NCBI GenBank assembly: GCA_013360875.1
Contig: JABWAU010000007.1
Coordinates: 1-59,318, forward strand
Direction of reading: 5' to 3'
DNA from: Anaerolineales bacterium
Lineage (GTDB): Bacteria > Chloroflexota > Anaerolineae > Anaerolineales > Villigracilaceae
Length of the DNA stretch: 59,318 nt
Shown: one piece after another, positions 1 to 59,318 of the stretch
Layout of the letters: each line of letters starts with the position of its first letter
Numbering within the stretch: the stretch's first letter is position 1
Notes under the pieces: model-generated
Seen by the model: the letters and a program-made list of their open reading frames with translations, nothing else
Database searches by the model: none
What the model was told of the DNA's origin: nothing
Position numbers and translations under genes: made by a program

Positions 1-21
1 AAAAAAGAAAGAGGTGTTCCC

Positions 22-162
22 ATGAAAAACAAACTCGCCCAACTCGTATCCTTCGTCGGCAAAATTGACCGCCGCCAAATTCAATTCGCATACTTCGTCG
101 TTGCAATTGCCACGATGTTCGTCATCCAGGGTCCTACAGATGGCAGCGTTGGTCCCGTTTAG
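22..162 (+). CDS. 46-residue single-span membrane peptide
   Basis: This small open frame of 46 codons starts at an ATG preceded by an AAAGAGGTG Shine-Dalgarno stretch with good spacing. The peptide begins with a basic segment (MKNKLAQL), carries a KIDRRQ stretch, then one hydrophobic helix around residues 22-36 (FAYFVVAIATMFVIQ), and ends with a glycine-rich polar tail (GPTDGSVGPV). I do not recognise a family. It lies 36 nt upstream of another small protein and then a PAS-GAF-HD-GYP sensor, so the three may form one transcription unit. A role as a small membrane partner or signal peptide is only an inference. Confidence 0.6.
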   Translation: MKNKLAQLVSFVGKIDRRQIQFAYFVVAIATMFVIQGPTDGSVGPV

Positions 163-198
163 GTCTTCTTTTTCAATTTAGACCTTGAGAGGTGTCAG

Positions 199-477
199 AT
201 GACGATGCTCACCCTGGATGCCCGTCCCGCCTCGCCGTTCGATTACGGCAGACCCACCGCTGAACGTTCGGGCTTGCACCGCTTGTTTGCCGCGGCGATC
301 GTAAGCGATCAATTCCGGGCAATGCTCCTGAACGAACCCGAGATGGCACTGGCGGGCGGATACCTTGGTCAGACCTTCCCTCTGACCGATCGGGAAAGGA
401 CGATCATCAGTAAAGTGCGCGCCAGGAACCTGACCGACTTTGCCCAGAAGGTAAACCAGGCGCTCAAAACCATATAA
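199..477 (+). CDS. Small protein resembling nitrile-hydratase-type leader peptides (NHLP/Os1348-like)
   Basis: This is a 92-residue protein with a start preceded by a GAGAGGTG ribosome site. The core reads as a short helical domain: LHRLFAAAIVSDQF, LLNEPEMALAGGY and then LTDRERTIISKV. That pattern (early helix, a NEPExAL segment, a conserved L-T-xxE/R run) is what I associate with the nitrile-hydratase-alpha-like leader fold found in NHLP/Os1348 peptides, which are common in Chloroflexota. No Cys-rich or Gly-Gly core peptide follows, so it may be a stand-alone regulatory use of the fold, not a RiPP precursor. Family assignment is by eye and moderate at best. It sits between a 46-residue membrane peptide and an HD-GYP sensor. 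Confidence 0.6.
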   Translation: MTMLTLDARPASPFDYGRPTAERSGLHRLFAAAIVSDQFRAMLLNEPEMALAGGYLGQTFPLTDRERTIISKVRARNLTDFAQKVNQALKTI

Positions 478-524
478 ACCATCGAAACCCCATCAGTTCC
501 ATTCTCCCGGCTGATGTCGAATTG

Positions 525-2072
525 ATGACGCGGCGGAATGGGGACACGGTGACGAAAACCTCACTGTGCCCCGCGTCCGCCGGTTTACTTCTCTGGAGAA
601 AACGATTGGATTCTCTTCTGGATTTTGAACAAAAAATCGGGGAATCCCTTCACGCCATAGCCGACCTGTTCCTTGTCATGGACAAGCGCGGTTCGATCCT
701 CGATTGCCGGGTCGGCGATCCGTCCATGTATTCCGATACCCCCGGACAAATCCAGAATATGATATTGAAAAACGTTCTCCCCTCCGAAACAGTTGATAAA
801 CTGAGCGACTTCGTTTCCCAACTCCCGCAAAGCCGGAAGACCGCCTCCCTTGAATTCCCATTGACCGTGAACGGACGCGAATACTGGTTTGACGCGCGCT
901 TGTTGGAATCCTCCGACGCGACGTTCGTATTATCCGCGCGGGACATTACGAAATACAAGAAGACCGAAAACAGGTTGAAGCTGCAACTTCAGCGCCTCAA
1001 CGCCCTCCGTTCCGTGGATTTTGCCATCGCCTCGGGGCTGGACCTGAACCTGCTCCTGTCCATTTTGCTCGACCGCGTCATCGAGACCATGCACGTGGAC
1101 GCCGCCACGGTCCTCCTGCTCGACCCGAAGTTGAACGAACTCCAATTCGCGGCGGGCAGGGGATTCATCACCAACATCCTTCAACATACCCACCTGAAAC
1201 TGGGACACGGATACGCAGGCCGGGTCGCGTTGGAACGCCGGATCATCAACATATCCGACCTGACAAAAGCCAGAACGGAATTCGACCGCTCCCCGCTCTT
1301 TCCCAGCGAACGATTCGTCGTTTATTACGGCGTCCCGCTCGTAGCAAAGGGACGCGTCCTGGGCGTGCTGGAGATCTTTCACCGTTCGCCGCTCCACCCC
1401 GATGAAGACTGGCTCGATTTCCTCAACATCATCGCAGGGCAAACCGCCATAGCCATTGACAGCGCAGTGATGTTCAAGGATTTGCAGAGGACCAATTTTG
1501 AACTCAGCCTGGCGTATAATGCCACCATTGACGCCTGGTCCCGCACGTTGGATATGCGGGACAGGAACAACGAAGGACATACGCGCCGCATTACGGATAT
1601 AACGACCCGTTTTGCGATGCTTGTCGGCGTAAACGATTCCGAACTCATCCACATCCGGCGCGGCGCCACACTGCACGATATTGGCAAGGTCGCCATTCCC
1701 GATGAAATTCTTTTCAAGTCCGGCCCCCTTACTCAGGATGAATGGGAGACCATGCGCCAGCATCCGACGTATGCGGTGGAACTGCTTTCGCCGATTAAAT
1801 ATCTCGAACCCGCCATTGAGATACCTCACTGGCATCACGAGCGATGGGATGGCACGGGCTATCCTGACCGCATCGGTGGGGAGGAGATTCCCTTTTCTGC
1901 AAGATTATTTGCCCTGGTGGATGTCTTCGATGCGATGACGTCCGACCGCCCATACCGCCGGGCATGGTCGAAACAGGACGCCGTTCATTACATTGAAAGC
2001 CAGTCGGGCAAACACTTCGACCCGAGACTCGTCCCCGAATTCCTCAACCTCGTCAGCACGAACGGTTTTTGA
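525..2072 (+). CDS. PAS-GAF-HD-GYP sensor, probable cyclic-di-GMP phosphodiesterase
   Basis: The protein of about 515 residues has three domains. A PAS-like domain (about 30-145) opens with DLFLVMDKRGSIL and ends in the usual ITKYKK linker. A GAF domain (about 155-320) has the LLLSILLDRVIE start and the GVLEIF strand. The C-terminal HD-GYP domain (about 330-510) has an intact HD pair at residues 384-385 (LHDIGK), a HHERWDGTGYP signature with GYP at 445-447, and SDRPYR near the end. HD-GYP enzymes hydrolyse cyclic-di-GMP; all expected residues are visible. The start is uncertain: TTG at 522 and ATG at 525 both lack a clear ribosome site. The gene ends 51 nt before tRNA-Arg. Confidence 0.88.
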   Translation: MTRRNGDTVTKTSLCPASAGLLLWRKRLDSLLDFEQKIGESLHAIADLFLVMDKRGSILDCRVGDPSMYSDTPGQIQNMILKNVLPSETVDKLSDFVSQLPQSRKTASLEFPLTVNGREYWFDARLLESSDATFVLSARDITKYKKTENRLKLQLQRLNALRSVDFAIASGLDLNLLLSILLDRVIETMHVDAATVLLLDPKLNELQFAAGRGFITNILQHTHLKLGHGYAGRVALERRIINISDLTKARTEFDRSPLFPSERFVVYYGVPLVAKGRVLGVLEIFHRSPLHPDEDWLDFLNIIAGQTAIAIDSAVMFKDLQRTNFELSLAYNATIDAWSRTLDMRDRNNEGHTRRITDITTRFAMLVGVNDSELIHIRRGATLHDIGKVAIPDEILFKSGPLTQDEWETMRQHPTYAVELLSPIKYLEPAIEIPHWHHERWDGTGYPDRIGGEEIPFSARLFALVDVFDAMTSDRPYRRAWSKQDAVHYIESQSGKHFDPRLVPEFLNLVSTNGF

Positions 2073-2123
2073 GCGCGGACACTTGACCATCGTATTCAAC
2101 TGGGATAGAATATCGCCTTGCTT

Positions 2124-2200
2124 GCCCTCGTAGCTCAGTGGATTAGAGCGCTTGCTTGCGGAGCAATAGGTCGCGTGTTCGAGTCGCGCCGAGGGCGCCA
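2124..2200 (+). tRNA. tRNA-Arg (anticodon GCG), CCA encoded
   Basis: A complete cloverleaf of 77 nt. The acceptor stem GCCCTCG pairs fully with CGAGGGC, the D arm is GCTC/GAGC, the anticodon loop is TTGCGGA, the T arm is GCGTG/CGCGC with a TTCGAGT loop, and the 3' end has discriminator G followed by an encoded CCA. The loop places GCG at positions 34-36, reading CGC (Arg). A at D-loop position 20 agrees with arginine identity. Most bacteria use ACG (read as inosine) here instead of GCG. Confidence 0.93.
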
Positions 2201-2291
2201 CGAAAATCAGGAGCGGAACGCCGCTCCTTTTTGTTTGAACTTCATGGTAAAGTAACCCATGCGGACCCGCTCCGCATTATGATTGGGAGCC

Positions 2292-3095
2292 ATGGCGAAA
2301 CCACAAATTCTTTTGACAAACGACGATGGCATCCGCTCACCTGGCTTGTGGGCGGCTGCCGCTTCACTCTCGGACCTTGGGTTTGTCACTGTCACCGCGC
2401 CTCGTGATCAATCCTCGGGCATGGGACGAAGCCTGCCGAACACGTCGGACGGGATCATTCAATTGGAACGGGTGCAGGTCAACGGTCAGGAATGGAGCGT
2501 GTACGCGGTGGGTGGGAGTCCCGCCCAATCGGTTCTGCACGGCGTGTTGGAAGTTCTGAAGCGCAAGCCGGACCTGGTCGTCTCGGGGATCAATTATGGA
2601 GAGAATGTCGCGTCGGGAGTGACCATCTCAGGGACGGTGGGCGCGGCGATGGAAGCCGCGTCGTTGGGCATCCCGGCATTGGCAATCTCCCTGGAGACCG
2701 ATTCGAAATATCACCTGTCATATTCCAACGATGTGAACTTTTCCGTGGCGGCGGAATTTGCCAGACGCTTTGCGCGCCTGCTGTTGGAGAAGAAATTCCC
2801 GGCGGATGTAAATCTTCTGAAGGTGGACGTTCCCTGGGACGCAACGCTGGATACCCCCTGGCAGTTGACGCGCGTATCGCGCCAGAGATATTATGAGCCG
2901 ATGACGCCGGAGCGGAGTTCATGGAGCAAGCCCGCCTTGATCGGTTATCGTGAGGCTGGCAGGCTCGAAGACGAACCGGAAGATACCGATGTGTATGTTT
3001 TGCGAAAGAAGCGATGGGTGTCTGTCGCGCCGCTCAGCTTGGACCTGACCTCCCGCGTGGATTTTGACGAACTCGACAGGTTGATGAGGGAATAA
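2292..3095 (+). CDS. surE: 5'/3'-nucleotidase SurE
   Basis: This metal-dependent phosphatase removes phosphate from nucleoside 5'- and 3'-monophosphates and helps cells survive stress. The 267-residue protein has the family hallmarks: the N-terminal metal-binding LLTNDDGI motif (residues 7-14), a SSGMGRSLP segment, SGINYGENV and GTVGAAMEA. Length is normal for SurE. I chose the ATG at 2292 because GGGAGC lies just upstream and because the NDDG motif then falls at the usual distance from the N terminus; a TTG nine bases earlier is also open. The gene follows tRNA-Arg by 91 nt and ends in a strong bidirectional hairpin shared with thioredoxin. Confidence 0.95.
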   Translation: MAKPQILLTNDDGIRSPGLWAAAASLSDLGFVTVTAPRDQSSGMGRSLPNTSDGIIQLERVQVNGQEWSVYAVGGSPAQSVLHGVLEVLKRKPDLVVSGINYGENVASGVTISGTVGAAMEAASLGIPALAISLETDSKYHLSYSNDVNFSVAAEFARRFARLLLEKKFPADVNLLKVDVPWDATLDTPWQLTRVSRQRYYEPMTPERSSWSKPALIGYREAGRLEDEPEDTDVYVLRKKRWVSVAPLSLDLTSRVDFDELDRLMRE

Positions 3096-3136
3096 AAAAT
3101 GCGGAGAACACGAGGTACTCGTGTTCTCCGCATTTT
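3096..3136. terminator. Bidirectional hairpin terminator between surE and thioredoxin
   Basis: A perfect 19-bp stem with a 3-nt loop: AAAATGCGGAGAACACGAG, loop GTA, then its complement. A-rich on one side and T-rich on the other, it can terminate both convergent genes. It starts immediately after the surE stop codon. Confidence 0.85.
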
Positions 3137-3153
3137 CCCATGCAGTAAAGTTA

Positions 3154-3480
3154 TCAATTGAAATGGGGGGCGAATTTTGCGATCAGTTTTTCCCTTGGCA
3201 TGAAGCCGGTCACGCGTTCCTTGACCTTGCCGCCTTTCATGAAGAGCAGAGTGGGGATACCCATCACGCCAAACTGCATGACAAGATTGGGGTTTTCATC
3301 GGCGTCTATCTTTACGACCTTGACCTTCCCCTCCCATTCGCCAGCCAGTTGTTTGACCACCGGGTCGAGCATTTTGCAGGGCTGGCACCAGACCGCGCTG
3401 AAATCCACCAACACGGGTTCATTGGCGTCCATCACTTCGCTTTGAAAGTTGCCTTCGTTCACATGAATCATTTCAGCCAT
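3154..3480 (-). CDS. trxA: Thioredoxin with a WCQPC active site
   Basis: This is a 108-residue thioredoxin-fold disulfide reductase. The ATG at 3480 follows a GGAGGCAACT ribosome site. The fold signals are VLVDFSAVWCQPC (active cysteines 32 and 35), KIDADENPNLVMQFGVMGIPTLLF with the cis-proline in GIPT, and a C-terminal GFMPREKL helix. The dipeptide between the cysteines is Gln-Pro instead of the usual Gly-Pro, which would be expected to shift redox potential or partner choice. The lysine of KIDAD and the buried-acid region look conserved. The gene converges on surE and stands alone on the minus strand. Cytoplasmic; no signal peptide. Confidence 0.92.
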   Translation of the reverse strand: MAEMIHVNEGNFQSEVMDANEPVLVDFSAVWCQPCKMLDPVVKQLAGEWEGKVKVVKIDADENPNLVMQFGVMGIPTLLFMKGGKVKERVTGFMPREKLIAKFAPHFN

Positions 3481-3570
3481 AGTTGCCTCCGCATGATGGA
3501 CGCGTCGTGGCAAACGCCTCTTACGTTGACGATGAAAATTTCCCATGTTAGAATGCAGTCCGCTTTATCC

Positions 3571-3642
3571 GGGCGCGTAGCTCAACGGCAGAGCAGTGGC
3601 CTTTTAAGCCATTGGTTCAGAGTTCGAATCTCTGCGCGCTCA
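3571..3642 (+). tRNA. tRNA-Lys (anticodon TTT), CCA not encoded
   Basis: The cloverleaf is complete: acceptor GGGCGCG with CGCGCTC (one G-T pair), D arm GCTC/GAGC, anticodon stem GTGGC/GCCAT with loop CTTTTAA (anticodon TTT), T arm CAGAG/CTCTG with loop TTCGAAT, discriminator A. The CCA end is absent and must be added, unlike the tRNA-Arg upstream. Confidence 0.93.
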
Positions 3643-3742
3643 TAAAAGAATCCTCCAAAAAGAGGACGCTGGCTTTGGTTTAGAGCCTCCGCAGGGGAGA
3701 TGGTATTCGAATCTCTGTGCGCTCATAAAAGTATCCTCCAAA
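3623..3742 (+). repeat. Direct repeat of the tRNA-Lys 3' end
   Basis: Positions 3623-3659 (T-loop, T-stem, acceptor end and the downstream ATCCTCC stretch) are repeated at 3706-3742 with two mismatches. The second copy is a tRNA 3' fragment only; no anticodon arm precedes it. The 46 bp between the copies are not tRNA-like. Such duplications can arise from recombination at a tRNA attachment site or from a local tandem duplication with decay. Confidence 0.75.
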
Positions 3743-3759
3743 GGGAGGATTTTTGTTTT
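3733..3759 (+). terminator. Rho-independent terminator after tRNA-Lys
   Basis: Stem ATCCTCC/GGAGGAT with an AAAG loop followed by TTTTTGTTTT. A weaker version of the same hairpin (TCCTC, A-run, GAGGA) follows the first tRNA copy at 3651-3665, so the terminator was duplicated with the tRNA end. Confidence 0.7.
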
Positions 3760-3881
3760 AGCCGGAATATTTTAAGCCTCCCGCCAACTTCATCCTCGAA
3801 CACACGTGCTATAATGACTCATCCCAACAGATCACTGCTGAAAGATCACTGGTCACGGACCACTGGTTACTGGCTACTGTC

Positions 3882-6800
3882 ATGTCCTTCGCCCACCTCC
3901 ACGTCCACACCGAATACTCCTTGCTCGACGGCTTCTCGAACATCAAGAGGCTGATCAAGCGCGTCAAAGAACTGGACATGCCGGCGGTCGCGATCACCGA
4001 TCACGGCACGATGTTCGGCGTGATGGACTTTTACAAGGCGGCGCGGGAAGCGGGGGTCAAACCGATCATCGGCGTGGAGGCGTACATGGCGGCGCGCACG
4101 ATGCGGGACCGCGATGCAAAACTGGATCGTACCTCCACGCACCTGCTGCTGCTCGCCGAAAACGAAACGGGGTACAGGAACCTGCTCAAGATTTCCTCCG
4201 CCGCTCAACTCGAGGGCTTTTATTACTATCCCCGCATTGACCACGAGTTTCTGGCGGCTCATTCGGACGGATTGATCTGCACTTCCGGGTGCATGTCCGC
4301 CGAGATTCCGCGTTTGATCTTGGATGGGAAACCCGAGGAAGCCGTCCGCTTGATGAACTGGTATTACGACGTCTTCGGACCCGACCGCTTCTTTATCGAA
4401 TTGCAGCATCACAACATCAAAGAGATCACCGACCTGAACAAAAAACTGCTCGAGATGGGCATGCGTTATTCCGCCAGGTACGTTGCGACGAACGACGTGC
4501 ATTACATCAATCAGGAAGACGCGAAATTACAGGACATTCTGCTCGCGATCCAGACGCAGACGCTTCTTGTGGATCCGGAGCGGATGCGCATGACCGACGA
4601 CTCGTACTACCTCCGCACGCCGCAAGAGATGAGCCGTCTCTTCGCCGAAATCCCCGAATCGTTGAGCAATACGCTTCTAATCGCCGAACGCTGTAACGTG
4701 GACTTGTCGTTCAAGGGCTATCACCTGCCCGATTTTCCCGTCCCGGAAGGGTTCACGGCGGAGACGTACCTGCGTCATTTGTGCGAGGAGGGGGCGTGGA
4801 AAAGGTACGGAGAGCGCGCGAACAGCCAACAGGTCCGCGAAAGACTCGCTTATGAGTTGGGCGTCATCCACGAAATGGGATTCGACGCCTACTTCCTGAT
4901 CGTATGGGATTTATGTCGTTACGCCAAAGAGAACGGCATCTGGTATAACGCGCGCGGTTCGGCGGCGGGATCCATTGTGGCGTACGTGTTGGAGATTGCG
5001 TTGGTTGACCCGCTCCAGCATGCCCTGTTGTTCGAGCGCTTCCTGAACCCGGGCCGCATCTCGATGCCCGACATTGACCTTGATTTCCGCGATGATCGCC
5101 GCGGCGAGATGCTCGAATATTGCGTGCGTAAATACGGAAGCGACAAGGTGGCGCAGATCATCACCTTTGGCACAATGGGAACCAAGCAGGCGTTGCGTGA
5201 CGTGGCGCGCGTGAAGGATATTCCGCTCTCCGAGGTGGATCGGATCGCCAAACTTGTCCCGTTCGTTTCGGGGCGCAACACCACAATGGAGGACGCGCTG
5301 GCGATCCCCGAGTTCAAGGAGATTTATACAAAACAGCCGCATCTGCGCGAGTTGATTGACACCGCCGCAAAAATGGAGGGGACGGTTCGCAATGCGGGGA
5401 CGCACGCGGCCGGGGTTGTGATTTCGGATAAATCGCTGCTGGAGTACCTGCCGCTGCATCGCCCGACTTCCGGGTCGGAGGAGACGCCCATCAAGACGGT
5501 GACGCAATTCGAAATGGGAGTCCTCGATTCGCTCGGCATGTTGAAAGTGGACTTCCTCGGGCTGATCACGCTGACCGTGATGGCAAAAGCCTGCGACTTG
5601 ATCGAGAGGCGGCACGGCGTCAAATACGATCTGAACAACATCCCGCTCGACGATCCGAAAGCCTTCGAGTTGCTGGGGAGCGGACAGACCGCAGGCGTCT
5701 TTCAGGTGGAAGGCGGGGGTATGACGCGCTGGCTCGTGCAGATGAAGCCGAAGACGCTGGATAACATCATCGCGATGGTGGCGTTGTACCGCCCTGGACC
5801 GATGGCGTTCATTCCCGATTACATCGCGCGCATGCACGGCGAGGCGGAGGTGGAATACCGCCACCCGAAACTCGAACCGATCTTCAGGGATACCTACGGC
5901 ATCCCGGTCTATCAGGAACAATTGATGCGCGCCGCAGTCGAGATCGCGGGATACACGCCCTCCGAATCGGATGAACTGCGCAAGGCGATTTCGAAAAAGA
6001 AAAAGGAGGAGATCGAAAAGCACCGCAACAAGTTTGTGACCGGCGCGGTCAAAAACGGGATGGACAGAGAAACCGCCGAAGCCATTTACAGCGATTGGGA
6101 GGAGTTTGCGCGTTACGGCTTTAACAAATCTCATGCCGCTGATTACGGCGTAATCGCCGTCCAGACCGCCTTTCTCAAGGCGCATTATCCCGCCGAATAC
6201 ATGGCGGCAACCCTCACCGCCTCCGCGAGCCAGACCGAAAAGGTCGCGCTCTACGTTGCGGATGCGCGCAGTATGGGCGTGCCGGTTCTTCCGCCCGAGA
6301 TCAACGCCTCGGGCTGGGATTTTGAAATTGAGGACATTGACGGCAAACCTCACATCCGCTTTGGTTTTGGCGCGGTGAAAAACGTTGGCAAAGGCGCGGT
6401 GGAACTCATCCTCAAGGAACGCCAGGCGAATGGAAAGTTCAAAGACTTGAACGATTTCGCCCGCCGCGTGGATTTGCGCGCCGTCGGCAAGCGCTCGCTC
6501 GAGTGCCTCATCAAGGTCGGCGCGCTGGATGTCTTCGGCAACCGCGCCGCATTGCTCGCCTCGCTCGACCGTATCAGTTCCATCAGCAACAATCATTTTC
6601 GCGCCGCCGAAGCGGGACAGTTATCCCTCTTCGGCGACAGCACCGGCGTTGTCGAGGAGATCACGCTTCCCGAAGTCAACAATGTGGACAGGCGCGAGAT
6701 GCTTGGCTGGGAACGCGAACTCATCGGGCTTTACATCTCCGATCATCCGCTCACGCCGTACCAGCAAACCTTCGCGCAAATCGTCAGTTATTTCTCCGGT

Positions 6801-7871
6801 CAACTCAACGAGGCGCAGCATGAGGAAAAAGTGCGTGTGGCGGGTCTCGTCACCAGCGTCCGCCCGTACATGACCAAGACCAACAAGCCGATGGGCTTCG
6901 TCACGCTCGAGGACATTCAGGGCAACATGGACCTCGTCCTCTTTCCGCGCACGTGGGAGAGGACGCGCGAGATGCTGACCGTCGGTCAGATCGTGATCGT
7001 CGAAGGCAAGGTGGATGCGAACAGCGCGCCGCCGAAGGTCCTGGTGGATACCGTGCGAACGGAGATCAAGATACTGGAACCGTTGAGGAGCGTCCCGCCT
7101 CAAGCCCCGCCGATGCCTGATTCTGAACTTGAGACGTTTACCCAGCCCAAGCCCTTCGACAAAGCTCAGGACAAGCCTGATTCGCACGTCAAAAATCTCA
7201 CCATCCAATCCAAACAGCCCAAGCCGATCATTCCTCCGCAAAGGCAGCCGGCGATGCAGGTGGCGGAGAAGTCGGTCGAAACGTACGCCTCCCCCCTTAC
7301 ATCCCCCCAATTTCCCCCGGAAATGGAGGGGAGCGAGGGGGGGTGGGACGGCATGCCTCCGCCTCCCGATAACTTTCCCGATGACTGGGATACGCAATGG
7401 CAGCCGTCTTTCGAGGAGGCGGCAATGGCAACCAAGCCGGAGCCGAAGTTCAAGAAATCGGAAGAGATCACGCCGCCGCGCGTTCAACTGGAGCCGGTTC
7501 CAGCGGAGACCCAAGACGTTGACGCGGAACAGATAGAGGCGGAGCGCGAAGCGGTGATCACATCCCTGAAATCCCTCTACATCCCGCTGGCGAGGGAGGC
7601 GGATAAGGATCATCCTCCGAAACAGATCACAGTCAATCTGCGTTCGTCGGGCGACAAGGAGGCGGATCGCCGCCGCATCAAGACCATCTACGGCACGCTG
7701 ATCTCGTTCCACGGGCGGGACAGGTTCAGTTTTCAGATCTTCGAGAATGGCGGCAGGCACCTGATTGACTTCCCCAACGACACAACGCGCATCTGTCCCG
7801 AACTGCTTACGCGTTTGAAGAAGTTGATGGGGGAGGAGAGTTGGCGTGTGGAGGAGATTACGTTTCAATAG
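3882..7871 (+). CDS. dnaE: DNA polymerase III subunit alpha
   Basis: This is the replicative polymerase of 1329 residues. The N-terminal PHP domain keeps metal-binding motifs (HLHVHTEYS at 5-12, AITDHG, later DVHY), so it may be an active nuclease. The palm aspartates lie in PDIDLDF (about 396-402) and in VDFLGL (Asp 557). Fingers, tandem helix-hairpin-helix and an OB-type domain (about 990-1065, VRVAGLVTSVRP) follow. A long Pro/Gln-rich linker (about 1080-1225) then joins a folded C-terminal segment ending EEITFQ. The linker contains two repeat-derived inserts. No Shine-Dalgarno is visible before the ATG; a TATAAT hexamer lies at 3810-3815 and a degenerate word-like tract (GATCACTG, CACTGGT) fills 3818-3881. 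Confidence 0.97.
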   Translation: MSFAHLHVHTEYSLLDGFSNIKRLIKRVKELDMPAVAITDHGTMFGVMDFYKAAREAGVKPIIGVEAYMAARTMRDRDAKLDRTSTHLLLLAENETGYRNLLKISSAAQLEGFYYYPRIDHEFLAAHSDGLICTSGCMSAEIPRLILDGKPEEAVRLMNWYYDVFGPDRFFIELQHHNIKEITDLNKKLLEMGMRYSARYVATNDVHYINQEDAKLQDILLAIQTQTLLVDPERMRMTDDSYYLRTPQEMSRLFAEIPESLSNTLLIAERCNVDLSFKGYHLPDFPVPEGFTAETYLRHLCEEGAWKRYGERANSQQVRERLAYELGVIHEMGFDAYFLIVWDLCRYAKENGIWYNARGSAAGSIVAYVLEIALVDPLQHALLFERFLNPGRISMPDIDLDFRDDRRGEMLEYCVRKYGSDKVAQIITFGTMGTKQALRDVARVKDIPLSEVDRIAKLVPFVSGRNTTMEDALAIPEFKEIYTKQPHLRELIDTAAKMEGTVRNAGTHAAGVVISDKSLLEYLPLHRPTSGSEETPIKTVTQFEMGVLDSLGMLKVDFLGLITLTVMAKACDLIERRHGVKYDLNNIPLDDPKAFELLGSGQTAGVFQVEGGGMTRWLVQMKPKTLDNIIAMVALYRPGPMAFIPDYIARMHGEAEVEYRHPKLEPIFRDTYGIPVYQEQLMRAAVEIAGYTPSESDELRKAISKKKKEEIEKHRNKFVTGAVKNGMDRETAEAIYSDWEEFARYGFNKSHAADYGVIAVQTAFLKAHYPAEYMAATLTASASQTEKVALYVADARSMGVPVLPPEINASGWDFEIEDIDGKPHIRFGFGAVKNVGKGAVELILKERQANGKFKDLNDFARRVDLRAVGKRSLECLIKVGALDVFGNRAALLASLDRISSISNNHFRAAEAGQLSLFGDSTGVVEEITLPEVNNVDRREMLGWERELIGLYISDHPLTPYQQTFAQIVSYFSGQLNEAQHEEKVRVAGLVTSVRPYMTKTNKPMGFVTLEDIQGNMDLVLFPRTWERTREMLTVGQIVIVEGKVDANSAPPKVLVDTVRTEIKILEPLRSVPPQAPPMPDSELETFTQPKPFDKAQDKPDSHVKNLTIQSKQPKPIIPPQRQPAMQVAEKSVETYASPLTSPQFPPEMEGSEGGWDGMPPPPDNFPDDWDTQWQPSFEEAAMATKPEPKFKKSEEITPPRVQLEPVPAETQDVDAEQIEAEREAVITSLKSLYIPLAREADKDHPPKQITVNLRSSGDKEADRRRIKTIYGTLISFHGRDRFSFQIFENGGRHLIDFPNDTTRICPELLTRLKKLMGEESWRVEEITFQ
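7151..7178 (+). repeat. In-frame palindromic repeat (CCCTTCGACAAAGCTCAGGA type) inside dnaE
   Basis: A short REP-like sequence encodes the peptide PFDKAQDKP in the dnaE linker. The same family occurs in recF (37094-37112, reverse orientation) and, in longer form, at 52181-52241. Confidence 0.7.
7289..7347 (+). repeat. In-frame C-run/G-run inverted repeat inside dnaE
   Basis: An inverted repeat built from C-runs (CTCCCCCCTTACATCCCCCC) answered by G-runs (GGAAATGGAGGGGAGCGAGG). It encodes a Pro/Ser then Gly/Glu peptide (SPLTSPQFPP, EMEGSEGGW). A second copy is at 55816-55871 inside the PucC-like transporter. Confidence 0.7.
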
Positions 7872-7874
7872 GTG

Positions 7875-7894
7875 GGACAAAATTAATTTTGTCC
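7875..7894. terminator. Perfect palindrome between convergent genes
   Basis: A 20-bp perfect palindrome (GGACAAAATTAATTTTGTCC) lies between the dnaE stop codon and the end of the acyltransferase gene, overlapping the latter's stop codon. It can form a stem on either strand and probably serves as the shared transcription end, although it lacks a classical T-tract on the plus strand. Confidence 0.55.
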
Positions 7895-8677
7895 TATGCG
7901 TTTCGCCGCATTACACCTCTCGCAATCCGTCCGCTGGCAGAGCAGAGCCAGCGGATTCTTTTTTATCAATTCCACAGTTACTTCCAGCAGTCGCTTTTCA
8001 GGCACAGCCTGAATGAACGCGCCGCCGTCCAAATCCACGCGGCGGGTGTGGGGGAGGAGGTGTTCCTCGATGGCGTTGAAGCCGGAGGAGTCGCCGGGGT
8101 AGCCGGGACATTCGACGATGCGTCCGGGGGTCATCGCCCAGCGGACGAACTGCTTGCGCCCGGCGAGTTTCTCTCCGTAATGGATGCTCGTGTTGACGGT
8201 GTGATCCACGTTGATGAGGATGACCCAGCCGTCTCTTTCCGCCAATGCGCCGACGGGGGCGAGCGGATCGAAGAGCGTTTGGGTGCGGAGGATGTCATCC
8301 GCTCGATAACCGGCAAAGGAAAGGATCGGGTGCGAGGTGCGCGTTACGCCTTTTTCATAGAGCAAATGATAAGGCAGGATGCCCATCATTTTATCGGGGG
8401 GCATGTCGGGACGGAACGGTTCCGCCATTTTGTTCAGGTCTTTGTCGGTTCCGTAGGCGATGCCGTTGTTCGGCGGACCGACTCCCGGCGTCACCATCGT
8501 CTTGTACGTGAAGGTGGGCATGATGACGCCGTTGAAGGAGGCGACCAGCGCCTGAATGAGTGTCCTCGGTCCGTCCTGGATGACAGCGAATTTTTTCAGG
8601 GAGGCGTGGACAATGACAGGCTTGCCCGCCAGCCCGAGTCCGCCGAGCGCGCGTTTCAAATCGGCATACCCTGTCAT
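7883..8677 (-). CDS. AAC(3)-family acetyl-CoA-dependent N-acyltransferase
   Basis: The 264-residue protein has the layout of the antibiotic NAT (AAC(3)) fold: VIVHASLKKFA near the N terminus, GVIMPTFTY, RTSHPILSFAG, then DHTVNTSIHYGE, which corresponds to the family's conserved His/Asn/Ser acceptor-site motif. Members acetylate aminoglycosides, but chromosomal relatives often have other amine substrates, so resistance cannot be assumed. The C-terminal tail has three cysteines (LCQRTDCERC). It is downstream of a crotonase with only one base between the stop and this ATG, so the two are cotranscribed and probably coupled; a shared acyl-CoA substrate is plausible but unproven. Confidence 0.8.
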   Translation of the reverse strand: MTGYADLKRALGGLGLAGKPVIVHASLKKFAVIQDGPRTLIQALVASFNGVIMPTFTYKTMVTPGVGPPNNGIAYGTDKDLNKMAEPFRPDMPPDKMMGILPYHLLYEKGVTRTSHPILSFAGYRADDILRTQTLFDPLAPVGALAERDGWVILINVDHTVNTSIHYGEKLAGRKQFVRWAMTPGRIVECPGYPGDSSGFNAIEEHLLPHTRRVDLDGGAFIQAVPEKRLLEVTVELIKKNPLALLCQRTDCERCNAAKRIGQN

Positions 8678-8678
8678 G

Positions 8679-9452
8679 TCATTTACCGGTCCAGTTCGGT
8701 TGGCGTTTTTCGACGAAGGCTTTCATGCCTTCCTTCTGGTCTTCGGTGTCGAACAGTCGGTAGAATGCATGCCTCTCCTGGGCGAGTCCGTCGGTGAGCG
8801 AGGATTCGTAAGAGGCATTGATCATCTTCTTTGCGGCGCGCACAGCCAGGGGGGCGCGTGAGGCGATCTCTTCCGCAAGTTTGAGCGCTTCGTCCAGGTA
8901 GTCGGTCACAGGAACGACTCGGTTCACAAGTCCGTATTGCAGCGCCTCCTGCGCGGAGAGCGTGCGGTTGTTGAGGATCATTTCCATGGCGAGCGCCTTG
9001 CCGACAGCGCGGGGAAGTCGCTGTGTGCCGCCCGCGCCGGGGATGACGCCGATGGTGATCTCCGGCTGGCCGAATTTGGCGGACTCCGAGGCGACGATCA
9101 TATCGCAGGACATGGCGATCTCGCATCCGCCTCCCAACGCCCAGCCGGATACGGCGGCAATGACCGGTTTCCCCACCGCGCGAATCCTGCCAAAGACCGC
9201 GACGTGATCCGCTTCCTGCATCTCCCGCGCGGATTTCCCCGCCATTTCCTTGATGTCCGCGCCGGCGGCGAAGGCTTTTTCGTTTCCCGTGATGACCATT
9301 GCGCCGACGGCATCGTCCCTGTCGAATGCTTCGAGCGCGTCCATTACTTCGCTCATGAGTTGGTGGTTGAGCGCGTTCAACGCCTGCGGGCGGTTGAGCG
9401 TGACGAGTCCGACCCGACCGCGCCTTTCGACCAGTATCGTTTCGTAGGTCAT
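8679..9452 (-). CDS. Short-chain enoyl-CoA hydratase (crotonase)
   Basis: The enzyme adds water across the double bond of trans-2-enoyl-CoA in fatty-acid or amino-acid degradation. It has 257 residues. The oxyanion-hole segment AFAAGADIKEM, and both catalytic glutamates (GGGCEIAM and FGQPEITIG) followed by GAGGTQRLPRAVG are present, a very close match to mitochondrial-type crotonase. I set the start at 9452 (MTYETILV) because an AGGAGAAACA ribosome site precedes it; the frame stays open for 75 further codons upstream, but that stretch contains an intergenic repeat and is not coding. First gene of a two-gene minus-strand operon with the AAC(3)-like acyltransferase. Confidence 0.93.
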   Translation of the reverse strand: MTYETILVERRGRVGLVTLNRPQALNALNHQLMSEVMDALEAFDRDDAVGAMVITGNEKAFAAGADIKEMAGKSAREMQEADHVAVFGRIRAVGKPVIAAVSGWALGGGCEIAMSCDMIVASESAKFGQPEITIGVIPGAGGTQRLPRAVGKALAMEMILNNRTLSAQEALQYGLVNRVVPVTDYLDEALKLAEEIASRAPLAVRAAKKMINASYESSLTDGLAQERHAFYRLFDTEDQKEGMKAFVEKRQPNWTGK

Positions 9453-9658
9453 TGTTTCTCCTGTGATGATGAAAAGTTGTTGAGCCGTTTTTATTTTACA
9501 TGAGATTATGCTACCATTGGGCATCATATCAATGCCATGTGTCTGTCTGGGTTTGCCAGAAAAACCTTTAGGATCTGTCGTTCGAACAAACTGTACGGTA
9601 GAGAACTTCCGAATTGACTTTGGCTCGATAATTCTGTATAGTATTACCATCCATATTC

Positions 9659-9751
9659 GGTACTTCACGAAATCCACGTGTGGTTTGCGCTCTTCGCGTA
9701 GCGCGTAAATTTGGAGTAAGAGAACGTCGCTTACACGCTTCGTGATCTACC
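9659..9751. repeat. Three-way-junction repeat, copy B
   Basis: A 93-bp element whose ends (GGTACTTCACGAA and TTCGTGATCTACC) are inverted. Between them lie two hairpins: GCGCT/AGCGC and GTAAG/CTTAC, the second carrying AGAGAACG. The ends match copy C (30971-31062, reverse strand) closely, including TACTTCACGAAA and CGTGATCTAC. It occupies most of the 320-bp divergent region between the crotonase and the lipase and ends 20 bp before the lipase start; nothing else is recognisable there. Confidence 0.7.
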
Positions 9752-9771
9752 ATCCTTAGAGGAGATTCCCA

Positions 9772-10710
9772 ATGGCACTCAAAAAGTCGAAGACAGGCGT
9801 CAAAGGCAGGGCAAAAAGCGGGATCACCAGCGCGGAACTTGCCAGCGCCAAACGGTATTTTGCATCGAACGAACTTTTGCTCGATCCTCCCATCATGCGC
9901 GCCGCGTATTCGGATCGAACGGCGTGGGTGATGGCGTCCATGGCGCAACTGGTCTATGACCGTTTCGAGGAGGGCGGCAAGGCAAGGGATCTGTTGATCG
10001 AAAAACTCGAGGGCGGAGGGTTCGAACTGCTCGGCGAGTTCCATTCCCCCAAAACGGACACGCAGGGATTCCTGGTCTCGAACGGTAAATACGCCGTCCT
10101 TGCCTTTCGCGGGACGGAGGTTGCAAAGGGAACGGACATCAAAACGGATGCGAAGGCGTTCAGGGCTTCGGTATTCGAGGGCAGGGTGCACAGGGGATTT
10201 GCGGAAGCCTACAAGAGCATCGAAGTGCAGGTGCTAAAAGCGCTTCCGAAGGTGAAGGGTCTTCCGTTGTACATCACAGGACATTCGCTGGGCGCGGCGG
10301 TGGCGACGATCGCCACGCAATACCTCGAGCGCGATCACGAACTGCGCGACCGGATCGCGGCGTGCTATACCTTTGGCAGTCCGCGCGTGGGGAACAGGGA
10401 GTTCGACCGTGATCTCAAATCCTCCGTTTATCGCGTGGTCAACACAACGGATATTGTCACTGTGGTTCCCCTGCTTTCCATGGGATATACCCACATTGGA
10501 GATGTGCGTTTCCTGGAACGCGGCATGGGGGATATCCGCCGCGGGATACCCTTTCTTCGACGAATGTTCTTTTTCCTGATGGCGGCGTTTAGGTTGTTCG
10601 GTCCGCTCGTGGGAGATCACGCCATTGCCGAATACAGAAGGAAATTGGAAGCCGTCGCCCAGGCTCGCAACGTGGACCTGTATTACGATCCGCGCAAGAG
10701 AGGGAGATAG
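9772..10710 (+). CDS. Class 3 (Mbh-type) lipase
   Basis: The 312-residue alpha/beta-hydrolase has the fungal-lipase-like (class 3) signature. The nucleophile elbow ITGHSLGAAVA gives Ser172, followed by GSPRVGN, then Asp227 in NTTDIVTVVP and His283 in VGDHAIAEY, forming a full catalytic triad. The segment VLAFRGTE upstream supplies the usual oxyanion-strand motif. There is no signal peptide; the N terminus is basic (MALKKSKTGVKGRAK). The ATG is preceded by AGAGGAGATT. A hydrophobic stretch around residues 263-275 could associate with membranes. Substrate is probably an acylglycerol or phospholipid. Ends in a hairpin shared with the convergent HAD gene. Confidence 0.9.
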   Translation: MALKKSKTGVKGRAKSGITSAELASAKRYFASNELLLDPPIMRAAYSDRTAWVMASMAQLVYDRFEEGGKARDLLIEKLEGGGFELLGEFHSPKTDTQGFLVSNGKYAVLAFRGTEVAKGTDIKTDAKAFRASVFEGRVHRGFAEAYKSIEVQVLKALPKVKGLPLYITGHSLGAAVATIATQYLERDHELRDRIAACYTFGSPRVGNREFDRDLKSSVYRVVNTTDIVTVVPLLSMGYTHIGDVRFLERGMGDIRRGIPFLRRMFFFLMAAFRLFGPLVGDHAIAEYRRKLEAVAQARNVDLYYDPRKRGR

Positions 10711-10739
10711 TTTTCATCTTCTCCATCCCAAATATCGCG

Positions 10740-10774
10740 AAATGACCGTCGTCTTCGGGCGGCGGTCATTTTTT
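10740..10774. terminator. Hairpin terminator after the lipase
   Basis: Stem AATGACCGTCG with CGGCGGTCATT around a TCTTCGGG loop, followed by TTTTTTG. The T-run side contains the stop codon of the convergent HAD gene. Confidence 0.8.
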
Positions 10775-11446
10775 GTTCAACAAGAGATCCGCCAGTTCGG
10801 GGGTGCTTTTCAGGATCGTATCGGCGCCTTTTCTTTTCAACTCCGCTTCCTCGCCGAAGCCGCACAGCACGCCCGCCGTCTGCGCGCCCGCGGATTTGCC
10901 GGCGCGTATGTCCACAGTGGTGTCGCCGATCATCAGACATTCCTCCGCTTCGACGCCCATCTTTTGCGCGGCGAGCAGGATCGGGTCTGGGTAGGGTTTC
11001 GTGTGTTCGGCGGATTGACCGGTGACGACCACGTCGAAGTATTTCACGAGGTCGAATTGTTCGAGGAAGCGCATCGTCCCTTTTTCGTCTCGCGCGCTGA
11101 CGACGGACATGGGATAACGACCCTTGAGCCGTTTCAGCATCTCATCCACGCCGGGGATGAGCCAGAATTTTTTCGCCGACCGTTTTTGGTGGCGCGAGAG
11201 CCAGTCAATCAACGCGACGATCTCGTCGTCCAGCCCGATCGTATCGGTGAGTCCGAGCAGTGCGTTGCCCGGCGCTTCGATCCACATTACAAAACGACGC
11301 GCGGCGTGATCCGGGTTCTTGAACAGGAGGCGCGGGAAGAAACGCGCGACCTTGTGAACGTACAGGTCGTCGGTGTCGCTGAGTGTGCCGTCCACGTCGA
11401 AACAGAGGGCTTTGATACGGGGAATGTCGAGGGTCATGCGCCCCAT
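10766..11446 (-). CDS. HAD-family phosphatase (phosphoglycolate phosphatase-like)
   Basis: The 226-residue haloacid dehalogenase-fold hydrolase has the four HAD motifs: FDVDGTLSD (nucleophile Asp17, acid/base Asp19), VVSARDE (motif II Ser), KPYPDPILLAA (motif III Lys) and MIGDTTVDI (motif IV acids). The inserted alpha-helical cap between motifs I and II fits subfamily IA, like phosphoglycolate phosphatase or pyrophosphatase PpaX. The substrate cannot be read from the sequence. Two starts 9 nt apart (11446 and 11437) are possible; an AAGG lies before the first. Its upstream region is shared, back to back, with the promoter of the GAF-PAS kinase. Confidence 0.88.
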   Translation of the reverse strand: MGRMTLDIPRIKALCFDVDGTLSDTDDLYVHKVARFFPRLLFKNPDHAARRFVMWIEAPGNALLGLTDTIGLDDEIVALIDWLSRHQKRSAKKFWLIPGVDEMLKRLKGRYPMSVVSARDEKGTMRFLEQFDLVKYFDVVVTGQSAEHTKPYPDPILLAAQKMGVEAEECLMIGDTTVDIRAGKSAGAQTAGVLCGFGEEAELKRKGADTILKSTPELADLLLNKK

Positions 11447-11452
11447 TTTACC

Positions 11453-11483
11453 TTGACTGCGGCGGGGATGGGTGTGCTATACT
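11453..11483 (+). promoter_or_regulatory. Candidate sigma70-type promoter for the GAF-PAS kinase
   Basis: TTGACT at 11453-11458 and TATACT at 11478-11483, separated by 19 bp. Transcription would begin near 11490, which argues for the ATG at 11503 over the TTG at 11488 as translation start. Confidence 0.5.
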
Positions 11484-11502
11484 GGGATTGCCAGAGCGGA
11501 TT

Positions 11503-13602
11503 ATGACACTTCCTGAAGAATCGAACCGGACCCGGGCGCTGCTCGAGCTCCTCTATCATGTCAGCCGGGAGTTGGCAACCGCCCTCGATTTGCGGACCGT
11601 GCTTCAACGTGTATTGTATGAAACCCTGCAAAACGTCGGGGGGGAGCGGTGCAGCATCGTCGTCCTGGACGACGCGGGCAAAGCCGTGGACGCGACCATC
11701 GTGTACGGCACGAAGGTCCACGAGCATACCACCCAGCAGATGCGCGAAACGATGGAGCGCGGACTGGCAGGCTGGGTCATTCAGAATCGCAAGGGTGTGT
11801 ATATTCCGGATACGAGCAGGGACGAACGCTGGTTGATGAGACCCGACGACACGGATCGTCTCGGCTCGAAATCCGCCATTTGCGTTCCTTTGCTGGCGCG
11901 CGAGCAACTGGTGGGGGTGATGACGCTCGTGCATACCAAACCCAATTCGTTCTCGAACGAACAACTCGATCTAGTGCAAGCCATCGCCGACCAGGCTGGC
12001 ATTGCCGTGTTGAACGCGCGCCTCTATACGGAAAGCCAGCGTCAGGCGCTGATTATGACCGCGCTGGCGGAGGGCGCCGCCGCCATGAACGCCTCGCTCC
12101 GAATGGACGAGGTGTATCAGCGCGTTCTCATCCAGACCATGCAGGCGTTGCGGGTGGAGACGGTTGCGCTGGGAATGGTGGAGGGCGATCACATTGTCTT
12201 CCGCGCCGCGGCGGGACACAACTCCGGCAATATCCTGGGGAAAACCATCGAACTGGGCATGGGCGTCACCGGCACGGTCACGCGCGAGGGACGCGGCGTG
12301 GTGATTCCGGACGTCAGCCAGGAAAAGAATTTTAGTGAAGCAGACAGGCTCGGGGGAGTCGAGATGCGGGCGGCGGTGATCGCGCCGATCCAATCGCAGG
12401 GACGCGTGCTGGGCGTTATCGAGGCGATCAATCCCATTTCCAAGACGTTCGACCCGGACGCATTGTTGGTGATGACGGGCATCGGCGGGCTGGCGGGAAC
12501 GACCATCCAGAACGCGCAGTTGTTCGAGCGTTTGCAAGCCGCGCACAAGCGTTACCGCGACCTGTTCGAGGAGAGCATTGACCCGATCGTCATCACCGAT
12601 TGGGAGGGGCGCATCATCGAAGCCAACCGCCGGGCGACGTTGTTGAGCGGTTATTCGCGCGAGGAGTTGCAGGAATTGAGCATTGACCAACTGCACGAGG
12701 TGAACTGGAACAAGACCGGCATGGAGTTCGAGTTCCTGCGCGGCGACCGCATGGTTTCGTATGAATCGTCATTGCACAAGCAGGACGAGAGTCACATCCC
12801 GACCGAGGTGCACGCGCGCCGCGTGGAGTTCGATTCGACCGATTCGATCCAGTGGATCCTGCGCGACATCACCGAACGCAAGGAACTGGACAGCCTGCGC
12901 GAAGACCTGACCTCGATGATCTATCACGACCTGCGCTCGCCGCTTGCGAACATCATTTCGAGCCTGGATGTGATCGCGCACATGGTCCCTGAGGTGGAAC
13001 GCGAGACGGTTCGTTCCATCCTCAAAATTGCGGAGAACTCAACGGACCGCATCCAACGCCTGGTCAGTTCCCTGCTCGATGTCAGCCGGTTGGAGTCCGG
13101 GCAACCCGTCGCGGATCAAACGGTCGTGGACACGCTTGCGTTGGCTCGCAGCGTCCTGCAGGACGTGGAGCCGTCCATCAGGGGACGCAAACAGGCTCTT
13201 ATCGAAGACCTGCCGGAGGAACTTCCCTCCATTTGGGTGGACGAGGATATGGCGCGCCGTGTGTTGATCAACCTGCTCGAGAACTCGAGCAAATATTCCC
13301 CCACCGGAGCGACGATCGAGATCGGCGCGCGCGCGGAGGACGGCTGGGTGCATTTCTGGGTCAAGGACCAGGGCGCCGGCATCCCTCCCTCCGAGCAGGA
13401 TCACATCTTTGACAAGTTCACGCGCCTGCGCGGACAGGGTAAAGCCAGCGGTTTGGGCATCGGTCTTGCATTCTGCCGCCTCGCCGTGCAGGGACATGGC
13501 GGACGCATCTGGGTGGAGAGCGATACCGGCAAAGGCGCGACGTTCCACTTTACGTTTCCGGTGGCAAGTAAGGAACAAATGGCGGGAAGCGCAGAAGATT
13601 GA
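11503..13602 (+). CDS. GAF-GAF-PAS sensor histidine kinase
   Basis: This soluble hybrid sensor of about 699 residues senses through two GAF domains (about 10-180 and 190-345; strands GVMTLVHT and GVIEAINPIS) and one PAS domain (about 355-460, DPIVITDWEGRIIEANR) and then autophosphorylates. The HisKA H-box IYHDLRSPLANI places the phospho-acceptor at His475. The ATPase domain has the N box (NLLENSSKYSP), G1 (DQGAGI), F box (FDKFTRL) and G2 (GLGIGLAF), so it is catalytically complete. There are no membrane segments. No response regulator gene is directly adjacent; the nearest downstream item is a broken LuxR-type gene. ATG 11503 is preferred over TTG 11488 because of the promoter position. Confidence 0.93.
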   Translation: MTLPEESNRTRALLELLYHVSRELATALDLRTVLQRVLYETLQNVGGERCSIVVLDDAGKAVDATIVYGTKVHEHTTQQMRETMERGLAGWVIQNRKGVYIPDTSRDERWLMRPDDTDRLGSKSAICVPLLAREQLVGVMTLVHTKPNSFSNEQLDLVQAIADQAGIAVLNARLYTESQRQALIMTALAEGAAAMNASLRMDEVYQRVLIQTMQALRVETVALGMVEGDHIVFRAAAGHNSGNILGKTIELGMGVTGTVTREGRGVVIPDVSQEKNFSEADRLGGVEMRAAVIAPIQSQGRVLGVIEAINPISKTFDPDALLVMTGIGGLAGTTIQNAQLFERLQAAHKRYRDLFEESIDPIVITDWEGRIIEANRRATLLSGYSREELQELSIDQLHEVNWNKTGMEFEFLRGDRMVSYESSLHKQDESHIPTEVHARRVEFDSTDSIQWILRDITERKELDSLREDLTSMIYHDLRSPLANIISSLDVIAHMVPEVERETVRSILKIAENSTDRIQRLVSSLLDVSRLESGQPVADQTVVDTLALARSVLQDVEPSIRGRKQALIEDLPEELPSIWVDEDMARRVLINLLENSSKYSPTGATIEIGARAEDGWVHFWVKDQGAGIPPSEQDHIFDKFTRLRGQGKASGLGIGLAFCRLAVQGHGGRIWVESDTGKGATFHFTFPVASKEQMAGSAED

Positions 13603-13619
13603 TCGTTCGCCTTTCGTAA

Positions 13620-13677
13620 AACGTCCCGAAGGATTTGACAGGTCAAGTTTGATTGGCGGAAAATCCTTCGGGACGTT
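13620..13677. repeat. CGTCCCGAAGG inverted repeat, copy 1
   Basis: Arms AACGTCCCGAAGGATTT and AAATCCTTCGGGACGTT (17 bp) around a 24-nt centre, just after the kinase stop codon. Three further copies are at 30209-30261, 50014-50042 and 58393-58446. Confidence 0.85.
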
Positions 13678-13770
13678 GTGTTTATATTTTGCAGCCTGTT
13701 TTGCATCCTGGGGTGTGGAATAACAAAACTGAAGTATCGGGATTTGTCAGACAAAATAGCGAGGAGGATC

Positions 13771-13997
13771 ATGCGAGATGAACCCAACCCAACCATGGAA
13801 CCACCTTTAAGTGCGCGTGAATGTGAAGTATTGGAGCTCATTGCCCACGGACGCAAGAACCGCGAGATCGCGCTTGCTCTTGAAATCGAAGAGCGGACGG
13901 TTCGATTTCATGAGGAAACATTCTCGGTAAACTCAATGTGAAGAACAGAACCGAAGCCGTTTGTTATGCGTTTAGGAAGGGATGGATAACCGACTGA
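13771..13997 (+). pseudogene. Stand-alone LuxR-type (GerE) DNA-binding protein, frameshifted
   Basis: An ATG with a perfect GAGGAGGATC ribosome site opens a frame with a canonical LuxR/GerE helix-turn-helix: LSARECEVLELIAHGRKNRE and then IEERTVRFH. The frame then meets TGA at 13939. Shifting frame near 13915-13920 restores the expected recognition-helix continuation ILGKLNVKNRTEAVCYAFRK and runs to a TGA at 13995. A single-base deletion therefore breaks the gene. The restored protein would be about 75 residues, an HTH without a receiver domain. A sequencing error is the main alternative. It lies between the GAF-PAS kinase and the AT-richer patch. Confidence 0.75.
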
Positions 13998-14061
13998 ATT
14001 CGATAAACATAATCTGGAAAACTGGCTTAAACGCCAGTTGTATTAACCTCTGGAGTTTGCT

Positions 14062-14820
14062 ATGAGGATACTGATGAAAACACCAAAGTGGGTATTGATC
14101 GTATTTTCCATGCTCCTCATCACATTGCTGATTGGGGCTTGTGGGAATGTTGCGCCGGTGTCGTCTGTTGAAGTTACAGTAACTACACCGCCGCCTTTCA
14201 CGGCATTGCCCATTCCCTCTGTTACTACAATACCTTCAGCAACCGATACCGCGACTCCCACATTTTCACTCCCCATATCTTCTGCACCGGATGGATTGCT
14301 TATGGCTTATATATTTGATGGAAATCTATATTTTCAAGACGGAGGTAATCCACCACTGCAACTGACCTACAGTGGAGAAGATCGGCGACCTAGTGTGCAA
14401 ATCCAGCTTGATCCAACTCCGACGATGCTTGGGGAAATTTGGGTCTCTCCGGATGGCAATTGGATCACCTATTTTGTTCATAATCAGGGCCTGTTTTTGG
14501 GGAATCTCCAGGATGGTATTACCCAAGCCTATCAATTTGGTTTGCCTCATGAATGGAGCCCGGACAGTATGCATTTTATTTATGATTCCGATCCCCTTGA
14601 GGCAGACTTAAGTCTTGCGTCTGTTAATGCGCCGCCCGTTTTCATCGGAAAGGGCGGTTTCATCGGTTGGTTGGATGCCAGTAGATATCTGTACATCGAC
14701 AACACTTATGGTTATGCCATAGGAGAAATTGGGAAAGAACCCATACCCATTCTTATAGGTTCGACTCAACCATTTATTCAACCTGATTTTGGGACCTTGA
14801 TCTTCAATTTTCAGCCGTAA
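14062..14820 (+). CDS. Lipoprotein with TolB/WD-like repeats
   Basis: This exported protein of 252 residues has a basic start, a hydrophobic stretch and a lipobox ending LLIGAC, so it is probably a membrane-anchored lipoprotein. A Thr/Pro/Ser-rich spacer (about 35-72) typical of Chloroflexota surface proteins follows. The rest has repeated propeller-like blades: LLMAYIFDGNLYF, EIWVSPDGNWITYF, HEWSPDSMHFIYD. The S-P-D-G/S turns resemble TolB/WD40 propellers, but at this length only three or four blades fit. Base composition is clearly more AT-rich than the neighbours, suggesting recent acquisition or relaxed constraint. A GGAG lies a few bases before the ATG. Function unknown. Confidence 0.7.
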   Translation: MRILMKTPKWVLIVFSMLLITLLIGACGNVAPVSSVEVTVTTPPPFTALPIPSVTTIPSATDTATPTFSLPISSAPDGLLMAYIFDGNLYFQDGGNPPLQLTYSGEDRRPSVQIQLDPTPTMLGEIWVSPDGNWITYFVHNQGLFLGNLQDGITQAYQFGLPHEWSPDSMHFIYDSDPLEADLSLASVNAPPVFIGKGGFIGWLDASRYLYIDNTYGYAIGEIGKEPIPILIGSTQPFIQPDFGTLIFNFQP

Positions 14821-14869
14821 TTACATAGTTTGATCTCAATATTTCACTTGTGCCTAATGGAGGTGAGCC

Positions 14870-15139
14870 ATGACTAGAATTTTCAGCATGAAGAGATATA
14901 TTTTGAAGGCATTGGTTATCACACTTTTGGTATGTGTGACCATTTCTGCTGCCCCACCAGTGCAAACCATGCCTCCAGAAGATCTCATCCGAGATGACAT
15001 GATGCTGATTGCATATCGCTATGCTACTCATCTATGGACAGCATCGGATGTTGGTCCGCCTCCTAATATAGATGGAAATATAAGGCACGGTTCAGGGAAT
15101 ATTGAGACGCCTGAAACAATGCGAAATTTTTCATGTTGA
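14870..15139 (+). CDS. Short exported protein, possibly a truncated remnant
   Basis: The 89-residue frame begins after a strong ATGGAGGTGAGCC ribosome site. It has a signal peptide (KRYILKALVITLLVCVTISA, cleavage likely near AAP) and a short mature part with no recognisable domain, ending abruptly in MRNFSC. The mature region looks like the first part of a longer secreted protein (LIRDDMMLIAYRYATHLWTA), so truncation is likely but cannot be shown without homologues. It shares the AT-rich composition of the lipoprotein gene 50 nt upstream, and the next 170 bp hold only structured repeats. Confidence 0.5.
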   Translation: MTRIFSMKRYILKALVITLLVCVTISAAPPVQTMPPEDLIRDDMMLIAYRYATHLWTASDVGPPPNIDGNIRHGSGNIETPETMRNFSC

Positions 15140-15183
15140 AATTATAAGCCCTGCCGCTTATTGAGACCTTCGGTCAGCCCAGT

Positions 15184-15253
15184 GGATTGGGTCTCCGACC
15201 CAATCCGAACAAGTAACTTGATAACGCCCATGCGCATCCCGCATGGGCGTTAT
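15184..15253. repeat. Two adjacent perfect hairpins
   Basis: Hairpin one: GGATTGGGTC, loop TCC, GACCCAATCC (15184-15206). Hairpin two: ATAACGCCCATGC, 7-nt loop, GCATGGGCGTTAT (15221-15253). They lie between the short exported protein and the MBL-fold gene and probably are REP-type elements or a terminator pair. Confidence 0.65.
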
Positions 15254-15313
15254 AATTTCCCCTTGCCGATTGGTGGTAAGATAAGCACACACAAACTTCA
15301 GGAGCAGTTGCAG

Positions 15314-16177
15314 ATGGATGCCATTGCAAAGAACGTGTATATCGAAGAACGCTTCCCCGGCGTGACGTTGGGCGTCATCGTCCAGACGCGCGGGTTGATA
15401 CAAATTGACGCCCCGCCCGCGCCCGAAGACGGACGCGCCTGGCGCGCGGCGTTGATGGGAATGGGAGATGGTCACGAACGCGTCCTCATCAACCTCGACT
15501 CTCACCCGGACCGCACGCTCGGCGTCCGCATGATGGATTGCACGGTCGTCGCGCATGAACAAACCGCGCGCGCCTTCCAGAACCGTCCCAACACCTTCAA
15601 AGCCCAGGGCGATGAAACCGGCGCGAACTGGGAAGCCATCCCCGGTTTGGGGAGCGTACGTTGGGCGCCGCCGGAGATCTCCTTCGTGAGCAAAATGTCC
15701 CTGCATTGGAGCGACACGCCCGTCGTCCTCGAAAGCCATCCCGGTCCCACCGAAGGCGCCATCTGGGTCATCCTGCCGGAGGAGAAAGTTGTTTTCGTCG
15801 GCGACGCCGTTGTCAAGGGACAACCCCCATTCCTTGCCCATGCCGATCTCCCCGCCTGGCTCGAAGCGCTCGAACTTCTGCAGGGTCCCGATTTCAAGGG
15901 ATACACCGTGGTCAGCGGGCGTGGGGGCGTGGTCAGTTCGCAAGCTATTCGTAGCCAGGCCGACCTGCTCAAGAAGATCCACACACGGATCGAAAAACTC
16001 GGCGCGAAACGCTCCTCCTCTCCGAGCGTCACCGACAAACTCGCCGACTCGATCCTCAAGGAATTCAAGGCGCCCGCCGCGAAGCAAAAGCAATACGCCC
16101 AGCGCCTGCGATTCGGCCTGCGCAATTATTACGCACGCCACTACCTTTCCTCCTCGCGCACCGTTGTGGACGAATGA
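15314..16177 (+). CDS. Metallo-beta-lactamase-fold protein with degenerate metal motif
   Basis: The 287-residue protein has the MBL-fold strand order: ERFPGVTLGVIVQTRGLIQIDA, a central LINLDSHPDRTLG where the HxHxDH metal motif is expected, then LESHPGPTEGAIWV and VVFVGDAVV (the third-His and bridging-Asp segments), then VVSGRGG. The first motif keeps one His and an Asp only, so di-zinc binding is probably altered or lost. The second half is helical (residues about 215-287). I chose the ATG at 15314 because the family core starts a few residues later and GGAG lies upstream; the longer open frame reads through hairpins. It overlaps the asparaginase start (ATGA), so the two are translationally coupled. 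Confidence 0.78.
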   Translation: MDAIAKNVYIEERFPGVTLGVIVQTRGLIQIDAPPAPEDGRAWRAALMGMGDGHERVLINLDSHPDRTLGVRMMDCTVVAHEQTARAFQNRPNTFKAQGDETGANWEAIPGLGSVRWAPPEISFVSKMSLHWSDTPVVLESHPGPTEGAIWVILPEEKVVFVGDAVVKGQPPFLAHADLPAWLEALELLQGPDFKGYTVVSGRGGVVSSQAIRSQADLLKKIHTRIEKLGAKRSSSPSVTDKLADSILKEFKAPAAKQKQYAQRLRFGLRNYYARHYLSSSRTVVDE

Positions 16178-17277
16178 CGCAGGGCAAACGAACAATGAAC
16201 GCGCAGCCCCTCTTCGAAACGACGCGCGGCGACATCGTTGAATCCGTCCATTACGGTTCCATCGCTGTCGTGGACTCGAACGGCAAATTGATCGCATCCA
16301 TCGGCGACCCGCACACGGTCGCCTTTTTGCGTTCCAGCGCCAAACCGTTCCAGGCGCTGCCATTCGTCGAACGCGGCGGCATGGAGCATTTCAACTTCAC
16401 GTTGCGCGAACTTTCCATTGCCTGCGCCTCGCACGAGGGAAGCGACCTGCACGTGGAAACCGTGCGGGAAATGCAGAAAAAGGTGGGCATCGAGGAAAGC
16501 CGCCTGCAATGCGGCGCGCACCTGCCCGGCGATGTGAACGCGCTCAAAGACCTGATCCTCAAAGGGCAGCCTCCCACGCCGATCCGCAACAACTGTTCGG
16601 GCAAACACACCGCCATGCTCGCCCACGCGAAGATGCGCGGACTGCCGCTCGAAAACTACCTCGACATCGGGCATCCGATCCAACAGGACATCCTCGCTTC
16701 ATTCTCCGACCTGTGCCTGATCCCGTCCGAGGAAATTCATCTCGGCATTGACGGCTGCTCCGCGCCCAACTTTGCGATCCCGTTGTACAACGCCGCGCTG
16801 GGCATGGCGCGCTTCTGCGACCCGCGTGAATTATCCGAAACACGCGCGGTTGCCTGCCGCAGGATCATTGCAGCCATGACGACCCATCCCGAAATGGTGA
16901 GCGGCGAGGGCGAATTCGATTGCGAGTTGATGAAAGCGGGGGAGGGAAAGATCCTGTGCAAGCGCGGCGCGGAGGGATACCAGATCGTCGGACTCATGCC
17001 CGGCGCGTTGGGAAAAGATTCGCCCGGCGTGGGCATCGCCTTCAAGGTCTCGGACGGCGACGCCTCGCGCATGAACGTGGACTTCGATTTGAGCGTCCGC
17101 GTCCGCCCGGCGGTGACGCTCGAGATCCTGCGTCAGTTGGGTGCCCTGTTCTTGAAACAGGAGCAGGTTTCCCCTGAGTTTGATCGAAGGGAACTTGGTC
17201 GGTTCGAGCCCGTGAAGCCCATCCTGAACCATCGCGGCATCGTGACAGGCAAAACCCGCCCGGTGTTCAGCCTCTAA
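16174..17277 (+). CDS. L-asparaginase II (thermolabile, Rhizobium etli-type)
   Basis: The 367-residue enzyme hydrolyses asparagine to aspartate and ammonia. It belongs to the asparaginase II family, which is unrelated to the E. coli AnsA/AnsB fold. Visible family segments are FLRSSAKPFQALPFVERG near residue 50-68, ACASHEGSD, RLQCGAHLP, NNCSGKHTAMLAHAK (the Ser-x-x-Lys-type serine/lysine region), GIDGCSAPNFAIPL, TTHPEMVSGEGEFDCELM and the C-terminal HRGIVTG. Length is typical. The ATG overlaps the MBL-fold stop in ATGA, with a second ATG at 16195. It is followed by a hairpin with an eight-T run. Confidence 0.9.
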   Translation: MTQGKRTMNAQPLFETTRGDIVESVHYGSIAVVDSNGKLIASIGDPHTVAFLRSSAKPFQALPFVERGGMEHFNFTLRELSIACASHEGSDLHVETVREMQKKVGIEESRLQCGAHLPGDVNALKDLILKGQPPTPIRNNCSGKHTAMLAHAKMRGLPLENYLDIGHPIQQDILASFSDLCLIPSEEIHLGIDGCSAPNFAIPLYNAALGMARFCDPRELSETRAVACRRIIAAMTTHPEMVSGEGEFDCELMKAGEGKILCKRGAEGYQIVGLMPGALGKDSPGVGIAFKVSDGDASRMNVDFDLSVRVRPAVTLEILRQLGALFLKQEQVSPEFDRRELGRFEPVKPILNHRGIVTGKTRPVFSL

Positions 17278-17300
17278 CAGCGCTCAAAAATCCACCCACA

Positions 17301-17351
17301 AAAACCGCCTCGCATACAGTCGCCGGATCGAGCGTGAGCGCGGTTTTTTTT
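17301..17351 (+). terminator. Terminator after asparaginase
   Basis: AAAACCGC pairs with GCGGTTTT across a 31-nt structured middle and is followed by a run of eight T. The next gene begins 98 bp further on, with a TACAAT hexamer at 17410-17415 as a possible -10. Confidence 0.65.
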
Positions 17352-17448
17352 GTGATTTATCGCGGCATGGCAAGGTGACATTGGACGCCAAATTTTCAGT
17401 CAAGAGTGTTACAATGAAATATGTCCGCAATAAAAAACGAGAGACAAC

Positions 17449-18621
17449 ATGCCAAATACCGGGGATCGCATCCTGCTTGTAGAAGATGATCCGAAGATCA
17501 TTGATTTGATCGCCCGCCAGACGCTTGAATCCGTGGGGTACCGGGTGGATGTGGTCTCTGATTCCCCCTCCGCGATCAAACAGGCGCTTCACGCGCCGCC
17601 GGATCTGATCCTTGCGAACGTCAACCTTCCCGGCCTTAGCACAAAAGACCTGCAGGTCGCGCTGACCTCGCAGGGTGTGGATTCGCCCATCATTGTGATC
17701 GCCAACAAGGGACAGGAACACGACATCATCCAGGCGTTCCGTCTCGGCGCGGCGGATTACGTCCTGATGCCGGCGCGCGAAGCGGAAATATTATCGGCCG
17801 TGGAGCGCGTGCTCGCCCGGGTGAGGGAGGCGCGCGAAAACCGTCGGTTGGATATGCAGGTCGGCGAGATGAACGAGCAGTTGCAGCGCAAGGTGCGCGA
17901 ACTGACCGCCATCATCAACCTGGGCAAGGCGGTTATCTCCATCGCGGATCAGCGCATCCTGTTCCAAAAGATCGTGGACGGCGCCGCGCAGGTCGCCAAC
18001 ACCGGCCTCGCATGGCTTCTCGTCCGCGACCAGGAAAGCCGGGCGTTCCTGCTCGCCGCACAGCGCGGCTTGCCGCAGACCTGGGCGGCGAAGATGAACC
18101 TGCCGCTGGACGACGGCGTCAGCGCGCTGGTCGCAGTTTCCGGGGAGACGCTTGCCATGCAAGGCGACCCATTGCTCAAATTCAGGATCGTGAACCTGGG
18201 CAGGTCGGTGTGCGTGGTGCCAATCAAAGCGCGGAAGGAAGTGATCGGAATGCTGGTCGTCGTGCGGAAGGAGGAGAAGGCGTTCTCGCGCACCGAACAG
18301 ACCCTGCTCGAAGCGGTCGCCGATTACGCCTCGATCTCGCTCGTGAACGCGAGGTTGTTCAGGGCGTTGAACGAGTCGGCGCAGTCCGCGAAGGAGGCGC
18401 AGAGAAGGCAAAACATCGTGCTGGAGAACGTCCGCAGTTCGGTGACGGAGGAATTGCGCGCCGCCCTTTACCCGGTGGAACTGTTGTTGAGCGAAAAAGC
18501 CGGTCCCCTGACGGACGAACAGAAACGGGCATTGCAGACCGCCCGCGCGGCTTTGCAAAGACTCTCGCTCGCCGCTGAAAAGACGACGCCCCCCATACCC
18601 GTAAGGCTGAAAACAAAGTAA
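17449..18621 (+). CDS. Pseudo-receiver/GAF protein with degenerate histidine-kinase helix
   Basis: The 390-residue protein starts with a receiver fold (RILLVEDDP, residues 7-15), but the phospho-acceptor Asp is Asn57 (LILANVNLPG) and the conserved Lys is Met107 (YVLMPAR), so it should not take part in phosphotransfer. A coiled-coil (about 120-150) leads to a GAF domain (about 155-320, GMLVVVRKEEKAF). The C-terminal helix resembles a HisKA dimerisation helix, but the H-box reads VTEELRAAL, with Glu in place of His, and no ATPase domain follows. It looks like a signalling scaffold or dimerisation partner. It is 17 nt upstream of a kinase with another degenerate receiver, so they probably form an operon. 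Confidence 0.85.
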   Translation: MPNTGDRILLVEDDPKIIDLIARQTLESVGYRVDVVSDSPSAIKQALHAPPDLILANVNLPGLSTKDLQVALTSQGVDSPIIVIANKGQEHDIIQAFRLGAADYVLMPAREAEILSAVERVLARVREARENRRLDMQVGEMNEQLQRKVRELTAIINLGKAVISIADQRILFQKIVDGAAQVANTGLAWLLVRDQESRAFLLAAQRGLPQTWAAKMNLPLDDGVSALVAVSGETLAMQGDPLLKFRIVNLGRSVCVVPIKARKEVIGMLVVVRKEEKAFSRTEQTLLEAVADYASISLVNARLFRALNESAQSAKEAQRRQNIVLENVRSSVTEELRAALYPVELLLSEKAGPLTDEQKRALQTARAALQRLSLAAEKTTPPIPVRLKTK

Positions 18622-18638
18622 AATCCTGACCAAGCCTT

Positions 18639-20141
18639 ATGCCGAAAAAAGACCTCATCCTGCTGGCGTTGGACGAATCGCACACCCTGAAATTGATGGA
18701 CCGCGCCCTGCAAGCCGTCAACTATGAAACTGCAATTGCCGGCAACACGAAAGCCTTGAGCCGCTTGTTGCAAGAGACCACGCCCGCCTTGTTGATGATC
18801 GGGGAGAAGTTCGATGGGCACGACGGCATGGCAATCGTCGAAGAATTGATCGAACGTTTCCCCACTCTCCCGTTTTTGGTCTATTCACAAAAAGCGACGC
18901 CCGAGTTCGTAAAAAGGATCTTCAAACTGGGCATCAACGGCTACCTCGCCCCTCCGCTCCGGACGGACGATATTGTGGACACGGTGGAAGGGGCGCTCAA
19001 ACACGCGAACCGGGTCGGCGACTGGCTCCGCCGCGAAGTCAGGCGCACCACCTCCTCGCTCAAGAAACGCGCCCAGATCTCCGAAGCCGAACGTTCCCGC
19101 CTCGAAGCCGTCTTCAACAGCATCCACGACAGCGTGATGATGCTGGACGAAGAGAACAATATCCTGCTGATCAACCCAGCCATGTGCGCGGCGTTCGGCT
19201 TGGACGAAAAATCCTCCATCGGAAAACCCGTCCTCGACGTGATCCAACACCCCGACCTGCGCGCCTTGCTCGCGGGCAACGGCGGCACGGAAGACCCCCT
19301 CCATCACCACGAGGTCAGTTTTCCCGACGGACGGGTTGCGAGCGCCCAATTGACCGCCATCCCGGATATCGGCTACGCGGTCACCATGCAAGACATCACC
19401 TACCTCAAGGAAATTGACCGCGTCCGCAACGAGGTCGTGCATACGGTTTCGCACGACCTGCGCTCCCCGCTTACTTCTGTGATCGGTTACACCGAGTTGA
19501 TTTCGCGCGCGGGTTCCCTCAACGAACACCAGCAGGATTTCCTGAAACGCATTCAGGACAGCGTGCAGCACATCACCGCCCGCATCAACGACCTGCTGGA
19601 TCTGGGGAGCATCGAAGCGGGCTTGGACATCCGCCGGGAATGGGTGCAACTGGACGGGCTTCTACGCTACACGCTCGATATGTTGCAGGGACAGATCAAA
19701 GCCAAACGCATCAAGATACAGATGAACATACCGCCCGCCCTGCCCGCCCTGCGCGCCAACCCCGTCCGCTTGCGGCAGGTGCTGGATAACGTCGTGGGGA
19801 ATGCCATCAAATATTCGCACGATGACGGCGAAGTCAGGATCTCCATCCAGGCAGAAGGCGACCAGATCATCCTGCAGGTCACGGACAATGGTCCCGGCAT
19901 TCCCATCCAGGATCAAAGTCATATTTTCGATAAATTCTACCGGGGGCGAAACTTGTACAACCAGGAAGGCTCGGGCCTGGGGCTGGCGATTGTCAAAAGC
20001 ATTGTGGACGCGCACCAGGGACGTGTCTGGGTGGAATCCACTGTGGGACAGGGAAGTTCCTTCTTCATCGTCCTGCCCATCAACAGCCCGGTCATCCTGC
20101 CGGGAGGCAATAAACTGACCGGCGCGCCCGGTTCGAAATAA
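18639..20141 (+). CDS. Pseudo-receiver-PAS sensor histidine kinase
   Basis: The 500-residue protein has a receiver-like N terminus (residues 5-120). Its phospho-acceptor position is Gly55 (LLMIGEKFDGHDG) and the conserved Lys is replaced by Pro105 (YLAPPL), so it is a second pseudo-receiver. A PAS domain (about 150-255, DSVMMLDEENNILLIN) follows. The kinase core is intact: HisKA VSHDLRSPLTSVIGY with His272, N box NVVGNAIKYS, G1 DNGPGIP, F box FDKFYRG, G2 GSGLGLAIVKS. There is no membrane segment. It is probably cotranscribed with the preceding pseudo-receiver/GAF gene and ends in a GC-rich hairpin. Confidence 0.92.
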   Translation: MPKKDLILLALDESHTLKLMDRALQAVNYETAIAGNTKALSRLLQETTPALLMIGEKFDGHDGMAIVEELIERFPTLPFLVYSQKATPEFVKRIFKLGINGYLAPPLRTDDIVDTVEGALKHANRVGDWLRREVRRTTSSLKKRAQISEAERSRLEAVFNSIHDSVMMLDEENNILLINPAMCAAFGLDEKSSIGKPVLDVIQHPDLRALLAGNGGTEDPLHHHEVSFPDGRVASAQLTAIPDIGYAVTMQDITYLKEIDRVRNEVVHTVSHDLRSPLTSVIGYTELISRAGSLNEHQQDFLKRIQDSVQHITARINDLLDLGSIEAGLDIRREWVQLDGLLRYTLDMLQGQIKAKRIKIQMNIPPALPALRANPVRLRQVLDNVVGNAIKYSHDDGEVRISIQAEGDQIILQVTDNGPGIPIQDQSHIFDKFYRGRNLYNQEGSGLGLAIVKSIVDAHQGRVWVESTVGQGSSFFIVLPINSPVILPGGNKLTGAPGSK

Positions 20142-20170
20142 ATCCCCGCGCCTCACGGGACAAAAGCAAT

Positions 20171-20203
20171 GCCGCCGCCGGTTGTTCTGCCGGCGGCGGC
20201 TTT
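20171..20203 (+). terminator. GC-rich hairpin after the kinase operon
   Basis: GCCGCCGCCGG, 8-nt loop, CCGGCGGCGGC, then TTT. The stem is strong but the T-tract is short, so termination may be partial and let transcription reach the small frame at 20221. Confidence 0.6.
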
Positions 20204-20220
20204 CGCCAAAGGAGGAGACA

Positions 20221-20304
20221 ATGAGGAGCATTTGGAGGTGTCTTTGTGTTGTCTCCGCTTTCATAATATCCCAACAAACGGCATTTAGCCATCGTAAAAA
20301 GTAA
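20221..20304 (+). CDS. Possible 27-residue peptide with a perfect ribosome site
   Basis: An ATG preceded by AAAGGAGGAGACA, the best Shine-Dalgarno match in the window, opens 27 codons ending TAA. The peptide has a hydrophobic middle (CLCVVSAFIISQQ) and a basic tail (HRKK). It may be a small membrane or leader peptide. The rest of the 209-bp gap to the next minus-strand gene holds no other feature. Chance is possible; only conservation or ribosome profiling could settle it. Confidence 0.35.
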   Translation: MRSIWRCLCVVSAFIISQQTAFSHRKK

Positions 20305-20350
20305 CCGTTCCCCGGTGACATTAGGCATTATTCGCAGCAGGGAGCGACCG

Positions 20351-20770
20351 TCACTTTATCTCTGCAAGAAATACCCTCATTATCCGAATTGCATCCCCGG
20401 GTGCCTGATACGATTTCAACGAAAGGTTGGGGTCCGGGTTGCCGCTGATCATCTTCGAGACCTTGCGTCCCTGCTGATATAAAGCCAGTACGGGTTTTCC
20501 AAGCCCAAGCGCAAAGCCGATTTCATAGCCCACCCCGTGCGACGGAACGCTAACCTCCGCGATCAACGCGTCGCACGCGCGGATCCATTCCGTATCGCGT
20601 TCATACACCTCGTTGGGAGGAATGACCGCCTCCGACTCCCCGACGCCTGATTCTGCCAAATGAGCCGTCGGCGTCTCGTGATCCTCATCCGCCAACGCGC
20701 GGACGATCGCCTGATACACGGATTCGAATTCACGTCCGCCGGTGATCGAACAGGCAAAGTAGATGTTCAT
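20351..20770 (-). CDS. DNPH1/RCL-like 2'-deoxynucleoside 5'-phosphate N-hydrolase
   Basis: The 139-residue protein belongs to the nucleoside 2-deoxyribosyltransferase superfamily. Visible motifs are the N-terminal IYFACSITGGR (dinucleotide-like loop), an ERDTEWIRACDALIAEVSVPS segment with the catalytic-region acids, HGVGYEIGFALGLGKP with the conserved GxGYE glutamate, and a short length, all like DNPH1 (RCL). Such enzymes split the N-glycosidic bond of deoxynucleoside monophosphates. The typical Gly in IYFAGSI is Cys here. The start overlaps the preceding membrane-protein stop codon (ATGA), so it is the last gene of a minus-strand operon beginning at or after ssb. Confidence 0.8.
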   Translation of the reverse strand: MNIYFACSITGGREFESVYQAIVRALADEDHETPTAHLAESGVGESEAVIPPNEVYERDTEWIRACDALIAEVSVPSHGVGYEIGFALGLGKPVLALYQQGRKVSKMISGNPDPNLSLKSYQAPGDAIRIMRVFLAEIK

Positions 20771-21384
20771 TTCCTGGGAAGCCTGGAGAGGATGGAATCG
20801 CTCCCGCGCTTTTTCGCGGAAGCAGGATTCGGGTCCATGCCCGAACGAAAACTGTCAATCTCCGCGCTCAGGCGCATCCAGTCCCTGACGAGGATCACAA
20901 GATGCGGCGTCCTGTCCTTGAAAAAGAACCGCGAAAGGAACATGCGCAGCAGCGCCGGCGAAACGGGATACGACTTCAACTCAAGAACGATGGCGGTCTG
21001 GCTTGCGAGAGGTTCGAAGATCCCCCGTATCCAGCCGGACATGCTTTTGGCGGGGAACAACTGGCGCATTTCGGCTGTGGTCGTCTTGACGAGCCGCTTG
21101 TAGGATATGTTGATCCGCATGAACGGTGTGACGAGTTTGATATAACCGGGCATTGGCTGGATATATGCCATGCGCCGGATCGCGAGGAATAAAATTCCCA
21201 CGCACAGCGCCAGCACGCCGACCCCGGCAAGAAATTGCCAGGGAACGAAGGGATAGGCGGGATGCGCATACTCCCCATAAGCCAGGGCGAACATCACAAG
21301 CCCGATCGCAAACATGGGAGTCCACCAGCGGCTGAGCAGGTGCCGATATACGACGAGCGGGAACTTGTGACCGCCTCGCGCCAT
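20767..21384 (-). CDS. Two-span membrane protein with PH-like cytoplasmic domain
   Basis: The 205-residue protein has two hydrophobic helices (about 20-37 and 49-69) and then a soluble part beginning RRMAYIQPMPGYIKLVTPFMRINISYKRL, which reads like a bacterial PH (bPH) domain: a strand-rich segment setting membrane-protein orientation of the N terminus in and the domain in the cytoplasm. The C-terminal tail is basic and disordered. Family assignment is by pattern only. It is preceded by a translin gene (4 nt apart) and overlaps the next gene by ATGA, so it belongs to the same operon. Role unknown. Confidence 0.7.
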   Translation of the reverse strand: MARGGHKFPLVVYRHLLSRWWTPMFAIGLVMFALAYGEYAHPAYPFVPWQFLAGVGVLALCVGILFLAIRRMAYIQPMPGYIKLVTPFMRINISYKRLVKTTTAEMRQLFPAKSMSGWIRGIFEPLASQTAIVLELKSYPVSPALLRMFLSRFFFKDRTPHLVILVRDWMRLSAEIDSFRSGMDPNPASAKKRGSDSILSRLPRK

Positions 21385-21388
21385 GCCG

Positions 21389-22102
21389 CTAATCTTCGTC
21401 GTTCAAACGCACGGACACCCCGCTTCTTTCCCCCACTTCGACGTGCTCCCCGCTCAATTCCCTTCTCAGCGTGTTGATGGCTTGGGTCAGGTCCTCGCCG
21501 CGCAGGCTGAAGGTCACGTCGCCGCGCGTCTTTTCGATGATGCTGCGCACGTTATCCGTCTGCCGCCGCAAGCCGCCGGTGATGGCGTCCGGGTAATCCA
21601 TGGTCACGAGGACGGAGTAAATATCGTCCATGTGATTGAGCAAACGCTCCGCTTCCTGTGAATAACCCGAACGCAGGATGTCCAGTATGCGGCGGCGCAA
21701 TTCGCCCACCACTTCAGCCAGCCCGTTGAGATAGGTGGCGTAATCCACCCCAAGTTCTTCTGGGGTATGAAGCGCCTGGTTCTGGATCAGGGCGCAGGTG
21801 ATGTTGGCTTCCACGAATTCCTTGAGGGAATCCTGTGTATAACCGGCATAATACAGGTCGGGATGATCCCTGAGGTCGCTTCTTAATTTGTCCGCGACGG
21901 ACTGGGCTTCAGCCAGATATCCTTCCATGGCGTCGAATTCATTGCGATGCACAGCGCGTATGGCGAGCGAACAGGCGCGCGTCAATTTGCGCGCCTGTTT
22001 GAGCGCCTCGTCGCGCGCGGCGTTGCGCTGGTCGAAGCTTTGGTGGATCTGTTCGGCGATCTTTTCTAGTTTGTGCATGGGGACCTTTGCTTTCGCTTGC
22101 AT
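21389..22102 (-). CDS. Translin-family protein
   Basis: The 237-residue all-helical protein resembles translin/TRAX. It has KIAEQIHQSFDQRNAARDEALKQ near the N terminus, ACSLAIRAVHRNEF, a central DLYYAGYTQDSLKEFVEANITCALI block, which is the most diagnostic part, followed by DYATYLNGLAEVVGELRRRILDILR and DDIYSVLVTMDYPDAITGGLRR. Translins are octameric nucleic-acid-binding proteins, and TRAX-type members have RNase activity. I placed the start at 22102, where an AAGGA ribosome site and the family's N terminus agree. Its ATG lies 4 nt after the end of DUF3467, suggesting coupled translation. Confidence 0.88.
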   Translation of the reverse strand: MQAKAKVPMHKLEKIAEQIHQSFDQRNAARDEALKQARKLTRACSLAIRAVHRNEFDAMEGYLAEAQSVADKLRSDLRDHPDLYYAGYTQDSLKEFVEANITCALIQNQALHTPEELGVDYATYLNGLAEVVGELRRRILDILRSGYSQEAERLLNHMDDIYSVLVTMDYPDAITGGLRRQTDNVRSIIEKTRGDVTFSLRGEDLTQAINTLRRELSGEHVEVGERSGVSVRLNDED

Positions 22103-22106
22103 GGTT

Positions 22107-22442
22107 TCATTCCTTGGGCGGTTCGGGCGGCGGTTGAATCCCCTTGAACAGATTGTCCGCCAGCGTACTTCCGTGCGGCACGTTGATCTCGCCAAAAGCG
22201 GCTTCGTAACGCGCGAGATTTTCCTGCAGGGCGCGCAGGAGCAGTTTCGCGCTCAGAGGCGTCATCAAAATGCGCGCCTGCACGAGCGACCTGGCTTCCC
22301 CCGGCAAGATCTGGGCAAAGTCGAGGACGATATCGACCGGTGAATGGGAAATCCGCGCCAGGTTGCTGTAAAGCGGTTTGAGCCCTTCCGGAATTTCCAT
22401 TCTGGGGATCGGCGCTTGTTGTTGTGGGGCTGGTGTTGTCAT
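22107..22442 (-). CDS. DUF3467-family protein
   Basis: The 111-residue protein has the DUF3467 core: YSNLARISHSPVDIVLDFAQI, then ARILMTPLSAKLLLRALQENLARYEAAFGEI. A Gln/Pro-rich head and a Pro-rich tail (GIQPPPEPPKE) flank it. The biochemical role of the family is not established. Here it sits between ssb and translin; that context, single-stranded nucleic-acid handling, is the best hint. It is separated from ssb by a hairpin with a T-rich tail on the minus strand, so it may have its own promoter or depend on readthrough. Confidence 0.85.
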   Translation of the reverse strand: MTTPAPQQQAPIPRMEIPEGLKPLYSNLARISHSPVDIVLDFAQILPGEARSLVQARILMTPLSAKLLLRALQENLARYEAAFGEINVPHGSTLADNLFKGIQPPPEPPKE

Positions 22443-22462
22443 GGTCTTTGGTCTTTTGAAAA

Positions 22463-22507
22463 TAAAACAGGTCTAATCAAACAGGGTTCCCCGTTTCATT
22501 AGACCTG
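22463..22507 (-). terminator. Hairpin terminator downstream of ssb
   Basis: On the minus strand the stem CAGGTCTAAT / ATTAGACCTG (one mismatch, continued by AAAC/GTTT) is followed by TTTTATTTTC. Located between ssb and DUF3467. Confidence 0.7.
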
Positions 22508-22518
22508 CCTGTAACAGG

Positions 22519-22944
22519 TTAGAAGGGTATGTCGTCCTCGGGCGGGAGTTCGGCGCTCTCGAAGCCGCCTCCCGGCACGAGCGTCTCGCTGCCATCGCCG
22601 CGCGAGGATAAAAATCGGACGGTGGCAGCCGTCACTTCGAAGGACGCGCCGACGGTTCCATCCTGCTTGGTCCAGATGCGCGGTCCGCCTGTTGTTTTAT
22701 CCGGGACCAGGCGTCCTTCGACAAGGATTTTCATGCCTTTTTTGACGTATTGGTTGCAGGCTTCCGCCTGCTTGCCCCAGGCGGTGATTCTGAACCAGCA
22801 GGTCTCTTTGATTTGCTCGCCGTTGCCGGCGGTGTATTGCCGGTTGGTGGCGACGGAGAAGGAGGTGACTGCCTGTCCCGAAGGGGTGTAGCGCATTTCA
22901 GGGTCTTTGCCGACGTTGCCAACGATAATAACGGTGTGATACAT
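22519..22944 (-). CDS. ssb: Single-stranded DNA-binding protein
   Basis: The 141-residue protein has a typical OB fold: TVIIVGNVGKDPEMRYTPSG, a VTSFSVATNR strand, CWFRITAWGKQAEAC, and LVEGRL. The C-terminal tail is acidic and ends in DDIPF, the conserved interaction tip used to recruit replication and repair proteins. The Gly-rich spacer before the tail is short. Length is slightly below E. coli Ssb. The start at 22944 is preceded by AAAGGAGATCC. It heads a minus-strand group with DUF3467, translin, a PH-like membrane protein and a DNPH1-like hydrolase. Confidence 0.96.
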   Translation of the reverse strand: MYHTVIIVGNVGKDPEMRYTPSGQAVTSFSVATNRQYTAGNGEQIKETCWFRITAWGKQAEACNQYVKKGMKILVEGRLVPDKTTGGPRIWTKQDGTVGASFEVTAATVRFLSSRGDGSETLVPGGGFESAELPPEDDIPF

Positions 22945-23170
22945 GTGATAGGATCTCCTTTAGGTTTCAGGTACCCGCCGATTTCCGGCGGGGATCGGAT
23001 GAACAAAATTATTTTACTCCATCCTCCCCTGTTCACCTAGAGATAAGCAATGCTCAATTTTTTCGCGTCGATCTGTATCATCTGCCGGGCGGCGTTCGTA
23101 AGGGAACCCAGGGGACGCGTAGTCAATCCATAAATCATCACGATACCCTACACTGCCTTGGAGGAAAAAC

Positions 23171-23710
23171 GTGTCAATGGAAATGACCCCTTCCCGTTAC
23201 CACCCCGTCCACGTTACGCTGCACTGACTGATCTTTCTTCTGGTCGCGCTGATGCTTGGCGCAGGGAAAGTTCTCATACCGGGCATCCCGGCGGACGACC
23301 CGCAAAAGGCGTTCGTGCTTCAGACCCACGCGTATATCGGCGGATTGATCGCCGTCCTTCTCGTCGTTCGCCTGATCCTTCGTTTCACCACGAAGAAACC
23401 CGCTCCCGCCGACGCCGGCAATGCCTTCCTGAACTTCCTCGCGAAAGCGGTTCATTTCATCCTGTATCTGCTGTTGATCGGCATGGCTGTCAGCGGACTG
23501 GGACTTTTCCAACAGGCGAATCTCCAGGCGGTGTTCAGCGGCGACGCGCCTTATCCGCAGGACTTCTTTCAGTACCTTCCGCGTCTTGGGCACGGATTGC
23601 TCTCGACGCTTCTGGTGTTGACGATCCTCCTGCACGCCGGGGCGGCGTTGTATCATCAGTTCGTCCGCAGGGATAATTTGCTGGCGCGCATGTGGTTCGG
23701 GAGGAGATAA
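23171..23710 (+). pseudogene. Cytochrome b561-family gene with in-frame TGA
   Basis: A GTG with a GGAGGAAAAAC ribosome site opens a frame that reads SMEMTPSRYHPVHVTLH, then TGA at 23225-23227, then LIFLLVALMLGAGKV and on to a normal TAA at 23708. Cytochrome b561 proteins have an LHW motif at this place, so the TGA replaces an expected TGG (Trp) codon. Everything downstream looks intact: four helices, heme-ligand histidines in QTHAYIGG, KAVHFILYLLLIG, LGHGLLSTL and LLHAGAALYHQFV. So this is either a fresh nonsense mutation, a sequencing error, or a readthrough stop. A strong terminator follows. Restarting at ATG 23252 would lack half of helix 1. Confidence 0.8.
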
Positions 23711-23731
23711 GGATCGCGATGCCGATAGAAC

Positions 23732-23773
23732 GGGCGCTGGTTTGCGGAAAACCGCAAATCGGCGCTCTTTTTA
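23732..23773 (+). terminator. Terminator after the b561 gene
   Basis: GGGCGC-TGG-TTTGCGG, A-rich loop, CCGCAAA-TCG-GCGCTC, then TTTTT. The remaining 160 bp before the sulfatase stop codon hold nothing I recognise. Confidence 0.75.
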
Positions 23774-23934
23774 CGCTCACGATTTCACGATCGGGTTCGA
23801 GCGCGTGAACGCGCCTGAATTGGTTATTGAATCCGACGTTTAATTGTTGTATAGCATGAATGCAAAGTCGCCTCGAGGATCCCTTTTTGATCGAAGGCAG
23901 GCATTCGGCTTTCAATGGATTGGCGGGACGCCCG

Positions 23935-25413
23935 TCATTTCAATTTGACGGGGATGGCGTTCTCGATGTCCCGGCAGCCTTCCGCCTGGCAGGTCTTCAA
24001 TTGTTCGAGCCACGAATTCAGATTGGATAAGGTCTCGGGGCGCATTTCGGCGGCGAGGTTTTGTCTTTCGTAGGGATCGGCGGCCAGGTCGTAGAATTCA
24101 ATCGTCCCATCGAAATATTCCACGTACAGATAAGTCTCGGTCCTGATGCTCCTGAAGATGAGCGCGCGGGATTCGCGGTTTGTGTATCCCGCCTCGACCA
24201 ACAGCGCGTTGCGCCAATCCAACGCGGGCGCGCCCTGAGATTGCAACAACGGAAGAATGGACCTGCCGTCCACGAATTCGGCGGTCTTTGCCCCGGCGAT
24301 CTCCGCAATGGTTGGGGCGAGGTCAATGTTGGCGGCTAACTGCGTGACGATGGTGTTTGGCGCGATGCCCGGCCCGCGCGCGTAGAACGGCACGTTGACG
24401 TCTTCAATGTAGGGCAAGCCTTTTCCGCCGGAGAAGTTATGTTCCCCCAAATGAAAGCCGTTGTCGGAGGTGAAAATGATATAAGTGTTTTCCAGTTGCC
24501 CGGTCTGTTCGAGCGTCCGGACGATCTCGAGGATCATCTCATCCACTGCCAGCAGAGTTTCGGCGCGGTTCCTGAAGAATCTGTTGGCGTCGAACGCGTC
24601 GAATTCCTCGCCGGGAACCGTCGCAATGTCGAGCACGACCGCTGGTTTTTCGTTGACGTCCTCGGTTAGAAAGGAGGGTTTTTGAGGATATTCCAAATCC
24701 GCCAGGAGACCTTCGTGGCGGGGCGCCGGAATGCTCGGTCCGTGCGGCGCGGTGGTCGAGATCAACAGGAAGAACGGAGAACGAGCCTCCAGGTTTTTTT
24801 CGATGAAACTGACGGATCTTTGCCGCAGCACGTCGGTGCTGTACTCCTCCGGCGAATAACCGTACTCGACCAGTTCGCCGTTTTCGTTCATGGTGTAGTT
24901 GAAGTAATACCCTCCCTCGTCGTTTTCAGGTCCGTGATGGAAGAAGGCGTGCCAGTCCGACCAGCCGGGGGGTACGTAATTGTTGCCGGCCGTGATCGGG
25001 TATCCGTTCATGTACTTTCCCATCAGCGCGGTTTCATACCCAGCCCTGCTTAACCATACGGCGATTGTTTCCTCCTCCATGCCGTTGCGAAAGAAATTCC
25101 TGAACCCCGGAGTGTTTTCGAGAATGTTCGTATTGTGCGGGTACTGTCCGCGAATCATGGAGGAGCGCGACGGACAGCATAAAGGGGATGTGACAAAGTA
25201 ATTTGTGAACGTGACGCCCTGCCGGGCGATCAGTTCCTGCGTATGTTCCATCTGCGGCGCGAGGCTGAAATCCATGTCGTCGGTCAGGATGAGGATGACA
25301 TTCGGCTTTCCCCTGCCGCTGGACGCTCCCAAAGCGGAGCAGGACGACCCCGCGATGAGCGAGGCGAGAATGACGAGGGTCAACACGTTCCAGATTTTCG
25401 TTTTATGTTTCAT
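23935..25413 (-). CDS. Exported sulfatase 1
   Basis: This type I sulfatase has 492 residues and a signal peptide (IWNVLTLVILASLIAGSSC). The formylglycine motif is SPLCCPSRSSMIRG, with the second Cys of CCPSR modified to formylglycine by FGE. Metal-binding acids are in LILTDDMD and FTSDNGFHLGEHN; KGLPYIEDVNVP supplies the later Lys region. The C-terminal strand-rich domain has the usual DLAADPYERQNLA stretch and a Cys pair (TCQAEGC). Start ATG 25413 follows AAGGAAC; a TTG precedes it. The substrate may be a sulfated polysaccharide or other organosulfate. It lies 22 nt from a close paralogue, so the pair arose by tandem duplication and is cotranscribed. Confidence 0.92.
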   Translation of the reverse strand: MKHKTKIWNVLTLVILASLIAGSSCSALGASSGRGKPNVILILTDDMDFSLAPQMEHTQELIARQGVTFTNYFVTSPLCCPSRSSMIRGQYPHNTNILENTPGFRNFFRNGMEEETIAVWLSRAGYETALMGKYMNGYPITAGNNYVPPGWSDWHAFFHHGPENDEGGYYFNYTMNENGELVEYGYSPEEYSTDVLRQRSVSFIEKNLEARSPFFLLISTTAPHGPSIPAPRHEGLLADLEYPQKPSFLTEDVNEKPAVVLDIATVPGEEFDAFDANRFFRNRAETLLAVDEMILEIVRTLEQTGQLENTYIIFTSDNGFHLGEHNFSGGKGLPYIEDVNVPFYARGPGIAPNTIVTQLAANIDLAPTIAEIAGAKTAEFVDGRSILPLLQSQGAPALDWRNALLVEAGYTNRESRALIFRSIRTETYLYVEYFDGTIEFYDLAADPYERQNLAAEMRPETLSNLNSWLEQLKTCQAEGCRDIENAIPVKLK

Positions 25414-25435
25414 CAAAAGAGTTCCTTGTTGTTTT

Positions 25436-26902
25436 TTACTCGAATACGTCCGGCAGAGCCATTTCAGCCGCGCGGCATCCCTCCGCCTGGCAGGCGCTTA
25501 ATTGTTCCAGCCAGGTATGAAGCAGGGACAGGGTCTTCGCATCGAGTCCGTTGGCAAGATTATCCATTTGATAAGGATCGGCAGACAGGTCGTAGAACTC
25601 CAGCTCGCCGGATTCATATTCCACGTAGGTAAACCGTTCGGCGCGGATGCCGCGGTAGGCGATGACGTGCGATTCCCGGTCGAGATAACCTGTTTCGAGC
25701 AACAGACCCTTTCGCCAGTCTGCATCCTCCCCCGGCTCCCCATGAAGGAACGGGACGAGGGAACGCCCATCCACGAATTCGGCGGATCGCGCGCCAGCCA
25801 GTTCGGCGATGGTCGGGGCGATGTCAATGTTCGCGGTCAACTGCGTGACCACTGCCCCGGGCTGGATGCCGGGACCCCTCACCAAAAGCGGGACGCGTAT
25901 ATCCTCCTCGTATGGCAGCATCTTGCCGGAAGGCAGGCTGTGTTCGCCCATGTGAAAGCCGTTGTCCGACGTGAAGAAAATGTACGTGTTCTTCAACTGC
26001 CCGTTTTGCTCCAGCAGTCGAACGAGGTCAGCCACCATCTCATCCACCGCCTGCATGGATCGGACGCGCCGCGTAAAGAGGTAATCCGCCTCCTCGTTTT
26101 CGATGATGCCGCCGGTCCGGCTGAGTTCGCGGATGATGAACGGCTTGTCGGAGATGTCCTCCTCGTGGAAGGAGGGGCTTTTCGGGTACGTCAGATCAGC
26201 ATAAAGTCCCGCGTGACGCGGGGCAGGCTCGCTCGGTCCGTGAGGCGCATAGGGAGAGATGAAGAGGAAGAACGGAGAACGCTTGCGGAGGCTTCTTTCC
26301 ACGAACTCGATCGCCCGGTCTCGTAAAACGTCCGTGTTGTAGTCTTCATCCTTTTTGCCGTACGTGACCAGCCTGCCGTTCTCGTTCAAAGTGTACCCGT
26401 AATAAAAATCGGGCGAAACGTGATAGAGAAGGACGCGCCAATCCGACCAGCCCGGCGGCACATAGGACCTTTTGACTCCGGCGGGATACAGGTTCAAATA
26501 TTTTCCCATGTACGAGTTTTTATAGCCTGCTTTTTTCATCCACACGGCGATCGTATCCTCGTCGTTGCCGTTGCGATAAAACTGCTCGAAGCCGGGCGAG
26601 TTTTCGAGGATGCCCGTGTTGTGGGGATATTGCCCGCGCAGGGTGGAGGCGCGCGAGGGACAACACGCCGAGGAGGTCACAAAATAATTCGTAAACGTTG
26701 CGCCCTCCTGTCCGATGAGCCGGTTCGTATTTTCCATGTAGGGAAGCAGGGCGTAATCCATGTCGTCCGCCAGGATGAAAATGATATTGGGCGGCGGGTC
26801 TGCCAGCCTTTCCGATCTTTGTACGCCGTAAATCGCCCCCGCGATCAGGATGAGGAGAAGGACAAGGACTGCGCCAATCAATTTGACGTTTCTGTTTGTC
26901 AT
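25436..26902 (-). CDS. Membrane-anchored or exported sulfatase 2
   Basis: This 488-residue paralogue of the downstream sulfatase has a single N-terminal helix (KLIGAVLVLLLILIAGAIYGV) that looks like an uncleaved anchor. It has IIFILADDMDYALLPYMEN, the formylglycine motif SSACCPSRASTLRGQYPHNT, FFTSDNGFHMGEHSLPSGK and the DLSADPYQMDNLA C-terminal strand, plus the matching Cys pair (SACQAEGC). The two proteins align along their whole length. First gene of the minus-strand pair. ATG at 26902. No sulfatase-maturing (FGE) gene lies in this window. Confidence 0.92.
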   Translation of the reverse strand: MTNRNVKLIGAVLVLLLILIAGAIYGVQRSERLADPPPNIIFILADDMDYALLPYMENTNRLIGQEGATFTNYFVTSSACCPSRASTLRGQYPHNTGILENSPGFEQFYRNGNDEDTIAVWMKKAGYKNSYMGKYLNLYPAGVKRSYVPPGWSDWRVLLYHVSPDFYYGYTLNENGRLVTYGKKDEDYNTDVLRDRAIEFVERSLRKRSPFFLFISPYAPHGPSEPAPRHAGLYADLTYPKSPSFHEEDISDKPFIIRELSRTGGIIENEEADYLFTRRVRSMQAVDEMVADLVRLLEQNGQLKNTYIFFTSDNGFHMGEHSLPSGKMLPYEEDIRVPLLVRGPGIQPGAVVTQLTANIDIAPTIAELAGARSAEFVDGRSLVPFLHGEPGEDADWRKGLLLETGYLDRESHVIAYRGIRAERFTYVEYESGELEFYDLSADPYQMDNLANGLDAKTLSLLHTWLEQLSACQAEGCRAAEMALPDVFE

Positions 26903-27112
26903 GCGAAGATTGCTCGTATTTGTTGATGTCCAGTTCGAAACTGGCGGGAAGCCCTGTCATGGGCGGGGTATTTATATCATCGTTCCATCAAACCTGTGAA
27001 CCTCCCGGAACCCGCGCCGCCTTCTGGTAGCCGTTGGGTACCATGCCTCCTCCTGTGGGGAACCTTTTCATGCGGACCTTCGTCACTCCTCCGCACAATC
27101 TGGAGGCGCAAT

Positions 27113-28066
27113 ATGAAACTCACGACCAACTCGATCCTTATCCTCTCCGGCATTCTTGCCTTTACGATCATGGCTTGTTTTCCCATGACCATGCTTGTCA
27201 TGCCGTTGCTCAAGCCGGAGCAGCCCGCCTCGGACGATCCCGTCGCGACGCTTCAGGTCATCGTCGAGCAGACCGTTCAGGCGATGACGCAGAACGCGCC
27301 CACGCAAACGCCCATCCCGCTGACAGCGACTCCGCTTCCTCCCACATTCACGCCTGTTCCACCGACCAACACGCCTCTTCCCACACCGACGGCTGTTTCG
27401 TACTGCGACTGGGTCGCGTTCGTCCAGGACGTGACCGTCCCCGACGGCGCGCACTTCACGGCTGGCGAGACCTTCACAAAGACCTGGCGCTTGAGGAACC
27501 GCGGCACCTGCACATGGACGCCGGACTACATGCTGGTCTTCGTGCGCGGCGACCGGATGAGCGATACGACCGCCGTCCACCTGCCCGGTTATGTATCCCC
27601 CGGTCAGAGCGTGGATGTGTCCGTCACGTTGACGGCTCCTGATAAGCGCGGCGCCTTCACCGGCTACTGGATGCTGCGCAATCCGTCCGGTGTGCTGTTC
27701 GGGTTTGGCAACAACGCCAACCAGGCTTTCTACGTGACGATCAAGGTGGATGAACTCGCGCACGGCGAGGTAACCGGGACCTTCCACTATCCCAGCGAGT
27801 TCAACCCGCTGCTGACGCTGTACTTTGAAAACGCGGCAACCGGAGAGATCATCCAGTTCTCCATTCCTGAGAGCAACCCCAATTACAGGGTCCTGCTTCC
27901 GAACGGAAGGTACTATGCCTACGCCTGGGCTCCCGGCTATAACCTGCAGGGCGCGTACGTCCACTCCGACCTGACGATGAAATCGTTCGTCGTCAAGGGC
28001 GGGCAGGTCACCAGCGGCATCAACCTCACGGACTGGAGTCCCCACCCTCACAGCCGCGGCGACTAG
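27113..28066 (+). CDS. Lipoprotein with NBR1-type Ig-like domain
   Basis: The 317-residue protein starts after an excellent CTGGAGGCGC ribosome site. A signal sequence ends in a lipobox-like IMAC (Cys 22), followed by a helical stretch and a Thr/Pro linker of repeated TPTPT-type words (about 60-95). The Ig-like domain found next to BRCA1 (NBR1-Ig) follows at about 100-215, with the classic AGETFTKTWRLRNRGTCTWTPDY start and the GYWMLRNPSG end. The last 100 residues (EVTGTFHYPSEF onward) are strand-rich with a carboxypeptidase-regulatory-like look. Such lipoproteins are frequent in Chloroflexota and probably bind surface partners. It ends in a textbook terminator. Confidence 0.85.
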   Translation: MKLTTNSILILSGILAFTIMACFPMTMLVMPLLKPEQPASDDPVATLQVIVEQTVQAMTQNAPTQTPIPLTATPLPPTFTPVPPTNTPLPTPTAVSYCDWVAFVQDVTVPDGAHFTAGETFTKTWRLRNRGTCTWTPDYMLVFVRGDRMSDTTAVHLPGYVSPGQSVDVSVTLTAPDKRGAFTGYWMLRNPSGVLFGFGNNANQAFYVTIKVDELAHGEVTGTFHYPSEFNPLLTLYFENAATGEIIQFSIPESNPNYRVLLPNGRYYAYAWAPGYNLQGAYVHSDLTMKSFVVKGGQVTSGINLTDWSPHPHSRGD

Positions 28067-28069
28067 AAC

Positions 28070-28105
28070 AACAGGGCGATCCGAAAGGATCGCCCTGTTT
28101 TATTT
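28070..28105 (+). terminator. Terminator after the NBR1-Ig lipoprotein
   Basis: Perfect stem AACAGGGCGATCC, loop GAAA, GGATCGCCCTGTT, followed by TTATTTC. Confidence 0.9.
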
Positions 28106-28197
28106 CATCATCCTCGCCGCGCGCCTCCGATCTCCACCGCGAAATTCGTCCCCCGATCCCATGGATAGACCTGACTCATCGAAGCGAAATACAATCC
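28106..28197 (-). repeat. Direct repeat of the oxidoreductase 3' end, outer copy
   Basis: This 92-bp noncoding segment repeats 28915-29007, which encodes the C-terminal part of the FAD oxidoreductase. Only one substitution and one single-base indel separate the copies. Together they bracket the VapC/antitoxin pair (28210-28872). Confidence 0.9.
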
Positions 28198-28209
28198 ATC
28201 AGTTTCAAA

Positions 28210-28602
28210 TTACCAGACCACATCCACCAATCCTGATTCCCGGATTGTCTTGTCGAAAGTAATCAACGTTGCCTCGTGTTCGATTGCCGCCGCAACGATG
28301 ATGCGGTCGTGCATTTCGGGGATTGCAGTCAGGTTACGCAATTGCAGGGCGGTCTCATAGTCGAAATCCACAAAATCTATGTTGGGGCTGTTTTGAATTG
28401 CAAAGAGGATTTTTTCCAGGTCGGCTTGAACAGGCTTATTCTCGATCGTGAATATCAACTCGGCGAGAACCATCACAGGAATGAGCAATCTTGATTCCCC
28501 ATTCGCCGCCTCCTCGAAAGCCCGCCGCGCCTCTTTTCCCAATTTGCCTGGCTTGTGAAACGCCCAAAGCAGGCTGTGAGTATCAACCATGTAGGTGGTC
28601 AT
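28210..28602 (-). CDS. vapC: PIN-domain toxin, VapC family
   Basis: The 130-residue PIN ribonuclease has all four acids: Asp7 in MVDTHSLLWAF, Glu48 in VMVLAELIF, Asp99 in PEMHDRIIVAAA and Asp117 in LITFDKTI. Such toxins cut tRNA or rRNA when freed from their antitoxin. The antitoxin gene ends 9 nt upstream, so the order is antitoxin then toxin, as usual. It lies within a cassette flanked by 92-bp direct repeats, which suggests recent insertion. Confidence 0.92.
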   Translation of the reverse strand: MTTYMVDTHSLLWAFHKPGKLGKEARRAFEEAANGESRLLIPVMVLAELIFTIENKPVQADLEKILFAIQNSPNIDFVDFDYETALQLRNLTAIPEMHDRIIVAAAIEHEATLITFDKTIRESGLVDVVW

Positions 28603-28611
28603 TGCGCCTGC

Positions 28612-28872
28612 TTATTTGATCGTTTTTGCAAGTCTCTTTATTTTTGCAGTTGAGCGTCTCCGCGTACTGATCAACGCCTTTTCGAGCGCGGAAGATTCCT
28701 TTTCGGATAGGTTTTCCCACATACCGATAAGAGAGGCAAAAGACGTTTTCCGTTTCGAGGATCGTGTCGCTTTGACTCTGATCTCAACCACGCTATGCTC
28801 CGGCAGGTTCAATTTTTTTCTGGGCTTCAAGACGCCCTTTTCATATACCGCTTGAGTCGTAAAGGTTTCCAT
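28612..28872 (-). CDS. Antitoxin of the AF2212/DUF104 type
   Basis: The 86-residue protein begins with a compact DNA-binding/strand domain (AVYEKGVLKPRKKLNLPEHS, then VVEIRV), which is the AF2212-like (PF01954) antitoxin signature. A second half (SFASLIGMWENLSEKESSALEKAL) should wrap the toxin. It is the typical partner of PIN toxins. It precedes VapC by 9 nt, and its start lies 24 bp downstream of the end of the FAD oxidoreductase gene, close to the inner direct repeat. Confidence 0.88.
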   Translation of the reverse strand: METFTTQAVYEKGVLKPRKKLNLPEHSVVEIRVKATRSSKRKTSFASLIGMWENLSEKESSALEKALISTRRRSTAKIKRLAKTIK

Positions 28873-28896
28873 AACAGCCTCCGCCGTTATTATACG

Positions 28897-30189
28897 CTAC
28901 TGCTGACTGCCCAACATCATCCTCGCCGCGCGCCTCCCGATCTCCACCGCAAAATTCGTCCCCCGATCCCATGGATAGACCTGACTCATCGAAGCGAAAT
29001 ACAATCCTTCAATTGGCGTCTGAATCGCAGGGATATTCCTCGAATGATTCACCAGCGGCACGGGCTGGGCGTAATTCGTCCGGTTCACCCAGACCTTCTT
29101 CACCCAATCCCGTTCGAACGCGGGATTGAATTTTTTAAAGGCAGGCAGGAAACGCTCCAGCAATTCCTCGTCGCTCAACGAAAAATACTCGTGCCCCGCC
29201 TCCAGATAATCTCCCGCGTACACGAGATGGTCGCCGCCGAAATGTTCCCTCGAAACAAAATTCGTATGCTCCACCAGCGCCAGAAACGGATAGCCCGCCT
29301 CCTTCGGCAGGTTGAACCAGTAATACCCTTCCCGCGATAATTGATGTTTCAACGACAACACCATTACCACCGCGCCCATGGACTTCAACTCGAGCAATCC
29401 CTTGAGATAATTTTCTGGAAGACCCGGACACATCCTCGCCATCAGATTCGGGGACGTGGTGACGAGGACTTGATCGAACGATTCGGATTTCCCCTCGCTT
29501 CGCACTGACAATTGAACCTGTTCCCGTTGAATGGACTCGACTCTCACCCCCAGCCGAATCTCCACACCCATCCCGCGCAGTTTCTCCGCGAACATGTCGG
29601 CGAATCGCTGAAAGCCTCCCTCGAACGTGCCGAGGCGCGTCGTCCGCGCCTTGATGCGCGCCCACATCCACGCCATGTTGACGTCTTTGTAATACGGACC
29701 GAACTTCCCGATCAGTAACGGCTTCCACATCTGCTCGTAGACGCGTTTACCCGCGTATTTGCACATCCATTCGTCGGCGGTGAATTGTTCGAGGGCTTTC
29801 CAGTTGTTCGTTAAACGGAGGAATAATCCGACGAAGCCAAAGCGAATTTTATCGAGACCAAACCCAAGTCCCGGAAAGAGAAGCGCCTTGAGGATCGAGT
29901 CGAAGGGATAAAATTTTCCGTCGTGATACATCACGGTCAGTGGACGAGGAAACATCACTTTGTCCATCCAGCCCAATTCCTCGATCAACGCGAGCATGTG
30001 CTTGTCGGATGCAAACCAGTGATGATAGAACTTCTCCACCGACCAGTCCCAATACGGCTCTTTGAATCCGCTTGCCAGCCCGCCCACGTATTCTGCGGAT
30101 TCGTAAATGGTCACCTCGTGCTCTGCTTTTCTCAAATCGTACGCGGCTGCCATGCCTCCAAACCCCGCGCCGATGATGGCGATTTTCAT
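28897..30189 (-). CDS. FAD-dependent amine-oxidase-type oxidoreductase
   Basis: The 430-residue flavoprotein has an N-terminal dinucleotide motif IIGAGFGGMAAAYDL (GxGxxG at 7-12) with the following acid at the end of strand 2 (IYESAEYVGG). It continues with RFADMFAEKLRGMGVEIRLG (substrate-domain helix) and ends with EGLYFASMSQVYPWDRGTNFAVEIGR, the C-terminal FAD loop. The overall layout fits protoporphyrinogen-oxidase/phytoene-desaturase-like amine oxidases; GKFGPYYKDVN is also reminiscent of UDP-galactopyranose mutase-like proteins. The substrate is unknown; an isoprenoid or sugar substrate is only a guess. Its 3' 93 bp are duplicated beyond the toxin-antitoxin cassette. Confidence 0.85.
   Translation of the reverse strand: MKIAIIGAGFGGMAAAYDLRKAEHEVTIYESAEYVGGLASGFKEPYWDWSVEKFYHHWFASDKHMLALIEELGWMDKVMFPRPLTVMYHDGKFYPFDSILKALLFPGLGFGLDKIRFGFVGLFLRLTNNWKALEQFTADEWMCKYAGKRVYEQMWKPLLIGKFGPYYKDVNMAWMWARIKARTTRLGTFEGGFQRFADMFAEKLRGMGVEIRLGVRVESIQREQVQLSVRSEGKSESFDQVLVTTSPNLMARMCPGLPENYLKGLLELKSMGAVVMVLSLKHQLSREGYYWFNLPKEAGYPFLALVEHTNFVSREHFGGDHLVYAGDYLEAGHEYFSLSDEELLERFLPAFKKFNPAFERDWVKKVWVNRTNYAQPVPLVNHSRNIPAIQTPIEGLYFASMSQVYPWDRGTNFAVEIGRRAARMMLGSQQ
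28915..29007 (-). repeat. Direct repeat of the oxidoreductase 3' end, inner (coding) copy
   Basis: The coding original of the 92-bp repeat at 28106-28197. The gene remains whole after the presumed insertion, as with elements that rebuild the 3' end of their target. Confidence 0.9.
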
Positions 30190-30208
30190 GTACTCTCCAA
30201 GTGAATAC

Positions 30209-30261
30209 CGTCCCGAAGGTTTGAATCACTCAACACTGACATTCAAGAAACCTTCGGGACG
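30209..30261. repeat. CGTCCCGAAGG inverted repeat, copy 2
   Basis: CGTCCCGAAGGTTT and AAACCTTCGGGACG arms, with GAAT/ATTC continuing inward. Between the response regulator stop and the oxidoreductase start on the minus strand. Confidence 0.85.
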
Positions 30262-30274
30262 TTCCAGGTCAAAA

Positions 30275-30925
30275 TTATTTGCTTCTCTTCTCGATCATTT
30301 CCGCAAGGAGTTTGAGCCTGCCCCACTTCTGGCGGACGATGTAGATCATCGCCAGGTTTTGCAGCCAGCGCATCTCGCACTTCGGATTCTCCGCCAGTTG
30401 CTCGAAGACATCTATGGCTTTGTCGTCGGTGCGGCGGGATTTGGCATACTCCACCGCCAACTGGACGAGGTAGGCTTCGCGTTGTTTTTGAAGTTGCGCG
30501 GTCTGCGCCAGGTTTATCCGCGTTTGCCCGATGCGTTCCCTGACCCTGGCGACGGCTGTCTCCAACTCCTCCACGGTGAAAGGCTTGATAAGGTATTCCT
30601 GCACGCCGATGGACATGGCGGTTTGCAGGGTGGTCGCGTCCTTTTCGGCGGAGATGATCACGCAGCCGGTGTCGGGACGGATCTTCAGGATCTCCCGGTA
30701 GGCGGTCAAGCCGTCCATTTCGGGCATGTTGATGTCGAGGAGGACGATGTCAGGATGATGTTCTTTTGCAAGTTGAACAGCCTGTACTCCGTTGGAGGCG
30801 ATGGCGACCACTTCCAGGTCGTCTATGGTTGCCAGCATCAGGCGGGTATTGCGGCGCGTTTCCTGAACGTCGTCGGCGATAAGCGCCCTCATTTTCCTGT
30901 TTGGATGTCCTACGGGCTGTGTCAT
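30275..30925 (-). CDS. Response regulator with TPR-like output
   Basis: The 216-residue protein has a complete receiver domain: acidic pair Asp18-Asp19 (ALIADDVQ), phospho-acceptor Asp64 (IVLLDINMPEMDG), the Thr/Ser switch (VIISAEKDA) and Lys114 (YLIKPF). The C-terminal 90 residues are helical (AYLVQLAVEYAKSRRTDDKA, AMIYIVRQKWGRL) and look like two or three TPR-type hairpins, not a DNA-binding output. It therefore probably acts through protein contacts. No kinase is adjacent; cytoplasmic GAF/PAS kinases elsewhere in the window are candidates. ATG at 30925 follows AAGGTG; ATG 30892 is also possible. Confidence 0.88.
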   Translation of the reverse strand: MTQPVGHPNRKMRALIADDVQETRRNTRLMLATIDDLEVVAIASNGVQAVQLAKEHHPDIVLLDINMPEMDGLTAYREILKIRPDTGCVIISAEKDATTLQTAMSIGVQEYLIKPFTVEELETAVARVRERIGQTRINLAQTAQLQKQREAYLVQLAVEYAKSRRTDDKAIDVFEQLAENPKCEMRWLQNLAMIYIVRQKWGRLKLLAEMIEKRSK

Positions 30926-30970
30926 TTGGACACCTTGCCTTTTCCTGAATAAACGCTCCTCATCCGATTA

Positions 30971-31062
30971 TCAGTAGATCACGAAAGCGCGTATTAGGCG
31001 GTCTCTACCGCCGTATTTGCGCCGGAGGGCGCAAATTACGCGCTGTTTTCGTGAAGTACTGA
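30971..31062. repeat. Three-way-junction repeat, copy C
   Basis: A 92-bp element: outer arms TCAGTAGATCACGAAA...GCGCGTA pair with TACGCGC...TTTTCGTGAAGTACTGA; inside are hairpins GGCGGTCTCTACCGCC and TTTGCGCCGGAGGGCGCAAA. It is the best-preserved member of the family and occupies a third of the 303-bp gap between the response regulator and the 148-residue protein. The rest of the gap (31063-31228) has only short GC-rich inverted repeats such as GGGGTCCCCG. Confidence 0.8.
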
Positions 31063-31228
31063 TTATCGCCCAAGTATAACCCAGGTCAGTTTGCGCGCCT
31101 GCGACTTGACGCCTGCCTCTGGAGGGTGTGTGATAATCGCAATGATCGGGCGGCTCAGGGACCTGCCGGCACACCACCGGCGGCTGAACTGGGCGGAAAC
31201 CCCAACGGGGACCCCGATCTGTTTGTTT

Positions 31229-31675
31229 TTAATACTCCGACAATATCTCATCAACCGTGATTGCCTTGTTGGCATTTTCTGCTTTCTTATAGACCGCAAT
31301 CGCCCTGGAATGAGCGCCTGATTTCTTGCCAATGGAGGCGAAACGGATTCTGGTTGAGTCGAATTTAATCCCTTTGCGGCGAAGCATGTTTAGAAGATAT
31401 AATTTTATGTCCGCACCCCAGCCGGGATATTCCATGTCAATCACAATTTCGGATAATCGGGAGATGTGATCTTTCAGCAGCAAATACAACCCTGCTGCAA
31501 ACAGTTTTGAATACATAAATCTCCCTGACCGCCCGTGTTTTCTTAGTGTCTCAAGGCATTTCCGCTTGACCGTTGCAGGAATCAGAATGGCATAATCCCA
31601 TCCATTCGAAAACGCCAGCACCGTAGGGACTCTGGTATCGCCGGTCTTCCCGCTCTGATCCACCTCAACTCTCAT
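31229..31675 (-). CDS. Unrecognised 148-residue protein, possibly RNase H-like
   Basis: I do not recognise the family with confidence. The start at 31675 lies inside the end of the flippase-like gene (11-nt overlap), so it is translated from the same mRNA. The N terminus reads VEVDQSGKTGDTRVPTVLAFSNG and DYAILIP, a run of strands with an acidic residue (Asp5) at the end of strand 1; later EIVIDMEYPGWG gives a second acid at a strand end, and RFASIGKKSGAHSRA follows. This order resembles RNase H-fold proteins of DUF3800 type. Alternative starts up to 31729 exist. Evidence is weak beyond the open frame and coupling. Confidence 0.5.
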   Translation of the reverse strand: MRVEVDQSGKTGDTRVPTVLAFSNGWDYAILIPATVKRKCLETLRKHGRSGRFMYSKLFAAGLYLLLKDHISRLSEIVIDMEYPGWGADIKLYLLNMLRRKGIKFDSTRIRFASIGKKSGAHSRAIAVYKKAENANKAITVDEILSEY

Positions 31676-32684
31676 CGGTGCTCTCCCCCAACTCACCCCG
31701 GATCTCGTCGCTCCAATGGATGCCTTCACGCGCCAGGTAGTACGCGCCCAGCAATGTGATCGGCAGCCACAACGCGACGTGAAGCACGAGCGTGTATCCC
31801 GCCGCGACCGAGTGTTCCACGCCGTACGCCGTCAGCACCGCGATGCCGGGCGCGTCGAACGTGCCGATGTAACCGGGCGCTGAAGGGATGGTCGTTGCCA
31901 GGTTGACGATCCCGTTCATCAGCATCAGTGTGAAGAAAGTGGCGTTGAAATCAAAAGCGTGCATCACGAACCAGTATTTCCCCGTTTCCAACAGCCAGAT
32001 GACGACCGAAGCGAAGAAGACCATCAACACGTTGAAAGGGGAGCGGAGGAACGCCAGCCCGTTGAGAAACTTGTTCATCAGGCTGGTGATCCGCTCGTGT
32101 AGTCTCTTCGGCAGGAGGCGTTCGATGAACCACGACCCGACGGTCGCGGTCTTTTGCGGGAACATGGCGGCAAGGAGAAATACGACCAGCGCGCCGATGA
32201 AGACTCCCGTCCCGATCAACGCCACCTGTTGAATGTTCCCGACAAAGCCGGATGCGCTCGTCAGTTTTGCCAGTTCGGGCAGGTTGACGAAGACGAAGGA
32301 GAGCATCACGACTCCATCAAAAATGCGCTCCACGATGATGGTTGCCAGCGACGCGGAAACGGACATGCCCTCCCTGCGTTTGAGGATCACCGCGCGCAGC
32401 ACCTCTCCCGCCCGCGCCGGGTAGACGTTGTTTCCCATGTACCCGATGGTTGTGATGGGAAACATGATCCTGGTGGGAATCTTCTTGATGGGACCGAGGA
32501 GGTAATGCCACCTCCACGCCCGCACCCACACGCCGACGAAATAGACGCCGATTCCCGGAAGAAGCCAGATGTAATTCGCCTCTTTCACCGCCTCCCAAAA
32601 TTCCCCAAGATGCAAACCGCCTAACGCCAGCCAGATAAAAAGGACGCTGATCAACGCCCCGAGCCAGAATTGCCATTTTTTCAT
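31665..32684 (-). CDS. Lysylphosphatidylglycerol-synthase-type transmembrane protein (UPF0104)
   Basis: The 339-residue integral membrane protein has about eight hydrophobic helices. The family signature is the loop GYMGNNVYPARAGEVLRAVIL near residue 80-100, followed by SLATIIVERIFDGVVML and, later, ATTIPSAPGYIGTFDAPGI. These match the LPG_synthase_TM/UPF0104 fold, whose members act as flippases or carriers for lipid-linked compounds; the catalytic C-terminal synthase domain is absent here. It is coupled to the unknown 148-residue protein. ATG at 32684; no clear ribosome site beyond a weak AATATG context. Confidence 0.88.
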   Translation of the reverse strand: MKKWQFWLGALISVLFIWLALGGLHLGEFWEAVKEANYIWLLPGIGVYFVGVWVRAWRWHYLLGPIKKIPTRIMFPITTIGYMGNNVYPARAGEVLRAVILKRREGMSVSASLATIIVERIFDGVVMLSFVFVNLPELAKLTSASGFVGNIQQVALIGTGVFIGALVVFLLAAMFPQKTATVGSWFIERLLPKRLHERITSLMNKFLNGLAFLRSPFNVLMVFFASVVIWLLETGKYWFVMHAFDFNATFFTLMLMNGIVNLATTIPSAPGYIGTFDAPGIAVLTAYGVEHSVAAGYTLVLHVALWLPITLLGAYYLAREGIHWSDEIRGELGESTDES

Positions 32685-32755
32685 ATTGCGGATTGTAACA
32701 TGCTGGAGGGTGCGACCTTCATCCGCCCATTTCGTAAGTCCTCAGCGGAGGAAAT

Positions 32756-33112
32756 ATGTCGAACAAGCCCTGGTGGCTGATCCTGTTTCTCAACGTCCTG
32801 CTGATTGACGTTCTCCTCGCGGGGATCGTCATGGCATGGTCGTGGATCGCCGCCGATTTCAGCGTCGTTTCGATGAGCAACCGCTTTTTCATTTGCGGAA
32901 TTGCCGTCATTGTCATCGGCGTATTCGGGATCCACGGATACAAGACCTATCTCGGCAATTTTTCCATGACCTATTCCCAATCGGTCAGCGATATGAACAC
33001 GGCGGAACGGACCAGCCTGATGATGAAGGATTTGCTCCGGGGCTATGGCTTTTCCATTGTGATGTTCATCGCCGGTGGGCTGGCGATTCTGGCCGCCGTC
33101 CTGGTTTCGTAA
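32756..33112 (+). CDS. Small membrane protein with three helices
   Basis: The 118-residue protein has hydrophobic segments at about 7-30, 44-60 and 97-117 and a soluble loop (YLGNFSMTYSQSVSDMNTAERTSL). The ATG at 32756 has a GCGGAGGAAAT ribosome site. I recognise no family. It precedes the redoxin gene by 30 nt but that gene seems to have its own promoter. A role in membrane stress or respiration is not demonstrable from the sequence. Confidence 0.65.
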   Translation: MSNKPWWLILFLNVLLIDVLLAGIVMAWSWIAADFSVVSMSNRFFICGIAVIVIGVFGIHGYKTYLGNFSMTYSQSVSDMNTAERTSLMMKDLLRGYGFSIVMFIAGGLAILAAVLVS

Positions 33113-33142
33113 TTCCCCGGCCGGTCTTGTTATAATTTGCTT

Positions 33143-33646
33143 ATGCAAATCAACCAGCCCGCGCCCGACTTTGAATTACCCGATCTGGAGGGCAGCCTTC
33201 ACAGGCTGAGCGATCATCGCGGCAGGATCGTCATCGTCAACTTTTGGTCGGCGGAGTGTCCTCATTCGGAGCGGGCGGATGGGTTGATCCTCGATTGGCT
33301 GCAGCGATGGGGCGAAAGGGTGGAACTGCTCTCGATCGCCTCGAATCGGAACGATTCCGCTCAAAGCGTGGAAGAGGCTTCTCGAAACCGAAGCATGCCC
33401 GGGGTCCTGATGGACGCGGATCACGTTGTCGCCGACCTCTATGAAGCGATCACGACCCCTCACGTCTTCGTGATTGATGGGGATGGAATCCTGCGTTATC
33501 GCGGCGCGGTGGACGACGTTACGTTTCGTCAAAGAACAGCCACACGCTTCTTCCTCGAAGAAGCAGTTGACGCGCTGCTCGAGGGGCGTTCCCCCGCGCT
33601 GACGGAAACCCGCGCCTACGGCTGCGCCATCGTGCGGGAAATTTGA
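33143..33646 (+). CDS. Thioredoxin-like redoxin with a CPHS site
   Basis: The 167-residue AhpC/TSA-type redoxin begins with QPAPDFELPDLEG and has IVIVNFWSAECPHS, with peroxidatic-type Cys39 but Ser42 in place of the resolving Cys. The cis-Pro strand TTPHVFVIDGDG and a C-terminal RAYGCAIV stretch with another cysteine fit thioredoxin-fold peroxiredoxin relatives. A TATAAT hexamer ends only 6 nt before the ATG (33131-33136), so the mRNA is probably leaderless; no Shine-Dalgarno is visible. A TTG at 33137 is possible but less likely. Cytoplasmic. Confidence 0.8.
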   Translation: MQINQPAPDFELPDLEGSLHRLSDHRGRIVIVNFWSAECPHSERADGLILDWLQRWGERVELLSIASNRNDSAQSVEEASRNRSMPGVLMDADHVVADLYEAITTPHVFVIDGDGILRYRGAVDDVTFRQRTATRFFLEEAVDALLEGRSPALTETRAYGCAIVREI

Positions 33647-33658
33647 TAGAATCGAACC

Positions 33659-35359
33659 GTGATCGAGACGCCCGCCAGAATCGCCTTTTTGAAAAAGATC
33701 CACCTCTTCTATGGTTTGGAGGAAGACGAACTCGAAGCCATCGCCGAGGAATTGAAGGAGGTGTTCGTCTCCAATGGAGAAGTCGTCTTCGAGCAGGAGG
33801 GCAGATCGGAAAGTTTTTACATGATCTACCGGGGGAGCGTGCGCATCGTTCGCAAACAGCAGAACAAGGAAATTCAACTGGCGGTGCTGGTGAGCAGCGA
33901 CTATTTCGGCGAAATGGGGTTGATCGCCCGGCGCAAACGGTCCGGCACGGTGACGGCGACCAGCGACACGACGCTTCTCGTGTTATCGCGCGAAGATTTC
34001 GAAAAACATTACAAGAGAGCCACGCAACTGCGCCTGAACATGGACGTGGCTGTGCGGAGCCGCAAGTTGGCGCGCACCCTGCGCTTCAAATGGTTGAGGC
34101 GCGACGAGGTGATCTACTTCCTGGCGCGCAAACATCCCATCGTTTTGTATCAAAAGTTGATCCCGCCGGCGCTCGCGCTGATCGTGCCGTCGTCGTTGTT
34201 TTACGCGTATGCGTTCATTTTGTCGTATGTCATCGTTGCCCTCGCGGCGGTCCTCTCCCTGATTGCGGCGGTCGGCTGGATCTGGTGGACCGTCGTTGAT
34301 TGGGGCAACGATTATTACATCGTCACCAACCAGCGCGTGGTCTGGCTCGAAAAGGTCATCGGTCTTTACGACAGCCGCCAGGAATCGCCGCTCAGCACGA
34401 TCCTCTCGGTCAATATCGAAACGACCCAATTGGGACGCATATTCGATTTCGGGAACGTCATCGTCCGCACGTGGGTGGGGCGGATCCCCTTCAATCACGT
34501 GACGCATCCCGAGCAGGCGCAGCACATGATCGAGGAATATTGGAATCGGACGAAGGAGCAAGCCACGAGCCTGGAAAAGGAGGCGATGAAGAACGCCATC
34601 CGCAGGCGGCTTGGACTCTCGGTTCCTCCCCAGCCGAAAACTGATGCGCCCGCCCAAACCTCCCCTCCGCCCAAACGAAAGTCTGCGGTCGCCCTCCTGA
34701 GGCTTCTGGGCGCGAACACGCTCAAACTGCGTTATGAAACGGGCGAAAGCGTGATCTACCGCAAGCATTGGGTGGTGCTGTTATTCCAGGCGTGGATGCC
34801 GTTCATCGGATCCGTCGTGCTGCTTTTCCTCCTCCTCGGACGGTTGATCCGGATCATCTTCGATCCCAATATCGTGTTGTTTCCCTCCGGCAACGGTTTC
34901 AGCCTCGATACCTGGGTGACAGTGTACTTACTTGCCTTCCTGCCGTTCCTTGCATGGCTGGGTTACGAAGTCCTGGACTGGAGCAACGACAAGTTCGAAG
35001 TGACCCCTGAACAGATCATTGACATTGATCGCAAACCGTTCGGCACGGAATCGCGCAACGCGGCGCAACTGGAAAGCATATTGGGAACCAACTACATCCG
35101 TGAGGGAATTCTGGGCAACCTCTTCAATTACGGCACGGTGTACATCACCGTCGGCGGGACGAAACTCGCCTTCGAGGACGTGATGGATCCCGCCACCGTC
35201 CAATCGGACATTGACCGCCGCCGCATGGCGCGCAAGGCAAAACAGGACGAAGCCCGCATCTCCGCCGAGCGCGAGCGCATGGCGGAATGGCTGGCGACCT
35301 ATCATCGAAACGCAAGGGATTTTTATAACGAAGAGGAGAACAAGCCCAAAACCGGGTAA
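33659..35359 (+). CDS. Cyclic-nucleotide-binding membrane protein with two PH-like domains
   Basis: The 566-residue protein starts at a GTG 6 nt after a TAGAAT hexamer. Residues about 5-125 are a cNMP-binding jelly roll (IHLFYGLEEDELEAIAEEL, then GSVRIVRK, DYFGEMGLIA), with the FGEMGL turn typical of the phosphate-binding cassette; RRKRSGTVTA follows. Two copies of a two-helix hairpin plus bPH domain (about 155-300 and 360-510; NDYYIVTNQRVVWLEK, NDKFEVTPEQIIDID) are joined by a Pro/Lys linker. The last part is charged and helical. It probably senses a nucleotide at the membrane. Next gene is def, 65 nt away. Confidence 0.85.
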   Translation: MIETPARIAFLKKIHLFYGLEEDELEAIAEELKEVFVSNGEVVFEQEGRSESFYMIYRGSVRIVRKQQNKEIQLAVLVSSDYFGEMGLIARRKRSGTVTATSDTTLLVLSREDFEKHYKRATQLRLNMDVAVRSRKLARTLRFKWLRRDEVIYFLARKHPIVLYQKLIPPALALIVPSSLFYAYAFILSYVIVALAAVLSLIAAVGWIWWTVVDWGNDYYIVTNQRVVWLEKVIGLYDSRQESPLSTILSVNIETTQLGRIFDFGNVIVRTWVGRIPFNHVTHPEQAQHMIEEYWNRTKEQATSLEKEAMKNAIRRRLGLSVPPQPKTDAPAQTSPPPKRKSAVALLRLLGANTLKLRYETGESVIYRKHWVVLLFQAWMPFIGSVVLLFLLLGRLIRIIFDPNIVLFPSGNGFSLDTWVTVYLLAFLPFLAWLGYEVLDWSNDKFEVTPEQIIDIDRKPFGTESRNAAQLESILGTNYIREGILGNLFNYGTVYITVGGTKLAFEDVMDPATVQSDIDRRRMARKAKQDEARISAERERMAEWLATYHRNARDFYNEEENKPKTG

Positions 35360-35424
35360 AATCGCCCCCATCCTCTTTCGCCAGGCCGGGCGGGAGGAAA
35401 TCATCAAAGGTAGAACAATATAGA

Positions 35425-35946
35425 ATGACCCTTCGCAAAATCGTAACCCTTCCAGACCCCGTATTGAAACGCAAAGCCCGCCCGATCTCCAAATTCGACA
35501 AGGACCTCCAGACCCTCATTGACGACATGATCGAGACCATGCGCGAAGCGCCGGGCGTCGGTCTTGCCGCGCCGCAGATCGGTCTGTCCGAACGCCTGAT
35601 CGTGGTCGAATATTACGAACGCGAAGAGGACGAGGAGAAGGAGGACGCGCCAAAGAAAGTCTGGGCGGTGATCAACCCCGAGATCGTCAAAGCCTCCGAA
35701 GAGACCACGATGGGCGTGGAGGGATGTCTTTCCATCCCCGGACTGGTGGGGGAGGTGGAACGTCACGCGGAAGTGCAGGTAAGGGGATTGAACCGTCACG
35801 GCAAGCCGATGAAGGTCAAGGCAAAGGGCTGGCTGGCGCGCATCTTCCAGCACGAGGTGGATCACCTGAACGGCATTCTCTTCCCGGATCGCGCCACCCG
35901 CGTCTGGCAGCCGAAACAGGAAGTGGAAGAGCAACAGGAATTTTGA
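35425..35946 (+). CDS. def: Peptide deformylase
   Basis: This 173-residue metalloenzyme removes the formyl group from nascent N-terminal methionine. Motif I GVGLAAPQIG, motif II EGCLSIPG (metal Cys) and motif III QHEVDHLNGILF (two metal His and catalytic Glu) are all intact. A Glu/Asp/Lys insertion (EREEDEEKEDAPKK, about 70-83) separates strands after motif I. The C-terminal tail is extended and Gln/Glu-rich. ATG at 35425 lacks a strong ribosome site. It is followed by a GNAT acyltransferase, recF and other DNA-repair genes. Confidence 0.96.
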   Translation: MTLRKIVTLPDPVLKRKARPISKFDKDLQTLIDDMIETMREAPGVGLAAPQIGLSERLIVVEYYEREEDEEKEDAPKKVWAVINPEIVKASEETTMGVEGCLSIPGLVGEVERHAEVQVRGLNRHGKPMKVKAKGWLARIFQHEVDHLNGILFPDRATRVWQPKQEVEEQQEF

Positions 35947-35964
35947 GACTCGTGTTGCGTGATT

Positions 35965-36444
35965 ATGAACCTGCGCCATATCACCGCCCGGGATATTCCC
36001 CGCCTGCGTCAATTTTGGATCGAGCATTGGGGCGGGGAAGAGATGGTCGCGCGCGGCAATATCCACCGCCCTGAACAACTCGATGGGTTTGTGATCGAAA
36101 ACGGGAATGAGTGGATCGGCTTACTTACGTTCATCATCAAGGAAGGCGAATTGGAGATCACTTCGTTGGATAGTTTGCGCGAAGGCCGGGGCATCGGGAC
36201 GACATTGATCCATACGGTCGTGGAGGAGGCGCGAAAACGCAATTGCAAACGCGTCTTTCTCATCACGACCAACGACAACCTGCACGCGCTCGGCTTTTAT
36301 CAACGGCGCGGCTTCGAACTGGTCGCCGTTCATCGCGGCGTGGTCAATGAATCGCGAAGGATCAAACCGAGCATTCCGTTGATCGGAATGAACAATATCC
36401 CGTTGCGCGATGAGATCGAGTTGGAGATGGTGTTGTTGAAGTAG
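35965..36444 (+). CDS. GNAT-family N-acetyltransferase
   Basis: The 159-residue acetyltransferase has the GNAT core: ARDIPRLRQFWIEHWG, strand TSLDSLREGRGIGTTLIHTVVEEARKR with the acetyl-CoA loop (REGRGIG), and NLHALGFYQRRGFELVAVHRG as strand 5 and the C-terminal motif. The substrate is unknown. A GTG at 35959 and ATG at 35965 are both possible starts. The coding region is followed by a low-complexity tract of CAGGC/CACAGG words before recF. It is probably cotranscribed with def, 18 nt upstream. Confidence 0.88.
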   Translation: MNLRHITARDIPRLRQFWIEHWGGEEMVARGNIHRPEQLDGFVIENGNEWIGLLTFIIKEGELEITSLDSLREGRGIGTTLIHTVVEEARKRNCKRVFLITTNDNLHALGFYQRRGFELVAVHRGVVNESRRIKPSIPLIGMNNIPLRDEIELEMVLLK

Positions 36445-36445
36445 G

Positions 36446-36528
36446 CAGGCAGACAGGCGGACAGGCACACAGGCACACAAGTAGACAAGCACACAATTCT
36501 CCAATCCTCCCATTTCCCAATCCCCCCC
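36446..36528. other. Word-like degenerate tract before recF
   Basis: GCAGGCAGACAGGCGGACAG and CACACAGGCACACAAG words grade into TTCTCCAATCCTCCCATTTC words directly abutting the recF ATG. Similar words occur before other genes (37757, 42631, 43207, 55183). No ribosome site can be seen. Confidence 0.6.
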
Positions 36529-37758
36529 ATGTACCTCCGCCGCCTCTCCCTCACCAACTTCCGAAACTTTGCCCGCTTGGATCTCGATTTTCCCCAACGG
36601 GTGGTTTTGCTTACGGGAGCCAACGCGCAGGGCAAAACCAGCATACTCGAAGCCGTTTATTTCCTCGCGGCATTCACGTCCTTTCAGACCCACGCAGATC
36701 GCCAACTGATCAACTTCCACGAAGCGAAGAAGAATACTCTCGCGGTTACGCGCCTCGTCGCGGAGTATCAACGCGGCAGGAGCAAACATCGCATCGAAGC
36801 GCGGCTCATCCTCGAACCGGTCGGGGTATTGAACGGTCAGCGCCTGCGCAAGGAGGTTTTGCTCGACGGCGTGAAGAAACCGGTCAACGAGGTCATCGGT
36901 CATTTCAACGCCGTCATCTTCGCGCCGCAGATGTCGCAGATCATCGAGGGCGCGCCGGAAGACCGCCGGCGTTATTTGAATCTTGCCCTGGCGCAATCCG
37001 TGCCTGCTTATGCGCGCGTATTGGGCGAATACAACCAGGCATTGACTCAGCGAAATGCGCTGCTCAAAGCGTTGTACGAACGCAGGGGCGCCGCCTTGAG
37101 CTTGTCGAAGGGAAACGGCGACCAGCTCGAGGCGTGGGATGAAGCGTTGACGCGTCTCGGATCGCAGATCATTTTGTGGCGCATCTCAGCCATTCAGCGG
37201 ATCGAACACCTCGCTTCGCGCGTACATCACGAACTGACTCACGGAACCGAGATCCTTCGTCTTGCCTATCAGCCTGCTTTCGATCCGTTGCCGAAACCGA
37301 ATGGGCAAATGGGCTTGCGGCTGAATACGGTCGTGGATCGCTCGCATCTGGAACTGGACGAAATCCAGGATGGCTTTCGGGGGCGCCTGCGTGAATTGCG
37401 AAGCGAAGAGCTCGCGCGCGGCGTGACGACGATCGGCCCGCACCGCGACGAATTGCGTTTTCTCGCCAACGACATTGACCTGGGTGATTACGGTTCGCGC
37501 GGGCAGATCCGCACCGCCCTGCTTTCGTTGAAACTTGCGGAGGTCAATTGGATGAAGGAGCGCACCGGCGAGTGGCCCGTGATTTTGCTGGATGAGGTGA
37601 TGGCGGAACTCGACCTGCAGCGCCGCGCCGACCTGTTGAAGTACGTCGGCGAAAGCGAACAGGTGTTGTTCACGACGACCGATTTGAATTTGTTCGCGCC
37701 CGGATTCGTGGAGCAGGCGGAGGTGTGGAAAGTGGAAAGCAGGGGAGTAAAGAAGTAG
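36529..37758 (+). CDS. recF: DNA replication and repair protein RecF
   Basis: The 409-residue SMC-like ATPase helps load RecA at gapped DNA. It has LSLTNFRNF, Walker A GANAQGKTS (residues about 31-39), the signature region APEDRRRYLNLALAQ, and Walker B WPVILLDEVMAELD with TTTDLNLF after it. A non-family insert, RGAALSLSKGN at about 186-196, is the translated copy of an intergenic palindromic repeat (37094-37112). Length is slightly above the usual. The ATG at 36529 lacks a Shine-Dalgarno. No dnaN or gyrB lies near, so it is not in the oriC cluster. Confidence 0.95.
   Translation: MYLRRLSLTNFRNFARLDLDFPQRVVLLTGANAQGKTSILEAVYFLAAFTSFQTHADRQLINFHEAKKNTLAVTRLVAEYQRGRSKHRIEARLILEPVGVLNGQRLRKEVLLDGVKKPVNEVIGHFNAVIFAPQMSQIIEGAPEDRRRYLNLALAQSVPAYARVLGEYNQALTQRNALLKALYERRGAALSLSKGNGDQLEAWDEALTRLGSQIILWRISAIQRIEHLASRVHHELTHGTEILRLAYQPAFDPLPKPNGQMGLRLNTVVDRSHLELDEIQDGFRGRLRELRSEELARGVTTIGPHRDELRFLANDIDLGDYGSRGQIRTALLSLKLAEVNWMKERTGEWPVILLDEVMAELDLQRRADLLKYVGESEQVLFTTTDLNLFAPGFVEQAEVWKVESRGVKK
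37094..37112 (-). repeat. In-frame palindromic repeat (CCCTTCGACAAGCTCAAGG type) inside recF
   Basis: The reverse complement is CCCTTCGACAAGCTCAAGG, matching the dnaE insert (CCCTTCGACAAAGCTCAGGA). It encodes ALSLSKG in recF, in a loop of the coiled-coil arm. Confidence 0.7.
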
Positions 37759-37847
37759 AGGATTGGAGAATCGAGTAAATGGTAATTGGTAATTGTGGCT
37801 GGGGACTCATGTACGTGTTTACCTGTGAACCTGTATACTTCGGTATT
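37757..37847. other. Word-like tract with a -10-like hexamer before the nucleotidyltransferase
   Basis: GGATTGGAGAATC, GGTAATTGGTAATTG and TTTACCTGTGAACCTG words, then TATACT (37834-37839) 8 nt before the ATG. The reverse complement shares ACCAATTACC and TCTCCAATC with the tract at 42631. Confidence 0.6.
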
Positions 37848-38627
37848 ATGACCCTATCCGATTCTTTCATCCAATCCATTCTCGAAAAAATAGACTCGCC
37901 CGATGTCGTTGGCGTTGGCGTCGTGGGCAGTTATGCGCGCGGGCAGGAGTCAAAATATAGCGACGTTGACCTCGACATCTTCGTCGGTAGATTGCCCGAA
38001 AGCGAATACGACCGATACACGTTGCGATATTGGGACGGGAAACTGATCAGCCTGAAATACACGCTGCTCGACGATGAGCGCGCCGCGTTGACGAACCCTC
38101 GGCGGGCGATCTGGGCGGCGCCTGGCTTGCGCGGGATGAAGATCGTTCTCGATAAGGACGGTTCGTTGTCTGCGTTGCAGAAAGCCGCGCAGGAGTTCGA
38201 TTGGTCGCCTCTGCAACCCGAAGCGGATGAATTCGCTGCGGAGCAGGTGGTGGGCTGCGCGGAGGAGGTGCATAAGATTTTGAATGGTCTTGCGCGTGGG
38301 CACGAATCCACAGTGTTGTATGCGACGTGGGGACTGGTCAGGAACGTGCTCGAAGCGGTAGCGGTACAACGCAGCATTATGATCGTCAGCGAGAACCGTT
38401 ATTTCGATCTGATCCAGGATTCGGTGGGGCGCGATTCGAAATGGACGCGCGCCTTCAGAATGGCGTGGGGACTTGACGCGAATTCGTCCCAATATCAAAC
38501 GCGCGGCGCGGCGGCGCTCACGTTGTACCGTCTCACCGCGGCGATGTTCGATGGCTTGATCCCTGAAAAGCATCGTGAAGTCGTGAACACTACGTTGCTT
38601 CTCATCAAAGAGGCTGGTTACGCATGA
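37848..38627 (+). CDS. Nucleotidyltransferase-domain protein
   Basis: The 259-residue protein has a Pol-beta-type nucleotidyltransferase head with GVVGSYARGQESKYSDVDLDIFV (the GS and DxD motifs) at about 22-44. The rest is helical: ADEFAAEQVVGCAEEVHKILN and HESTVLYATWGLVRNVLEAV resemble the helical substrate-binding half of aminoglycoside/lincosamide nucleotidyltransferases or HEPN-like partners. Resistance or tRNA/protein AMPylation cannot be told apart. The ATG follows a TATACT by 8 nt, suggesting a leaderless mRNA. Its stop overlaps the next gene's start (ATGA). Confidence 0.8.
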   Translation: MTLSDSFIQSILEKIDSPDVVGVGVVGSYARGQESKYSDVDLDIFVGRLPESEYDRYTLRYWDGKLISLKYTLLDDERAALTNPRRAIWAAPGLRGMKIVLDKDGSLSALQKAAQEFDWSPLQPEADEFAAEQVVGCAEEVHKILNGLARGHESTVLYATWGLVRNVLEAVAVQRSIMIVSENRYFDLIQDSVGRDSKWTRAFRMAWGLDANSSQYQTRGAAALTLYRLTAAMFDGLIPEKHREVVNTTLLLIKEAGYA

Positions 38628-39286
38628 AACAACTTGCGAAACGCGCACTAAATATTCACGAGAAATTGCTTGCATTCTATGGCGAGCCGATCTGGCGCAA
38701 CCCGCTGCCCGCCATTGACGAACTCGTCTCGACCATCCTTTCGCAAAACACGAACGACGTGAACCGCGACCGCGCCTTCCATGCTTTGCGCGCGAAGTTC
38801 CCGACATGGGAGGAAGTGCGTGATGCAAAGACAAGGGACGTGATCGAAGCCATCCGCCCCGCTGGTCTCGCAAATCAAAAAGGTCCGCGCATTCAACAAG
38901 TGTTGAAAGCCATCACCAAAGAACGCGGCAGTTTGGACTTGTCTTTTCTTGCGGAGTTATCTGTGGACGAAGCGCGCGCATGGCTGACGAAATTCAACGG
39001 CGTCGGTCCGAAGACAGCCGCCATCGTCCTGTGCTTTTCGTTGAACAAACCCGCCTTCCCCGTGGACACCCACGTCTACCGCGTGACGGGGCGCATCGGA
39101 CTCCGCCCGGAGCGGATGACCGTCGAACAAGCCCATCCTCATCTGGAAGCCTTATTCCCGCCTCAAACCTACTACGCCGCGCATTTGAACCTCATCCGCC
39201 TCGGACGCGAAATCTGCACCGCGCGCAAAGCGTTCTGTGAGAAGTGCCCGATAAAGAAGTTGTGCGATTATGGAAGAAGCCGTTAG
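38624..39286 (+). CDS. Endonuclease III-like DNA glycosylase
   Basis: The 220-residue enzyme of the HhH-GPD superfamily has the helix-hairpin-helix FNGVGPKTAAIVLCF with catalytic Lys, VDTHVYRVTGRIGL with catalytic Asp, and a 4Fe-4S loop at the C terminus with the C-x6-C-x2-C-x5-C pattern in CTARKAFCEKCPIKKLC. Early STILSQNTNDVNRDRAF matches Nth-type LSQQTsD. It probably removes oxidised pyrimidines or cleaves at abasic sites. Translation is coupled to the nucleotidyltransferase (ATGA overlap). Confidence 0.93.
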   Translation: MKQLAKRALNIHEKLLAFYGEPIWRNPLPAIDELVSTILSQNTNDVNRDRAFHALRAKFPTWEEVRDAKTRDVIEAIRPAGLANQKGPRIQQVLKAITKERGSLDLSFLAELSVDEARAWLTKFNGVGPKTAAIVLCFSLNKPAFPVDTHVYRVTGRIGLRPERMTVEQAHPHLEALFPPQTYYAAHLNLIRLGREICTARKAFCEKCPIKKLCDYGRSR

Positions 39287-39387
39287 TCAATTGGTCTGAT
39301 AGTCGCCTGGTCTGACAGTCTAATTGTCTGCGAGATGAGCGCGACGCAGTTTTGACGATGGGACGATGTGACTGGGCGACTACGCGA
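39287..39387. other. Word-like tract between convergent genes
   Basis: GTCTGATAGTCG, GTCTGACAGTC and GACGATGGGACGATGTGACT words fill the space between the glycosylase and MazG stop codons. No gene or clear terminator is visible. Confidence 0.5.
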
Positions 39388-39717
39388 CTACCTATTATCC
39401 CCATCCCCTCGAATCTTTCCCCTCTCCAACCGGTCATATAACTTGGCGATATTGTATTCAGCGATCTCATCCAGTGACAAGTCCAACTCGGTGGCGACCT
39501 GCGCGAGATACCACAACACGTCGCCCAGTTCGGCTTTGAGCGCTTCGCGTGTCTCCTCGTTGATGTAGCCGTCCTTATCGCGAAACACCTTCTTGATCTT
39601 GCCCGCCACTTCACCTGCTTCATTGGCGAGTCCCAGCACGGGGTAAATGACAGGGTGTCCGATGGCGGGGTAGCCTGCCGTCTTGCGTGATTTGGTTTGG
39701 TAGTCGTTGAAGTTCAT
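39388..39717 (-). CDS. MazG-like nucleotide pyrophosphohydrolase
   Basis: The 109-residue protein is a single MazG domain: LGLANEAGEVAGKIKKVFRD with the first metal-binding Glu pair, then ALKAELGDVLWYLAQVATEL with the second ELGD motif. Single-domain MazG enzymes hydrolyse nucleotide triphosphates, often aberrant dNTPs. The start at 39717 overlaps the LLM oxidoreductase stop (ATGA). It is the last gene of a minus-strand operon after the M42 peptidase and LLM oxidoreductase. Confidence 0.92.
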   Translation of the reverse strand: MNFNDYQTKSRKTAGYPAIGHPVIYPVLGLANEAGEVAGKIKKVFRDKDGYINEETREALKAELGDVLWYLAQVATELDLSLDEIAEYNIAKLYDRLERGKIRGDGDNR

Positions 39718-40715
39718 GAATTGATCTTCCCTGCCAACCCTCTCCACCATTCGTCCCTCTCCCCCGGCACAAAGGGAGTGTACAACGTCAGCCGGTCGGC
39801 AATTCCTTCGTAGCGTTTCTTCAAGTCGTCTGCCAAGCGTGTTTCATCGGTCACCAGGCAAAACTCGTTCAGCATCTCATCCGTGATGAGCATGGGCATC
39901 TCCGCCCATTCGCCCTTCGCCGCATGCGCGGATAGTGTCTCTGCGACGCCGCTCCAGCCATGCAAGTCCATGACGGGGCGGTAGGAGGGCGTGGAGGCGT
40001 AGAACGAAATCTGCGCGCGGGCAAAGTTCATCTCTTCGGGGGTCGTGGCGATGAAGGCGGTTACAGAAACCGACACATCTTTCCTCTTTCTACTTTCCTT
40101 CTTCGCGCCTTCTTCAATCGCGGGCAGTATCACCTCTTTCAAATAACGCGGACTGTTAAACGGATGCGCATGGAATCCCTCGCACATCTCACCTGCCAGT
40201 CTGGCAAGTCCGGTGTTGACGCCTGCTATATAAATTGGGATGTTTGGATGTTCGATGGCTCCTGCATTGAAGAACGGCGACATGAGCGTGATCTTGTAAT
40301 ACTCGCCACGATAATTCAACTTCGTCCCATTCTGCCAGCAATCCCAGAAAGCGCGGATGACTTCGATCTGCTCACGCAGTTTCTTCACAGGCGACTCGGG
40401 CCAAAGCTGACCAAATCGCCGTTCGATGTGCGCTTTGACTTGGGTGCCGAGTCCGAGGATGAATCGCCCGTCCGATTGCGCGGCGAGGTCCCAGGCGGTG
40501 TAAGCCAGATTCGCCGGAGAACGCGCAAAGGAAACCGCGACAGCCGTCCCGAAGTTGAGACGCGCCGAGTGTTCGGCGATCAAGGCACAGGGCAGGAAGG
40601 GATCATGTTGAGTCTCCTGAGTCCACAGCGCGTCGAATCCAGTCTCCTCCGCGGCTTTCGCAATCGCAGGGACGTCTTTCAAACCGACAATGGGAAGTGC
40701 AGCGTCGAGTTTCAA
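39714..40715 (-). CDS. F420-dependent LLM-class oxidoreductase (TIGR03617-like)
   Basis: The luciferase-like TIM-barrel protein of about 333 residues has KAAEETGFDALWTQETQHDPF, GTAVAVSFARSPANLAYTAWDLAAQSDGRFILGLGTQVKAHIERRFG, the usual F420-binding loop region, PIYIAGVNTGLARLAGE, and a long C-terminal part. It resembles TIGR03617-type F420 enzymes common in actinobacteria and Chloroflexota. I favour a TTG start at 40715 (then KLDAALPIVG), preceded by GGAG; an ATG at 40763 would overlap the peptidase by 31 nt. The substrate is unknown. ATGA overlap with MazG. Confidence 0.82.
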   Translation of the reverse strand: MKLDAALPIVGLKDVPAIAKAAEETGFDALWTQETQHDPFLPCALIAEHSARLNFGTAVAVSFARSPANLAYTAWDLAAQSDGRFILGLGTQVKAHIERRFGQLWPESPVKKLREQIEVIRAFWDCWQNGTKLNYRGEYYKITLMSPFFNAGAIEHPNIPIYIAGVNTGLARLAGEMCEGFHAHPFNSPRYLKEVILPAIEEGAKKESRKRKDVSVSVTAFIATTPEEMNFARAQISFYASTPSYRPVMDLHGWSGVAETLSAHAAKGEWAEMPMLITDEMLNEFCLVTDETRLADDLKKRYEGIADRLTLYTPFVPGERDEWWRGLAGKINS

Positions 40716-40732
40716 TTCTCCATCTCCAGTCT

Positions 40733-41782
40733 TTAATTTTCCAACAGATACGCCATGATCCAATTCGTCGTCGCGTTCAAGCCATCCATGTGCGCGCGTT
40801 CGTAATTGTGCGAGGCGTCAATGCCGGGACCAATCAACGCCAGCGCCACATCGCCGCCCGCACGCCAGAACGCCTCGCCGTCTGAGCCATAGAACGGATA
40901 CACGTCGGTCTTGTACGGAATGCTGTGTTTTTCAGCGAGGGCGCGCAACTTCCTGTTCAATCCCTCGTGATACACCCCGCCGCTGTCCTTGATGCACAAC
41001 GTCGCGTGGAATTCATCCGACTCCTGTCCCGCGCCGACCACCGCCATATCCACCGTGACCAATTCTTCGACATCGGATGGGATTCCCGCCGACGCGCCGT
41101 GACCGACCTCCTCATAATTGGAGATGTGGAAATAAACGCTTCGCGCGGGACTTAGACCTGCCTCTGCCAACGACTTGATCGTCGCGACAAGATTTGCCAC
41201 GCAAGCCTTGTCGTCGAGAAACCGCGAGCGGATGAAACCATTTGTAACCTCCACGCGCGGATCGAACGCCACACAGTCGCCAATGTTGATCCCCAACTCT
41301 CGAGTCTCTTTTTCGCTGTTCGTCTTCACATCCAGACGGACTTCCATGTGATCGTCATCACGGGGAGTCTTGGCTCCCTCCGCGCCGTGGACGTGTCCCG
41401 ACGCGGTTTCGATCAATACTGATCCGCGTACCTTTTCGCCTTTCGAGGCGAACACCCACACGCCTTCGGTTTCCACGCTGTTCCATTGAAGCCCGCCAAT
41501 GCGACTCAACTTCAATCGTCCGTTTGGCTTGATCTCCTTTACCACTGCCCCGAGCGTGTCCACATGCGCGGTCAATGCGACGGGAGGCAGGTCATTTTCC
41601 ACTGTCCACTTTGCGATCAACGCGCCTTTGCGGGTTCGCGATAATTCCAGTTGCCTGTATTGCGACAACTCTTTTTCCACGAACGCAATCGCAGGCTCCG
41701 CAAAGCCGGTGGGCGAGGGGATGTTGAGCAGGTCAACGAGGAATTTGGTGAAGTATTCCTGATCTATGGCTGGTAGTGACAT
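40733..41782 (-). CDS. M42-family metallo-aminopeptidase
   Basis: The 349-residue dinuclear zinc peptidase has the metal-ligand set of family M42 (PepA/glutamyl or tetrahedral aminopeptidases): LTAHVDTLG (His), RFLDDKACVA (bridging Asp), SNYEEVGHGAS (catalytic Glu pair), ELVTVDMAVVG (Asp) and NYERAHMDGL (His). Such enzymes cleave peptide N termini in the cytoplasm and form dodecamers. The ATG at 41782 follows GAGGAGAGCC; the longer open frame upstream passes through a word-like tract. It heads a minus-strand operon with the LLM enzyme and MazG. Confidence 0.92.
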   Translation of the reverse strand: MSLPAIDQEYFTKFLVDLLNIPSPTGFAEPAIAFVEKELSQYRQLELSRTRKGALIAKWTVENDLPPVALTAHVDTLGAVVKEIKPNGRLKLSRIGGLQWNSVETEGVWVFASKGEKVRGSVLIETASGHVHGAEGAKTPRDDDHMEVRLDVKTNSEKETRELGINIGDCVAFDPRVEVTNGFIRSRFLDDKACVANLVATIKSLAEAGLSPARSVYFHISNYEEVGHGASAGIPSDVEELVTVDMAVVGAGQESDEFHATLCIKDSGGVYHEGLNRKLRALAEKHSIPYKTDVYPFYGSDGEAFWRAGGDVALALIGPGIDASHNYERAHMDGLNATTNWIMAYLLEN

Positions 41783-41850
41783 GGCTCTCCTCTTTATGAT
41801 GTTTACACGTTTACAAGTGAAAGCGTTTGAACGTTCAAACCTGCCAACAT
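41783..41850. other. Word-like tract between thioesterase and peptidase
   Basis: Repeated GTTTACACGTTTACAAG, GCGTTTGAACGTTCAAAC and ATTCAAACGTTTAGACC words, partly self-complementary. Probably contains the peptidase promoter. Confidence 0.5.
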
Positions 41851-42276
41851 TCAAACGTTTAGACCCTCAAACGCTTTAATTTTCTCCCTCCACTCGTGCG
41901 GAATGGAAATGGTTTTTTCGGCGCGGTAATCATACGTCACCATGACCACCTCGCCCTTTGCCAGCACCTTGCCGGTCTCCGCGTCCACGATGTTCTGCTC
42001 CCACGTCATGGATTTGTTCCCCAATTTTGCCGCATGAACCCCCACCTTGATCTTTTGCCCGAAATAGACGGGTTCATGGTAGGTAATATGCACGTCGGCA
42101 AGGATGACTCCAATTTCCATGAACGATTGGTCTTTTGTGAAAAGCCCCAGTTCGATCATGTAGGCGATGCGCCCCTGCTCGAAATAGGTCAGATGCTTGG
42201 CGTTGTTGACGTGTCCCTGCGGATCCAGATCCCCGTAGCGGACTTCGATGGGATGGTAGAAGTGATAATCGCTCAT
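41851..42276 (-). CDS. Acyl-CoA thioesterase, YbgC/4-hydroxybenzoyl-CoA type
   Basis: The 141-residue hot-dog-fold thioesterase has the active-site segment VRYGDLDPQGHVNNAKHLTYFEQGR, with Asp17-like acid, and the strands GVILADVHITYHEPVYFGQKI and KSMTWEQNIVDAETG typical of YbgC enzymes. It hydrolyses short- to medium-chain acyl-CoA; the exact substrate is unknown. Start ATG 42276. Between it and the plus-strand Cas4-like gene lies a short GC-rich repeat region (42290-42360, CTCGCTCCGCTCGG words). Confidence 0.9.
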   Translation of the reverse strand: MSDYHFYHPIEVRYGDLDPQGHVNNAKHLTYFEQGRIAYMIELGLFTKDQSFMEIGVILADVHITYHEPVYFGQKIKVGVHAAKLGNKSMTWEQNIVDAETGKVLAKGEVVMVTYDYRAEKTISIPHEWREKIKAFEGLNV

Positions 42277-42393
42277 AAAGAGCGATTATACCGTTTCACG
42301 AAGTCCCGCTTCGACTACAGACCTCGCTCCGCTCGGTTTTCCGCTCAGCGCGATGGGGGTAAAATTTAGAAAATTTGTGCTATACTCCGCCGT

Positions 42394-42630
42394 ATGCCCA
42401 TCATCCGTTCATCAGAAATCGGAACCTACCTCTACTGCCGCCGCGCCTGGTGGTATAAAAAACAGGGATTTGAATCCGCGAATCAGACCGAACTCGCCGC
42501 CGGGACGGAACTCCACGTGCAGCACGGGCGGCAGGTATTGGCATCGTCCATCACGCGGACGGTGGGACTGATCCTGCTCATGGTTGCGCTGATCTTGCTG
42601 GTGGCGTATTGCGCGGCAAGAATCCTCTAA
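42394..42630 (+). CDS. Membrane-anchored Cas4-like N-terminal half (Cys1 and motif-I His)
   Basis: The 78-residue protein begins with SEIGTYLYCRRAWWYKKQG, a clear match to the N terminus of Cas4/Dna2-type Fe-S nucleases: the first cluster Cys (Cys15) followed by basic and aromatic residues. It also has GTELHVQHGRQ, corresponding to the motif-I His. A transmembrane helix at about 56-74 (TVGLILLMVALILLVAY) follows, and the protein stops there. The nuclease core and the other three cysteines are in the next gene, 64 nt on. The start follows a TATACT by 7 nt (42381-42386), suggesting a leaderless mRNA. Homology to Cas4 is by motif; function untested. Confidence 0.72.
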   Translation: MPIIRSSEIGTYLYCRRAWWYKKQGFESANQTELAAGTELHVQHGRQVLASSITRTVGLILLMVALILLVAYCAARIL

Positions 42631-42694
42631 TTCCCCAGTCTCCAATCCCTAATTACCAATTACCCCTCACGTATCCCGTAACTTGTAACTCGTT
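42631..42694. other. Word-like tract between the two Cas4-like genes
   Basis: CAGTCTCCAATCCCTAATTACC, AATTACC and CTTGTAACTCG words fill the 64 nt between the halves; TCTCCAATC and AATTACC recur before recF, the nucleotidyltransferase and the PucC-like gene. No Shine-Dalgarno is visible. Confidence 0.6.
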
Positions 42695-43207
42695 ATGCTC
42701 TACCTCTCCCTCGCCCTGCTCTTCTTCGCCTTTCTCTTCTTCTGGCAATCCAACCGCCAGCGGAAAGCCGCGGGTCTGCCCGGTGGGCGCGTCATTTACA
42801 CCGATACGCGCGGCTGGAGCAAACTGGAAAAACCGCTCTACTATGCCCCGCTCGATCTGACAGGCAAGCCCGATTACCTTATCGAACAGAATGGAAAAAT
42901 CATTCCCGTGGAGGTGAAATCAGGGCGCGCGCCCGAAGCGCCGTATGACTCGCATATCTATCAACTGGCATCGTATTGCCTGCTGGTGGAGAAAACCTAC
43001 GCCAAACGCCCCCCGTACGGAATCATTCATTATGAGAACCGCGACTTTGCCGTGGATTACACGCGTGAGTTGGAATCGTCCCTGCTCGACCTGCTGGCGG
43101 AGATGAATAGGGACGAACGCAGGAAAGAGCTCCCTCGATCACACGAGCAGGCGTCCCGTTGTAAGCGATGCGGGTTTCGGGATGTGTGCGATCAGAGACT
43201 GGGGTAA
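42695..43207 (+). CDS. Membrane-anchored Cas4-like nuclease core (PD-(D/E)xK, Cys2-4)
   Basis: The 170-residue protein starts with a transmembrane helix (1-17, LYLSLALLFFAFLFFWQ) and a basic SNRQRK stop, so the rest is cytoplasmic. The PD-(D/E)xK nuclease motifs are all present: GKPDYL (Asp60), PVEVKSG (Glu73, Lys75) and QLASY (Gln90, Tyr94). The C terminus has three cysteines, RCKRCGFRDVCDQRL (156, 159, 165), as in Cas4/Dna2 iron-sulfur nucleases. The fourth cluster Cys is missing here but present in the preceding protein. No CRISPR or other cas gene is nearby. A membrane-tethered repair or defence nuclease is possible. Confidence 0.82.
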   Translation: MLYLSLALLFFAFLFFWQSNRQRKAAGLPGGRVIYTDTRGWSKLEKPLYYAPLDLTGKPDYLIEQNGKIIPVEVKSGRAPEAPYDSHIYQLASYCLLVEKTYAKRPPYGIIHYENRDFAVDYTRELESSLLDLLAEMNRDERRKELPRSHEQASRCKRCGFRDVCDQRLG

Positions 43208-43288
43208 AAGTACACAGGTAGTCAAGTACACAGGTTGAAAGTGGAACAACTGGTGTCCCTGTGTACCTGTATACTTTATAATAACGCC
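43208..43288. other. Word-like tract with a -10-like hexamer before nadK
   Basis: Four versions of a (GT)ACACAGGT or GTGTACCTGT word, largely inverted, ending in TATACT and TATAAT (43270-43275, 43277-43282). The second hexamer is 6 nt from the nadK ATG. Confidence 0.6.
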
Positions 43289-44152
43289 ATGCCCGATCCT
43301 TTTATCCCCAAACGCCCCGTCATCACAGCCTATCCGCGGATGCCCGAGGCATCCGCGGAAGCGGAGGCAATGTCCGCCTATTTCAAGGAAAAGGGGATGG
43401 ACGCGCCGTTCGGTTCTCTTTATGACGAGGACCTGCGCAGGCGGGTGCGGAACCGGGAATTCGACATGCTTGTCATTGCGGGCGGCGATGGGAGCGTCCT
43501 CCGCGCGGGTCACTTGTGCGCTCCTCTCGGTTTGCCGATCCTCGGGGTCAATTTGGGCAGGCTTGGGTTTCTGATCCAGGTTGATCGTCACGAATGGCGC
43601 GAATACTTCGATAAATTATTGAACGGCGAAGCGTGGATCGAAAACCGCATGATGCTCCACGCGGAACACATTCGCGCGGGCGACTCGCAAGGCACGTGGA
43701 ACGCGTTGAACGAAGTTGTCGTCGGGCGCGGACAGATCCTGCGCCCGGTGCGGCTTTCCGCCTCGGTTGACGGACGTCACCTGACAAGTTACGTCACTGA
43801 TGGGTTGATCGCCTCCACCGCTACAGGTTCGACCGCGTACGCTCTCGCGGCGGGTGGACCGATCCTGCCGCCCGAACTGCGCAACATCCTGCTCGTGCCG
43901 ATCGCGCCGCATCTTTCCGTGGACCGCGCGGTTGTCCTCTCCGAAGGTTCTACGGTGAGCATCCTTGTGCGAGGCGACAACGCCGTCCTGAGCGTTGACG
44001 GGCAGCCTTCGATCGTGCTGATGGAGGATGACCGCGTGGATATCCGCGCCGCAGACGTGACCGCGCAATTCGTCCGTTTTGGGGATCCGGGTTACTTCTA
44101 TCGAAACCTGACCGCGCACATGAACGAGAACTCTTTGGGATTGCCGAGATGA
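43289..44152 (+). CDS. nadK: NAD kinase
   Basis: The 287-residue kinase phosphorylates NAD to NADP. It has the glycine-rich VIAGGDGSVLRA (GGDG motif, about 66-71), LGRLGF, NALNEVVVGRG (the NE/D motif), and TDGLIASTATGSTAYALAAGGP. The C-terminal VSILVRGDN, LSVDGQ strands close the fold. The start at 43289 lies 6 nt after TATAAT, so translation is probably leaderless. nadK-recN neighbourhood is common in bacteria. It overlaps the next gene by 4 nt (ATGA). Confidence 0.95.
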   Translation: MPDPFIPKRPVITAYPRMPEASAEAEAMSAYFKEKGMDAPFGSLYDEDLRRRVRNREFDMLVIAGGDGSVLRAGHLCAPLGLPILGVNLGRLGFLIQVDRHEWREYFDKLLNGEAWIENRMMLHAEHIRAGDSQGTWNALNEVVVGRGQILRPVRLSASVDGRHLTSYVTDGLIASTATGSTAYALAAGGPILPPELRNILLVPIAPHLSVDRAVVLSEGSTVSILVRGDNAVLSVDGQPSIVLMEDDRVDIRAADVTAQFVRFGDPGYFYRNLTAHMNENSLGLPR

Positions 44153-44676
44153 CCGAAAAAACACCCGAGACCCTCTATTGCTACGTGCATCCGAACCGCG
44201 AAACCTCCCTGCGTTGTAATAACTGCAACCGCCCGATCTGTGCCTCGTGCGCGGTCCGCACACCGACGGGCTATCGCTGCAGGGAATGTGTGCGTGAGCG
44301 GCGCAAGACCTTTGACACAGCCGAATGGTATGACTATGTTTTGGGTTTTATCGCCGCGGCGTTTCTTTCGGGCATTGCGTCCTTCCTCGTCACGTTGATC
44401 GAGGGCATCGGATTCCTTGGCTGGTTCATCATTTTTTTCGGCGCGCCGACCGCAGCGATGACGATCGCTGAAGGGGTGCGCGCGGTCACACGCAAGCGTC
44501 GTTCGCGCCCGCTGTTCATCACGGTCGCTGTGGGTGTCGTGCTGGGCGCGGCGCCTTTCATACTGTTTCAACTGCTTGCCTTCGACGTTTTTGGCATCAT
44601 CTTCCAGGCGATCTATCTCGTCATTGTCACCCCTGTTGTGTACACGCGGCTTTCCGGAATCCAACTGTTCAGATAA
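44149..44676 (+). CDS. B-box-type zinc-finger membrane protein
   Basis: The 175-residue protein starts with a metal-binding domain of B-box type with eight ligands: Cys11, His14, Cys23, Cys26, Cys31, Cys34, Cys44 and Cys47 (CYVHPNRETSLRCNNCNRPI, then CASC and CREC). Three or four transmembrane helices follow at about 62-85, 90-108 and 122-168. Such N-terminal zinc-ribbon plus TM proteins are widespread in Chloroflexota and Actinobacteria, with unknown roles; rhomboid-like partners are sometimes found but not here. It sits between nadK and recN, coupled to both (ATGA, then 3 nt). Confidence 0.82.
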   Translation: MTEKTPETLYCYVHPNRETSLRCNNCNRPICASCAVRTPTGYRCRECVRERRKTFDTAEWYDYVLGFIAAAFLSGIASFLVTLIEGIGFLGWFIIFFGAPTAAMTIAEGVRAVTRKRRSRPLFITVAVGVVLGAAPFILFQLLAFDVFGIIFQAIYLVIVTPVVYTRLSGIQLFR

Positions 44677-44679
44677 ACC

Positions 44680-46410
44680 ATGCTAACCGAACTCCACATC
44701 CAAAACTTCGCGATCATAGATAAACTCGACCTGCGCTTCGGGCCCGGTCTCATCATCCTCACCGGCGAGACGGGCGCCGGCAAATCCATCATCCTCGACG
44801 CCGTAGTCATGCTCATCGGCGGGAAGGCAGATACCACCTTCGTCCGCACAGAGTCAGACGCGGCGCTGGTCGAGGGGGTGTTCCAGTTGAAAGGTCCAGA
44901 AAGAGAAGCGGTGCATGAGATTCTGAATCGCGAAGAGTTGATGGACGACCCCGATTACGTGACCCTCTCCCGCGAGATCCGCAAGGAGGGACGGAGCGTG
45001 GCGCGCGTCAACGGGCGGACTGTCGCTGTCTCGTTGTTGAAGGAGATCGGCGCGCTCGTGGTGGACATCCACGGGCAGGCGGAACATTTGTCTCTGCTCG
45101 ATTCACGCGCACACCTGGGCCTGCTCGACCGCTACGCCGAAATTTCACGACCCCTCAGCGATTATCGCCAGACCTACCATGCCTTGTTGAACCTGCGCCG
45201 CGAGTTGAACGAACTGCGAAAGGCGCAAGCCGATGCCGACCGGCGCATCGAGATGTTGACGTATCAGGCGGAGGAGATCGAAGCCGCGCGTTTGAAGGTG
45301 GGCGAGGATGAGGAGTTGCGTCACGAACGTGACCGGCTTGCCAACGCCGAGTCGCTAGCGCAGAACGCACAGGAGGCGCTTGCAATCCTCGATGAAGGCT
45401 CGCCCGAAATGCCCGCCGCAAGCGACCTTATCGGGCAGGCCGCGCAGGCATTGAGCGCGCTGGCAAAACTCGACCCGGCGCAAAATGAATTGGCGAACCA
45501 GGCGGAAGTGTTGCTCGATACGATCTCCGAGATCGTCCATAACCTGCGGAACTATCTGGACGAAATCGAGTTCAATCCGAAGCGGCTCGACGAAGTGGAG
45601 GAACGGCTCGACCTGATCCATTCTTTGACTCGCAAGTATGGTGGAAGCATTCCTGCAGTCATCGCCTACGGACAGGACGCGCGCAGGCAACTGGAGACGA
45701 TCACGGGCGCGGTGGAACGTATTGAGATGCTCGAACTGGAGGAGGCGAACCTGTTGCATCAACTCGCCCGGCAGGGCGGCGCGTTGAGCGAAAAACGCAA
45801 GTCCGCCGCGGAGGCAATGAGCAAAGGCATCGAATCCGAACTCAACGATTTGCGGATGTCCGCCGCGAAATTCCGCGTGGACTTTCAGACCAAGCCCGAC
45901 CCGAACGGCGTCCCCATCGAAAACGGCAACCGCGTCGCCTTCGACCAAAACGGATTCGACAAGGTGGAATTTTTCATCGCCCCGAACCCCGGCGAGGGAC
46001 TCAAGCCGCTGGTCAAGATCGCTTCGGGCGGCGAGACCTCGCGTTTGATGCTGGGGTTGAAGAATGTGCTGGCGCGCGCCGACGAGGTGCCGTCGCTTAT
46101 TTTCGATGAAATTGACCAGGGCATCGGCGGGCGCGTGGGGATGATCGTCGGGCAGAAGTTATGGAATCTTTCGCGAACGCATCAAGTCTTCTGCGTGACG
46201 CACCTCCCGCAGTTGGCGGTCTTTGGCGACGAGCATTATCAGGTGCAGAAGTTGGTACAGGGTAACCGCACGTTGACGCGCGTCGAACGGCTCGATGGGG
46301 AGGCGCGCCTGCTCGAACTCTCGCAAATGCTCGGCGAAGTGGGCGAAGGAACTCTCAGGTCGGCGCACGAGTTGATGCAGGTTTCTAGGCAGATGATCAA
46401 GGGAAAGTAG
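44680..46410 (+). CDS. recN: DNA repair protein RecN
   Basis: The 576-residue SMC-like ATPase acts in double-strand-break repair. The head has LHIQNFAIIDKLDLRFGPG and Walker A LTGETGAGKSIILDA (about 28-42), then VVDIHGQAEHLSLLD. Two coiled-coil arms (about 160-370) with the usual Leu/Glu heptads follow. The C-terminal half supplies the signature KIASGGETSRLMLGL and Walker B SLIFDEIDQGIGG with VFCVTHLPQLA (D-loop/switch). Length is typical. The gene follows the zinc-finger protein by 3 nt, in the nadK operon. Confidence 0.96.
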   Translation: MLTELHIQNFAIIDKLDLRFGPGLIILTGETGAGKSIILDAVVMLIGGKADTTFVRTESDAALVEGVFQLKGPEREAVHEILNREELMDDPDYVTLSREIRKEGRSVARVNGRTVAVSLLKEIGALVVDIHGQAEHLSLLDSRAHLGLLDRYAEISRPLSDYRQTYHALLNLRRELNELRKAQADADRRIEMLTYQAEEIEAARLKVGEDEELRHERDRLANAESLAQNAQEALAILDEGSPEMPAASDLIGQAAQALSALAKLDPAQNELANQAEVLLDTISEIVHNLRNYLDEIEFNPKRLDEVEERLDLIHSLTRKYGGSIPAVIAYGQDARRQLETITGAVERIEMLELEEANLLHQLARQGGALSEKRKSAAEAMSKGIESELNDLRMSAAKFRVDFQTKPDPNGVPIENGNRVAFDQNGFDKVEFFIAPNPGEGLKPLVKIASGGETSRLMLGLKNVLARADEVPSLIFDEIDQGIGGRVGMIVGQKLWNLSRTHQVFCVTHLPQLAVFGDEHYQVQKLVQGNRTLTRVERLDGEARLLELSQMLGEVGEGTLRSAHELMQVSRQMIKGK

Positions 46411-46493
46411 ATTTCAAGAATTTCCCGCTGTGCATTTCACGAATTCTCACGGATCAAAATCAGTGAAAATCGGTGAAACCCGCGGCTGATGAT

Positions 46494-46745
46494 TTAACTT
46501 TGCAGAACAGACGCCGCGACCATATACCTCTTCCCCCTTGCCTTGAGCAAATTACACTCGGACTGAGCCGCGCAGGTCGTGCAGCATTGACCATCGGGAC
46601 CGATCTCCAGCAGTTTCCCTTTTTTGACCAGTAAATCAATCATGCATAGAACCGCCGAAGGTTGAGCCTTCATTTCGCGGCTGATCTCGGAAAGGCTCAA
46701 TCCGTTCTCTTTGTCTTTCAGCAATTCCACAAGTTGGTTCAGCAT
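46494..46745 (-). CDS. feoC: FeoC-like winged-helix regulator
   Basis: The 83-residue protein is a small winged-helix (LSLSEISREMKAQPSAVLCMIDLLVKKGKL) with a cysteine cluster: Cys54, Cys55, Cys58 and Cys64 (DGQCCTTCAAQSEC). FeoC proteins carry such Fe-S-binding cysteines and regulate FeoB turnover or transcription. It is downstream of FeoB with 4 nt between, at the end of the dtxR-feoA-feoB-feoC operon. The 84-bp gap to recN contains only a word-like stretch (TCACGGATCA, GTGAAAATCGGTGAA). Confidence 0.9.
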   Translation of the reverse strand: MLNQLVELLKDKENGLSLSEISREMKAQPSAVLCMIDLLVKKGKLLEIGPDGQCCTTCAAQSECNLLKARGKRYMVAASVLQS

Positions 46746-46749
46746 GGCA

Positions 46750-48927
46750 TCATCCCAGCCCGAGCAGGCGCCCGCCCTGATAGACGAGTAGGGCTGCCAG
46801 CCACGCCGCCACAGTCTGATACACAGCGGAAGTCACCGCCCAGGATGCCCCGAACTCATGTTTGATCGCGCCGAGCGTGGCGACGCACGGCACATACAGC
46901 AAAACGAACACCAGCAATGAGACCGCGCTCAACGGCGTGAACCGTTCCCGCAGAGCGATGCTCAGCGCGGTATCTTCGCCTTCGGCTGCCTCGTCCGTCA
47001 GGTTCACGCCGGGGAGGATGCTCACCAGGATTTTGCCCGAACTGACCGCCGCCTCCACGAAGCCTTGACCGATGCCGAGCAAATCTTCGCCGAAGGTTGT
47101 TGCTGTCTCCATTGGCTCGTCCTCGCCTCCCACATAGACCTGACTCAGCGTGCTGACGACGATTTCCTTCGCCATGAACCCGGAGACCAGCGCCCCGCCC
47201 GTTTCCCAGTTGCCGAACCCAAGCGGGACAAAAACGGGCGAAATCGCGCCGCTGACCTTCCCAAAATACGACGCGCGTTGGTCACTCACACCCCAGGGCA
47301 GGTTGAGCAGGGTCCACATCACGATGGACGCCAGCAGGATGGTCGTCCCTGCCTTGCGGACGAATTCGCGCGTGTTCTCCCACATGTGAATGAGCACGCT
47401 CTTCAACGCCGGCTGACGGTAGGGAGGCAGTTCCAGCACGAAAGCGGAGGTGACATCGGGCTTGAGGATGGTGCGTGTGAAGACCATCCCTGCCAGCATG
47501 GCGACGATGATGCCCAGCGCGTACATCCCCCAAATAACCGTCCCTGCGCGCGCGCCGAAGAAGGCGAGACCAAAGACAACGTAAACGGGCAGCCGCGCCG
47601 AGCAGGACATGAGCGGCACAAGCAGCGCCGTCAGCACACGGTCGCGGCGGCTGGGGATGGTGCGGGTGGCATAGATGGCAGGGACGGCGCATCCAAAGCC
47701 GAGAATCATGGGAATGAACGATTTGCCGTGCAAGCCGACGACGCGCATGAAGCGGTCCATCACGAAGGCGGCGCGCGACATGTAACCAGAGTCTTCAAGC
47801 AGGGCGAGAAAGAAGTACAGCATCAACAGCCCCGGCACGAAGACCAGCACGCCTCCGACCCCGGCGACGATTCCGTCAATGACAAGGGAACGCGTCCACG
47901 CGGGAGCAGAAACGAGGTCCAGAAGGAAGCGCAGCCAGCGGGCAATCGGTCCGTTGACGACCGCATCCATCCAATCCAAAAAGGGGGAGGAAACGTCAAT
48001 CACCAGACGGAAGACGATATACATGACCGCAAAGAAGACCGGCAAACCCAGCCACTTGTGTGTGACGATGTCGTCCACGCGGTCGGTGAGGGTGAGACGG
48101 TTGACGAGCGGACGCTGAAGCGACTGGCGCACGACGCCATTGATGTAGCCGTAGCGGCGGTCGGCGGTGAGCAGGTCTGTGTCGTCGCCGAGCATGTCTT
48201 TCAGGTGGGTGGCTCCTTGTTGCGCCAGGGCGATGATTCGTTCGCCGTTGGGCGTTTTGCTCACCCGCGCAAAGATGGCTTCATCGGCTTCGAGCAATTT
48301 GAGCGCCAGCCAGCGTTTGGGGTAGGGGCGCGAGTCGTAATCAGTTTCGTCGAAGGCGGCAATGAGTTTGGCGATTTCGCGCTCGATCTTGCCGCCGTAA
48401 TCGAATTGAAATAAGGGAAGATGATGGAGTTTTTTTGCCGCCTGCACGGCTTGGTTGATGAGTTCGGAGATGCCCTTGCCCTTGTTTGCCGCGGTCTGCA
48501 CCACAGGGATGTTCCCCAGCAGTTGCGAGAGGCGCTCCACGTTGATTTTCGCGCCGTCCTTTTGCAGTTCGTCGGTCATGTTGAGGGCGAGCACGACAGG
48601 CACTTCCAGTTCGAGTAGTTGCAGGGTGAGGTAGAGGTTGCGCTCGAGGTTGGTTGCGTCCACTACGTTGACGACCACATCGGGGCGTTCCTCGATGATG
48701 AAATCGCGGGCGATGATCTCTTCGGGCGAATAGGCGGTGAGGCTGTACGTGCCGGGCAGATCCACAATGTTGATGGTTTTGCCCTCATGCTCAATCTCGC
48801 CCTCCTTCTTCTCGACGGTTTTGCCGGGCCAGTTGCCAGTGTGCTGACGCAGCCCCGTCAGCGCGTTGAAGATGGTTGTCTTGCCGGCGTTGGGGTTTCC
48901 TGCCAGCGCAATGGTGAGATCAGCCAT
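46750..48927 (-). CDS. feoB: Ferrous iron transporter FeoB
   Basis: The 725-residue inner-membrane protein imports Fe(II). The N-terminal G domain has G1 GNPNAGKTT (10-18), G3 DLPGTYSL, G4 NMTD and a helical GDI domain. The membrane part has the two Gate repeats and typical segments: [24 protein letters not shown] and later [15 protein letters not shown], plus the core [10 protein letters not shown]. Length is normal. The start codon overlaps the feoA stop by 8 nt; the C terminus is followed by FeoC. Probably repressed by the DtxR-type protein encoded at the head of the operon. Confidence 0.97.
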
Positions 48928-49171
48928 GCGCCTCTCCGTGCAGGGTCACCTCGATGTTGGCGGCTTCCTCCTTCCGCAGGGCGAGATGATACCCTTTGAT
49001 GAAATACTCGATGGGGTCGCCCAGCGGCGCATGACGCTCGATCAGGATGGTCTCGCCTTTGACGATGCCCATTTCCACAAAGCGCCGCCGCAGCGCGCCG
49101 TTCCCGTTGATTTTGGTGATGACCGCCCTTTGCCCGGGGCGGAGAAGGTGAAGTTGAATTGCTTCAGACAT
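48920..49171 (-). CDS. feoA: FeoA protein
   Basis: The 83-residue SH3-like protein is required for FeoB-dependent Fe(II) uptake. It has [62 protein letters not shown] in shorter pieces: the MGIVKGETI and [11 protein letters not shown] motifs are diagnostic. I placed the start at 49171 (MSEAIQLH), preceded by AAGGAAACC; a longer reading frame of the same phase runs upstream through the antisense of dtxR and is spurious. It lies 38 nt after dtxR and overlaps feoB. Confidence 0.93.
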
Positions 49172-49209
49172 GGTTTCCTTTGTCACAATGAAGTTGAACC
49201 TGCTACTGT

Positions 49210-49884
49210 TTACCGTCCCTCGTTCACTGTCTTTTCTACAATCACAAACTCTGCCATCGAAAGCCCCAGCGCCGCCTCCCTGCCGTTCACCAGCAGGGTG
49301 AGCGGACCGTCCAGCGGCGCCGCTTCGATAACTGTGACCCTTGCCCCCGGCAGGATGCCCTTCTCCTGCAAATACTTGAGCACTTCGGTGGAGGTCGCGT
49401 TGACCGCCCGCACCGTCACCGTTTCGCCCGCCGCCATCTCGCGCAACGACCTCCCCTCCAGCGGAGCAAACGCCCCGTTCGCATCGGGAATCGGGTTGCC
49501 GCGCGGGCAGACCGTCGGGTTTCCCAAAAAAGCCGCCAGCGCCTCGGTCACTTCGGGGGCGGTGGCATGTTCGAGCGAGCAGGCAAGTTCGTAAATCTTC
49601 GCCCACTCGATCTTCAAATGCTCATACAGGAACACCTCCCACAACCTCTGCCGCCGCAGGACGTTCGCCGCCGCCTCGCGTCCCTTCTCGGTCAGCGTCA
49701 CGCCCTTGTATGGCATGTGCGCCACCAGTCCCTGCTCGCCCAGCCTGCGAATCATCTCATTCGCCGAGACGGGCGTCACACCCAGGCGTTCGGCAAGGCG
49801 CGCAATGGACACATCGCGATCGCCCAGTTCAGCCAGCGCCTTCAGATACATTTCCGTGCTTTCGCTCATGTGTGGCAGAGACAT
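49210..49884 (-). CDS. DtxR/IdeR-family metal-dependent repressor with FeoA tail (copy 1)
   Basis: The 224-residue repressor has an N-terminal winged helix (VSIARLAERLGVTPVSANEMIRRL), a dimerisation/metal domain, and a C-terminal FeoA/SH3-like domain (GARVTVIEAAPLDGPLTLLV). With DtxR numbering, the primary site keeps Met, Cys102, Glu105 and His106 (LACSLEH), but the ancillary site has lost two ligands: His79 is Gln79 (RRQRL) and His98 is Tyr98 (KIYEL); Glu83 remains. ATG 49884 follows AGAAGG and lies inside an inverted repeat likely to be its own operator. First gene of the feoABC operon, 38 nt before feoA. Confidence 0.92.
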   Translation of the reverse strand: MSLPHMSESTEMYLKALAELGDRDVSIARLAERLGVTPVSANEMIRRLGEQGLVAHMPYKGVTLTEKGREAAANVLRRQRLWEVFLYEHLKIEWAKIYELACSLEHATAPEVTEALAAFLGNPTVCPRGNPIPDANGAFAPLEGRSLREMAAGETVTVRAVNATSTEVLKYLQEKGILPGARVTVIEAAPLDGPLTLLVNGREAALGLSMAEFVIVEKTVNEGR

Positions 49885-49920
49885 AAGGTAAACCTTCTAA
49901 AAATGTTATGGTTGACCTTA
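49884..49920. promoter_or_regulatory. Probable DtxR-type operator of the feo operon
   Basis: TAAGGTAAACC and GGTTGACCTTA are inverted copies 15 bp apart; the first half is itself a dyad (AAGGTAAACCTT). The site covers the ribosome site and start codon of dtxR-1, which suggests autoregulation of dtxR-feoABC. The half-site GGTTGA also occurs in the dyad near fbpA. Confidence 0.65.
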
Positions 49921-50013
49921 TTATTTCACCGCCCCCCAATTTCGGACAATGACGTATGTCACAAATTTCACAAGAAGGATGTACGCCGCTTCACTCCGCC
50001 CCGACAACTGCAA

Positions 50014-50042
50014 CGTCCCGAAGGGGCTGTTCCTTCGGGACG
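50014..50042 (+). repeat. CGTCCCGAAGG inverted repeat, copy 3 (terminator-like)
   Basis: CGTCCCGAAGG, 7-nt loop, CCTTCGGGACG, then CTTTTT on the plus strand. The shortest member of the family. It lies between the two dtxR genes. Confidence 0.8.
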
Positions 50043-50049
50043 CTTTTTC

Positions 50050-50757
50050 CTACCTCTTCATCGGCGTCTTCAACGGCGGCAGCTTATTCCCCTCGCCGCG
50101 CTTCGTCACCTCCACCCACAGCGAAGCGGCGAGTTCATACCCGATGATGTGATCATGCGGCTTCATCTGCAAGCGCAGCGGTCCCTTGAATGGCGCGCAA
50201 CTCAGCAGGTGAAACGGCGTCCCCGGCACCAGCCCCAGCTCGCCAATGTAGCGCAGTTTGTCGAAGTCGTGCGTACGGACGCGGCTGACAATACAATCCG
50301 AACCCGACGGCACCTCCAACAGCGGCTCGTCGCGCACCTCGGGCATGAGTCCCTCCTTCGAGGGAATCGGCTCCCCATGCGGGCAGCGCGTGGGATGCCC
50401 CGCCAGTTCGAACATGCGCTCTTCGATTTCGTCGTTGATGCCTTTCTCGAACGTATCGGCGAGTTCGTGGGCGGTTGCCCAGTCATATTTCATCACCCTG
50501 ACGAGGAACACCTCCGTCAGTCTATGACGGCGCAGGGCAGGCATGGCAATGCGTTCGCCTTCGGGTGTCAGGCGCACGCCGCGGTACGGCTCATGGACGA
50601 GGTATCCCCCCTTTTGCAGACGCTTGACCATCGTCGAAATCGCCTGCGCCGAGGCTTCGACGTGCGAACCCAGCAGCGAGAGCGATACTTTCTGATGATC
50701 TTGTTGCAGGCGATAAATTTCGGCGGCATATCGCCGCATGGCGGGACTGATAGACAT
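50050..50757 (-). CDS. DtxR-family regulator with FeoA tail (copy 2)
   Basis: The 235-residue paralogue has a winged helix (VSLSLLGSHVEASAQAISTMVKRL), the dimerisation domain, and a FeoA-like tail (LGLVPGTPFHLLSCAPFKGPLRLQMK). Its metal sites are the mirror image of copy 1: the ancillary ligands are kept (His78 in RRHRL, Glu82, His97 in TAHEL), but the primary site is broken (Met10 is Arg9, Cys102 is Asp101, His106 is Lys105; only Glu104 remains). The start 50757 is preceded by GGAG; longer starts are possible. It is divergent from the Fe(III) ABC transporter and may control it. Confidence 0.9.
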   Translation of the reverse strand: MSISPAMRRYAAEIYRLQQDHQKVSLSLLGSHVEASAQAISTMVKRLQKGGYLVHEPYRGVRLTPEGERIAMPALRRHRLTEVFLVRVMKYDWATAHELADTFEKGINDEIEERMFELAGHPTRCPHGEPIPSKEGLMPEVRDEPLLEVPSGSDCIVSRVRTHDFDKLRYIGELGLVPGTPFHLLSCAPFKGPLRLQMKPHDHIIGYELAASLWVEVTKRGEGNKLPPLKTPMKR

Positions 50758-50769
50758 GAAACTCCAGAA

Positions 50770-50825
50770 TAGGCGCGTACCCGGCGTTCTCCCTAACGCC
50801 GAATTGCGCAAGAGAGCGCAATCTA
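50770..50825. repeat. Three-way-junction repeat, copy D (degenerate)
   Basis: Hairpins CGGCGTT/AACGCCG and ATTGCGC/GCGCAAT, the second with loop AAGAGA. GCGCAAGAGAGCGC is identical to the reverse complement of hairpin 1 in copy A (56570-56585). The outer arms are poorly paired here. It lies just upstream of dtxR-2. Confidence 0.6.
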
Positions 50826-50843
50826 TGCTTGATTATAGATTTA

Positions 50844-50856
50844 TCAACCAGGTTGA
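50844..50856. promoter_or_regulatory. Dyad TCAACC-A-GGTTGA between dtxR-2 and fbpA
   Basis: A perfect 13-bp dyad in the divergent region. Its half-site GGTTGA recurs in the operator before dtxR-1, so it may bind one of the two DtxR proteins. Confidence 0.5.
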
Positions 50857-50923
50857 ACACAGGTTGCAAGCGGATATAAGCCAAATTTATAACAAATATC
50901 TAGATTATTCGGTTTGCGAAAAT

Positions 50924-50929
50924 TATACT
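50924..50929 (+). promoter_or_regulatory. Candidate -10 box for the Fe(III) ABC operon
   Basis: TATACT in the most AT-rich part of the divergent region, 80 bp before the fbpA start. No convincing -35 is seen at the usual spacing. Confidence 0.35.
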
Positions 50930-51009
50930 ATACGTCACAATTGCGGATAAAAACCATCTGGTTTATCTGCGGTTTGACAAATCATAAACTCTTCAAGGAG
51001 ATACACCAA

Positions 51010-52107
51010 ATGTTCAGCAAGTCGAAAATCTTTATCACCCTTTTGGCATTGATGCTTATAGCCAGTGCGTGCGGCGGCAGCGCGCCGACAGCCGTCAGCG
51101 AGGAGCCTGCGGTTGTGCAGGAACCAGCTGCGGGCGTAAGCACTGAAGCGCCTGCCGAAATGATGGATGTATCCGGCGATCTGGTCATCTATTCGGGACG
51201 TTCCGAGCCGCTCCTCCAGCCCGTCATTGACGCGTTCAAGGCGCAATATCCAAATGTCAACGTTCTGCTTAAGGCAGGGAGCAATAGTGAATTGGCGAAC
51301 GCGTTGATCGAGGAGAAAGCCAACCCGCAGGCGGACGTATTCATCACGACCGAATTATTCACCATTCAATCGCTGGCTCGGGAGGGAATTTTCGCTTCGT
51401 ATTCCCCGTCGGGGGTTGAGCAACTGCCCTCGGAATTTCGCGGCCCGGATAACACGTGGACGGGACTGACCCGCCGCGCGCGCGTCATCATGTACAACAA
51501 GGATTTGGTCGCGGAAGACGAACTGCCGACCTCGATCTTCGACCTGACCGACGCGAAGTGGCGTGGGCAGATCGCCGCGGCTGGCTCCACCAACGGCTCG
51601 ATGCAGGCGCAGATCGCCGCCATGCGGCAGTTGCTCGGCGAGGAGGCAACACAGGAATGGCTGTACGGGTTGATCGCCAATGAGGTGACTTTCTTCGGCG
51701 GTCACACGGATGTGCGCAAAGCGGTCGGTGCGGGCGAGTTCAAACTGGGGCTGGTCAACCATTACTACTTCTACCTGCAGCAGGCGGAGGGGAGTAACGT
51801 CGGCATTATCTTCCCCGATCAGGGCGAGGGGCAGATCGGACTGATCACGAACGCGACCTCTGCGGCAATCGTAAAGGGTGGGAAGAATCTGACCGCCGCG
51901 CAGGCATTCCTCGATTTCCTCGTCTCACCAGAAGGACAGAAATTGTTCGCCGAGCAGAATTACGAATATCCGCTCCTGCCCGGCGTGGCACTGCGCGAAG
52001 GTGTCCAGCCGTTGGACGGCTTCCGCCTTGCGGATGTGGATATCGCCCAGGCGGCACTCGATTTCGACGCGACGTTCGATCTGATGGAGCGGGTTGGGTT
52101 GCCGTAA
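51010..52107 (+). CDS. Fe(III) ABC transporter substrate-binding lipoprotein (FbpA/FutA-type)
   Basis: The 365-residue lipoprotein has a signal with lipobox IASAC, a short acidic/Ala spacer, and a bilobed periplasmic-type fold: DLVIYSGRSEPLLQPVIDAFK at the N terminus, VLLKAGSNSELANALIEEK, GLTRRARVIMYNKD, and NHYYFYLQQ near residue 245, where the adjacent tyrosines match the Fe(III)-binding pair of FbpA/FutA. The end DVDIAQAALDF and FDLMERVGLP is typical. ATG 51010 follows AAGGAG. It heads an ABC operon with a permease and ATPase. A metal other than iron cannot be excluded. Confidence 0.92.
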   Translation: MFSKSKIFITLLALMLIASACGGSAPTAVSEEPAVVQEPAAGVSTEAPAEMMDVSGDLVIYSGRSEPLLQPVIDAFKAQYPNVNVLLKAGSNSELANALIEEKANPQADVFITTELFTIQSLAREGIFASYSPSGVEQLPSEFRGPDNTWTGLTRRARVIMYNKDLVAEDELPTSIFDLTDAKWRGQIAAAGSTNGSMQAQIAAMRQLLGEEATQEWLYGLIANEVTFFGGHTDVRKAVGAGEFKLGLVNHYYFYLQQAEGSNVGIIFPDQGEGQIGLITNATSAAIVKGGKNLTAAQAFLDFLVSPEGQKLFAEQNYEYPLLPGVALREGVQPLDGFRLADVDIAQAALDFDATFDLMERVGLP

Positions 52108-52112
52108 GCCCG

Positions 52113-52326
52113 CGTGTCATTGCAAGGGCTGTTGGTTGAGTAGGGCGGTGCTTTTTCTGCCCATATCGAAACCACAGCCCGCTTGTCCTGAGCCTGCCGT
52201 TCGCGCACAGACGCGCTCGCGGTACGAACGGTGTCGAAGGGAAGCAATCTCCTGCTTCACGGTTATTTGCAAGCAAGCAGGAGATTGCTTCGCCGCCAAA
52301 GGACAAGAGCGCTACTCGCAATGACA
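52113..52326. repeat. Composite nested repeat between fbpA and the permease
   Basis: Outer arms TGTCATTGC (52115-52123) and GCAATGACA (52318-52326); inner 17-bp arms GAAGCAATCTCCTGCTT (52241-52257) and AAGCAGGAGATTGCTTC (52275-52291). Between outer and inner left arms lies a CTTGTCCTGAGC...GTGTCGAAGGG element (52182-52241) of the family found inside dnaE and recF. The region has no gene; it could act as an attenuating structure within the operon. Confidence 0.7.
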
Positions 52327-52359
52327 TAATCGGCTACAATTCAACCCTCAGGTTTAGAC

Positions 52360-54000
52360 GTGGAAATCACGCGCGCAAATCAATTTTCTTTGCAAAGACT
52401 CCGCACGTATCCTATCAGTCCCCGGCTGGCAATTGCCGCGGGGCTGGTGGCGTTATTCGTCGCCGTCCCGCTCGTTTACATTTTCATCCGTGCCCTGGGA
52501 GCGGAGCCCGAAGCGTGGCAGAGACTTCTTCAAACGCGCATCTGGAAACTGCTGAGCAACACGCTTTTGCTCGCCGCCGCAGTGACGAGCGGCGCGCTGG
52601 TTACAGGAATTAGCATGGCGTGGCTCACCGAGCGCACCGACCTGCCCGGCAGGAAAATTTTCCGCTGGATGCTTGCCATGCCGCTAGCCGTCCCGGCGTA
52701 TATCGGCGGTATTGTGCATCTGGCATTGCTTCGTCCGCGCGGCGGGGTGATTCCGCAGTTTCTTGAAAGCCTCTTTGGTCAACCCGTGCCGACTCCCAGT
52801 CCGCTCGGGTTTTGGGGCGCGGCGTTCATTCTCACTTTGTTCATGTATCCTTATGTTTACCTCCTCAGCGGCGCGGCGTTTCGCACGCTCCACGCCTCGC
52901 TCGAGGAAGCCGCGCGTGTCTTCGGGCGGACTCCCATGCAGACTCTCTTCCAAGTGACCCTGCCCGCCCTCCGGCCCGGGTTGACCGCAGGCGCGCTGCT
53001 GGTGGCTTTGGATATCTTAGCCGAATACGGGACCGTAGCCCTGCTCCGCTACGAGACGTTTTCCTCGGCGATCTTTGTCCAACTCTCGGGTCGCTACGAC
53101 CGATCGGCTGCTTCCATCCTGAGCGGCATTCTCGTCGCTTTATCCATTCTCATCCTTTGGGGTGAACTCCGTTTGCAGGGACAGGCGCGTTTCACGCAAA
53201 TGGAAAGCAACTGGCGACCCGCTCCGCTCGTGGCGTTGGGTAAATGGCGCATCCCTGCTTTGTTACTGGTGTTGGGTGTGGTCTCAGCCAGCCTGCTCGT
53301 GCCTTTCACCGTATTGTTGATCTGGAGCATCCAGGCTTTCCTCGATCCGCAAACAATGGCGACCTTGTTCCGCACCGGTTCGCAGGGGTTTGGTTCCTAT
53401 GTCTGGAACAGCCTGTGGAGTTCGGGCGCGGCGGCGGTGATCGCGGTCATGCTGTCGCTGCCTGTCGCGCTGCTGGCGGTTCGATATCCGAGTCGCTTTT
53501 CGCGATTCATTTCGCGTTTGTGCCAGGTGGGATATGCCATCCCCGGCGTGGTGATTGCATTGAGTCTTGTGCTGCTTGTCAATCGCGCGCTGCCTTTTCT
53601 GTACGCAACGCCGTTTGTGGTGGTCATCGCCTACGTGCTGCGGCACATGCCTCAGGCGGTGAGGGCAAGTGAATCGGCGCTGAATCAACTTTCCCCGTCG
53701 CTGGAGGAGGCGTCGCGCACGCTTGGGCGCACGTCTTTGCAAACGTTGATTCAAGTGACAATGCCTTTAATTCTGCCGGGGTTGCTGGCGGGAGGTTCGC
53801 TGGTCTTTCTCACCTCTCTCAAGGAACTGCCTGCCACGTTATTACTTCGTCCCGCAGGGTTTGATACACTTGCCGTCCGTGTGTGGGTATGGGCGGGCGA
53901 AGGATTTTACTTTCAAGCCGCGCCAGCCGCGTTGCTGCTGGTGCTCGTGTCGGCTTTGCCGTTATCCTTTCTCTTGCGCAGGGAGCAGATCTTCAAATGA
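52360..54000 (+). CDS. Fe(III) ABC transporter permease, two fused halves (FbpB-type)
   Basis: The 546-residue protein has about twelve helices and two binding-protein-dependent permease domains. Each half has an EAA loop for ATPase docking: EEAARVFGRTPMQTLFQVTL near 185-204 and EEASRTLGRTSLQTLIQVTM near 445-464, both followed by P-x-x-x-P-G. Such fused permeases are typical of FbpB/SfuB iron systems. GTG start at 52360, 252 bp after the substrate-binding gene and after a composite repeat. A TACAAT (52333-52338) in the gap could give a separate promoter. It overlaps the ATPase start by 4 nt. Confidence 0.93.
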   Translation: MEITRANQFSLQRLRTYPISPRLAIAAGLVALFVAVPLVYIFIRALGAEPEAWQRLLQTRIWKLLSNTLLLAAAVTSGALVTGISMAWLTERTDLPGRKIFRWMLAMPLAVPAYIGGIVHLALLRPRGGVIPQFLESLFGQPVPTPSPLGFWGAAFILTLFMYPYVYLLSGAAFRTLHASLEEAARVFGRTPMQTLFQVTLPALRPGLTAGALLVALDILAEYGTVALLRYETFSSAIFVQLSGRYDRSAASILSGILVALSILILWGELRLQGQARFTQMESNWRPAPLVALGKWRIPALLLVLGVVSASLLVPFTVLLIWSIQAFLDPQTMATLFRTGSQGFGSYVWNSLWSSGAAAVIAVMLSLPVALLAVRYPSRFSRFISRLCQVGYAIPGVVIALSLVLLVNRALPFLYATPFVVVIAYVLRHMPQAVRASESALNQLSPSLEEASRTLGRTSLQTLIQVTMPLILPGLLAGGSLVFLTSLKELPATLLLRPAGFDTLAVRVWVWAGEGFYFQAAPAALLLVLVSALPLSFLLRREQIFK

Positions 54001-55034
54001 CAACTTTGGAAGTACGCAATCTCGTCAAACAATTTCATGGGTCAGAGCGTTCCGCCGTGAACGATATTTCGTTTGAGTTGAGCGAGGATGAGATCCTCGC
54101 CCTCGTTGGTCCGAGCGGATGCGGCAAGACGACCACCCTTCGTCTCATCGCGGGACTCGAACGACCTGACTCGGGTCTCATTCGTCTGAACGACCGGGTC
54201 GTTGCCTCCGATTCGATTTTTGTCCCGCCTGAACAGCGCGGCGTGGGAATGGTCTTTCAAGACCATGCCTTATTTCCTCATCTGACCGTTTTCGAGAACG
54301 TTGCCTTTGGCTTGCGCGGACGGAAGCCTGATGAAATCCGAACCATTGTCGGGGAGATGCTCCACCTCGTCGGCTTGCTGCCGCTGTCGAAACGGTATCC
54401 GCACGCGTTGTCCGGAGGGGAACGTCAGCGCGTGGCGTTGGCAAGGGCGCTTGCCCCGCGTCCCATCTTGTTGTTGATGGACGAACCGTTCAGCAGTCTC
54501 GATGCCGACTTACGGACTGAAGTGCGCGAACACGTGCGCGGAATCCTCAAATCCATGCGTGCCACGGTTGTCTTCGTGACGCACGACCAGGACGAGGCGC
54601 TGTTTATGGGTGACCGGCTCGCTGTGTTGAACAAAGGTGAATTGGAACAGATCGGCACGCCTGAGGAAATCTTCCACGAATCGAACACGCGCTTTGTGGC
54701 AAAGTTCATGGGCGACAGCGATTTTCTACGCGGACGGGTGACGCCAAACGGAATCCAAACCGAAATCGGGCTGTTGAACCAACTCGTTGATTTACCCGCC
54801 GGTACTTCCGTCGAGATCGCCCTGCGCGCCGACGACATTGACTTTGAGATTGACGGAAGCGGCAACAGCCTGATCGTGGCGCGCTTTTTCCGCGGCGCGT
54901 TCAATCTCTATCGCCTGCGGCTCAACTCGGGGCAAATCCTTCACGCTTTCACCGACCACACGAAGATACTTCCCGTCGGTGCGCGCGTACAGGCGCGTGT
55001 CAGCGCCGAACATCCGTTGACGGTGTTTTCGTAA
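53997..55034 (+). CDS. Fe(III) ABC transporter ATP-binding protein (FbpC-type)
   Basis: The 345-residue ATPase has Walker A GPSGCGKTTTLR, a Q-loop (MVFQDHALFPHLTV), the signature ALSGGERQRVALARAL, Walker B ILLLMDEPFSSLDA and the H-loop VTHDQDEA. A C-terminal regulatory OB-like domain (about 240-345, VDLPAGTSVEIALRADDI) follows, as in iron/spermidine/sugar importers. The ATG lies in an ATGA overlap with the permease stop; longer upstream frames are spurious. It completes the FbpA-B-C iron importer. Confidence 0.95.
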   Translation: MTTLEVRNLVKQFHGSERSAVNDISFELSEDEILALVGPSGCGKTTTLRLIAGLERPDSGLIRLNDRVVASDSIFVPPEQRGVGMVFQDHALFPHLTVFENVAFGLRGRKPDEIRTIVGEMLHLVGLLPLSKRYPHALSGGERQRVALARALAPRPILLLMDEPFSSLDADLRTEVREHVRGILKSMRATVVFVTHDQDEALFMGDRLAVLNKGELEQIGTPEEIFHESNTRFVAKFMGDSDFLRGRVTPNGIQTEIGLLNQLVDLPAGTSVEIALRADDIDFEIDGSGNSLIVARFFRGAFNLYRLRLNSGQILHAFTDHTKILPVGARVQARVSAEHPLTVFS

Positions 55035-55098
55035 TAATTGTCAAGTTGTTCCGGCACACGCCACGCGCAATACAGGGGAAAACACTCACCAATCCCTA

Positions 55099-55142
55099 GT
55101 AAAATTCTACGTAAATCTACATTGTCCTGCGTAAATTTACGC
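55099..55142. promoter_or_regulatory. Triple GTAAA-(N)-TAC motif, candidate operator
   Basis: GTAAAATTCTAC (55099-55110), GTAAATCTAC (55111-55120) and GTAAATTTAC (55131-55140), the last within the perfect 14-bp palindrome GCGTAAATTTACGC (55129-55142). It lies upstream of the PucC-like gene. A regulator encoded nearby, perhaps the MerR-HTH protein, could bind it. Confidence 0.5.
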
Positions 55143-55182
55143 CTAAAATTCAACCATATCTGTTGGGTTTATGCCACTATCA

Positions 55183-55218
55183 CTCTCCAATCTCTAATTC
55201 TCCAATCTCCAATTCCCC
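55183..55218. other. Word-like tract before the PucC-like gene
   Basis: CTCTCCAATCTCTAATTC, TCTCCAATC and CTCCAATTCCCC words directly abut the ATG at 55219. The same TCTCCAAT words precede recF and the Cas4-like gene. No ribosome site is visible. Confidence 0.6.
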
Positions 55219-56556
55219 ATGTTCCTCAAACGCTTCCAACTCGGTCTCATCCACGTCGCGGTCGCGATGACCCTCGTTCCCATCAACAGCACGCTCAACC
55301 GCGTGATGATCAAGGAACTCGCCCTCTCCGCCACGCTCGTCGCCATTCTTGCCTCGCTTCCCTATCTCTTTTCCCCCATCCAGGTCGCCATCGGCTCATA
55401 CTCCGACCGGCATCCCATCCTCGGGTTTCGGCGCACGCCGTACATCCTCGTCGGGTTGATCCTCTGCGTGTTGGGCGTCGCCGTCTCTCCGCAAGTCGCG
55501 TTCCTCATGCACGAGAACTTCACGCTCGGTCTGCTCGTGGGCATCCTCGCTTTCGGCGCGTGGGGCATGGGCTACAATCTCTCCGCCGTTTCGTATCTTT
55601 CGCTCGCCTCCGAACTCTCCCCCGAAAACTCGCGCGGCAGGACCATCGCGGTCATGTTCTTCATGATGATCATTTCCATCATCTTCACTGCGATTGGACT
55701 CTCCCGCATGGTGGACCCGTACACGCCCGAGGCTTTGGTCCACGCCTTTGGGATTGTTGCCGCTTCAGCCCTGACTTTGGGCTTGCTGGGCCTCATCAAA
55801 CTTGAGCCACGCTCGACCCCCCTTTCATCCCCCCATTTTTCTGAAGGAAAAATGGGGGGAACGAGGGGGGCATCCGAGAACTATACCGTCAAACAAATGA
55901 CGCAAGCCATCACGGCGAATCCCGTTGCGCGGACGTACTTCATCTACCTGCTGTTGCTGCTCGCCGCCATCCTCGGGCAGGACGTGCTGCTCGAACCGTT
56001 CGCGGCGGAGGCGTTTGATTTGACCGTACGACAAACAACGAGCATCACCTCGATATGGGGGACGTTCGTCCTGATCGCCATCGTCATCGCGGGCGCGCTG
56101 GAGGGACGCGTTCACAAGCGCACCGTCGCGCAATTTGGCAACACAGGCGCGCTGCTTGGGTTTATAGTAATCGTCATTAGTGGTATTCTTTTGAACCAGA
56201 CTGTTTTTTACGCGGGCGTTGTCCTGCTCGGATTCGGCACAGGACTTGCCACGGTCTCGAACCTCTCGTTGATGTTCGACCTCACCGTCCCCGGCATGGT
56301 GGGACTGTACATCGGCGCGTGGGGCTTCTCGAATGCTCTTTCGCGTCTCACGGGGTCCGTGCTGGGAGGCGCGGTGCGCGATGTGGTCACTCAGGTCACG
56401 GGCGATGCGTTGAGTGGTTACCTCGTCGTGTTCGGAATCGAGGCGACGATGCTTGTCATTGCGACGGTGATGTTGTATCGTATTGATGCCAATGCGTTCA
56501 AGAAACAGGCGCAAGAACCATCCTTTGCGGAGAAGGTGGCGCTTGCGGCGGAGTAA
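55219..56556 (+). CDS. BCD/PucC-family MFS transporter
   Basis: The 445-residue membrane protein has about twelve helices. The N-terminal part matches the PUCC family: QLGLIHVAVAMTLVPINSTLNRVMIKEL, SPIQVAIGSYSDRHPILGFRRTPYIL, and SLASELSPENSRGRTIAVMFFMM. Members in phototrophs are linked to bacteriochlorophyll and light-harvesting assembly, but many non-phototrophs have relatives of unknown substrate. A repeat-derived insert (about 200-219: TPLSSPHFS, EGKMGGTRGA) lies in the central cytoplasmic loop. No other photosynthesis gene is seen. Ends one base before a structured repeat leading to a MerR-type gene. Confidence 0.88.
   Translation: MFLKRFQLGLIHVAVAMTLVPINSTLNRVMIKELALSATLVAILASLPYLFSPIQVAIGSYSDRHPILGFRRTPYILVGLILCVLGVAVSPQVAFLMHENFTLGLLVGILAFGAWGMGYNLSAVSYLSLASELSPENSRGRTIAVMFFMMIISIIFTAIGLSRMVDPYTPEALVHAFGIVAASALTLGLLGLIKLEPRSTPLSSPHFSEGKMGGTRGASENYTVKQMTQAITANPVARTYFIYLLLLLAAILGQDVLLEPFAAEAFDLTVRQTTSITSIWGTFVLIAIVIAGALEGRVHKRTVAQFGNTGALLGFIVIVISGILLNQTVFYAGVVLLGFGTGLATVSNLSLMFDLTVPGMVGLYIGAWGFSNALSRLTGSVLGGAVRDVVTQVTGDALSGYLVVFGIEATMLVIATVMLYRIDANAFKKQAQEPSFAEKVALAAE
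55816..55871 (+). repeat. In-frame C-run/G-run inverted repeat inside the PucC-like gene
   Basis: CCCCCCTTTCATCCCCCCAT with arms continuing ...TTTTTC and GAAAAATGGGGGGAACGAGG. Same family as 7289-7347 in dnaE. It encodes a Pro/Ser then Gly/Lys peptide in the loop between helices 6 and 7. Confidence 0.75.
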
Positions 56557-56557
56557 G

Positions 56558-56622
56558 TTTTGCGTAGGCGGCGCTCTCTTGCGCCAAATTAGCGGACGTT
56601 AGAGAACGTCCTCTACGCAAAG
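56558..56622. repeat. Three-way-junction repeat, copy A
   Basis: Outer stem TTTGCGTAG/CTACGCAAA (9 bp), hairpin 1 GGCGC-TCTCTT-GCGCC (56570-56585), hairpin 2 GGACGTT-AGAG-AACGTCC (56594-56611). It fills the gap between the PucC-like stop and the MerR-type ribosome site (AAAGGATATT), so it is placed to influence both. Confidence 0.75.
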
Positions 56623-56628
56623 GATATT

Positions 56629-57255
56629 ATGACTGACGAATGGCTTTCCCTCAGCGACGCGGCGAAATTGCTTGGAGTGCATCCGAGCACGGTGCGGCTT
56701 TGGTCCGATAAGGGCGCGCTGCCGGTCCACAAAACGCGGGGCGGACACCGCCGCTATAAGCGCAGTGAAATCCTCCTTTGGGCAGAGACCAACTTCAGGT
56801 CGAGGGAGGAGGCGTTAGAACCCGAGGGGATGATGAACGAGGTCGTGAAGAACGTCCGCATGCAGATCTCCGAGGGGCGTCTCGAGGCGGAGTCCTGGTA
56901 TCAAAAACTGGATGAGGAGGCGCGCACGCAATATCGCATGAGCGCGCGTTCGTTGTTTCAGGGTCTGATGACGTATGTTTCAACGGATGGGCGGGAAGCA
57001 GAGTCCGAAGCGTATGCCATCGGGTATGAATATGCTTCGCGGGCGAGGAGATATAACCTGAGTTACGTGGACGCGGCGAAGGCGTTTTTATTTTTCCGTG
57101 ATACGCTGGTCGAGTCGGTCATCAAGGTGTACAGCGAAGCCAACGTGCCGACAAAGCGCGCCACCGACATGTACACGAAAATCCACACCTTCACCGACGA
57201 GATTCTCATCAGCCTGCTCGATACCTATCGAAAACTGGAAAACGCGAATCATTGA
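56629..57255 (+). CDS. MerR/excisionase-HTH regulator with RsbRD-like helical domain
   Basis: The 208-residue protein has an N-terminal winged HTH of MerR/excisionase type (LSLSDAAKLLGVHPSTVRLW to RGGHRRYKRSEILLW, residues 5-51). The rest is helical: VVKNVRMQISEGRLEAESWYQKLDEEARTQYRMSARSL, EAYAIGYEYASRARRYNLSYVDAAKAFLFFRDTLVESVIKVYSEA, which resembles the N-terminal globin-like/RsbRD domain of stressosome and methanol-dehydrogenase regulators. It may sense a ligand and control the adjacent PucC-like gene. ATG 56629 follows AAAGG. The next 106 bp contain an inverted repeat, GTGCGTCGCAC/GTGCGACGCAC. Confidence 0.82.
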   Translation: MTDEWLSLSDAAKLLGVHPSTVRLWSDKGALPVHKTRGGHRRYKRSEILLWAETNFRSREEALEPEGMMNEVVKNVRMQISEGRLEAESWYQKLDEEARTQYRMSARSLFQGLMTYVSTDGREAESEAYAIGYEYASRARRYNLSYVDAAKAFLFFRDTLVESVIKVYSEANVPTKRATDMYTKIHTFTDEILISLLDTYRKLENANH

Positions 57256-57264
57256 GTCTGCGCG

Positions 57265-57353
57265 AGTGCGTCGCACTACACCGATTGGAAGTTTCCACTG
57301 CCATTCTGAATCTTGCGAGTGGTCATTCCTTGATTGAACAGTGTGCGACGCAC
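57265..57353. repeat. Inverted repeat AGTGCGTCGCAC / GTGCGACGCAC
   Basis: Eleven-bp arms separated by about 66 bp, between convergent genes. The middle has no gene. Likely another REP-type element that can also end both transcripts. Confidence 0.6.
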
Positions 57354-57361
57354 CCTCACGG

Positions 57362-58177
57362 TTAATCCGCCGCGGCGGGGACGGGCTGCATCACCTCATC
57401 GGGCTGCGGACGGGCGGCGAAGCGGAATCCCGCGTACATCAGGATTGCCGAAACCAATTCCCCAATGTAAAGATACTCGCCATACCCAAGCCGCGTCAGT
57501 GTGCTTGCAAAGCCAATCAACAACGCGCCTGCGGCAATCAACACATTGCCGATGACGCGGTTGGGCATCACACGCTTGCGCCAGAACAGATATGCAGAAT
57601 AGATCGCGCCGCCGACCAGCGTCAGCAAGCCGTAGATATTGAAGAACGGAGTGGTCAGGCGCACGGGTGTGCCGAGCGGCAGGATGCCGCGTACCGCGGT
57701 CACTTCCTCGCCGCGATAGGTCGTGGTGACCGTCAACGCTCCGGCGGGAGCGGTCTCGCCTGCCTCGAGAACCTTCGTCCCGTATTGTTGGCTAATCAAC
57801 TTGTCGGTTGTGAATACGGCGGTGTCGAGTCTGGGCATCACTTGCAGCATCAGGTAACCCGCGAACAGACTCCCGATGACGAGCACGGCAGTCACAACAT
57901 GCACCCACTTCTTGCGGACGAGCAAATACAAAGTCCCGTGCCCAATCCACGCCGCATTCAACGCCGCGCCAAAGAGATACCACGCGAAGAAAACCCACTT
58001 GTTCCACGCCAGCGCGAGGTATGCTTCCGCGAAACTCCCCGCGCCGAACATTGCCAGACCGATGCCCCAGAACAAAAAATGAGGCTGGCGTCGGACGAAA
58101 TACCTCTGTAGCACGTGCGCCACGAATACGAGCATCACGGCTGTCGAGAGGAAGGGCAGGATGTGATTGATGGTCAT
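57362..58177 (-). CDS. Seven-helix membrane protein of unknown function
   Basis: The 271-residue protein has hydrophobic segments at about 5-22, 33-52, 60-77, 80-87/94-112, 176-194, 205-223 and 231-248, and an extracytoplasmic loop (about 113-170) with EAGETAPAGALTVTTTYRG. Small polar N terminus, Pro/Ala tail. I do not recognise a family. ATG 58177 follows GGAGGATAAACC. It lies 24 nt downstream of a 52-residue membrane peptide on the same strand, so they are likely cotranscribed. The location near the MerR-HTH gene is convergent, not operonic. Confidence 0.75.
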   Translation of the reverse strand: MTINHILPFLSTAVMLVFVAHVLQRYFVRRQPHFLFWGIGLAMFGAGSFAEAYLALAWNKWVFFAWYLFGAALNAAWIGHGTLYLLVRKKWVHVVTAVLVIGSLFAGYLMLQVMPRLDTAVFTTDKLISQQYGTKVLEAGETAPAGALTVTTTYRGEEVTAVRGILPLGTPVRLTTPFFNIYGLLTLVGGAIYSAYLFWRKRVMPNRVIGNVLIAAGALLIGFASTLTRLGYGEYLYIGELVSAILMYAGFRFAARPQPDEVMQPVPAAAD

Positions 58178-58201
58178 AATGGTTTATCCTCCAGATTGGA
58201 T

Positions 58202-58360
58202 TTAGAAACGGACAATACCAAGCAGAACGCCCGCGGCGAACAATATCAACCCGAGCGTGATGATCCCCATGAGGATCAACGCAACAGGGACGACCTTTTC
58301 AAAAAGGAACGAATCCTTCGGTATGTGCGATTTTCCGTTTGCGCGCTTTTCCTCGTTCAT
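58202..58360 (-). CDS. 52-residue single-span membrane peptide
   Basis: ATG with GAGGTC upstream, 52 codons, TAA. A charged head (MNEEKRANGKSHIPKDSF) is followed by one transmembrane helix (VVPVALILMGIITLGLILFAAGVLLG) and a short basic end. It lies 24 nt upstream of the seven-helix protein, which suggests a two-gene operon, perhaps as an accessory subunit. Family not recognised. Confidence 0.6.
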   Translation of the reverse strand: MNEEKRANGKSHIPKDSFLFEKVVPVALILMGIITLGLILFAAGVLLGIVRF

Positions 58361-58392
58361 GATGACCTCAGACAATTATGTTGCATTCGTAC

Positions 58393-58446
58393 CGTCCCGA
58401 AGGCTTGGGTGAAACAGCATGTTTTATCACGGAATCCTTCGGGACG
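58393..58446. repeat. CGTCCCGAAGG inverted repeat, copy 4
   Basis: CGTCCCGAAGG and CCTTCGGGACG arms 32 bp apart, in the divergent region between the membrane peptide and the DUF6391 gene. The centre is AT-rich and not paired. Confidence 0.8.
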
Positions 58447-58587
58447 TTCCTCGCAGAATGTTATAGCAATATTGTCCCTTATTTGTGTGAATATGCAACT
58501 GAGTTTGTGAAGGTTTTGATTAAACGAACATGAAGACCTGCCCTATTCCGCATTACATCCATCCCTCGTTACATGTATAATCATCAC

Positions 58588-59076
58588 ATGCTTCTAAACC
58601 TTCCCCTCATCCTCGAAACTCGGCGCAACCACGCGCTCGAACATGCCACGCTCCACGTGCTGGCGCGCACACATGCGCATCAATCCATGGCGGGACATTC
58701 CAACCCCACGGGCTTTTTCCTGCTCGGCGATTTTGAAACCGACGAGGTAAAGTCCGCAGCGGAGGAAGCCTTCGCCCGACTCCGCGCCGGCGAAAGCGGA
58801 CTCGCCGTTCACCCGGGCTGCGGCACCAACCTCGTCGCTGCGACGGTTCTCCCCGCGACCTTTGCCTGGGCGCCGTTTCGAGGAGCCAAATCCACCCGAT
58901 GGCGGATCCTGCTCATCCCCCTCGCATTGACCTTTGCCCTCTTCGGCTACTTCCTCAGCCGTCCGCTCGGTCCCTGGCTTCAGCGTTACATCACCACCGA
59001 GGCGGACCTGGGCGACATGCAGATCGTTGATGTTCGCCTCGTCCGCCAGGGTGTGCACCGCATCATCACGAAATGA
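58588..59076 (+). CDS. DUF6391-family membrane protein
   Basis: The 162-residue protein begins with LETRRNHALEHATLHVLART, then MAGHSNPTGFFLLGDFETDEV, and AVHPGCGTNLVAATVLPA, a His-rich, Gly-rich domain known as DUF6391 in cyanobacteria and Chloroflexota. One or two helices follow (about 90-110 and 112-132, ILLIPLALTFALFGYFL) and a soluble C terminus. The conserved ExHATxH and HPxCGTN motifs could bind metal, but no function is established. ATG 58588 is 6 nt after TATAAT (58576-58581), so it is a leaderless candidate. Confidence 0.78.
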   Translation: MLLNLPLILETRRNHALEHATLHVLARTHAHQSMAGHSNPTGFFLLGDFETDEVKSAAEEAFARLRAGESGLAVHPGCGTNLVAATVLPATFAWAPFRGAKSTRWRILLIPLALTFALFGYFLSRPLGPWLQRYITTEADLGDMQIVDVRLVRQGVHRIITK

Positions 59077-59151
59077 TTTAACCGCGAAGAGGATTTTAAC
59101 TTCGCGAAGAATGAGGAAATCTCTAGCCACCTGATACTTTTGATGTAAATG

Positions 59152-59292
59152 GTGGTCGAGTAGCCCCGAGTGTTCTTCGAGGGGCGTATCAAGACCACAA
59201 TTCCAGCAATTCCTGCCTACATTTGGTCTCGATACGGCGGCAAACAGTAGCATTTCTTGAAAATCAATACTTTTTCTGCCGCCTACTCGACC
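59152..59292. repeat. Two adjacent GTCGAGTAG-type palindromes at the window end
   Basis: First: GTGGTCGAGTAGCCCC to GGGGCGTATCAAGACCAC (59152-59198). Second: GGTCTCGATACGGCGGCA to TGCCGCCTACTCGACC (59225-59292). Both belong to a palindromic repeat type with the ends GGTCTCGATAC and CTACTCGACC. Nothing else is recognisable after the DUF6391 gene; the last 26 bp are unassigned. Confidence 0.7.
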
Positions 59293-59318
59293 AACAGAGC
59301 TCCGTTGAAGCAAACTGT

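Follow-up and report, generated by a model that had tools for sequence, protein, structure and literature searches.

Do two small adjacent genes of an Anaerolineales bacterium (family Villigracilaceae) encode a single Cas4-type nuclease divided between two membrane proteins, and what would such an enzyme do in the cell? The genes, whose products are called P1 and P2 below, lie in the window, which is the whole 59,318-nucleotide stretch of DNA that was analyzed. The original prediction, made from the sequence of the window, had read them as two membrane-anchored halves of a Cas4-type Fe-S nuclease. The usual Cas4 is one polypeptide without a membrane helix, a trait that is not itself part of the family profile definition. 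The split architecture proved to be strongly supported, and P1 and P2 very probably constitute a two-subunit membrane nuclease of the Cas4 type. If this is true, the active site and the Fe-S cluster of a Cas4-family enzyme are assembled between two membrane proteins. The function of Cas4 outside CRISPR was called uncharacterized in the abstract of a 2017 survey (PMC5704561), and a split membrane Cas4 kept in most genomes of a family, with an SOS-like box, makes it testable whether DNA is processed at the membrane when the cell responds to damage.

Two genes that jointly span the Cas4 domain

Both open reading frames are present at the positions given in Table 1, and the features predicted for them were recovered: Cys15, His41, and a helix in P1, and a helix, Asp60, Glu73-x-Lys75, QLASY, and Cys156, Cys159, and Cys165 in P2. 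The genes are separated by 64 nt and occupy different reading frames in the window. Their matches to TIGR00372, the NCBIfam Cas4 profile of 180 positions, are complementary. P1 corresponds to the N terminus (positions 2 to 47; E value, 1.1e-5) and, at 25.4 bits, misses the cut-off of 65; P2 corresponds to the remainder (positions 56 to 178; E value, 1.1e-21) and, at 77.5 bits, exceeds it. With PF01930 (cut-off, 22.7), P2 scored 43.5 and P1 alone fell below at 15.5; PADLOC and Pfam searches of the two proteins agree with the Cas4 assignment. Since P2 passes the NCBIfam cut-off and P1 does not, the composite enzyme is readily overlooked. Together the two proteins span the Cas4 domain, and two hydrophobic helices sit at the break. 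Neither protein showed a helicase domain in Pfam- and NCBIfam-type profile searches. Comparisons with close relatives gave dN/dS values of 0.07 to 0.12 for P2 and of 0.06 and 0.11 for P1, for which the other two of the four comparisons had reached saturation.

TABLE 1 Features of the P1-P2 locus in window coordinates; residue and helix counts refer to 241 linked pairs and neighbor counts to 228 loci
Feature	Position	Strand	Remarks
SOS-like box (GAAC-N4-GTTC type)	42367..42386	+	Overlaps a -10-like TATACT; its end is 7 nt upstream of the start codon of P1
P1	42394..42630	+	78 aa; N-terminal portion of a Cas4 domain with Cys15 and His41, then C-terminal predicted membrane helix
Cys15 codon	42436..42438	+	Presumed first Fe-S cysteine; Cys in 238/241, alignment gap in 3
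His41 codon	42514..42516	+	Motif-I-like histidine; 236/241
P1 membrane helix (approximate)	42559..42612	+	Predicted; hydropathy test passed in 241/241; helical in both models
P2	42695..43207	+	170 aa; N-terminal predicted membrane helix, then PD-(D/E)XK core and three C-terminal cysteines
P2 membrane helix (approximate)	42698..42745	+	Predicted; strict hydropathy threshold passed in 173/241
Asp60-to-Lys75 codons	42872..42919	+	Putative catalytic residues: Asp60 239/241, Glu73 237/241, Lys75 239/241
Cys156-to-Cys165 codons	43160..43189	+	Cys156 240/241, Cys159 241/241, Cys165 240/241
NAD kinase-like gene (presumed, named by sequence)	43289..44152	+	Downstream neighbor; homolog near P2 in at least 87/228
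B-box zinc-finger membrane protein	44149..44676	+	Downstream; at least 69/228; Pfam zf-B_box on a homolog
RecN-like DNA repair ATPase (presumed, named by sequence)	44680..46410	+	Downstream neighbor; at least 80/228

Residues and helices were counted in 241 non-identical linked P1-P2 pairs, drawn from 261 loci with both genes; identical pairs were left out, as were loci without a nearby P1 match and P1 matches, such as that of L195, weaker than an E value of 1e-8. The claim that the pair reconstitutes the four cysteines and the nuclease motifs of Cas4 held across this set. The four Fe-S-type cysteines, one N-terminal and three C-terminal, are near-invariant but divided over two chains, and the QxxxY motif of P2 is kept to a similar degree (Gln90 in 239 and Tyr94 in 236 of the 241 pairs). 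Homologs of P1 without the cysteine had been named as evidence that would speak against the prediction; the sole exceptions to Cys15 are alignment gaps. Glu73 is lost in four P2 members. The motif-I histidine of Cas4 binds metal. In the arrangement that we propose, P1 would supply the first Fe-S cysteine and this histidine, and P2 would supply the other three cysteines together with Asp60, Glu73, and Lys75. Because the putative catalytic and Fe-S residues are divided in this way, the metal and Fe-S sites would be composite, with neither subunit active alone.

The membrane helices were assessed with a 17-residue hydropathy window at a threshold of 1.6, applied to the C terminus of P1 and the N terminus of P2. 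The original prediction placed both soluble parts in the cytoplasm by the positive-inside rule, and a simple charge count agrees, with a charge difference that fits an N-in P1 in 216 and a C-in P2 in 196 of the 241 pairs. Each subunit would be held in the cytoplasmic membrane by one helix, and the pair of helices would form a stalk, shaped like a hairpin, that carries the nuclease on the cytoplasmic side.

Distribution of the pair and linkage of its halves

Whether the gene pair is conserved in Anaerolineae had been posed as a check on the prediction, and it is. Among 152 genomes of the window's family, P2 was found in 137 and P1 in 134; both were present in 134, P2 only in 3 (G029, G128, and G149), P1 only in 0, and neither in 15 (Fisher P, 4e-18, relatedness ignored). 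The pair also spreads more widely over the phylum. A P2 match, weak in a few cases, occurs in 198 of 251 genomes of the order, and at an E value of 1e-3, a level that includes ordinary Cas4, in 148 of 400 genomes of the phylum; the best P2 E value was 1e-15 or lower in 123 of these 400. In a scan of named genomes, the best 80 of 518 relatives come from Roseiflexus, Chloroflexus, Oscillochloris, Herpetosiphon aurantiacus DSM 785, Anaerolineae, and other Chloroflexota. These best 80 of 518 also include one metagenome-assembled genome labeled Candidatus Gracilibacteria (L255) and two relatives labeled "bacterium."

In all 241 pairs the genes are on the same strand, P1 precedes P2, and the two are separate genes; none of the loci with both genes was seen to encode a naturally fused protein, one chain with the membrane hairpin inside it. 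The genes overlap or abut in 39 pairs, are 1 to 50 nt apart in 129 and 51 to 300 nt apart in 43, and lie farther apart in 30. A pair that is never adjacent would have told against the prediction, and adjacency or near-adjacency is what most of the examined loci show. Twenty large-gap loci were inspected, and other genes are interposed between P1 and P2 in them, which we take from their sequences to encode HEAT-like repeat proteins in some loci and L,D-transpeptidase-like or unassigned proteins in others. Pfam gives just a sub-threshold PDS5 match for the HEAT-like proteins.

No nearby P1 match accompanied P2 at L030, L087, L093, L096, L099 to L105, L111, L128, L144, L255, and L269. Eleven genomes, those of L093, L096, L099 to L105, L111, and L128, make up the unlinked set, with no P1 within about 4 kb of P2, and searching with the P1 profile located P1 at another place in every one of them. 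The same search matched in 12 of 12 genomes searched, of which G188 turned out to be linked. Where both genes lie on the same contig, they are separated by about 182 kb (G651), 887 kb (G609), and 2.8 Mb by coordinate (G540); in the L087 genome, P1 sits on another contig. The retention of both halves in a genome after the loss of linkage strongly suggests, on comparative grounds, that neither is dispensable. The unlinked P1 match contains an internal TGA in G387 and G584, and the neighbors of P1 in the unlinked genomes showed no informative pattern. L144, from Chloroflexota, is an interrupted copy. L112, L149, L150, and L152 were set aside, and the last three of these resemble ordinary single-chain Cas4.

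The split pair is broader than first seen, extending through much of the phylum and onto Bacillus and planctomycete plasmids, and it is independent of CRISPR. A tblastn search of plasmids with P2 returned four records, of which three are plasmids of Bacillus subtilis and one is PALBO2 of Paludisphaera borealis; to these, the Paludisphaera P2 as query added Singulisphaera and Planctomyces sp. SH-PL62. Directly upstream of P2 in two Bacillus records, PALBO2, and Singulisphaera is a small "hypothetical protein" gene that is P1. In a set of 12 proteins, the P1 profile gave E values of 2e-17 and 1e-17 for Bacillus P1 and 5e-13 for the two planctomycete P1 proteins, and the P2 profile gave 1e-33 to 2e-24 for the plasmid partners. 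Bacillus P1 is present in all three Bacillus plasmids, where the pair is preceded by a gene for a helicase C-terminal domain and one small gene. The Paludisphaera and Singulisphaera pairs (two of three planctomycete records) adjoin DNA methylase genes, and one of these two records has a MobF relaxase. The SH-PL62 record has an interrupted P2 and showed no P1. The Bacillus subtilis plasmid copies make the enzyme testable in a laboratory species.

A match to cas1 was found in 54 of the 152 family genomes, versus 134 with P1 and P2, and by subtraction P2 occurs in 84 of the 98 family genomes without a cas1 match. A CRISPR-associated Cas4 is encoded with cas1, which the pair is not. According to the original prediction, neither a CRISPR array nor a further cas gene could be seen. 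No short-spaced direct repeats were found in the window from position 30000 to 59318, and the genome's only cas1 match is on contig C41, whereas the window is C123. The genome does have cas1 together with an ordinary single-chain Cas4 on C41. CRISPR association as a general role was rejected, because the pair does not track cas1 and the genome has its own cas1 and Cas4 on C41.

Modeled fold, co-variation, and known relatives

At many loci P1 and P2 lie in one frame with an intervening stop codon, which allowed naturally occurring read-through sequences to be modeled. Each model is one continuous chain from a relative, L239 or L295, in which the read-through linker helps the halves meet. Two earlier joined alignments were excluded from structure prediction on account of P2 helices placed on the P1 helix and of low-identity, misplaced P1 rows. 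AlphaFold2 gave a mean pLDDT of 93.0 for both chains, with a pTM of 0.88 for L239, which is of the Roseiflexus type and has two residues between the halves, and of 0.87 for L295, which is nearer to the window pair and has a longer low-confidence linker. For both models the best solved match is the Cas4 part of 7mi4, and by this superposition they have the Cas4 fold. The Z score was 19.0 (3.2 Å over 185 residues) for L239 and 19.8 (2.8 Å over 177 residues) for L295, and in each case the aligned range runs from the first residues of P1 through the end of P2. The second-best solved match was 8d3l (Z scores, 17.9 and 18.4), with AdnA and SSO0001 among later ones, and the top Foldseek rows for the model are Cas4. 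Two long helices of the L239 model, residues 37 to 81 and 84 to 111, contain the membrane segments, and their modeled arrangement is consistent with a membrane hairpin.

Mean-field direct coupling analysis (DCA) of the joined P1-P2 alignment, with an effective number of 170, placed 22 inter-protein pairs within the top 60. The strongest inter-protein coupling, at 12 standard deviations (SD), joins P1 position 6 to P2 position 93, where the residues are A/A in 188, S/S in 35, and A/S in 6. The top 20 inter-protein couplings had a mean of 5.01 SD, compared with 3.27 ± 0.11 (largest, 3.42) in 12 nulls in which partners were swapped among near relatives as a control for relatedness. In all four pairs without Glu73 of P2, His41 and Gly37 of P1 are changed (L139, L142, and L143) or fall in a gap (L148), versus a changed His41 in 1 of the 237 other pairs (Fisher P, 4e-8); three of the four sequences come from one family (f39) and thus do not represent four independent events. 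As read from these sequences, the joint loss of His41 and Glu73 matches what a shared metal site would predict. Conservation, co-retention, co-variation, and the modeled Cas4 fold support the two-subunit, membrane-tethered Cas4-type reading.

The pair resembles the Cas4 family (TIGR00372, PF01930) in its fold, its D/E-x-K center, its QxxxY motif, and its four cysteines, and differs in being two polypeptides, each with a predicted membrane helix. Given two genes in 241 of 241 pairs and hydrophobic helices at the break, we class it as a variant that would work like Cas4. The top structural matches (Z scores, 17.9 to 19.8 over 177 to 185 residues) are Cas4 proteins of Cas4-Cas1-Cas2 complexes, 7mi4 and 8d3l, which in contrast are CRISPR-bound and single-chain or fused to Cas1. 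The nuclease domains of Dna2, AddB, and AdnA share the PD-(D/E)XK fold (Z scores, about 9 to 15), and their first cysteine is distant in sequence from the last three, but these enzymes are large helicase-nucleases. ACE1 (9iab, 9iac) belongs to the Cas4 family by title (Z scores, about 11 to 12), but it is one chain in the deposited entry and Argonaute-associated by title. RmuC, a membrane-anchored PD-(D/E)XK-type nuclease with a single chain and another domain architecture, is a possible functional analog. Hudaiberdiev 2017 (PMC5704561) reports that solo-Cas4 proteins occur in many Chloroflexi and are monophyletic there, and suggests uncharacterized defense or repair roles for them. These Chloroflexi solo-Cas4 proteins are probably P2. 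The main text of that paper contains neither "transmembrane" nor "split," and "membrane" appears once, within a gene name. No literature on a membrane-bound or split Cas4 was found in a search of the main texts of freely available journal papers.

Promoter box, gene neighborhood, and possible roles

The box directly before P1 reads TAGAAAATTTGTGCTATACT, and its GAAC-N4-GTTC consensus is of the type that we take to be that of Bacillus. From the position of the box and the -10-like element, the P1-P2 mRNA is probably leaderless. One box match was found in the window against 0.01 expected. Across the genome, the TAGAAAATTTGTGCTATACT pattern has 7 sites at three or fewer mismatches versus 0 for the reversed pattern, and the consensus AGAACATNTGTKCTATACT has 15 sites versus 2 for its reversed pattern. 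Six sites have at most one mismatch, and these lie before the P1-P2 operon, recA-like, FtsK-like (a name that we assign by sequence), and MFS-like genes, and two others. The P1 box deviates from the genome consensus at one position, the recA-like box is an exact match with 0 mismatches, and the uvrA-like box has 3. A TIGR03916-like DNA-modification/repair radical SAM gene has a box with 2 mismatches. Three mismatches are present in each of the sites linked to uvrA, a YcaQ-like gene, and ssb, a level at which the reversed control also yields 2 sites, compared with 15 for the consensus, and this tells against giving these sites full weight. The RecA, UvrA, and TIGR03916 matches come from partial sequences and are below full-length cut-offs. 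The P1 box is thus of a type shared with recA-like and uvrA-like genes, as in an SOS regulon. In the window's family (f1), a box lies within 75 nt upstream of P1 in 49 of 52 loci, compared with 1 for the reversed control. No box was found at five or fewer mismatches in 3,192 nt around a LexA-like gene (L337), so that LexA control of the pair is presumed, and we do not list the pair as a proven LexA target.

Neighboring genes were counted at 228 loci, with some genomes represented twice and flanks of 1.5 to 6 kb; this redundancy and the limited flanks make the counts lower bounds. Upstream neighbors were a translin-like gene in at least 74 of the 228 loci (the Translin match is weak, with an E value of 9e-4, below its cut-off), DUF3467 in at least 48, and SSB in at least 47. 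Many other genomes of the order have the arrangement ssb, DUF3467, translin-like, P1, P2, NADK, and recN. At Chloroflexia-type loci, the upstream genes, with names that we assign by sequence, are RseP-like (at least 57 of 228), CdsA-like (at least 27), UppS-like (at least 21), PyrH-like (at least 19), and Frr-like (at least 17). These Chloroflexia-type neighbors are housekeeping genes, not repair genes, an observation that counts against a DNA-damage reading.

From regulation and neighborhood together we infer that the DNA-damage response is the best-supported role, and we lean slightly toward a role of the pair in DNA damage. The likeliest job would be the trimming or resecting of damaged or single-stranded DNA at the membrane. 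Taken whole, the explanation that P1 and P2 form a membrane-tethered, two-subunit Fe-S Cas4-type nuclease of the DNA-damage response is reasonably likely. A more specific proposal, evenly balanced in our judgment, is that an SOS-inducible membrane nuclease of this kind would form, with SSB, the translin-like protein, and RecN, an inner-membrane DNA-damage station in Chloroflexota, with relatives on plasmids.

Other readings were weighed against the same evidence. The tethered nuclease could be an entry-point defense that degrades DNA arriving by transformation, conjugation, or phage at the inner face of the membrane. The predicted tether would suit this, as would the plasmid pairs of Bacillus subtilis and planctomycetes near helicase-domain, DNA methylase, and MobF relaxase genes, and the solo-Cas4 survey proposes defense or repair (PMC5704561). 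In Synechococcus elongatus, a Cas4-like nuclease lowers the transfer or maintenance of RSF1010 replicons (PMC10653904), a finding that keeps the entry reading alive. We nevertheless regard entry defense as unlikely for a pair that is present in 134 of 152 family genomes, has a housekeeping or repair neighborhood, and carries an SOS-like box; moreover, no relatives were found in viral contigs at the thresholds used or in phage records with the short patterns used. It is very improbable that the pair acts as a Cas4 in trans for CRISPR adaptation with a distant Cas1-Cas2. The nearest solved structures are indeed Cas4 in Cas4-Cas1-Cas2 complexes and the window's genome has cas1, but the pair far outnumbers cas1 in the family, P2 is frequent in genomes without a cas1 match, and the single-chain Cas4 of the genome adjoins cas1 on another contig.

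An envelope or cell division role, in which DNA caught at the closing septum or the membrane would be cut independently of SOS, takes its appeal from the RseP-like gene upstream of the pair (in Chloroflexia by the named members), often with CdsA- or UppS-like genes, and from the similar box of the FtsK-like gene. This neighborhood is suggestive at most, and recA-, uvrA-, and TIGR03916-like genes share the box, so that we hold such a role to be quite unlikely. Finally, the two genes could be a frameshifted or degraded single-chain Cas4, given that Cas4 elsewhere is one polypeptide and that the SH-PL62 copy is broken and L144 is interrupted. Separate frames in 241 pairs, unlinked halves in 11 genomes, near-invariant catalytic residues, and a dN/dS of about 0.1 leave that artifact hardly credible. 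Frameshift and assembly error were rejected on the conserved split, the unlinked halves, and the low dN/dS.

Outside the window's family, none of 83 loci from other families of the order has the promoter box directly before P1, and of 45 other loci just 1 does, which counts against the DNA-damage reading; among named loci it was seen in 11 of 77. Those other families of the order have a related box 1.45 to 1.9 kb upstream of P1 in 24 of 80 loci, 22 of them reading AGTACAATTGTTCT, compared with 2 sites in all for the reversed control. Of the 47 loci with ssb, 14 carry this related palindrome 32 to 226 nt upstream of the position estimated for the start of ssb, which speaks for the DNA-damage reading.

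SOS-like boxes and plasmid copies

SOS-like boxes (GAAC-N4-GTTC-type palindromes) also stand before genes elsewhere in G000, the genome of the window, and those at the recA-, uvrA-, TIGR03916-, YcaQ- and FtsK-like genes may outline a DNA-damage regulon of this member of the Chloroflexota. The YcaQ-like and FtsK-like genes are presumed to be such from their sequences. Other palindromic boxes, and split pairs (adjoining P1 and P2 genes) on Bacillus subtilis plasmids, are also listed.

Boxes in G000 (C, contig) and plasmid-borne split pairs
Feature	Position	Remarks
SOS-like box, recA-like gene (L340)	C163:2208-2226	
SOS-like box, uvrA-like gene (L348)	C47:47091-47109	3 mismatches
SOS-like box, TIGR03916-like gene (L345)	C96:3403-3421	
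SOS-like box, YcaQ-like gene (L346)	C10:5151-5169	3 mismatches
SOS-like box, FtsK-like gene (L344)	C131:8428-8446	
Palindromic boxes, two paralogous membrane-protein genes (L341, L349/L350)	C182:41786-41804, C130:13814-13837	AGAACATCTGTTCT, AGAACAAGTGTTCT
B. subtilis plasmid pair (L329)	11682-12420	helicase C-terminal domain gene upstream, hfq downstream
B. subtilis plasmid pair (L325)	2685-3423	helicase C-terminal domain gene upstream, hfq downstream

The gap between P1 and P2

In the window, the gap (42631-42694) holds a C/T-rich run of similar words, ccagtctccaatccctaattaccaattacc, which looks like an intergenic repeat of the window's lineage. By eye, the gap of L295, a related pair, contains similar text.

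Degenerate and oddly placed members

A few distant members (L139, L142, L143 and L148) have lost catalytic residues from both halves and retain Cys15, the presumed first Fe-S cysteine; a structural role is possible for them. Genome G550 carries an intact pair (L145) and a second, interrupted P2 copy (L144). One P2 (L255), 60% identical to the Roseiflexus-type query, lies in a MAG labelled Candidatus Gracilibacteria, which, at a guess, is probably mislabelled or contaminated rather than a recipient by transfer.
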